From Dehalococcoidia bacterium (GTDB lineage: Bacteria > Chloroflexota > Dehalococcoidia > UBA2979), in assembly GCA_004296805.1 (NCBI GenBank), contig SCVR01000117.1:1-34626 (forward strand): a stretch of DNA of 34,626 nucleotides, given 5' to 3'. Every line of letters starts with the position of its first letter. The stretch's first letter is position 1. A program made the position numbers and the translations under genes. Below are positions 1 to 34,626 of this stretch, in pieces. The notes under the pieces are model-generated. The model made no database searches, was not told the origin of the DNA, and was given only the letters and a program-made list of their open reading frames with translations.

Positions 1-756
1 CGGAGCGAGCGTGGGAGCCTCCACGTAGTCCGCGAGCGAGACGCGCAGTCGGCGCATCCCAAGGCGGATCCGAGTCTTCACCGTCCCGAGCGGATCGCCC
101 GTCCGCTCCGCGATCTCCTGCTGGGTCAGCCCGCCGAAGTAGGCGAGTTCGATCACTTCTCGCTGGGCGGCCGGCAGGCGGGTCATTGCCGCACGTACCA
201 CCACCCGCATCTCCGACAGGATGACCCCCACCTCTGGGTCATCAAAGCGGTCGCCCCCGGCAATCTCCCGATCTGGATCCTCGTCACGCTCCTCGGACCG
301 GAACCGGCGGTTGCGCCGCCGCAACTCGTCCAACGCCCGATTCCGGGTTACGGACATCATCCAGGAGACGAATCGTCCCCGCGCCGGATCGAACGAGGTC
401 GGCTGCCGCCAGAGGCGGTGGAAGACCTCCTGCACCACATCCTCCGCGAGGTGGTTGTCGTGCAGGACCCGGAGGCTCACGGAGAAGACGAGGGCCCCGT
501 AGCGGTCATACAGCCGCTCAAGCGCCTCCACCTCTCCACGAGCGATGGCCGCAACCAGGTCGGCGTCCTCGGCCGCGCGGTCGCGCCGTGGATCGTCGCC
601 TGTAGTTGTTACGTCTCTGAGCCGGGCTCGGATTCGCGCCCGCGCTGTGGAAAGCGCGGACGGAAATGCTTCGCTGTCCCGCGCCGGAGACGACGATCGG
701 GACCGCGGCGCCGGAACTTCGCGCAGATCGTCAGAAGTGGAATCTGGCTTGCTCAC
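1..756 (-). CDS. ECF-type RNA polymerase sigma-70 factor (3' end truncated by window edge)
   Basis: Manual minus-strand reading from GTG at 756: VSKPDSTSDD...ALERLYDRYGALVFSVSLRVL...AEDVVQEVFHRLWR...RGRFVSWMMSVTRNRALDELRRRNRR...LPAAQREVIELAYFGGLTQQEIAERTGDPLGTVKTRIRLGMRRLR; typical sigma region 2 and region 4. Confidence 0.93.
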   Translation of the reverse strand, partial: MSKPDSTSDDLREVPAPRSRSSSPARDSEAFPSALSTARARIRARLRDVTTTGDDPRRDRAAEDADLVAAIARGEVEALERLYDRYGALVFSVSLRVLHDNHLAEDVVQEVFHRLWRQPTSFDPARGRFVSWMMSVTRNRALDELRRRNRRFRSEERDEDPDREIAGGDRFDDPEVGVILSEMRVVVRAAMTRLPAAQREVIELAYFGGLTQQEIAERTGDPLGTVKTRIRLGMRRLRVSLADYVEAPTLAP

Positions 757-870
757 CGTTGGCCTCGTAGACCCCGGTTGTGGTGGTGCGGCAATCGTAC
801 GCCAGGGGTTGCGGGGGTGCGTGATGGCCCGCGCGATCGGCTACGTGTACGGCAGCGTCAGACGACGGGG

Positions 871-1701
871 TTAGACCGCTGCACCGGTGGTGAACAGCAG
901 GCCACGCGCCAGTACTTCGCCGGCGAGCACCGCCCCCAGAGCGATGTAGAGGAGGCCCGTCGCGGACATCATTCCGCGGATCTGCGCCGACTTGAAGGCC
1001 AGCCACGTCACGCCGATCGGGAACACGAGCCCGACACCGACGCGGAGCCAGAACGCCGGGTTCGCCAGCAGGCCGATGTCGGCGCCGTCCGACATCGGAA
1101 CCTCGCGCACGGGGAGGATGGCACCAGCCAGCACCAGCACAGCCTGCACCCCGAGCGCCGCGAGGACGACCAGCGACATCTGCTCCATGGGCTCCTTCGG
1201 AAGTCGCCCGGAGGTCAGGTACCAGTGCCCCCATGTCATCGCCATGAGCGCCCCGCCGAGGACCGCAGTCGATGCCACCATCGACAGGGCGACACCCGCG
1301 AACGACCACGCAGGCGCGGAGAGGTATCCCGCAAGGAGCAGCAGATCGACCACACCGACCGCACTCCCCACGGTCCCCGAGAGCGCGCCTGCCCGACGCC
1401 GCTGGGCGAAGGCGGCGACCGCATACACGCCCGAGCAGGCGACGAAAGCCACGAGCACGACGGTGAAGGGCCAGAGCCAGCCATCAGAGAGCGCGTAGCC
1501 GTCGAGTTCGGTGCGGCGGTCGAGTGTCGTCACGGTCCAGAGCGCGAGGAGCCCGAGCGGCAGGACGAACATCGCCCCAGCCTTCACGTAACCGGCGGTG
1601 ACCTGACGGCGCGCATCGAACACGGTGACCATGGCGAGCGAGCCCACGGCCATTTCGACCAGCAGGACGAGGACGGTGTACGGAAGGGAGGCGGAGTTCA
1701 C
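871..1701 (-). CDS. Multi-pass integral membrane protein of unknown function
   Basis: ORF 276 aa with repeated hydrophobic segments; GTG start preceded by TTGACC-N17-GACCAT. Confidence 0.7.
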   Translation of the reverse strand: MNSASLPYTVLVLLVEMAVGSLAMVTVFDARRQVTAGYVKAGAMFVLPLGLLALWTVTTLDRRTELDGYALSDGWLWPFTVVLVAFVACSGVYAVAAFAQRRRAGALSGTVGSAVGVVDLLLLAGYLSAPAWSFAGVALSMVASTAVLGGALMAMTWGHWYLTSGRLPKEPMEQMSLVVLAALGVQAVLVLAGAILPVREVPMSDGADIGLLANPAFWLRVGVGLVFPIGVTWLAFKSAQIRGMMSATGLLYIALGAVLAGEVLARGLLFTTGAAV

Positions 1702-1732
1702 GCCTCGATGGTCGCGGCGGGGGATCGCTGGG

Positions 1733-2209
1733 TCAACGCGGCACCTTGAACGGGCGGAGCGGCGTGGCGCTCGCGACGTAGAGTGGGTGTCGGGGGTGCC
1801 CGCTGCCGGTCAGGCCCAGACACCACACCGGGCCGGGCAGCGCACGCGCGCTGCGCCTCGCTGCGGCGGCCAGTGGCGCGGGGACGTTCCCCCAGCCGGC
1901 TACCACCCAATCAGCACGACCCAGCGCCCGACGCACGGCCTGGCGGTTCGCGGCGCCTGAGGCATCGGCCGCACGCGGGAGGTCGGAAGGCCTCGTGGCG
2001 ACGAAGGCGAAGAGGTTGACGACCTCGACGCTCCCAGCGCCCCAGGCCCGCGCGAAGGCCACACAGCGCCTGAGGGTCCGGTCGTCGTCCCGCGCGTCTG
2101 CCGTAGAGGGGTTGAGAAGGAGCCAGCAGACTCGGGGCCCGTCTCCCCATGACCGACCGAGGCTGTAGCGGTAGCGGCGATCCCGCGAGAACGAAGCCCA
2201 GCCGCTCAC
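1733..2209 (-). CDS. DUF1643 domain-containing protein
   Basis: RDRRYRYSLGRSWGDGPRVCWLLLNPSTADARDDDRTLRRCVAFARAWGAGSVEVVNLFAF is the DUF1643 signature. Confidence 0.85.
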   Translation of the reverse strand: MSGWASFSRDRRYRYSLGRSWGDGPRVCWLLLNPSTADARDDDRTLRRCVAFARAWGAGSVEVVNLFAFVATRPSDLPRAADASGAANRQAVRRALGRADWVVAGWGNVPAPLAAAARRSARALPGPVWCLGLTGSGHPRHPLYVASATPLRPFKVPR

Positions 2210-2221
2210 CAGGCGCGGAGC

Positions 2222-2593
2222 CTAGGCGAGCGAGGCGACATCGACGCCGTACTGGACGACTCCGAGCAGGTTCCCCGCCGGGTCCACGAAGTCCAGCGAC
2301 ACGCCTCCCGGAATCGCGTGATAGCCCTCGGGGATCGGCACGCCGTGCGATTCGAGGTGGCTGCGAACCGCGGCGACGTCCTGCACGCGGAACCTCGGCT
2401 GACTACCCTGCCCACCGGCCCCGATGTGCAGTCCCAGGTCGATGTTCGCGACTCGAACACGCACCCAGTGCGGGAGGTCGTCCTCGATGACGGTGCCGCC
2501 CATGACGTCTCGATAGAAGGCCGCGAGCACGGCCACATCCGGTCCGCTCACGAGCAGGTGGTCCAGGAGCCCGAGCCGCGGTCCGTCTGCCAT
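2222..2593 (-). CDS. VOC (glyoxalase/bleomycin resistance) family protein
   Basis: MADGPRLGLLDHLLVSGPDVAVLAAFYRDVMGGTVIED...VSLDFVDPAGNLLGVVQ; start trimmed from the 153-aa ORF to the internal ATG. Confidence 0.8.
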   Translation of the reverse strand: MADGPRLGLLDHLLVSGPDVAVLAAFYRDVMGGTVIEDDLPHWVRVRVANIDLGLHIGAGGQGSQPRFRVQDVAAVRSHLESHGVPIPEGYHAIPGGVSLDFVDPAGNLLGVVQYGVDVASLA

Positions 2594-2666
2594 CACGCCC
2601 TCGATCCTGTCCACGGGTGCCAGCGGCCCATTGCCTCGCCGCGCCGGGAGGCGCACCATCCTCATC

Positions 2667-3197
2667 ATGCCGCAGTACGTCACCGCTGTGCATGGCGACC
2701 GCCGTCGCTACCTCGTGAAGGCCCTCCGCGAGGTGGGCCGCCGCATCACCCGGCTCGTCTCCGGTGTGGACGAGCACCTGCTGGACGTGGTGCCGGGAGG
2801 CGAGGAGCGGAGCATCGCGCAGATCGTGGGCGACCTCCGGGACGCGGAACGCGAGGACCAGCAGGCGCTCGAGGCCATGCTCCGCATCGACGGCTCCAAC
2901 ATCGCTGCCCGTAGCAGTGAGCGCGCGATCGAGCCCGCGCGGTACGACGCGGACGATGTGGCGGAACTGCTGTGGGACTTCGCCACGCTGCGCGAGGAAA
3001 CGTTGTGGATCCTCGAAAGCGCAGGGGGGCGATGGCGGAACGTCGGTATCCACCCGTTCCGTGGCGAGGTCGAGGTACTCACGTGGGTGCAGGAGATGTC
3101 GGAGCGTGACTTGGACGCGATGTGGCGTATCCAGCGCATCCGTGATCTGACGCGTCAACCGGACGAGCCGCCAGTGGCAGGCGACCCCGACCTCTAG
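2667..3197 (+). CDS. DinB-like four-helix bundle protein
   Basis: MPQYVTAVHGDRRRYLVKALREVGRRITRLVSGVDEHLLDVVPGGEERSIAQIVGDLRDAEREDQQALEAML...; DinB/YfiT-like pattern. Confidence 0.7.
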   Translation: MPQYVTAVHGDRRRYLVKALREVGRRITRLVSGVDEHLLDVVPGGEERSIAQIVGDLRDAEREDQQALEAMLRIDGSNIAARSSERAIEPARYDADDVAELLWDFATLREETLWILESAGGRWRNVGIHPFRGEVEVLTWVQEMSERDLDAMWRIQRIRDLTRQPDEPPVAGDPDL

Positions 3198-3203
3198 GCG
3201 CGG

Positions 3204-4883
3204 CTAATCGAGGTCGTCGCTGTCCTCATCGTCGAGCGTGTCTCCGAACCCAACGAGGGCCACCGCAGCCGCAACGAGGGCCTCAGCGTCCGTGATGGGC
3301 GCGGAACAGTCGCGGCCTGCGCAGACGTAGGCCACACGCGGGCGGTCGATCGGGACGCCGAGGTCGCGCATCAACCCGGTGTCCTCTGCCAGCGACAAGC
3401 GCTGGACGGTCCGCGCGGCCACTGGCAAGCGAAGCGCGGCACGGTGCAGCGGGTCGACGACGCCATCTGGCTCGCCCACCGGGTACTCACCCACCACCTT
3501 CACCTCGGGTTCGGCGGTGAGCAGGCGATCCACCACCCGGGCGAAGGAGGCCACGGCAGCGCCGCGTCCCTCGAAACCTGGAGCGACCGCAGCCAGCGTC
3601 TCAGTGGCAACATCGAGGTAGCGGTCGTCATGGGTCAGCCGCGCCAGCCAGAGGTTGGCCTCGGCAGCGGCGACGTTCAGGGCGAAGGGGATCACGGCCT
3701 CGTCCAGCAACCCCAATTCTTCATGGCCAATGGCAGTGTCCAGAAACCCATGGCCGCGCTCCCACCACCCTCGTTCGAGCGAGCGAGCGAGACTGCGGGC
3801 GTGCTCGAGGTAGGAACCACTGCCGTTGACTTCGTACGCGGTCAGGAGGGCCAGCAACGTTTCGACTTGATCACCCAGCAGTCCGAGCACGCGTGGGAGA
3901 CCGTCCCAGGCGTGGTAGACACCCGCCTCTCCAGCACGCATCCGGTAGGTGATGAACTCGATTGCGCGCATGCCGCGGGCCGTCCAGTCGCGCCGGTTGA
4001 AGGCCGCGCCTGCCTCGATCAGGCCGCGTGCGGCACGTGCGGAGGAGTCCGCGTAGACCGGGGCGCCTGCCGGCGGCAGTGCGTGCCGGATCCCACCGGC
4101 GGAGTCGCCCAGGGCAGCATCGAGGAAGGCGACCGCCTCCTCGACGGTCTCGCGCGTGGCCTCGGCGTACTCCGGGTCCTCCCGCGCGAGTTCGGAGACG
4201 GCCAGCAGCGCATCGCCCACGTCGCTCCCACGGCACACGGAGCCCGGCCGGGAGACGCGACGCAATGACGTCGTGGCGATGCTTCGCGCCCGCTCGATCG
4301 CGCCGGAGGTGCGTCGCCGGTGGTGGGCGTAGCGCCAGAAGCGCGCAACTTCGGGAGACTCTTCGGTGTCCGGCAGCAGGTCGAGCGTGATGTCGAGGAT
4401 GGCCGGCGTCAGAGAGGAGCCGGCTCGACGATATGAGCCGGCGGCGCGTTCGGCGGCGCGGGTGATGCGGCCGGTTTCGGCCTCGTTCAGCACGTCGCCT
4501 CGGTCACCGTCCCATCGAGCGAGCGCGGAGGTGGCGAGCATCACGACGGCGTCCGCGTTCGGCTCGGCGCGGTCGAACGGCTCGCCCTCGGGCGTGAGCG
4601 CGAGCACGACCGGTGCGGGGCCGTAGCGGACGGCGACATCCGGCCGTTCGTCGACATCCACGCGAACGGTGACGAAACGCTCGGCCAGCGCTCGGAGGCG
4701 CGCATCCGCGAGGGCGTCGTGCAGGCGGCGATCTGCGCCGTCCCAGGCACCGCCAATGACGAGCAGGATGGGGCGGGCCGAGTCACGGGCGAGGTCAAAG
4801 GCCTCGGAGTCCCATGCGCGCCAGGGCAGCGCGTCCGACCAATCGGTCGAGGAGAGGGACACCGCATGTAAGTCGTCGGGCAC
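3204..4883 (-). CDS. DUF255/YyaL (thioredoxin-like + alpha/alpha barrel) family protein, degenerate thioredoxin motif
   Basis: WRAWDSEAFDLARDSARPILLVIGG...VTVRVDVDERPDVAVRYG...LTPEGEPF and C-terminal AYVCAGRDCSAPITDAEAL; GTG start with GGAGG chosen inside the 569-aa ORF. Confidence 0.8.
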   Translation of the reverse strand: MPDDLHAVSLSSTDWSDALPWRAWDSEAFDLARDSARPILLVIGGAWDGADRRLHDALADARLRALAERFVTVRVDVDERPDVAVRYGPAPVVLALTPEGEPFDRAEPNADAVVMLATSALARWDGDRGDVLNEAETGRITRAAERAAGSYRRAGSSLTPAILDITLDLLPDTEESPEVARFWRYAHHRRRTSGAIERARSIATTSLRRVSRPGSVCRGSDVGDALLAVSELAREDPEYAEATRETVEEAVAFLDAALGDSAGGIRHALPPAGAPVYADSSARAARGLIEAGAAFNRRDWTARGMRAIEFITYRMRAGEAGVYHAWDGLPRVLGLLGDQVETLLALLTAYEVNGSGSYLEHARSLARSLERGWWERGHGFLDTAIGHEELGLLDEAVIPFALNVAAAEANLWLARLTHDDRYLDVATETLAAVAPGFEGRGAAVASFARVVDRLLTAEPEVKVVGEYPVGEPDGVVDPLHRAALRLPVAARTVQRLSLAEDTGLMRDLGVPIDRPRVAYVCAGRDCSAPITDAEALVAAAVALVGFGDTLDDEDSDDLD

Positions 4884-4934
4884 GTTGGCGCCTCCGCATA
4901 TGGAGGTTAGCACGCGCTCCGGTGGCGCCCGGCC

Positions 4935-5468
4935 CTACAGCCCGATGACGTCCGCGTGGCCGAGGAGCCCGCGCGCCATCGTGACACTCCCGAGGTGGCC
5001 GTTCCCGTGCGCGATCAGGACCTGCCACATGTGCTCGGCACGGGCGCGTTCACCCCATGGCCGGACGGGAGAGATGGTGTCGAGATACGCCTGACTCATC
5101 GCCTCCAGCCGAGGCAGGACGCCCACCTTCACGGCCTCGATGTATTCGACCATTGCGGACGGCTCGGGGAATCGGAGCGCGTACGCCTCCTCGGGTGGCA
5201 TCCCGGTGCCTTGCGCCGTCTTCGGGAGGCCGAAGCGGGTGTCGTAACCGTCACGGAGCCAGATGGGCTGATCGCGGTCGAAGGCGAAGAACAGGACGTT
5301 GTCCACGGTGCGGGCGACGTGCCACATCTCGAATGCGATCGAGTTCGCGCTCGGTGCCCCACGGAAGTGGATCTGGTCGTGCGTCAGGTCAACGAGGCTC
5401 TTCGAGCAATTGTCGAGCAGCCGTCCCACCAGCAGGGAAAGATGCGCCCCCGTCGTCGTCTCGGCCAT
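4935..5468 (-). CDS. DinB family protein
   Basis: MAETTTGAHLSLLVGRLLDNCSKSLVDLTHDQIHF...EMWHVARTVDNVLFFAF...HMWQVLIAHGNGHLGSVTMARGLLG. Confidence 0.75.
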   Translation of the reverse strand: MAETTTGAHLSLLVGRLLDNCSKSLVDLTHDQIHFRGAPSANSIAFEMWHVARTVDNVLFFAFDRDQPIWLRDGYDTRFGLPKTAQGTGMPPEEAYALRFPEPSAMVEYIEAVKVGVLPRLEAMSQAYLDTISPVRPWGERARAEHMWQVLIAHGNGHLGSVTMARGLLGHADVIGL

Positions 5469-5512
5469 CGTCCACCTCGATCCCTTCGCACGTCCGATGC
5501 GCGAACGAGTGC

Positions 5513-5938
5513 CTAGACACGGTTGCGGCGGGAGAGCATCACGACGATGACGCCGATGGTGATGAGGAGCAGCGGGCCACCGGCGAAGCCGGGCATCCAC
5601 CCGCCGTGCATCCAGCCCATCCCCATCCAGCCGATGCGACCCATCAGGAGCCAGGCGCCTACGGCGAGCAGGCCGAGACCGATGATGAACCCGGTGTCAC
5701 CTCGCTCACGCGCCGTTGCCGGTCGTGCGGCGGCCGCTGCGGACTCCGGGAGCACGATCCACAGGACGATGTAACCCATGAACGTGAGGCCCCCGACGGG
5801 GCCGACCAGCAGCAGCAGGACCGCGATCACCCGAACCAACGTCGGGTCGATCGCGAAGTACTCGCCAATGCCACCGCAGACACCGCCGAGGCGACGGTCG
5901 TGGCTGCGCGTCAACCTTCGGGGAGTTGGTTCGTTCAT
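5513..5938 (-). CDS. PspC domain-containing membrane protein
   Basis: RRLTRSHDRRLGGVCGGIGEYFAIDPTLVRVIAVLLLLVGPVGGLTFMGYIVLWIVLPE, classic PspC domain. Confidence 0.93.
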   Translation of the reverse strand: MNEPTPRRLTRSHDRRLGGVCGGIGEYFAIDPTLVRVIAVLLLLVGPVGGLTFMGYIVLWIVLPESAAAAARPATARERGDTGFIIGLGLLAVGAWLLMGRIGWMGMGWMHGGWMPGFAGGPLLLITIGVIVVMLSRRNRV

Positions 5939-5949
5939 CGGACGCTGCC

Positions 5950-6393
5950 TTACGCACGCTCGCGCACGAGGCGCTCGATGACGTCGAGGTCGTGCTGCGA
6001 GATCTTGTGGACGTTGCCGCGGAAGCACATGCCCAACTTCTTCGGGCCGAACGGTTTCGTCTTCTCCAGAAGGTCGGTGATCTCGCGGATCTCGACGTAG
6101 TTACCGGGTTTCGCGATCACGACGGGCTTCGTCGGCAGGCGGAAGGGGTAGTCCTCTTCCTCCTTCACCTCAGAGTGGAGGCCAATGTCCTTCGTTTCCT
6201 CGCGGACCGGCCCGGTGACCTCGACGACCCCGCCAAACTGCACGACGCCGGTGAGGTAGTAGACGATGCGGTCGCCGGGCTGCATCTCTGCGGTCTGGCG
6301 GCGGCGCGAGGCCTTAAAGGGTGAGAGGTCGAACTTGCGCTTCCGCAGGATCTCGAAGTTCTCGGGCGTCCCCACATTGATCCACGCCTGCAT
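5950..6393 (-). CDS. EVE domain-containing protein
   Basis: MQAWINVGTPENFEILRKRKFDLSPFKASRRRQTAEMQPGDRIVYYLTGVVQFGGVVEVTG...; SD GAGGAG upstream. Confidence 0.82.
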   Translation of the reverse strand: MQAWINVGTPENFEILRKRKFDLSPFKASRRRQTAEMQPGDRIVYYLTGVVQFGGVVEVTGPVREETKDIGLHSEVKEEEDYPFRLPTKPVVIAKPGNYVEIREITDLLEKTKPFGPKKLGMCFRGNVHKISQHDLDVIERLVRERA

Positions 6394-6436
6394 TGCTCAC
6401 TCCTCGTGTCACGTGCGCAGGATACCCGGATAGCAA

Positions 6437-6460
6437 GAGGCCCTGCGTGGGCAGGGCCTC
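6437..6460 (-). terminator. Hairpin, candidate terminator downstream of the HesB/IscA gene
   Basis: Perfect 10-bp inverted repeat GAGGCCCTGC-GTGG-GCAGGGCCTC, about 33 bp after the stop codon; weak T tract. Confidence 0.65.
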
Positions 6461-6492
6461 GATGCGTGTCCAAGTTTGACGCTAGCTAGCAG

Positions 6493-6924
6493 CTAGCAGG
6501 GACGCGGCGTCCCCGGGTTCGAGCCCGTCTGGAAGGACGAGCCGCAGGCGCAGGACGAAACGGCGTTCGGGTTGTAGATGGTGAAACCGGACTTCATCAG
6601 GTCCTCGACGAAGTCGATCTCGGCGCCCGAGATCATTGGGACGGACTCGCGGTCGAGGACCACGTTCACACCGCCATCGAGGACGACGATCTGGTCTTCG
6701 GCCTCGGCCTTCGGGGCGATCGCCATGCCGTACTGGTAGCCGGAGCAGCCACCACCGACGACGAAGACGCGGAGCATCCCGTCCGGGTAGCCCTTCGCCT
6801 CAAGGAGCGACTTCGCCTTCGTGGCGGCGCGCTCGGTCATCGTCACCACCGGGCCGAGGGCGACCGGAGCGGGCTGAGGCTTGCTGGAGATGGTGGCGCC
6901 CATACCGGGCAGCGGGATGCTCAT
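6493..6924 (-). CDS. HesB/IscA/ErpA-type iron-sulfur cluster assembly accessory protein
   Basis: MTERAATKAKSLLEAKGYPDGMLRVFVVGGGCSGYQYGMAIA...FVEDLMKSGFTIYNPNAVSSCACGSSF: the three conserved Cys of A-type carriers. Confidence 0.95.
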   Translation of the reverse strand: MSIPLPGMGATISSKPQPAPVALGPVVTMTERAATKAKSLLEAKGYPDGMLRVFVVGGGCSGYQYGMAIAPKAEAEDQIVVLDGGVNVVLDRESVPMISGAEIDFVEDLMKSGFTIYNPNAVSSCACGSSFQTGSNPGTPRPC

Positions 6925-7034
6925 AGAGACCTCCGGAGTCGTGCGCGCGGGGATCGCGCTGTCAGACTGCTCATGAATCATAACCGACCAACGTCACCCC
7001 TGCCTATGGGGAGTGACAGCCGCGTTCGACGGAG

Positions 7035-7727
7035 CTAGACGGCGGCCGGGGCGGCCTCCAGCGGGGAGCGGGGCACCGAGGTGGGGACAAGGTACCCGCA
7101 GACGAAGTCGCCAGGGAGCGATTCAGCGCGGAGCGGCTGGACGTCCACGCCCAGGATGCGGGACAGGAGCACGCGGTCATGGTCACAGGCGCCGTCGTGC
7201 TCGCCGAGGAGGCGGGTGCAGGGGCAGCCACGCCCCAGGAGGCTGAGGCCCGTCGGGCCCTCGGCGACCTCGAAGTCGAGGCCCTCCTCCGACAGGAGGT
7301 GGGCGACGGAGCGGACGCGCTCCGCAAGCGTGTCGCCCTCGACGCGTGCGCGGTACTCGCCAGCGAGGCGCTCTGCCATGCGCGCGAAGATCAGGTCCGC
7401 GAGCTCGGTGCCGGAGCGACCCGCGGTCTCCGCCGCGCTTAGCGAGACGATCTCGCTGAGCAAGCGGCGCGTCATGCGCACGTAGTGTTGACGGAACAAC
7501 TCGGAGCCGGAGTCAGTGATCGCGAAGATGTGGCGGGGGCGCCCGGTGCCACCTCGCTCTGGCGCGACGGACACGAACTTGTCGCGCAGCAGGAGGTCGA
7601 GGTGGCGACGCACGGTTGCGCCGGCCAACTTCAACTCGCGTGCAAGGTCGTCCACCCCCATGCGCTCCCGCCTGCGCAGGAGAGCGAGGATTTGCTCGCG
7701 AGTACCGTCAATGCCGTTCGTCGCCAT
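7035..7727 (-). CDS. SufR-like winged-helix Fe-S regulator
   Basis: N-terminal HTH (REQILALLRRRERMGVDDLARELKLAGATVRRHLDLLLRDKFV) and C-terminal Cys cluster GCPCTRLLGEHDGACDHDRVLLSRILG; flanked by hesB and cysteine desulfurase. Confidence 0.85.
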   Translation of the reverse strand: MATNGIDGTREQILALLRRRERMGVDDLARELKLAGATVRRHLDLLLRDKFVSVAPERGGTGRPRHIFAITDSGSELFRQHYVRMTRRLLSEIVSLSAAETAGRSGTELADLIFARMAERLAGEYRARVEGDTLAERVRSVAHLLSEEGLDFEVAEGPTGLSLLGRGCPCTRLLGEHDGACDHDRVLLSRILGVDVQPLRAESLPGDFVCGYLVPTSVPRSPLEAAPAAV

Positions 7728-7843
7728 CACCTCGATAGTAGGAGGGAGGGTGATCGTTTGCTACCACGCCCGTTGATGGGTGCGCCCGGCAGGAGGGATG
7801 CGCGGTTCCGCGGGCCGATCCGGGAAGTCCTATCCTCGGTGGC

Positions 7844-9070
7844 ATGACGGCGCAGCGCCCCGCGCGCATCTATCTGGACCACGCGGCGACGACGCCCCCT
7901 GACCCGTCTGTGGTCGAGGCGATGCTGCCGTACCTCACGACTCACTGGCACAACCCCTCCTCGATCTACGTCGAGGCGCAGGAGGCCCGCCGGGCGATCG
8001 ATGAGTCGCGGGCAGTCGTCGCACACCACGTTGGCGCGCGCGCCGAGGAGATCGTGTTCACCTCGGGAGGTTCAGAGGCGGACAACCTCGCGTTGCGTGG
8101 GGTCCTCGCAGCAACGAGGCAGCGAGGTCACCACGTGGTCATCTCCGCCGTCGAACACCACGCCATCCTCGACCCGGCGGAGCAACTCGAGCTGGACGGA
8201 CTCGCCGAGGTGACGCGGGTGGCCCCCGGCCTGGACGGGCGTGTCGACCCGGCCGCGGTAGAAGCCGCCGTCCGTGACGACACCGTGCTGGTGTCGGTCA
8301 TGCACGCAAACAACGAGGTGGGGGCGGTGAACGACATCGCCGCAATCTCGCGCGCGGTGCACGCGAAGAACCCTCGGACGACCGTGCACACCGATGCGGT
8401 CCAGTCTGCGGCGCACCTCGGCGTGCACGTGGACCGGCTTGGCGTCGACCTGATGACGGTGACGGCGCACAAGATGTACGGGCCGCGTGGCGCCGGTGCG
8501 CTGTACGTCCGCAGCGGGACGCCACTCGCGGGGCAGATCCTCGGTGGCGGCCAGGAGCGACGTATCCGCGCCGGCACCGAGGACACCGCCGCCATCGCCG
8601 GCTTCGCGCGCGCCATCACACTCGCCTCGGAGCGGCGCGAGGCAGACGTGTCGCACGAACGGCATCTGCAGGCGCGCCTGATCGAGGAGCTGCCGCGTCG
8701 CATCCCGCTCCTGGCAATCACCGGCCCGCGCGATCTCGACCACCGGCTGCCGGGCAACGTCTCGTGCTGCGTGGGGTTCGTCGAGGGCGAATCGATCCTG
8801 CTCGCGCTCGACCTCGCGGGCATCGCGGCGTCCTCGGGCTCCGCGTGCACCACCGGCTCCGTCGAGCCGAGCCATGTGCTGGTCGCGATGGGCGTGCCCG
8901 AGGATCTGGCGCGTGGATCGCTGAGGTTCACCCTCGGTCGCCAGAACACCGAGGCCGACGTGGAGCGGCTGCTGGCGGTGCTACCCGGTGCGGTCGCACG
9001 CCTGCGTGCGCTCTCACCGATCCCGGTCACGGAGGCGCCCGCCTCGTGGCTGCCGTGGCTCGCCTCGTAG
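7844..9070 (+). CDS. Cysteine desulfurase (NifS/IscS class)
   Basis: IYLDHAATTPPDPSVVEAM...FTSGGSEADNLAL...VTAHKMYGPRGAGALYVR (PLP Lys)...ASSGSACTTGSVEPSHVL (catalytic Cys). Confidence 0.96.
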   Translation: MTAQRPARIYLDHAATTPPDPSVVEAMLPYLTTHWHNPSSIYVEAQEARRAIDESRAVVAHHVGARAEEIVFTSGGSEADNLALRGVLAATRQRGHHVVISAVEHHAILDPAEQLELDGLAEVTRVAPGLDGRVDPAAVEAAVRDDTVLVSVMHANNEVGAVNDIAAISRAVHAKNPRTTVHTDAVQSAAHLGVHVDRLGVDLMTVTAHKMYGPRGAGALYVRSGTPLAGQILGGGQERRIRAGTEDTAAIAGFARAITLASERREADVSHERHLQARLIEELPRRIPLLAITGPRDLDHRLPGNVSCCVGFVEGESILLALDLAGIAASSGSACTTGSVEPSHVLVAMGVPEDLARGSLRFTLGRQNTEADVERLLAVLPGAVARLRALSPIPVTEAPASWLPWLAS

Positions 9071-9119
9071 GCGGCTGCGAGGTTTGCCGCCCTCGAAGGC
9101 CGGGCGTAGCATGCGGCGG

Positions 9120-9152
9120 ATGGCGAATCTGACAGCGGGGGCTCGCTTGTGA
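9120..9152 (+). other. Candidate 10-codon uORF overlapping the nuoB start
   Basis: ATG GCG AAT CTG ACA GCG GGG GCT CGC TTG TGA ([10 protein letters not shown]); TAGCAT ends 7 nt upstream; its TGA overlaps the GTG of nuoB. Confidence 0.4.
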
Positions 9153-9889
9153 CCACGGCGCCACGTTCTCTCAACCTCGGTCTGGACATCGCGGCCGCAG
9201 CGGCGGGCGAGGGTGCGCTGCACCTGCCGCACCCGTTGCTGGGCGAAAAGGAACTGACGGGGGCGGACCTCGAAGAAGAGGTGCGCAAGAACGTCCTGCT
9301 GACGTCCGTGGACACTCTGGTGAACTGGGCCCGCGCGCACTCGCTGTGGCCGGCGATGTTTGGCCTCGCCTGCTGCGCGATCGAGATGATCGCCTCGGCC
9401 ACCTCGCGTTATGACATCGCGCGCTTCGGCTCCGAGGTGTTCCGCGCGTCACCGCGACAGGCAGACTTGATGATCGTGGCGGGGACGGTGACCTGGAAGA
9501 TGGCGCCGGTGGTGCGCCGCATCTACCTGCAAATGGCCGACCCGAAGTGGGTCATCTCCATGGGCGGCTGCGCGATCATGGGCGGGCCGTTCGCCTACGC
9601 GTACTCCGTGCTGCCCGGGGTGAACCTCATTGCACCTGTTGACGTCTACGTGCCCGGGTGCCCGCCGCGGCCGGAGTCGCTGCTGCAGGGGCTGATGATG
9701 CTGCAGGACAAGATCAAGCACTTCGACGTGACGGGGCAGCGCGCCCGTCCTGAGCCGGACGGCGACTTCTCCGCCTACCTGCCTGAAGGCGACCCGGTCC
9801 GCCGCGAACTTGAGTCCCTGTTCGCGCCGTTCCCCGGACTCGACGATCCGGACCGGATGTCGGGCGGCGTCTCGCTCGCGCACATCTAG
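9149..9889 (+). CDS. nuoB: NADH-quinone oxidoreductase subunit B
   Basis: [19 protein letters not shown]...[51 protein letters not shown]...[24 protein letters not shown]; all four N2-cluster Cys retained. Confidence 0.96.
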
Positions 9890-9967
9890 CCGATCCAGCC
9901 TCGATCTCTCCCGAGCCTTCACCGAAGTCCGCACGACGGTGTCCCGACGCTCCGGCATACTGCGCGC

Positions 9968-10876
9968 ATGACGCATCTGAGCCCCCGCCTGCAGTCCGCG
10001 GCCGTCGCGGTCGCCTTCGTGCTGGCGCTGCTCCTCGCGGCGTGTGGCGGCAACGACAAGGCAACCCCCGCGAGCAGCGCGACCGCCGTCGGCTCGACAG
10101 GCGGAGGTGGTGCGGCGAAGGCACCCGCAGCCGTCACGGCGCAGACACGGGCAATTGGCGCGCCTCAGCCTGGCACCGTGCCAGTCTGGCTCACCTCGTA
10201 CGCAGTGCTCGCGTGGTCCGACCACGTCGACCAGCCGGGGCGCGTCGCGTTCACGATCTCGAACCGCAGCCTGCAACGTCATTCGTTCGCCATCATCCGG
10301 TTCGATGGTGACCTGCGGGCGCTCCCGAGGAGTTCCAACCAGATCGCGACCAACCAGGTGAAGGTGGTCGGACAGACCGACGCCCTCGAACCCGGCCGCG
10401 AGGTGGACCTGAGCGTGAACCTGGAGGCGGGGAAGTACGTGCTCACCTCGCTGTTCGCGCAGGACTACACGGACGGGATGGCGGCGACGTTCACCGTTGG
10501 AGGTTCGAGGCCCAGCGCGCCGAAGCCGAAGCTCCCGGCGGACGGTGCGCTGGGGATCTACGTGACCGAGAACGGCGCGTTCGCCTCGAACGGCCTCGTC
10601 CGAAGCGGGAAGACGAAGGTGACGGTGCAGAACCTGGGCACGAAAGCGCGTGAAGTCGTGATCGTGAGATGGCGGGGCGCTGACGACTCGCTCCCGACCA
10701 AGGACGGCGTCGTCCTGGTCGACGGGCTGCAGGAGGTGCACCCGGTCCCGGCGTTGCTGGCCGGCGAGGAAGCCCAGATGGAGATCGATCTCAGGAGCGG
10801 TTTCTCATACGTCGTGGCCTCATTGGTGAAGGACGAGTACGACAAGGGCATCCGGACGCAGTTCAAGGCAAACTGA
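9968..10876 (+). CDS. Lipoprotein with two tandem beta-sandwich (cupredoxin-like?) domains, function unknown
   Basis: Signal peptide and lipobox LALLLAACGG; two internally similar halves (see findings). Confidence 0.7.
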   Translation: MTHLSPRLQSAAVAVAFVLALLLAACGGNDKATPASSATAVGSTGGGGAAKAPAAVTAQTRAIGAPQPGTVPVWLTSYAVLAWSDHVDQPGRVAFTISNRSLQRHSFAIIRFDGDLRALPRSSNQIATNQVKVVGQTDALEPGREVDLSVNLEAGKYVLTSLFAQDYTDGMAATFTVGGSRPSAPKPKLPADGALGIYVTENGAFASNGLVRSGKTKVTVQNLGTKAREVVIVRWRGADDSLPTKDGVVLVDGLQEVHPVPALLAGEEAQMEIDLRSGFSYVVASLVKDEYDKGIRTQFKAN

Positions 10877-10886
10877 CGACGGGATG

Positions 10887-10912
10887 GGCGTTCGGTTGAC
10901 ACGTTGAACGCC
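10887..10912. promoter_or_regulatory. Inverted repeat GGCGTTC-N12-GAACGCC overlapping a TTGACA -35 element upstream of sodN
   Basis: Perfect 7-bp arms at 10887-10893 and 10906-10912; TTGACA at 10896-10901. Confidence 0.5.
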
Positions 10913-10962
10913 GCGGGCGGAGCATCCGTGCCCGACCAACCCGCAGACAGCGAGGAGCCCAC

Positions 10963-11394
10963 ATGATCCGCAACGCGATCGAGCGTCTCATTCGGCCGGC
11001 CCAGACCGGCTACGCCCACTGTGACCTGCCCTGTGGCGTGTACGACCCCGCCCAGGCCCGCATTGAGGCGGAGTCCATCAAGGCCGTCCAGGAGCGCTAC
11101 CAGAAGGCTGACACGATGAAGTCCGCCGCTGAGACGGTGGAGGACTACCGCTCGCGGTGCCTCTCCATCAAGGAGGAGCGCGCGAACATGGTGAAGGAGC
11201 ACCTCTGGGTGCTCTGGACCGACTACTTCAAGCCCCCACACGTGGAGAAGTACCCGCAGCTGCACCAGCTGTTCTGGGACGCCACCAAAGAGGCCGGCCT
11301 GTCGAAGAAGTCGCAGGACCCGGCGCAGGGCGAGAAGTTGCTGGGCCTGATCAAGCAGATCGACACGATCTTCTGGGAGACGAAGAAGGCCTAG
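10963..11394 (+). CDS. sodN: Nickel-type superoxide dismutase
   Basis: Ni-hook motif HCDLPCGVYDPAQARIEAESIKA preceded by a short propeptide MIRNAIERLIRPAQTGYA; SD GAGGAG. Confidence 0.98.
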   Translation: MIRNAIERLIRPAQTGYAHCDLPCGVYDPAQARIEAESIKAVQERYQKADTMKSAAETVEDYRSRCLSIKEERANMVKEHLWVLWTDYFKPPHVEKYPQLHQLFWDATKEAGLSKKSQDPAQGEKLLGLIKQIDTIFWETKKA

Positions 11395-11419
11395 CCTTCT
11401 TCGGTCGACGGAGACTCCG

Positions 11420-12037
11420 ATGATGCAGCGGCTGTGGCTGGCGCTCGTCGCGCTGGCCGCGGCCGCTGTTTCTGTGCTCGCCGTCGCGCTACGTCGAGGC
11501 GTGATGCGTGTTGAGGTGGCGGGCGAGAGCATGACGCCCGCCCTTGAACCCGGCGACTTCCTGATCCTCCGTCGCGGCGCGCCACCCCTCGGCGCTGAGT
11601 ACGGGCACATCGTCGCGCTTCAGGATCCGCGGCCCGAGGGCGACGGGCGGCTGCTGCTGAAGCGGGTGGTGGGGCTGCCGGGCGAGGCGCTGCGCGTGGG
11701 CGGCAGCCTACAGGTGAACGGGCGCGTGCTCATCGAGCCCTACGCCCACGGCGACACGCCGACGGAGCAGCACCGCGGGATCAACCGTCTCGAGCCCGGG
11801 ACCTACTTCGTCCTCGGCGACCATCGAGGCGGATCCACGGACAGCCGGGACTTCGGCCCGATCCCTCGCGCCGCAATCGCCGGGCACGCGGTGCTGCGCT
11901 ACTGGCCGTTCGAGCGTGCGGGGCTGTTGAAGCCGCCCGAGCGACGGCTCCTTGGCATTGGGCCGGAACCGACACCCCCCACCGGCGCCCAGCCGCTGCA
12001 ATGGCACCCAACCAGTCCGGACGCGGGGAATCCCTGA
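11420..12037 (+). CDS. sodX: S26 family signal peptidase, nickel-type SOD maturation protease
   Basis: VAGESMTPALEPGDFLIL (Ser), LLKRVVGLPGE (Lys), YFVLGDHRGGSTDSRDFGPI; immediately downstream of sodN. Confidence 0.92.
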   Translation: MMQRLWLALVALAAAAVSVLAVALRRGVMRVEVAGESMTPALEPGDFLILRRGAPPLGAEYGHIVALQDPRPEGDGRLLLKRVVGLPGEALRVGGSLQVNGRVLIEPYAHGDTPTEQHRGINRLEPGTYFVLGDHRGGSTDSRDFGPIPRAAIAGHAVLRYWPFERAGLLKPPERRLLGIGPEPTPPTGAQPLQWHPTSPDAGNP

Positions 12038-12113
12038 CTGTTGGCCGCCTCAGATCCGCCGACAATCGCGGCAGAAGGGGTGTGCCCACGGAGGGGCGCG
12101 CCACGGTGGCCCG

Positions 12114-13049
12114 ATGCCGGAAGGATACCGGAACGACCCCGCCGACCCGTTCGCGGCAGCGCGTGCGGCCCTTGCTGCGCGCATCGCGAACCGTCGGGCA
12201 GCCGCAGGTGAACGCCTGACGCTGGACGAGATGGTTGCCGGCGTCGCGGAGCTCCGCCCCCTCCCTGCCGTCGCCTTCCGAGTGCTTGAGCTGTCCGACG
12301 ATGGCAAGTTCTCTGCACACGAGCTCGCATCGCTGATCGCGAGCGACCAGGCCCTGACCTCGAAGATCCTGCGGCTCGCCAACTCGCCGTTCTATGGCTT
12401 CGCCCGACGGATCACGACGGTGCGCGACGCCGTGGTCTTGCTCGGCTTCCGGGCCGTACGCCAGTCAACCCTGGCAGCCTGCGTGGTCGGGGACGACCGC
12501 CGGAGCACAAACCTGGACTACGACGCGTTCTGGCAGTTTTGCGTCGCGACGGGAATGCTGGCGGAGGTCCTTGCCCGCACGGAAGGGCGCTATCAGGACC
12601 AGGCCTTCACCGCGGGGGTCCTGCACCAGGTGGGGGTGCTCGCCCTCGACCAGTTCCGGTCAGACCTCCTCCGCAGCGTCGTTGAGCGGACGGCCACGGG
12701 CGCCTCACGCTCGGCGGCGGAGCGCGACGTGCTGGGCTTCACGACGGCGGAGTTGGGCGGAGCGCTGGCCGACCATTGGGGCTTCCCGGCCGACCTGGTC
12801 GGCGCGATCGGCGGCCAGACGCGCCCGGTGGACGAACTGGCGGCCGAGGGCGGCCTGGGGGCCATCGTGGCCCGGGCACGCCTCTATGCCCGCGCGTACG
12901 GGCTTCCGGACGGGGTCGGCCCGGCCGAGCAGTCGGCACCCCCCGAGGAGTGGGCCGCCGGGCCGCTCTCGGTGTCCCTCCGGCAGGCTGGCGGCATGGA
13001 GAAGATCCTCGAGCGGGTGGGCGCGTTCATGGTGGCCGCCGCCGCCTGA
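12114..13049 (+). CDS. HDOD domain-containing signalling protein
   Basis: LRPLPAVAFRVLELSDDGKFSAHELASLIASDQALTSKILRLANSPFYGFARRITTVRDAVVLLGFRAVRQ; start trimmed to internal ATG. Confidence 0.92.
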   Translation: MPEGYRNDPADPFAAARAALAARIANRRAAAGERLTLDEMVAGVAELRPLPAVAFRVLELSDDGKFSAHELASLIASDQALTSKILRLANSPFYGFARRITTVRDAVVLLGFRAVRQSTLAACVVGDDRRSTNLDYDAFWQFCVATGMLAEVLARTEGRYQDQAFTAGVLHQVGVLALDQFRSDLLRSVVERTATGASRSAAERDVLGFTTAELGGALADHWGFPADLVGAIGGQTRPVDELAAEGGLGAIVARARLYARAYGLPDGVGPAEQSAPPEEWAAGPLSVSLRQAGGMEKILERVGAFMVAAAA

Positions 13050-13129
13050 GCCCGACCAGTCTGACCTCTCACTGAATCTGTGGCGCACGGCCAGCCGGAG
13101 CAGATCTCACCTCAGATGCCCTCGGGATC

Positions 13130-13158
13130 TTGCGCGCTGCCGTGGGATTCGGTACAAC
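13130..13158 (+). promoter_or_regulatory. Predicted groEL promoter
   Basis: TTGCGC (13130-13135) - 17 bp - TACAAC (13153-13158), immediately upstream of CIRCE. Confidence 0.65.
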
Positions 13159-13160
13159 CT

Positions 13161-14865
<1,705 letters not shown>

Positions 14866-14905
14866 CCAGAATTCCCCGTTCTTTCAGTCTCTGACGGAAC
14901 ACTCA

Positions 14906-14927
14906 GGGGGCCGGGAAACCGGCCCCC
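14906..14927 (+). terminator. Hairpin terminator candidate after groEL
   Basis: GGGGGCCGG-GAAA-CCGGCCCCC, 9-bp perfect stem with GNRA tetraloop, 40 bp after the stop. Confidence 0.75.
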
Positions 14928-14974
14928 TTCCGCGTGCCGAAGACCGCTCCTACGCTCGATCGAGGCGGTCCCCC

Positions 14975-15427
14975 ATGACAAACGACAACGGTTTGACGCT
15001 CGACATCGATGCGCTGCTTGAAGCAGCGGCCGACACAGACGTGCTTGTGATCGGCTTCGACTTCATGGCGGAGCGGATCGTCGTCGACTTCCGCGCGGAT
15101 AACCGCGAACGGTCGCTCCCTCTGCTGGAATTGGCCCCGCCGATGGCGGACGCGCAGGAACGGGTCGCGTGGCTGGCCGAACGGCGCCCCGCGCTAGCGT
15201 CACCTGATCGCTTCCTGTTCTTCGTCTGGCCGCACACGATCAAGACACTGGCGGACTCACCAGTGATCGACCGCATCCTCGTCCGCCTCCGCGACGAGCA
15301 TGGCGTGGACTACCGCTCTGCGTGCGCGCGACTCATCGCAGACGTGCGGCGCGCGGAACACGCGGAACGCCTCGCGGCGATCCGCGGCACCGATGGCTTC
15401 GAGACGCTGTGGGAGCGCGAACGCTAG
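14975..15427 (+). CDS. Hypothetical protein
   Basis: 150-aa ORF beginning MTNDNGLTLDIDALLEAAADTDVLVIGFDFMAERIVVDFRAD; GAGG upstream; no family recognised. Confidence 0.65.
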   Translation: MTNDNGLTLDIDALLEAAADTDVLVIGFDFMAERIVVDFRADNRERSLPLLELAPPMADAQERVAWLAERRPALASPDRFLFFVWPHTIKTLADSPVIDRILVRLRDEHGVDYRSACARLIADVRRAEHAERLAAIRGTDGFETLWERER

Positions 15428-15436
15428 TCGGTCTGT

Positions 15437-16906
15437 CTACGAGGCCGTCCACCACGGTGCGTCACGATCGTCAGGGGCACCTCGGCCGATGAAGATGGAG
15501 ACCAGCGCGGCCGCGACCATGACCACAACGCCCGCCACGAAGACCTCGCGGAAGGTCACGACCTGCGCCTCGCTGATGAGGCGGTCGAAGTCGGGTGAGC
15601 CAAACTCCGCCTGTGAGGCACGCGCGTAGAAGCGCCCGAGGCCCGTCGAGGTCAGCACGGCCGTCCCGAGGAGCATGCCGGTCACCCGCGAGAGCGTGAG
15701 CCATGCGCTGACGGTCGCCCGTGAGTTCTCGGCGACACCGTGGAGTACGGCTGCCCCCAGGGGAGCGATCACGAGGCCAAAGCCGAGACCGCCGATGACC
15801 TGCGGACCGCTGCGGAGTACCTGAGAGAGCGGCGTGTCCCACGCCTGGAGCCCCAGGAAGCCAGTGGCGGCAAGCAGCATGCCGATGCTGGCCGTGAGCC
15901 GGAGTCCGAGGCGCGAGCCCAACCAGCCGCCTGCCAGCGCCCCTACTGGCACTGCCGCCGTCAGCCGCATCAGCGTGAACCCACCGTCGAGTGGCGATTC
16001 GACGAGCACGAGGTTCACAAACAGCGGCACGCCCACGAGGGCGGTGATCAGGCCGCATCCCAGCAGGACGCTCGCCAGGTTCGCCGCCAGCACCTCGCGG
16101 CGGGCAAGCAGCGAGGGCCGCACCATCGGTTCGGGCGTATGCGCTTCGTGCCACCAGAAGGCGGCCATGACGGCGAGCGCCGCTGCGACCATCGCCAGCG
16201 TGGTGACGAGGGGCCGGGTGTCGTTGGGGTCATCTACGAATGCGAACGTGAGGATCGTGAGCGACAGTCCGAGCAGGGCAGCCCCCGGCCAGTCGATGCG
16301 GCCTCGTTGTCGCTCGTCGCCAGCAAGCCGCCAGATCGCGTAGCCGATGGGAGCCGCCATCGGCAGGTTCACCCAGAACACCCAGCGCCATCCGGCGATG
16401 TCGGTGATGACTCCGCCCCACAACGGGCCAAGCAGCGCCCCGCCTTCCGAGGCTGCGGCGATGGCGCCGAGGCCGAGCAGGCGCTTCCCCTGCGGCACCT
16501 CGGCGGCCACGATCGCCATCGCGACCGGGACGACGCCGCCGCCGCCGACGGCCTGCAGCGCGCGTGCCATGACGAGCCACGTATAGCCGTGCGAGACAGC
16601 CACCAGGGCACTGCCCACGACGAAGAAGCCGATACAGGCGGCAAAGACGCGCGCCCGCCCGTACACGTCGGCGATGCGGCCGACGATCGGCAAGGCCACG
16701 AGGTAGCCGAGGAGGTAGCCGTTCACGATCCAGGACGATCGATAGAAGTCGTCCACGGTGAGACCGATGTCGCTGATGATCGAGGGGAGCAGCGTGACGA
16801 TCGAGGTCTGGTCGTCCGCCGCGACGAAGACACCGAGGGCGACCCAGGCGATCAGGGCGCGCGCCTTCCGGTCAGAGGCCATCGGGGTCGTCAACTCGCG
16901 GGCCAC
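15437..16906 (-). CDS. MFS transporter, P55 (Rv1410c)-like, DHA2/EmrB class
   Basis: SSWIVNGYLLGYLVALPIVGRIADVYGRARVF...GGLGFGLVIAPLGAAVLHGV...SRVTGMLLGTAVLTSTGLGRFYARASQ...; start overlaps the stop of the lprG-like gene by 1 nt. Confidence 0.9.
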   Translation of the reverse strand: MARELTTPMASDRKARALIAWVALGVFVAADDQTSIVTLLPSIISDIGLTVDDFYRSSWIVNGYLLGYLVALPIVGRIADVYGRARVFAACIGFFVVGSALVAVSHGYTWLVMARALQAVGGGGVVPVAMAIVAAEVPQGKRLLGLGAIAAASEGGALLGPLWGGVITDIAGWRWVFWVNLPMAAPIGYAIWRLAGDERQRGRIDWPGAALLGLSLTILTFAFVDDPNDTRPLVTTLAMVAAALAVMAAFWWHEAHTPEPMVRPSLLARREVLAANLASVLLGCGLITALVGVPLFVNLVLVESPLDGGFTLMRLTAAVPVGALAGGWLGSRLGLRLTASIGMLLAATGFLGLQAWDTPLSQVLRSGPQVIGGLGFGLVIAPLGAAVLHGVAENSRATVSAWLTLSRVTGMLLGTAVLTSTGLGRFYARASQAEFGSPDFDRLISEAQVVTFREVFVAGVVVMVAAALVSIFIGRGAPDDRDAPWWTAS

Positions 16907-17610
16907 TACTTCGGGGCGTCGATCTGGATTGACTCATCGAACTTCGAGAGCGTGAGGCGCCGCAGCAGGTCGACTGGCTCACCGTCGCTCACAGCGCCCT
17001 CGATTTCGACGCGGACAAGCACCGGGTCGTCCACGCCGACCCACACGCGCGCCTTTAGTTTTCGTCCCGGGGCCGCGTTGGCGGCGAACAGCGTCATCTT
17101 CCCCGAGTCGACTGAGGCCTCGATGCGGTAGGTGGAACGGCCGCCGAGGTCCTCGCGGGCGACGACCTTCGCGTCCGTGGCGCCTCGCATGAGCGCGGTG
17201 ACACCGATGGCCGGGTCGAAGAAGGAGGCAACAGAGATCGTCTCCTCCTCCCACCGGCCGGTGACGGGGTTCGTGATGTAGGAGTGCCCCGGGAGGGCGA
17301 TGATCCCCACGGCGATGTTGAGCGGGCCTGCCTTCGCCTTCGCGTCCAGCCGCAGGCGGTCGGGGGGGACCACGTCGCCGCTGGCGGTGACCATCTGGAG
17401 GTTGCGGACGATCTGGGTCGTGCCCTTCTCGTGCTCCAGTTCGAAGTGGAACGCCTTGACCTTGTCCATGCGCTCCGCGCCGCGCCTTAGCACGTCGGCG
17501 GCGTCCACCTTCGAGACGTCGCTGCTCCCACCTCCCCGGCAAGCCGTGGCGAGCACCCCACCGAGCAGGGCAACAAACAGCACGGCGATCAGGCCCGCAC
17601 GACGACGCAT
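16906..17610 (-). CDS. lprG: LppX_LprAFG family lipoprotein (LprG-like)
   Basis: Lipobox LATAC; ADVLRRGAERMDKVKAFHFELEHEKG...YRIEASVDSGKM...LTLSKFDESIQIDAPK. Confidence 0.82.
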   Translation of the reverse strand: MRRRAGLIAVLFVALLGGVLATACRGGGSSDVSKVDAADVLRRGAERMDKVKAFHFELEHEKGTTQIVRNLQMVTASGDVVPPDRLRLDAKAKAGPLNIAVGIIALPGHSYITNPVTGRWEEETISVASFFDPAIGVTALMRGATDAKVVAREDLGGRSTYRIEASVDSGKMTLFAANAAPGRKLKARVWVGVDDPVLVRVEIEGAVSDGEPVDLLRRLTLSKFDESIQIDAPK

Positions 17611-18659
17611 CAGCGGACTTCCAGCGCGGCCGGGCCCGCCTCGACGTGGCCGATACGCCAGCAGCCTCCGGTCTGTGCCTCGATGGTCGAACGCAGGCGC
17701 TCGGCGTCCGCCGCGGCGACGGCGATGAGCAGCGGGCCAGAGGTCTGCGGATCGAAGAGCAGCGTGACCAGTGACTCATCGAGGCCGGCCGGCAGCGTCA
17801 CACGGTCGGCGAGCTGGGCACGGTTCCGCCCGCCGCCGCCGGTCGAAACGCCCTCGGCGGCGAAACGCTGCGCGTCGGGCAGCGCTGGCACGCGTGCGGC
17901 CTCGATGACGAGGCGGGCGTCCGAGCGGTCGGCCATCTCGCGCGCGTGGCCCATGAGCGAGTAGCCCGTGATGTCGGTCATCGCGTGGGCCCCGTGGGCG
18001 ACTGCCGCTTCCGAGGCTGCGCGGTTGAGCATGAGCATCGAGGTCACGGCAGCGTTGTAGCCGGCCTCGTGGCCCTCGCGTTGCTCCTTCGCGGCGGTCA
18101 TCAGGAGGCCGGTGCCGATGCGCTTTGTGAGCAACAGGACATCCCCGGGGAGCGCGCCGGCCTTCTTCATGATCCGCGCGGGGTCGATGATGCCCGTGAC
18201 GGAGAGGCCATACTTCGGCTCGGGGTCGAAGATCGTGTGGCCCCCGGCGATCACACCGCCCGCCTCCGCCACTTTCGCGGCGCCGCCTCGGAACACCTCG
18301 GTCAGCAGCGCGACGTCGAGGTCTTCGGGCCACGCGGCGATGTTGAGCGCGAGGCGGACCTGACCGCCCATCGCGTAGACATCGGACATGGCGTTCGCGG
18401 CTGCGATCGCGCCGTACGTGTACGCGTCGTCGACGACCGGCGGGAAGAAGTCGAGCGTCTGGACGATGGCGACCCCCGGGGCGACCTCGTAAACAGCCGC
18501 GTCATCGGCGCCATCGAGGCCGACGAGCAGTTCCGGATGCGCGCCAGCATGGAAGCCGGGGACGTTCCCGAGCACCTCGGCAAGCGTCCCGATGCCCATC
18601 TTCGCCGCGCACCCCGCGCACGATGCCAAGCCGGTGAGCCGGAACGCCTGTGTCGCCAT
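17610..18659 (-). CDS. selD: Selenide, water dikinase
   Basis: LTGLASCAGCAAKMGIGTLAEVL...DDAAVYEV...VQTLDFFPPVVDDAYTYGAIAAANAMSDVYAMGG...GGHTIFDPEPKYGLSVTGI; start at ATG with SD GAGGGGG. Confidence 0.96.
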   Translation of the reverse strand: MATQAFRLTGLASCAGCAAKMGIGTLAEVLGNVPGFHAGAHPELLVGLDGADDAAVYEVAPGVAIVQTLDFFPPVVDDAYTYGAIAAANAMSDVYAMGGQVRLALNIAAWPEDLDVALLTEVFRGGAAKVAEAGGVIAGGHTIFDPEPKYGLSVTGIIDPARIMKKAGALPGDVLLLTKRIGTGLLMTAAKEQREGHEAGYNAAVTSMLMLNRAASEAAVAHGAHAMTDITGYSLMGHAREMADRSDARLVIEAARVPALPDAQRFAAEGVSTGGGGRNRAQLADRVTLPAGLDESLVTLLFDPQTSGPLLIAVAAADAERLRSTIEAQTGGCWRIGHVEAGPAALEVR

Positions 18660-18711
18660 CGGATGCCCCCTCAACGCGCCTCCAGCGTAGGCGTCTCGCT
18701 ACGATCCGCCC

Positions 18712-19392
18712 ATGCCCCGGAAGCCTGCTGCCGCCCCGCCGCTCTGGTCGCCCGCCGAGATCATCGCCATCCTCGACGAGGCGTACGGGCGGGCGCCGCA
18801 GCAAGCGTCGCGGGCGCCGCTGTTCGAGTTGGTGCTGACGCTGCTGTCGCAGCACACCTCCGACCACAACTCGGGGGAGGCGATGCACCGGCTGGTGGAG
18901 CGCTTCCCCACGTGGGATGAGGCGCTCGCGGCGCCGGTCGAGGCGATCGAGGACGCGATCCGGGCGGGCGGGCTGGCGCCGACGAAGTCGAAGCGGCTGC
19001 ACGCGCTGCTGGCCGAGGTGCACGAGCGGCGGCCGGACTGGAACCTCGACTTCCTGGAGACGATGCCACTGGAGGACGCGAAGGCGTGGCTGACGAGCAT
19101 CAATGGGGTTGGGCCGAAGACGGCGGCGTGCGTGCTGCTGTTCGCCCTCGGCCGGCCGGCGCTGCCGGTGGACACGCACGTCGAGCGCGTCGCGAAACGC
19201 CTCGGGTTGGTGCCGGCGAAGATGCCGGCGGACAAGGCGCACGCGGCCCTCGAGTCGATGCTCGCGCCTGACGAGGTGTATGCGTTCCACGTCGATCTGA
19301 TCCAGCACGGCCGCCGGACGTGCCATGCGCGCGGCCCGAAGTGCGAGGGCTGCCCACTCCTCGAGCGGTGTCCGCAGGTGGGTGTGGTCTAG
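18712..19392 (+). CDS. nth: Endonuclease III-type DNA glycosylase with Fe-S cluster
   Basis: INGVGPKTAACVLLFALGRPALPVDTHVERVAKRLG (HhH, catalytic Lys and Asp) and C-x6-C-x2-C-x5-C (CHARGPKCEGCPLLERC). Confidence 0.92.
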   Translation: MPRKPAAAPPLWSPAEIIAILDEAYGRAPQQASRAPLFELVLTLLSQHTSDHNSGEAMHRLVERFPTWDEALAAPVEAIEDAIRAGGLAPTKSKRLHALLAEVHERRPDWNLDFLETMPLEDAKAWLTSINGVGPKTAACVLLFALGRPALPVDTHVERVAKRLGLVPAKMPADKAHAALESMLAPDEVYAFHVDLIQHGRRTCHARGPKCEGCPLLERCPQVGVV

Positions 19393-19910
19393 GGGACGTC
19401 CGGGCGGTCGAGCATCAGTTGCATCTCGACGGCGCTCTGCCACTCTCCGAACTTGCGCCCGGTCTCGATCTCCTCGCCGATCACCGTGTAGCCGAACGAC
19501 CGATGCAGTTCCACGCTGCCGACGTTCGAGGACGTGATCCACGCCACGATCGTGCGCAGGCCTAGGGCGCGCCCGGCATCGATCGCGGCTCCGAGCAGCA
19601 GACGGCCGATACCCATCCGCTGGTATGGCGTGTCGACCATGATCGTGTTCTCGCGGGTGTACTGATAGCCACGCCGGCCTCGGTAGGTGGAGAGGTAGGA
19701 GAAGCCAATCACGCGTCCGCCCGAGGTGGCGACGAACACCGGAGACTTGTCGTCGTGCTCCTGGAACCACTCGATGCGCCGCTCGGCGGGCCACTCGTCG
19801 AGTTCCCAGGTGGCGACCCCCTCGCGCACCTCGCGGTTGTAGATCGCGTTAATCGCGTCGAGGTCGCCCTCGGTGGCGCGGCGGATCACGAGGTCGGCGG
19901 GTGGTGGCAT
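19389..19910 (-). CDS. GNAT family N-acetyltransferase (phosphinothricin acetyltransferase-like)
   Basis: IRRATEGDLDAINAIYNREVREGVATWE...VDTPYQRMGIGRLLLGAAIDAGRALGLRTIVAWITSSNVGSVELHRSFGY. Confidence 0.88.
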   Translation of the reverse strand: MPPPADLVIRRATEGDLDAINAIYNREVREGVATWELDEWPAERRIEWFQEHDDKSPVFVATSGGRVIGFSYLSTYRGRRGYQYTRENTIMVDTPYQRMGIGRLLLGAAIDAGRALGLRTIVAWITSSNVGSVELHRSFGYTVIGEEIETGRKFGEWQSAVEMQLMLDRPDVP

Positions 19911-19957
19911 GGCGAGAACCTAGATGCGCGGTGTTTCGGTCAGGTGTCGCCGGGAGG

Positions 19958-20467
19958 CTATCCGAGGAGGATGCCCATCTGCACGAGCGTGCGCCACGCT
20001 TCGAACTTCCGGCCGGCCTCGGGGAGCCGGCTCATCACCGCGAAGCCCAGTCCTGCGTGGAGCGCGATGCTCGCGGCGTTCTCGGAGTCGATGCCCGCGA
20101 GGACGAGATGCGCGCCGGTGCGCCGCGCTTCCTCGAGTACGGCGGTGACGAGTAGCCGCCCGACGCCCCGACGCTGGTAGGCAGGATCGATGTAGACCGA
20201 GTCGGTGCGCGTCGTCCAGTACGCCGCGCGCGGGGAGTAGAACGAGAGGTGGGAGAACCCTGCGACCGTCCCATCCGGCGTGGCAGCCACAAACACGGCC
20301 TCGCCCTGACGCTGGTGGGCGTCGAACCAGACGCGACGGGCCTCCGCGGTCCACGGGACGGAGTCCCAGGTGGCGACTCCCTTGAGGATTTCGCGGTTGA
20401 AGATGGCATCGATCGCCGGGAGGTCGGCGACTGTGGCGGGGCGGACCACGAAGTCGGCGGGCGGCAT
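19958..20467 (-). CDS. GNAT family N-acetyltransferase, tandem paralogue
   Basis: MPPADFVVRPATVADLPAIDAIFNREILKGVATWD...YIDPAYQRRGVGRLLVTAVLEEARRTGAH. Confidence 0.85.
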   Translation of the reverse strand: MPPADFVVRPATVADLPAIDAIFNREILKGVATWDSVPWTAEARRVWFDAHQRQGEAVFVAATPDGTVAGFSHLSFYSPRAAYWTTRTDSVYIDPAYQRRGVGRLLVTAVLEEARRTGAHLVLAGIDSENAASIALHAGLGFAVMSRLPEAGRKFEAWRTLVQMGILLG

Positions 20468-20476
20468 GGCGGAAGT

Positions 20477-20504
20477 GTGACACAGGGGGTCAGGCCCGTA
20501 TACT
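20477..20504 (+). promoter_or_regulatory. Predicted promoter of the arg leader/argJ transcript
   Basis: GTGACA (20477-20482) - 16 bp - TATACT (20499-20504). Confidence 0.55.
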
Positions 20505-20545
20505 CGCGACCTGACGAGACCCGTGCCTCGAAGGAGGATGGGGAG

Positions 20546-20626
20546 ATGACCATCACGCGCGCTCACTGCCACACCGCCGCTGTGCGTGTGCGCCGCGCGC
20601 GTACGGGCGTCCGCCGCCTCGGCTAG
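20546..20626 (+). CDS. Candidate arginine-rich leader peptide (attenuator)
   Basis: MTITRAHCHTAAVRVRRARTGVRRLG*: 7 Arg in 26 residues, SD AAGGAGG upstream, located between a promoter and argJ. Confidence 0.6.
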   Translation: MTITRAHCHTAAVRVRRARTGVRRLG

Positions 20627-20681
20627 CGCCGCGCGTCGGGCACCCCGTCACTCAGCCTCACCCCTACCTCGGAGTCTCACC

Positions 20682-21923
20682 ATGCCACACCCCACGCCAG
20701 AACCCGCGGGCCTCGTCTGGATCGAAGGCGGCCACGTCACCACGCCGACCGGATTCGTGGCGGGTGGCGCCTACGCAGGCATCAAGACCTATGGCGATGA
20801 CCCACGCCTCGACATCGGCATCCTCGGGGGCGAGGGACCGCTGACGGTCGCCGGCATCTTCACGAAGAACGCCGTCACCGGGATCTCAGTGACGTGGGAC
20901 AAGGCGATCCTCGCGGAGCGCCGTGTCGTGCGCGGCCTCGTCTGCAACTCCGGCAACGCGAACACCGTGACCGGCGACCAGGGCGAGCGCGACTGCGCGC
21001 AGATGGCCGCGCTCGCGGCGGCGCGCCTCGGCTGCGACGCCCGCGAGGTGCTCGTCGGCTCAACGGGGGTCATCGGACGGCTGCTGCCGATGGACAAGGT
21101 CGAGCGTGGGTTGTCCGAGGTAGCCCTGACGAGCGACGGTGGACTCCGCTTCGCGCGCGCGATCATGACGACGGACACACACGAGAAGCAGTTCGCCGCC
21201 CAGATCGCCGCGGCGGGGCGCACCTACACGGTCGGCGGCTGCGCCAAGGGCGCGGGGATGATCCACCCGGACATGGCGACGATGTTCGCGTTCCTCACAA
21301 CGGACGCCCCGGCCGACCCTGCCTGGCTCGAAGCCACCCTGCGCGACATCGCTTCCCGCACGTACAACATGATCGACGTGGACATGGACACGTCCACGAG
21401 CGACACGGCGCTGATCCTCGCGTCCGGCCTCGCGGGCGGCGAGCCGCTGACGGCCGCGCACCCGGCGGCTGCCGCTGTCGCGGCAGCCCTGGAGGCCATC
21501 GCAGGCCGCCTCGCGCGCGGCGTCGCCCGCGACGCGGAGGGCGCCACGTGCCTGATCGAGGCCGTCGTGGAGGGTGCGGCGAGCGTCGAGGACGCGCGCC
21601 TCGTGGCCCGCACCATCACCTCGTCGCCGCTGATCAAGACGATGGTCACGGGACGCGACCCGAACTGGGGACGCGTGATGATGGCGGCCGGCCGCTCCGG
21701 CGCACGGTTCGAGGCCGCGCGCACCTCAGTGTGGATCGGCGACAACGAGGTGCTGCACGTTGGGCAGCCGACATCGGCGGACCTGGGGGCGGTGTCCCGC
21801 GCGATGGCCGGCGACGACGTGCAAATCCGCATTCACCTGGGCGCGGGCAACGCGGTGGCGACGGCCTGGGGCTGCAACCTGACCGCCGAGTACGTGAGCA
21901 TCAACGCGGACTACACGACTTAG
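20682..21923 (+). CDS. argJ: Glutamate N-acetyltransferase / amino-acid acetyltransferase ArgJ
   Basis: CNSGNANTVTGDQGERDC...VGSTGVIGRLLPMDKVE...GGCAKGAGMIHPDMATMFAFLTTDA...GRDPNWGRVMMAAGRSG. Confidence 0.97.
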   Translation: MPHPTPEPAGLVWIEGGHVTTPTGFVAGGAYAGIKTYGDDPRLDIGILGGEGPLTVAGIFTKNAVTGISVTWDKAILAERRVVRGLVCNSGNANTVTGDQGERDCAQMAALAAARLGCDAREVLVGSTGVIGRLLPMDKVERGLSEVALTSDGGLRFARAIMTTDTHEKQFAAQIAAAGRTYTVGGCAKGAGMIHPDMATMFAFLTTDAPADPAWLEATLRDIASRTYNMIDVDMDTSTSDTALILASGLAGGEPLTAAHPAAAAVAAALEAIAGRLARGVARDAEGATCLIEAVVEGAASVEDARLVARTITSSPLIKTMVTGRDPNWGRVMMAAGRSGARFEAARTSVWIGDNEVLHVGQPTSADLGAVSRAMAGDDVQIRIHLGAGNAVATAWGCNLTAEYVSINADYTT

Positions 21924-21953
21924 TCGACGCGTCCAGCACGAGGGGATCCGCAG

Positions 21954-22718
21954 ATGGCACGCACCACCGTCGTGAAGATCGGGGGGTCAACCCTCGGTTC
22001 TGAGGACACCACGTTGCAGGACATCGTTGCGATGCACCGCGCGGGCGACCGTCCTGTCGTGGTGCATGGCGGCGGCGCGATGATTACCGACTGGCTGAAG
22101 CGCCTCGACATTCCGTCCCAGTTCGTCGACGGCCTGCGTTCGACCAACGCTGAGGCGATCAATGTCGTCGTGGGCGTGCTGCGCGGGGTCGTGAACACAC
22201 AATTGGTCGGAGAGATCGTTGCGCTGGGCGGGCGGGCGGTCGGCCTCTGCGGCGTGGACGGAGCGCTCGTACAGGCCGAGCGGTACGACGAGCGCCTCGG
22301 CTTCGTCGGGCGCGTCACGGGCGTGAACGCCGAAGTGCTGGTGGGGCTGCTCGACAGCGGGGTCATCCCCGTGATCGCGCCAATCGGCCTCGAAGCGCCG
22401 TCACAGCCGCTCAACATCAACGCTGACACCGTGGCAGGCGAGGTCGCGCGAGCGCTGAAGGCTGACAGCCTGGTGTTCCTGACAGACGTGGACGGCCTGC
22501 TGGACTCACAGGGGGCCCTCGTGCCGGAGCTTGGGCATGCGCTGGCCGCCTCGATGCGGGAAAGCGGCGTCCTGGGCGGGGGTATGATCCCGAAGGTCGA
22601 AGCCTGCTTCCGGGCAGCGGAGGCCGGTGTGGCCGCATCGATGGCGAACGGCACCGTGCCCGGCATGCTGCGCCGGGTTGCCTCCGGCGAACGAGTGGGG
22701 ACGCGCATCGTGGCATAG
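21954..22718 (+). CDS. argB: Acetylglutamate kinase
   Basis: VVKIGGSTLG...VVVHGGGAMITDWLKRLDI...LNINADTVAGEVARALKADSLVFLTDVDGLLD...GGMIPKVEAC. Confidence 0.94.
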   Translation: MARTTVVKIGGSTLGSEDTTLQDIVAMHRAGDRPVVVHGGGAMITDWLKRLDIPSQFVDGLRSTNAEAINVVVGVLRGVVNTQLVGEIVALGGRAVGLCGVDGALVQAERYDERLGFVGRVTGVNAEVLVGLLDSGVIPVIAPIGLEAPSQPLNINADTVAGEVARALKADSLVFLTDVDGLLDSQGALVPELGHALAASMRESGVLGGGMIPKVEACFRAAEAGVAASMANGTVPGMLRRVASGERVGTRIVA

Positions 22719-22764
22719 GGGACGCGGCGAGCTGCTGCGGCGGCCACGACGACACAGGAGACGC

Positions 22765-25635
22765 ATGGGATTCCACGACGACGGTGAAGAACGCGGCAAC
22801 CTCGGCCCGCCGCCGGAGATCTTCCGGTTCGGTGGTATGGCCCGCGACCGTCGCCCACCTGCGGGCGCCTTGAAGTGGGTGGGCCTCGCCGCTGCTGCCG
22901 TCGTGATCTTCCTGACGCTGGACACGCTGAAGTCGATCTACGTGGACGTGCTGTGGTTCACGTCCGTGGGGTTCGGCTCCGTCTACAAGACGGTGGTGAT
23001 GTGGCAGGTCGTGCTGTTCGTCGCGGGCACCTTCATCACGGTCGCCGCGGTCGGCGGCAACATCTGGCTGGCGCGCCGCCTCGCGCCACAGGGCGTGGAT
23101 GAGTCGTTCCTGGAAGAAGTCGACCCTGAGGCGATCCGTCGCCTGGGCACCATCCTGCTGATCGCTGGCACGATCTTCCTCGGGCTGATCCTCGGCGCGG
23201 CCGCCTCGGGCGCGTGGCAGACGCTCGCGGCATGGCGAAACGCCGTCGAGTTCGGGCGAACCGATCCCCAGTTCAACCGCGACATTTCTTTCTACCTTTT
23301 CACCCTGCCGGCGTGGCACGCGATCCGCGCCTGGGTCCTCGGTGTGGTCACCGTCTCCCTGCTGGGCGCGGGCGCGGTCTATGCGCTCACGATGTCGCTG
23401 CAGCGGTTCGAGTTGAACATCACGCGCGCGATGCGCATCCACCTGTCGATCCTGGTTGCAATCCTGCTGCTCCTGATCACCGTCGGCTCGTATCTCGCGA
23501 TGTTCGACCTCGTCACCCGCGGGACGGGGATCGTCTACGGCGCCATGTACACCGACGTGAACGCGCGCCTACCTGTGCGGTATCTGCTGGTCGCCCTGGG
23601 CCTGTTTGCCACCGTCGTGACGGCGATCAACCCGTTCATGTCGGAGCGTGGCTATCGGGCGCCCGGGTTCGCCCTCGGCCTCTGGGTGTTCGCGGGGATC
23701 GTCGGCGGCGTGCTGTACCCCTCCACGATCCAGCGCTTCTCGGTCGAACCGAACGAGCGCCAGAAGGAAGAGCAGTTCATCGGCCGCAACATCGAGGCGA
23801 CGCGCTTTGCGTTCGGCCTCGACAAGGTGGAGGAGTCCCAGTACCCCGCGAACCAGGCCGTGACGCCGAAGGAGTTCGAGGAGAACCCGGAGACGATCCG
23901 GAACATCCGGCTGCTGGACCCGATCCCGTTGCTGGACACGTTCAACCAGATCCAGGCGATCCGGCAGTTCTACACGTTCCGCGATGTGGACGTGGACCGG
24001 TACAACATCGGCGGGCGTCCCCGCCAGGTGATGGTGGCGGCGCGAGAACTCGACGTGACGCGTGCGCAGGACCGGAACTGGACGCGCGAGCGCCTGCAAC
24101 TGACTCACGGCTTCGGCGCCGTGGTGTCACCGGTGAACGAGGTCCGTGAGGAGGGGCTGCCTATCCTGCTGACCTCGGACATTCCGCCGAAGTCGGACGT
24201 GCTGCCGCTGACGCCGGACGGATCGCGCATCTACTTCGGAGAACTGACCAACCACTACGTGGTCGGGCGATCAAGTGAGCCGGAGTTCGACTACCCGCTC
24301 GGCGAGGGCAACGCGGAAACGCACTATGTCCCCGACCGGGGGATCCGGATGAACTCCATCGTGCGACGGGCGGCGCTCGCGTGGCAGTTGGGCGACCAGA
24401 ACCTGCTGATCTCAGAGCGAGTGACCGCGGACTCGCGGCTCCTGATGCGACGGAACATCACCGAGCGCGTGAGCCACGTTGCGCCGTGGCTGCACCTGGA
24501 CAGTGACCCATACGCCGTCATCCTGGACGGCAAGGTGATGTGGCTGATGTCGGCGTACACCACGACCACGAAGTTCCCCTACTCGCAGCCGCGCGAGGGA
24601 GGTGTGAACTACATCCGGAACAGCGTCACGGTCACGGTGGACGCGCAGACCGGGGACATGCGGTTCTACCTGCAGGACCCCACCGACCCGATCGCCTCGA
24701 CGTGGGCGAAGGTGTTCCCGGGTCTGCTCCACCCGATGTCCGAGCTCCCCCCGGGTCTGCGCGAGCACCTGCGCTATCCACTCGATCTCTTCAAGATGCA
24801 GTCGCAGACGTACCTGCGCTACCACATCACCGACGCGAACGTGCTGTTCATCGGCGAGGACGCGTGGAACATCCCGACCGAGCGGTTCCGTGACCAGGAG
24901 CAGCCGGTCGAGCCGTATTACGTCGTGATGTCCCTGCCGCGCGGGGATGGCAAGCCTGAAGGCAAGTCCGAGTTCGTCCTGATCATGCCGTTCACGCCGC
25001 GACAACGGCAGAACACCGTGGCGTGGCTCGCGGGGCGCTCGGACGGCGACCTCTACGGTGGCCTCCGTGGCTATCGATTCCCCACCGAGGCACTGGTCTT
25101 CGGGCCGGCGCAGATCGAGGCGCGGATCGACCAGAACCCGGGCATCTCCGCGCAACTGACGCTGTGGAACCAGTCCGGGTCGCAGGTGATCCGCGGCAAC
25201 CTGCTGATGATCCCCGTAGGGTCCTCGTTCCTCTTCGTCGAGCCGATCTACCTCCAGGCTGAGAACTCGAGGCTTCCGGAACTCGTGCGCGTTGTGGTCG
25301 CCAACGGCAACAACGTGGCGATGGAGAAGACGTTGACCGAGGCGATCGAGGTGTTGCTCGGCAAGCGCCAGTCCTCGCTGCCGGGGGCCACGCAGCAGCC
25401 CGGACAGACTCCGGGCAACCAGGCCGGCCAGCCGGGGGCGCAGCCCACGCCTGCTCCGACGCCTGCCGCGGGTGCGACGCCGAGGGCGATCCCGACGGGT
25501 GACCTCCAGAAGTTGCTGGAGGAGGCACAGAGGAGCCAGCAGACGACGCAGGCCGAGCTGGACCGTCTGAAGCAGATCCTGGACGCGATCCAGCGACAAC
25601 TCGGGCCCACGCCGACACCAACGCCATCCCGGTAG
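22765..25635 (+). CDS. UPF0182 family large membrane protein with Pro/Gln-rich C-terminal tail
   Basis: N-terminal TM helices, long soluble domain (YGEL... VVGRSSEPEFDYPLGEGNAETHY...GVNYIRNSVTVTVDAQTGDMRFY...), typical UPF0182; start trimmed to internal ATG. Confidence 0.93.
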   Translation: MGFHDDGEERGNLGPPPEIFRFGGMARDRRPPAGALKWVGLAAAAVVIFLTLDTLKSIYVDVLWFTSVGFGSVYKTVVMWQVVLFVAGTFITVAAVGGNIWLARRLAPQGVDESFLEEVDPEAIRRLGTILLIAGTIFLGLILGAAASGAWQTLAAWRNAVEFGRTDPQFNRDISFYLFTLPAWHAIRAWVLGVVTVSLLGAGAVYALTMSLQRFELNITRAMRIHLSILVAILLLLITVGSYLAMFDLVTRGTGIVYGAMYTDVNARLPVRYLLVALGLFATVVTAINPFMSERGYRAPGFALGLWVFAGIVGGVLYPSTIQRFSVEPNERQKEEQFIGRNIEATRFAFGLDKVEESQYPANQAVTPKEFEENPETIRNIRLLDPIPLLDTFNQIQAIRQFYTFRDVDVDRYNIGGRPRQVMVAARELDVTRAQDRNWTRERLQLTHGFGAVVSPVNEVREEGLPILLTSDIPPKSDVLPLTPDGSRIYFGELTNHYVVGRSSEPEFDYPLGEGNAETHYVPDRGIRMNSIVRRAALAWQLGDQNLLISERVTADSRLLMRRNITERVSHVAPWLHLDSDPYAVILDGKVMWLMSAYTTTTKFPYSQPREGGVNYIRNSVTVTVDAQTGDMRFYLQDPTDPIASTWAKVFPGLLHPMSELPPGLREHLRYPLDLFKMQSQTYLRYHITDANVLFIGEDAWNIPTERFRDQEQPVEPYYVVMSLPRGDGKPEGKSEFVLIMPFTPRQRQNTVAWLAGRSDGDLYGGLRGYRFPTEALVFGPAQIEARIDQNPGISAQLTLWNQSGSQVIRGNLLMIPVGSSFLFVEPIYLQAENSRLPELVRVVVANGNNVAMEKTLTEAIEVLLGKRQSSLPGATQQPGQTPGNQAGQPGAQPTPAPTPAAGATPRAIPTGDLQKLLEEAQRSQQTTQAELDRLKQILDAIQRQLGPTPTPTPSR

Positions 25636-25676
25636 TCCGAGGGCAGCGCACCAGTCAGTCAGCAGAGGAGCGAGCG

Positions 25677-26882
25677 GTGAGCGATATCCCAACACGGGAC
25701 GCAGCGGTGCACATGACGAACTACCGGCGCATGCCGGTCACGATCGTGCGTGGCGAAGGCAGCCGTGTCTGGGACACCGAGGGCCGCGAGTACCTGGACT
25801 TCATCCAGGGCGTCGCCGTGAATTCGCTCGGACATGCGAACCCAGGCCTCGCAGACGTGATCGCGAAGCAGGCGCACACGCTGATGGCCACCTCGAACCT
25901 CTTCTACACCGAGGAGCGCACGCGGCTGGCTGAACTCCTCGTCGCGAACTCGGTCCTTGACCGCGTCTTCTTCTGCAACTCCGGTGCAGAGGCCGTGGAG
26001 GGCGCGATCAAGATCGCGCGCAAGTGGGGGATCCAGAACCGGGAGGGGGCGTACGAGATTATCTCGACGCACAACTCGTTCCATGGACGCACCCTCGCGG
26101 CCGTCGCCGCGACCGGGACACCGCACTACCGCGAGCCGTTCGGCCCGCCGATGCCGGGCTTCGTCTTCGTCGACTACAACGACGTCGAGCAGATCAAGGC
26201 CGCGACCACACCTCGGACATGCGCGGTGTTGCTCGAGCCAATCCAGGGTGAGGGCGGCGTGAACGTCCCGGATGCCGACTACCTGAAGCGCGTGCGGGCG
26301 TGGTGCGACGAACAAGGGATCCTGCTGATCCTGGACGAGGTGCAGACCGGCGTCGGGCGCACGGGGACGATGTGGGCATACGAGCAGGCTGGCATCGAGC
26401 CGGACATCATGACGTCCGCGAAGGGGCTCGGCGGGGGTATGCCGATCGGTGCGGTGCTGGCGAAGGAGGCCTACGCAGTCTTCGAACCCGGCGACCACGG
26501 GTCCACCTTCGGCGGAAACTCGCTGGCGGTCGCAGCGGGTGCGTACGTCATCACCCAGATGATCGACGGGGGTGTGATCGCGAACGCCATGGCACGCGGG
26601 GATCAACTGGCGCGGCGGTTGGCGGCCCTTGAGGATGTGTCGCCGCTGGTCGGCGGACAGCGCGGCGCGGGCCTCCTGCGGGGCCTGGAACTCACGGCCG
26701 ACGTCGCGCCTGAGGTGGTCGCGCGCTCGCTCGAACGCGGGCTGATCCTCAACCCGGTCCGGCCCAACGTGGTGCGGTTCATGCCGCCCCTGACCGTGAC
26801 GGCGGAGGAGATCGACCGCGCGGTCGAGATCGTCGGCGGGGTCGTCAGAGACCTCGCCGCCGAGCGAGCAGCGGCCCGATAG
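25677..26882 (+). CDS. argD: Acetylornithine aminotransferase
   Basis: GEGSRVWDTEGREYLDFIQGVAVNSLGHANPGL...FFCNSGAEAVEGAIKIARKW...ILDEVQTGVGRTGTMWAYEQAGIEPDIMTSAKGLGGGMPIGAVL. Confidence 0.95.
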   Translation: MSDIPTRDAAVHMTNYRRMPVTIVRGEGSRVWDTEGREYLDFIQGVAVNSLGHANPGLADVIAKQAHTLMATSNLFYTEERTRLAELLVANSVLDRVFFCNSGAEAVEGAIKIARKWGIQNREGAYEIISTHNSFHGRTLAAVAATGTPHYREPFGPPMPGFVFVDYNDVEQIKAATTPRTCAVLLEPIQGEGGVNVPDADYLKRVRAWCDEQGILLILDEVQTGVGRTGTMWAYEQAGIEPDIMTSAKGLGGGMPIGAVLAKEAYAVFEPGDHGSTFGGNSLAVAAGAYVITQMIDGGVIANAMARGDQLARRLAALEDVSPLVGGQRGAGLLRGLELTADVAPEVVARSLERGLILNPVRPNVVRFMPPLTVTAEEIDRAVEIVGGVVRDLAAERAAAR

Positions 26883-26949
26883 GCCGTCGCGCCCGCGCAC
26901 GCTGCGCGAGGGCTAGGATGGGCGCGGCGGGCGGGACGCAGGGGGCGCG

Positions 26950-29598
26950 ATGAGCGGGCTGTTCAACCGGCTCGCGGTGCAAACCGCGCTTTTCGCCATC
27001 GCCGTCCTCGTGCTCGTCGGGATCGTGCTGGCCATCCAGGTGGGCGCCGCCGTTGGCAAGAACGAGGAAGACCACTACAACGATCACATCCGGCGCGGCC
27101 GCGACCAGCTCCAGGAGCAGGTCACGACGTTCGCCAACCTCACGGAGACCGGCGCCGTGGTGCTGTCCGGGAGTCCTGAGCTGCGCGAGGCGGTCGCGAA
27201 GCGTGATGTCGCCGCAGCACTGAAGGCCGCCACCAACTTCTCGGAGATCGTCGGTACCCCGTTCCAGGGCACGCCTGGCATGCAGTTGTACGACGCCAGG
27301 GGCACTCTGCTGGTCCGGGCGCACACTCCGCTGAACAACCGTCAGCAGATCACACCGACCGAGGTCGCCCGCGTCCTCCGTGACGGCCAGTCGATCGGCG
27401 GCGTCCGTCACGATGAGTTGCTCGGCCTCGTGCTCTCGGGAGTGGCAGCGATCCGCAACTCGGATGGGGCCATCGTCGGGGCGATCGAGGTGATGTCCAC
27501 CATCGACTCCTCGTTCGCCATGGACCGGGCGAAGGCGTTGGGTATGAACGTCGCCATTTTCGACAAGGGCGGCGTGGTCGCCTCGTCCGAGGGCGACCTC
27601 CGGCTGGGCCCGGAGGAGATCACGAGAGCCGTCGCGGCCCAACAGAAGGATGGGACGGCGACCGTGATGGCAGGAGCCGAGAAGTACCTCTCAGCGTTCG
27701 TACCGCTGGCCTCTCCGAGCGGTGCCGAACTCGGGTACCTTTACGTCGGCATCGATGAGGGCGAGATCGACCAGGCGATCGCCGCGACCCGCCTCCGCAT
27801 GCTGCGGAGCGTGGCGCTGGCAACCGCGGCGGCAGCGGTACTGGGATGGGGCGCATCCCTGTTGGCGATCCGGCCGATCCAGTCGTTGGCCCAAGCGGCC
27901 CGACGGATCCAGGCCAACGATCTCGAAAGCGCGGTACCAATCGCGGGCCCAGCGGAGATCCGAGGACTCGGAGAAGCACTCGACGACATGCGCCTCGCGA
28001 TCCGGGAGGGCCGTGAGGCCATGCTCCTGGCCAACCGTGACCTGGCCGCACAGTTCGACGTGTCCACCGTCACCCTGACGGAGGTCACGCACGACCTGAC
28101 GGTGATCCAAGCGGTGCTCTCGCACCTCTCGGGCGAACGCTCCGGTGGCCTCGCCGGGGCAGCCGAGGAACTCGCCGATCTCGCGTGGCTGGACGGCGTG
28201 TTCGTGGCGGTTGCGACCGAAGCTGGTGACCTATCGGTCGCAGCGGTGGCGAACCTGGCTCCGGGGACGGCAGACGTCACGTTGAACCTCGCCCGGCAAC
28301 GCGTGGACGGCGACCTCTCCCGCGAATGGGAGGTCACGGATACCTCCGCCAACGGGGATACGGCTCGCCTCGCCGCATGGGGCGTCGGCGGCGTCTTCAT
28401 GACGCCGATGCTTACCCCCGACGGTGTGGCGGGCGTCCTCGCTATCACGTCCGCCGGACCGCTGAGCCTCACGGAGCGCCGACGTGACCTGGTCCGATCG
28501 GTGACGCGCGAGGTTGCGGCCACGCTTGAGCGCACGGAACTGCAGGACGAGGTCGATGAGAACCGTCGGATCGCGGAGGCCGTCCTCCGGGAGATGTCAG
28601 ACGGCGTGCTGGTGGTCGACCAGGAAGGGATCTGCCGGATCGCTAACCCGGCCGCGATCCGCCTGCTCGGCCGGGGACGCGCGGACATGATCGGGCAGCC
28701 ATGGGGCGCCTTCATCCCCCTCGCGGCCGAGACCCTTGAAGCGTTGCGGCTTCGGGCGTACCACCCAACCGGGCTTCCGGCTGCTCCCGCAATCCTCGCG
28801 TTGCGCGACCGACAGCTGGCCGTGACCTCCGGCCCGTTCCCTGACCCGGACCCCTCGCGCTCCGGCATGCTCGTCCTGCTCCGAGACCTCTCCGCAGAGG
28901 CCGAGGCGGAGCGCGTCAAGCAGGACTTCGTCTCCATGGTGGGGCACGAACTCCGCACACCCCTCACCTTGATCCGCACGACGATCGACCTCCTGTTCGA
29001 AGGCGACGCAGGAGCGCTGAACACCACGCAGAGCCGAATCGTCGAAGTGTTGCGTAACAACGCCGACCGCTTGATGTCGCTGATCACCGACCTTCTCGAC
29101 ATGTCGGCCCTTGACTCCGGGCGCATGCAGATCAACCCCGCGAATGTGGAGATCGATGCGATCGTCCGGGGGGTGATGGAAGATGTGCAGGGGACGGCAA
29201 CCGCGAAGCAACACTCGCTCCGAGCGGAGGTCCCCACCTCGCTCACCGTGTGGGCAGATGCAGTGCGCGCCCAGCAGATCCTCCAGAACCTCGTGGGGAA
29301 CGCGATCAAGTACACACCCGTCGGCGGCGTGATCGAGGTGCGGGTGCGCGAGGTGCCGGGCGGGTTCGTCGAGGTCTCCGTACGCGACGATGGCATCGGG
29401 ATCCCACCCGAGGAGCAGGCCCACCTGTTCGAGAAGTTCTACCGGACGACGGCGGGCCGCCGGACGACCGGTGGCACCGGCCTCGGACTGGCAATCGCGA
29501 AGTCGTTCGTCGAACTGCACGGGGGCCAGATCTGGTGCGAATCGGACGGGCGTTCGGGATCGCGCTTCGTCTTCACCCTACCGCGACGCCGGGTATGA
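26950..29598 (+). CDS. Membrane sensor histidine kinase (periplasmic sensor, HAMP, GAF-like/PAS, HisKA, HATPase_c)
   Basis: FVSMVGHELRTPLTLIRTTIDLL (H-box), NAIKYTPVGG (N-box), DDGIGIPPEEQAHLFEKFYR, GGTGLGLAIAKSFVELHGGQIW (G-boxes); HAMP after the second TM. Confidence 0.96.
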   Translation: MSGLFNRLAVQTALFAIAVLVLVGIVLAIQVGAAVGKNEEDHYNDHIRRGRDQLQEQVTTFANLTETGAVVLSGSPELREAVAKRDVAAALKAATNFSEIVGTPFQGTPGMQLYDARGTLLVRAHTPLNNRQQITPTEVARVLRDGQSIGGVRHDELLGLVLSGVAAIRNSDGAIVGAIEVMSTIDSSFAMDRAKALGMNVAIFDKGGVVASSEGDLRLGPEEITRAVAAQQKDGTATVMAGAEKYLSAFVPLASPSGAELGYLYVGIDEGEIDQAIAATRLRMLRSVALATAAAAVLGWGASLLAIRPIQSLAQAARRIQANDLESAVPIAGPAEIRGLGEALDDMRLAIREGREAMLLANRDLAAQFDVSTVTLTEVTHDLTVIQAVLSHLSGERSGGLAGAAEELADLAWLDGVFVAVATEAGDLSVAAVANLAPGTADVTLNLARQRVDGDLSREWEVTDTSANGDTARLAAWGVGGVFMTPMLTPDGVAGVLAITSAGPLSLTERRRDLVRSVTREVAATLERTELQDEVDENRRIAEAVLREMSDGVLVVDQEGICRIANPAAIRLLGRGRADMIGQPWGAFIPLAAETLEALRLRAYHPTGLPAAPAILALRDRQLAVTSGPFPDPDPSRSGMLVLLRDLSAEAEAERVKQDFVSMVGHELRTPLTLIRTTIDLLFEGDAGALNTTQSRIVEVLRNNADRLMSLITDLLDMSALDSGRMQINPANVEIDAIVRGVMEDVQGTATAKQHSLRAEVPTSLTVWADAVRAQQILQNLVGNAIKYTPVGGVIEVRVREVPGGFVEVSVRDDGIGIPPEEQAHLFEKFYRTTAGRRTTGGTGLGLAIAKSFVELHGGQIWCESDGRSGSRFVFTLPRRRV

Positions 29599-29642
29599 TC
29601 AGGCCGTCCTGACCCGTCCCTGACCACCCCACTGAGGCCCAC

Positions 29643-30878
29643 ATGCCCGAGAAGATCGTCCTCGCCTACTCCGGTGGACTCGACACCTCCGTTGCCGCGC
29701 ACTGGCTGCGCGTCGAGCGCGGCTATGAGGTCCACTGCCTGACGGTCGACCTGGGCGCGCTCGGGGATGTCGAGGGCGCCCGCCGCCGCTCGGCCGAGGC
29801 AGGCGCCGCGAGCATCGACGTCGTGGACGCACGCGAGGACTTCCTGCGCTACTTCGTCTTCCCGGCCCTGCAGGCCAACGTCCTCTACGAGGGGCGATAC
29901 CCGCTCGCGACGGCGCTGGGGCGACCATTGATCGCGAAGTTGCTGGTGGACAAGGCGCGCGCTGTGGGCGCGACCGCGGTGGCACACGGCTGCACCGGCA
30001 AAGGCAACGACCAGGTACGCCTCGACGTCGGCGTGCAGACGCTGGCGCCGGATCTCCAGATCGTCGGCACGACGCGTGAGCACTCGATCTCGCGGGACGA
30101 GGCGCTCGCGTACGCGGCGAAGCACGGCATCTCCGTGCGGCAGACACTCGCCTCGCCGTATTCCACCGACGAGAACCTGTGGGGGCGCTCGATCGAAGCC
30201 GGCATCCTTGAGGACCCGTGGCTGGCCCCGCCCGAGGATGTGTACGAGTGGACGAAGCCGCTCGACCAGACTCCCGCGAAGCCGGTGGTCGTAGAGATCC
30301 GCTTCGAGCAGGGGATCCCGGTGGCGCTCGATGGCGAGGCGCTCGGCCCGGTCGCACTCGTCGAGCGGCTGAACGCCCTCGGCGGTGAGCACGGCATAGG
30401 CCGCATCGACATGATCGAGAACCGCCTCGTGGGGATTAAGTCGCGGGAGATCTACGAGTCGCCGGCGGCCGTGATCCTGCTGGAGGCGCACCAGATCCTG
30501 GAGCAACTGACGCTCACGAAGCAGCAGGTGCGCTTCAAGGACCGCGTCGGCCAGGAGTACGCCGACCTCGTGTACAACGGCTTGTGGTTCACTTCGCACC
30601 ACCGCGACCTCGCGCAGTACGTGACGAGCACGCAACGGCACGTCACCGGGGACGTGAAGTTGCGCCTCTGGCACGGCACGATCTCCGTGCAGGGCCGCCG
30701 CGCAGAGAAGAGCCTCTACTCGCAGCAGCTGGCGACGTACAACAAAGAGGGCGACCTGTTCGACCAGTCGCACGCGGCGGGCTTCATCCGACTCCACGGC
30801 CTGCAGGCGCAGATCCAGGCCCACCGTCAGATGCTGACGGAGCCGGGCGACCTGCTCCGCCTCGCCAGCCCGGAGTAG
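29643..30878 (+). CDS. argG: Argininosuccinate synthase
   Basis: KIVLAYSGGLDTSVAAHWL...VAHGCTGKGNDQVR...VGIKSREIYESPAA. Confidence 0.98.
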   Translation: MPEKIVLAYSGGLDTSVAAHWLRVERGYEVHCLTVDLGALGDVEGARRRSAEAGAASIDVVDAREDFLRYFVFPALQANVLYEGRYPLATALGRPLIAKLLVDKARAVGATAVAHGCTGKGNDQVRLDVGVQTLAPDLQIVGTTREHSISRDEALAYAAKHGISVRQTLASPYSTDENLWGRSIEAGILEDPWLAPPEDVYEWTKPLDQTPAKPVVVEIRFEQGIPVALDGEALGPVALVERLNALGGEHGIGRIDMIENRLVGIKSREIYESPAAVILLEAHQILEQLTLTKQQVRFKDRVGQEYADLVYNGLWFTSHHRDLAQYVTSTQRHVTGDVKLRLWHGTISVQGRRAEKSLYSQQLATYNKEGDLFDQSHAAGFIRLHGLQAQIQAHRQMLTEPGDLLRLASPE

Positions 30879-30937
30879 CCGAGGCCGCGACGCACTGGAC
30901 ACGGCACGGATACTGAGGCGGCATTGGGAGCCGCGTC

Positions 30938-31474
30938 ATGAACTGGCTGATCGTCGCCCCGGTCGTCGCAGCAAAGTTCCTGCTGCCGATCGCCCTCATC
31001 CCGTTCCCGTTTCTGGCGGGATGGGCGAACTTCGTGCTCGACACCGTCGACGGCGACCTGCTGATCCCGGCGGGCCTCGGCAATTCGCTCGACCCGAACG
31101 AGAACCACCTCTACCAGAACATCGACAAGGCCGCGGACTACGTCACCTACATCTGCATGGTGATCGCGGCATGGAAGTGGCCGGTCAGGCGCTGGATCAT
31201 CGCGTTCTTCGTGCTCCGCACGATCGGGCAGACGGCGTTCTTCGTCACCCAGAACGAGTTGATGCTGCTGTTCTTCCCGAACTTCCTTGAGCCGCTGTTC
31301 TTGGTCTGTGCCACGCTGCTCCATTTCAAGCGGGCCGCCGCGTGGGACCACCTGACGAAGTACCGCTTCGTGTACGGGCCACTCATCTTCATCTACAAGA
31401 TGCAGGACGAGGTGCTGACACACCTCGTCGACTTCGACCGCTCGGAGGCGATCGGCCGGCTCTTCGGCGGTTGA
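30938..31474 (+). CDS. Small multi-pass membrane protein, unknown
   Basis: 178-aa ORF with 4 or more hydrophobic segments and conserved-looking acidic patches (LDTVDGD, NIDKAADY). Confidence 0.7.
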   Translation: MNWLIVAPVVAAKFLLPIALIPFPFLAGWANFVLDTVDGDLLIPAGLGNSLDPNENHLYQNIDKAADYVTYICMVIAAWKWPVRRWIIAFFVLRTIGQTAFFVTQNELMLLFFPNFLEPLFLVCATLLHFKRAAAWDHLTKYRFVYGPLIFIYKMQDEVLTHLVDFDRSEAIGRLFGG

Positions 31475-31533
31475 CGGAGCCGGACGACTACCGCGTTTGC
31501 TATCGTGCCTCCCCACCGATGGGAGGCATGACG

Positions 31534-32025
31534 ATGAAACCGATCCGAGCGAACCTTTGGTTCGACACTCAGGCCGAGGACGCGGCGCGCTTCTACATCA
31601 GCGTGTTCAAGGATTCGAAGATGGGGAGCATCACGCACTCCCCGGAGGCTGGCCAGGAGATCACGAACCTGCCTCCGGGCAGCGTGCTCACCGTGACGTT
31701 CGAACTCAACGGACAACCCTTCCTCGCCCTCAACGGCGGCCCTGCCTTCACCTTCAGCGAGGCGATCTCCTTCGAACTCCCCTGCACGGATCAGGCCGAA
31801 CTGGACTACTACTGGGACCGGCTCTCCGAGGGCGGTGACCCGGCCGCACAGAATTGCGGGTGGCTGAAGGACAAGTTTGGTGTCTCCTGGCAGGTCGTCC
31901 CGGAGAACTGGGAGGCGATGGCGACCGACCCCGACCAGGCGAAGGTGGAGCGCGTGATGGCGGCCATGTTCGAGATGAAGAAGCTCGACTTTGCCGCGCT
32001 GCAGCGGGCATTCGACGGCACCTAG
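31534..32025 (+). CDS. PhnB-like VOC family protein
   Basis: KPIRANLWFDTQAEDAARFYISVFKDSKMGSITHSPEAG...LALNGGPAFTFSEAISFELPC...GWLKDKFGVSWQVVPENW; SD GGGAGG. Confidence 0.92.
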   Translation: MKPIRANLWFDTQAEDAARFYISVFKDSKMGSITHSPEAGQEITNLPPGSVLTVTFELNGQPFLALNGGPAFTFSEAISFELPCTDQAELDYYWDRLSEGGDPAAQNCGWLKDKFGVSWQVVPENWEAMATDPDQAKVERVMAAMFEMKKLDFAALQRAFDGT

Positions 32026-32089
32026 CCCGGACGCCTCGGCTGCCGGATTCGCCGTCGCACCCAACCGAGGCCTCGTGTAGCCTCCGTCC

Positions 32090-33493
32090 ATGACGCAGCC
32101 CAGCGAAGGCTCCTCGAAACTCTGGGGTGGCCGGTTCTCCGGCGAGACCGACGCGCTCGTCGAGACCTTCAACGCTTCGATCGCGTTCGACCAGCGCCTC
32201 TACGCCGAGGACATCGAGGGCTCCATCGCGCACGCGGGGATGCTCGCCGCGCAGGGCATCATCTCGACGGAAGACCGGGACGCGATCATCCCGGCGCTTG
32301 AGGCGATCCGGTCTGAGATCGACGCCGGGACCTTCCAGTTCCGCCTCGACCGCGAGGACATCCACCTCAACATCGAGGCGGCGCTCACTGAGCGGATCGG
32401 CGACGCGGGCCGGCGCCTGCACACCGGCCGCTCACGCAACGACCAGGTCGCCACCGACACCCGTCTGTACACGCGCGCCGCCTGCGACGCGATCATCGAC
32501 GCCCTGCGCGCCCTGCGGGCCGCCTTCCTCGACCTCGCGGAGCGCGAGGCTGCCACCGCGATGCCCGGCTACACGCACCTCCAGCGCGCGCAGCCGATCT
32601 TGCTCGCGCACCACCTGCAGGCGTATGAGGCGATGCTCGCGCGGGACACCGAGCGATTCACACAGGCCCGTGCGCGCGCGAACGTGCTGCCACTCGGTGC
32701 CGCCGCCCTCGCCGGCGCGACCTACCCGATCGACCGCGCAGCCGTCGCGAAGGCGCTCGGCTTCGATGCCGTCGCCGAGAATTCGCTCGACGCGGTCTCT
32801 GACCGGGACTTCGTCGTGGATGTGCACTCCGCGGCCGCCCTTGCCATGGTGCACCTCTCGAGGTTTGCCGAGGAGGTCATCCTCTGGGCGACGGCCGAGT
32901 TCGGCTTCTTGCGCCTCGACGACCGCTACTCGACGGGGTCGAGCATCATGCCGCAGAAGAAGAACCCGGATGTGGCCGAACTCACGCGCGGCAAGAGCGC
33001 GCGCGTCATCGGCAACCTCGTCCAGGCGCTCACCATGCTCAAGGGGCAGCCGCTCGCCTACAACAAGGACAACCAGGAAGACAAGGAGTCACTGTTCGAC
33101 ACCGTCGACACGCTGCTCATCTGCCTGCGCGTCACGACCGGCATGCTTCCGACCATGAGGTTCGACCACGAGCGCATGCGTGCCGCCGCGGTCGCCAACT
33201 TCGCCCTCGCCACCGATGTCGCGGACTACCTCGCGAAGAAGGGGATCCCCTTCCGTGACGCACACGAGGCCGTGGGCAACCTCGTTGCGCGCTGCGAGCG
33301 CGAGGGACGCACCTTCGAGGACCTGAGCGTTGAGGACTTCCAACTCGCGCATCCGGCGTTCGAGGCGGACGTCCTCGCAATCGACCTCGACACGGCTCTG
33401 GCCGCGCGCGATGTGCCCGGCGGCACGGCACCGAGGCGCGTCACGGAGGCGCGTGCCGCGGCGCGCGCCCGACTGGCCGCGGAGCGCCACTAG
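32090..33493 (+). CDS. argH: Argininosuccinate lyase
   Basis: KLWGGRFSGETDALVETFNASIAFDQRLY...HTGRSRNDQVATDTRLY...GYTHLQRAQPI...GSSIMPQKKNPDVAELTRGKSARV. Confidence 0.99.
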   Translation: MTQPSEGSSKLWGGRFSGETDALVETFNASIAFDQRLYAEDIEGSIAHAGMLAAQGIISTEDRDAIIPALEAIRSEIDAGTFQFRLDREDIHLNIEAALTERIGDAGRRLHTGRSRNDQVATDTRLYTRAACDAIIDALRALRAAFLDLAEREAATAMPGYTHLQRAQPILLAHHLQAYEAMLARDTERFTQARARANVLPLGAAALAGATYPIDRAAVAKALGFDAVAENSLDAVSDRDFVVDVHSAAALAMVHLSRFAEEVILWATAEFGFLRLDDRYSTGSSIMPQKKNPDVAELTRGKSARVIGNLVQALTMLKGQPLAYNKDNQEDKESLFDTVDTLLICLRVTTGMLPTMRFDHERMRAAAVANFALATDVADYLAKKGIPFRDAHEAVGNLVARCEREGRTFEDLSVEDFQLAHPAFEADVLAIDLDTALAARDVPGGTAPRRVTEARAAARARLAAERH

Positions 33494-34167
33494 TGCCGCG
33501 GGCGCTGATCGCCCCGAGCATCCTCACCGCCGACTTCGGCCGCCTCGCCGAGCAGGCACGGGCCGCTGAGGCCGGCGGCGCTGACCTCTGGCACCTCGAC
33601 GTCATGGACGGCCACTTCGTCCCGCCGATCTCGTTTGGCCGTGAGGTGATCGCCGCCGTCCGCGCCGCCTCCGCCCTGTTCATCGAGGCGCACTTGATGG
33701 TGGCGAAGCCGGGCGAGCAGTTCGCCGACATGGCGGCGGCCGGCGCCCAGCGGCTTGTCTTCCACTACGAGGCCGTACGCGACCTCGACGCCGCGCGTGA
33801 GCATCTGGCGGCCGTGCACGCCCTCGGCTGCGAGGCTGGCATTGCGATCAACCCCGAGACGCCCGCCGAGGCGCTCTTCCCGCTGCTTGACGCCCTCGAC
33901 GAGGTCGTGGTGATGCTGATCCGTCCGGGCTGGGGCGGCCAGCAGATGCAACCAGCGCTCCTCGACAAGGTGCGCACACTGCGCGCCCGCGCAGACGCCA
34001 GCGGCCTCGTGTTGCCCATCGAAGTCGACGGGGGCGTGAAGGCGCACAACGCCTCGATGTGCGTGGACGCGGGCGCCACGCTGCTGGTGGCGGGAAGCGC
34101 GACGTTCAACCGCGAGCAGACGCCGGAGCAGGCGCTGGCGGAGTTGCGGGCGAGTCTCGAAAACTAG
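33493..34167 (+). CDS. rpe: Ribulose-phosphate 3-epimerase
   Basis: IAPSILTADFGRLAEQARAAEAGGADLWHLDVMDGHFVPPISFG...EVDGGVKAHNASMCVDAGATLLVAGSATF; GTG start overlaps the argH stop (TAGTG). Confidence 0.96.
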   Translation: MPRALIAPSILTADFGRLAEQARAAEAGGADLWHLDVMDGHFVPPISFGREVIAAVRAASALFIEAHLMVAKPGEQFADMAAAGAQRLVFHYEAVRDLDAAREHLAAVHALGCEAGIAINPETPAEALFPLLDALDEVVVMLIRPGWGGQQMQPALLDKVRTLRARADASGLVLPIEVDGGVKAHNASMCVDAGATLLVAGSATFNREQTPEQALAELRASLEN

Positions 34168-34181
34168 GGCGGTCGACGATG

Positions 34182-34203
34182 CCTCCGCCCAGACCGGCGG
34201 GGG
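34182..34203 (+). terminator. Hairpin, possible terminator after rpe
   Basis: CCTCCGCC-CAGACC-GGCGGGGG (8 bp including one G-U); no T tract. Confidence 0.4.
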
Positions 34204-34253
34204 CGCCGTGGCTCGAGGCCCGAGTCCCTCAGCGCGATCAGAAGGAGCGCCGC

Positions 34254-34358
34254 GTGGGACTCTCGGAGTGCACTTTGATTCAGATGATCTTCATGGAGGA
34301 CGTGGGCAAGAAGGTGATCCTGAGTGTGCCCTCGGGCACGTTTGAGCAGCGTCTGTAA
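34254..34358 (+). CDS. Small ORF (34 aa), uncertain
   Basis: GTG start with AAGGAG SD 7 nt upstream: MGLSECTLIQMIFMEDVGKKVILSVPSGTFEQRL*; local drop in GC. Confidence 0.35.
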   Translation: MGLSECTLIQMIFMEDVGKKVILSVPSGTFEQRL

Positions 34359-34455
34359 GAAGACTCGGAGGATTGGTACGCAGAGCCGCGCCGCCTCAAC
34401 GAGACAGTGAGCGGTCGAAGGATCCATCCCGTCGACTCCCAGCCGACGGCTAGGC

Positions 34456-34473
34456 TCCGGGAAGGCTCCCGGA
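34456..34473. terminator. Hairpin TCCGGGA-AGGC-TCCCGGA
   Basis: Perfect 7-bp inverted repeat with 4-nt loop in the intergenic region. Confidence 0.35.
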
Positions 34474-34561
34474 CGTCCCTGCCGTCTTCATACGTCTGTT
34501 GCTACATCGGCCCTCCTTCACTCCCCTGAGGCGCGGAGCGGTCTGCCACCGGCCCCTATAG

Positions 34562-34575
34562 CGTACATATGTTCT
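34562..34575. promoter_or_regulatory. LexA/SOS-box-like palindrome
   Basis: CGTACATATGTTCT, 12 of 14 positions match the Gram-positive consensus CGAACRNRYGTTYC; lies in an AT-rich patch at the window end. Confidence 0.35.
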
Positions 34576-34626
34576 ATACGGATCTCAACTCCGCTCCTGC
34601 GCGTGGTGCGGCGCGCACGTACAGCG

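Follow-up and report, generated by a model that had tools for sequence, protein, structure and literature searches.

The overlapping genes at one locus of a Dehalococcoidia bacterium raise the question of whether a lipid-export system known from mycobacteria also operates in a very different host. Work on LprG and P55 has treated them as a factor in the virulence and permeability of mycobacteria that is bound up with the mycomembrane. A sequence-only reading of 34,626 nucleotides of this bacterium (the window, which is contig C24 of a draft genome of 2.6 Mb and 88.6% completeness) proposed that the same lipoprotein–transporter pair lies there, outside Actinobacteria and behind selD, and asked which lipid and envelope it might serve and why selD is part of the operon. 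We conclude that the two proteins are probably a true lipid-export pair of the LprG–P55 (Rv1411c–Rv1410c) type in an apparently monoderm member of the Dehalococcoidia, with selD as a neighbor by position only.

Results

Three overlapping genes in a recurring gene order

The locus and its flanks are summarized in Table 1.

Table 1. Features of the locus and its flanks, in window coordinates
Feature	Position	Strand	Basis
selD, selenide water dikinase (Cys form, active-site CAGCAAK)	17610..18659	-	TIGR00476
LprG-like lipoprotein (PF07161), lipobox Cys24 (LATAC)	16906..17610	-	Pfam, AlphaFold model
P55/Rv1410-type DHA2 MFS transporter, E154/R407, D32/R115	15437..16906	-	PDB match, residues, tree, model
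nth, endonuclease III-like DNA glycosylase; divergent flank of the slot	18712..19392	+	PF00730; same neighbor in relatives
groEL; convergent flank of the slot	13252..14865	+	TIGR02348, 766 bits; same neighbor in relatives
194-aa protein between groEL and the MFS gene	14843-15427	+	recurs beside groEL in relatives

The sequence-only reading had described three overlapping minus-strand genes. Their places are as described and each junction overlaps by 1 nt, but the first junction, given as ATGA, is actually TGATG (17612–17608), in which the selD stop TGA (17612–17610) and the lipoprotein ATG (17610–17608) share 1 nt. The second junction is TAGTG (16908–16904), where the GTG start of the MFS gene overlaps the lipoprotein stop by 1 nt at 16906; an alternative ATG start lies eight codons inside the GTG. 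As for selD, it runs from ATG 18659 to TGA 17610, with a possible alternative start at TTG 18674. The gene order recurs in relatives and is thus more than chance, and the closest MFS relatives of the window protein come from Dehalococcoidia/Chloroflexi metagenome genomes. The 194-aa protein matched no family in Pfam or NCBIfam, and an Rfam search of the window and the selA contig gave no match. Farther along the window (20586–34167), argJ and the genes for argininosuccinate synthase and argininosuccinate lyase are scattered among those for a UPF0182 protein and a sensor kinase.

The lipoprotein is closest to LprG by profile and predicted fold

The lipoprotein had been assigned to the LppX_LprAFG family, which is borne out by a score of 56.7 bits against a Pfam gathering score of 24 (PF07161). 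It has a signal peptide with the lipobox at residues 20–24, and Cys24 is invariant in 62 homologs. Single-sequence matches to LprG and LppX are weak and near-equal (~3e-4), and only profile and fold separate them. When searched against the PDB, a profile built from Chloroflexota members only matched LprG at 1.2e-27, LprF at 3.6e-18, and LppX at 1.3e-12. The AlphaFold model (pLDDT 89.6) has the expected LprG fold, its best PDB matches being the LprG structures 3mh9, 3mha (PIM-bound), 3mh8, and 4zra (TAG-bound), with TM-scores of 0.78–0.81 by target.

The transporter groups with Rv1410-type proteins

The P55-like features named for the MFS protein are literally present in its sequence (WIVNGYLLGY, GLGFGLVIAPL, and RVTGMLLGTAVLTSTGLGRF). 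Its best PDB sequence match is 8pnl, the Rv1410 ortholog MHAS2168 from M. hassiacum (6.5e-50), followed by EfpA (4e-30), EmrB (~1e-17), and a QacA-kind antiseptic-resistance protein (9e-13), although overall identity to MHAS2168 is only ~30%. Against the EmrB-subfamily model TIGR00711 it scores 150.3 bits, under the curated cut-off of 230.2. In a 106-protein tree, which was built by a quick search with no bootstrap and has EfpA as a long branch, the P55 group containing MHAS2168 and the window MFS is split from 16 DHA2 paralogs and EfpA with an SH-aLRT of 100, which places the protein with the Rv1410 ortholog and away from ordinary DHA2 pumps, as the sequence-only reading had supposed.

An ion lock between a TM5 Glu and a TM11 Arg (E157/R426 in MHAS2168) is a functionally important hallmark that is kept in 17 mycobacterial homologs and missing in 46 characterized MFS transporters (Remm et al., PMC10576003). 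E154 and R407 of the window MFS align with these two residues. Among 114 lipoprotein-linked MFS proteins, the Glu is found in 90 (83 with Glu/Arg and 7 truncated before the Arg), while 20 have Thr instead, immediately preceded by an Asp (19 keep the Arg, 1 is truncated), and the others have Asp/Gln (three) or Asn/Trp (one). None of the 16 DHA2 paralogs from the same class has the Glu. The Thr-for-Glu subgroup (L002–L017, L116, L117, L124, L127, L130, and L138) includes named loci from Roseiflexus and Anaerolineales. The proteins in which both residues are changed together (L056, L057, L081, and L087) include those of Thermalbibacter and Thermomicrobiaceae. The N-domain Asp–Arg pair of Rv1410 (D22–R108) is also present, as D32 and R115, but is weak evidence for the P55 type because it is common in other DHA2 pumps.

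The AlphaFold model of the transporter (pLDDT 88.3) has 8pnl as its best PDB fold match (TM-score 0.86), and its helices fit a 14-TM DHA2 protein with linker helices at 206–223 and 233–256. TM11 and TM12 are predicted to be long helices, at 393–430 (38 residues) and 440–470 (31 residues). R407 is 57 residues from the center of TM12, compared to 65–72 in the actinobacterial members checked, so the putative hand-over element is shorter. A long TM11–TM12 segment was not supported as a mark of P55, since ordinary DHA2 paralogs are mostly longer there.

The pair is conserved across Chloroflexota and Actinomycetota

How widespread is this pairing? The lipoprotein family is present in 115 of 301 sampled Chloroflexota genomes (38%), a phylum name that was inferred from named relatives. 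Some public labels on the closest MFS relatives are plainly inconsistent, with members of one tight branch labeled Gemmatimonadetes, Thermoleophilia, or Thermoflexus, and species names can therefore serve only for orientation. In 27 of the 30 best lipoprotein loci, an MFS gene lies directly downstream on the same strand. Conversely, the lipoprotein gene is directly upstream in 74 of the best 80 named P55-type loci, a set of top hits rather than a census, which includes both Chloroflexota (Dehalococcoidia, Ktedonobacteria [Thermogemmatispora], Thermomicrobia, Roseiflexus, and Anaerolineales) and Actinomycetota (Mycobacteriaceae, Nocardiaceae, Pseudonocardiaceae, Micromonosporaceae, Thermoleophilia, and Gaiellales). 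The adjacency on which the earlier proposal depended is therefore conserved in relatives. No lipoprotein gene was found near any of the 16 DHA2 paralogs.

The two genes are as tightly packed in relatives (median gap -1 nt) as in the window. Lipoprotein and MFS distances correlate (r = 0.90, n = 62 pairs), with 0 of 999 permutations as high, and the correlation is 0.87 without the window's family. This co-divergence fits an old pair travelling together, although shared organismal history alone also gives such a correlation. The analysis shows homology, fold, residue pairs, linkage, and co-divergence, and the case for the same pair as in mycobacteria is firmer than first claimed. Outside Actinobacteria the pair is not rare, and in Chloroflexota it is ordinary rather than exceptional. 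In the literature searched, we found no paper joining LprG with Chloroflexi and no biochemistry on any Chloroflexota member of the pair.

Other arrangements also exist. In Herpetosiphon and a relative, the ion lock of the P55-type MFS is intact but no lipoprotein gene lies within 4 kb (L083, L085, L086, and L095). Three genomes (G331, G309, and G323) have a second, divergent lipoprotein–P55 pair (L159, L160, and L161).

selD occupies the same slot as the pair

SelD scores 348 bits against an NCBIfam cut-off of 125 (TIGR00476), with its reactive Cys in the N-terminal motif. In most relatives (L181–L203), the active-site residue is Sec, encoded by an in-frame TGA (CAG*AGK). This Sec/Cys switch occurs inside one family, where the Cys form is found in the window's genus and in genus g187. 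Since SelA, SelB, and tRNA-Sec are all present in the window genome, SelD serves selenocysteine. The remaining selenium gene proposed for the search, that for tRNA 2-selenouridine synthase, had no match over the cut-off, and this use of SelD was rejected.

The linkage of selD to the pair is conserved in the window's family, where the usual order is nth (divergent), selD–lprG–p55, and groEL (convergent), which recurs in about ten genera. The three genes also lie beside nth in a single genome from another family (L056/L168). Two genomes that are 96–97% complete (G306 and G315) keep lprG–p55 in the slot without selenocysteine genes, with no selA, no selD, no SelB over the cut-off, and only a borderline tRNA-Sec. 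Conversely, three genera (g186, g187, and g195) have selD in the slot without lprG–p55. These patterns indicate that the selD and lprG–p55 modules have been lost independently. Elsewhere in Chloroflexota and Actinomycetota, selD is mostly not near the pair among the best 80 loci. The linkage therefore looks positional, the best reading being that the genes share a slot on the chromosome and are not functionally coupled.

Envelope of the host and candidate substrate

WS/DGAT, the usual bacterial triacylglycerol (TAG) synthase, was found in none of the 36 genomes of the window's family and is missing from 97 of the 115 lipoprotein-carrying Chloroflexota genomes, although TAG may be made by other routes. 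A DGAT2-type search gave no match, but was uninformative because the controls gave none either. No Omp85 was detected in 36 relatives by a search that matched 7 of 14 control genomes. Among Dehalococcoidia, the cultivated members of the genus Tepidiforma are monoderm and have both peptidoglycan and an S-layer (PMC10284905). The mycobacterial pair carries TAG to the mycomembrane, and LprG also binds PIM, LM, and LAM (PMC4709180, PMC8829022). Since neither Omp85 nor WS/DGAT was found in the host family, this model, in which TAG is delivered to an outer membrane, cannot be adopted as it stands, and the more likely cargo is a lipid of the surface or wall layer other than TAG made by WS/DGAT. With moderate confidence, we favor as substrate a multi-acyl lipid of the surface that WS/DGAT does not make, with TAG from another route as the main rival.

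Discussion

Since fold, lock, and partner carry over, the mycobacterial mechanism, for which lateral extraction and hand-over to LprG have been proposed from structural work (PMC10576003), should carry over too. Through lateral openings, the transporter would draw a highly hydrophobic multi-acyl lipid out of the core of the cytoplasmic membrane, lift it upon formation of the E154–R407 ion lock, and pass it along a putatively extended TM11–TM12 hairpin to the lipoprotein, which is anchored in the membrane and would receive it in a hydrophobic pocket, with the proton gradient as the likely source of energy. We infer the act of transport, its direction, and its energy source by homology with the mycobacterial pair.

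Could the MFS protein instead be an ordinary multidrug DHA2 efflux pump of the EmrB/EfpA/QacA kind, with the lipoprotein as an unrelated or accessory neighbor? It does match MFS_1 and EmrB-like HMMs, and its fold likeness to EfpA, EmrB, and QacA is also high (TM-score 0.82–0.85), but it is nearer to MHAS2168 in sequence, in the tree, and by the E-value of the fold match, it keeps an ion-lock Glu that all 16 same-class paralogs lack, and its type is adjoined by the lipoprotein in nearly all of the best loci, which none of the paralogs is. An ordinary EmrB-type pump, which we consider very unlikely, was rejected on the tree and the ion lock. Even less credible is a functional unit in which selD, lprG, and p55 couple selenium metabolism to lipid export, for example through a selenium-dependent lipid step. 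The recurrence of the three-gene order in the family, and once beyond it, is what such a unit would predict, but it is at odds with the genomes that keep lprG–p55 after losing the selenocysteine genes, with the genera where only selD is left in the slot, and with the many loci elsewhere in which the pair has no selD nearby. A selenium–lipid link was rejected because the two modules have been lost independently from one slot.

The substrate is where an alternative has most weight. That the pair handles TAG exactly as in mycobacteria, placing it on the cell surface or releasing it, would agree with the conserved ion lock and fold, and WS/DGAT is commoner in Chloroflexota genomes with the lipoprotein (18 of 115) than in those without (10 of 186; Fisher p = 0.004). 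However, 17 of these 18 genomes belong to two families, for which reason this co-occurrence was set aside as evidence for TAG, and WS/DGAT is missing from the window's family and from most lipoprotein carriers. We regard TAG as unlikely, though a more serious contender than the other two, and favor a multi-acyl lipid not made by WS/DGAT.

Finding the same pair and functional signature in many Chloroflexota apparently without an outer membrane implies that the system does not require a mycomembrane. This is a known kind of system in a new host group, and what makes it interesting is the mismatch: the machine is conserved, yet the host apparently has no membrane of the type that it is supposed to serve. 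It is possible, although we suggest it tentatively, that LprG–P55 is an old envelope system common to Chloroflexota and Actinomycetota, which in single-membrane cells originally brought a multi-acyl lipid other than TAG to the surface and was later turned by mycobacteria to the TAG-sealing of the mycomembrane. If so, the subgroups with an altered ion lock, namely Thr/Arg with a preceding Asp (Roseiflexus/Anaerolineales) and Asp/Gln or Asn/Trp (Thermalbibacter/Thermomicrobiaceae), would be variants in proton coupling or substrate. Such natural variants could be used to study the mechanism, while the substrate question could be asked in non-pathogenic organisms, namely Thermogemmatispora, Thermalbibacter, and Roseiflexus relatives, which have the pair, and Herpetosiphon, which has P55 without an adjacent lipoprotein gene.

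Comparison with known systems

The lipoprotein shares a half-barrel lipid-binding fold with LolA/LolB and RseB, but these match it much more weakly than LprG does (TM-score ~0.3–0.5 vs. ~0.8, by target length). It belongs to the same Pfam family and has the same fold as LppX and LprF, the mycobacterial paralogs of LprG, but scores best with LprG by both profile and fold; LppX partners an MmpL transporter in mycobacteria, not an MFS protein (PMC4709180). The transporter has the general fold and DHA2 motifs of EfpA and the EmrB/QacA pumps. Unlike it, EfpA and the paralogs lack the ion-lock Glu and lie on a separate branch, and the paralogs have no LprG-type partner gene nearby. The window pair differs from mycobacterial LprG (Rv1411c)–P55 (Rv1410c) in its ~30% transporter identity, its shorter TM11–TM12 segment, the selD gene upstream, and a host without WS/DGAT and, in the absence of Omp85, without any sign of an outer membrane. 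With that same system, it shares protein families, gene order, overlapping genes, the LprG fold, and a 14-helix DHA2 transporter (PMC10576003, PMC4709180), in which D32/R115 and E154/R407 are equivalent to D22/R108 and E147/R417 of Rv1410.
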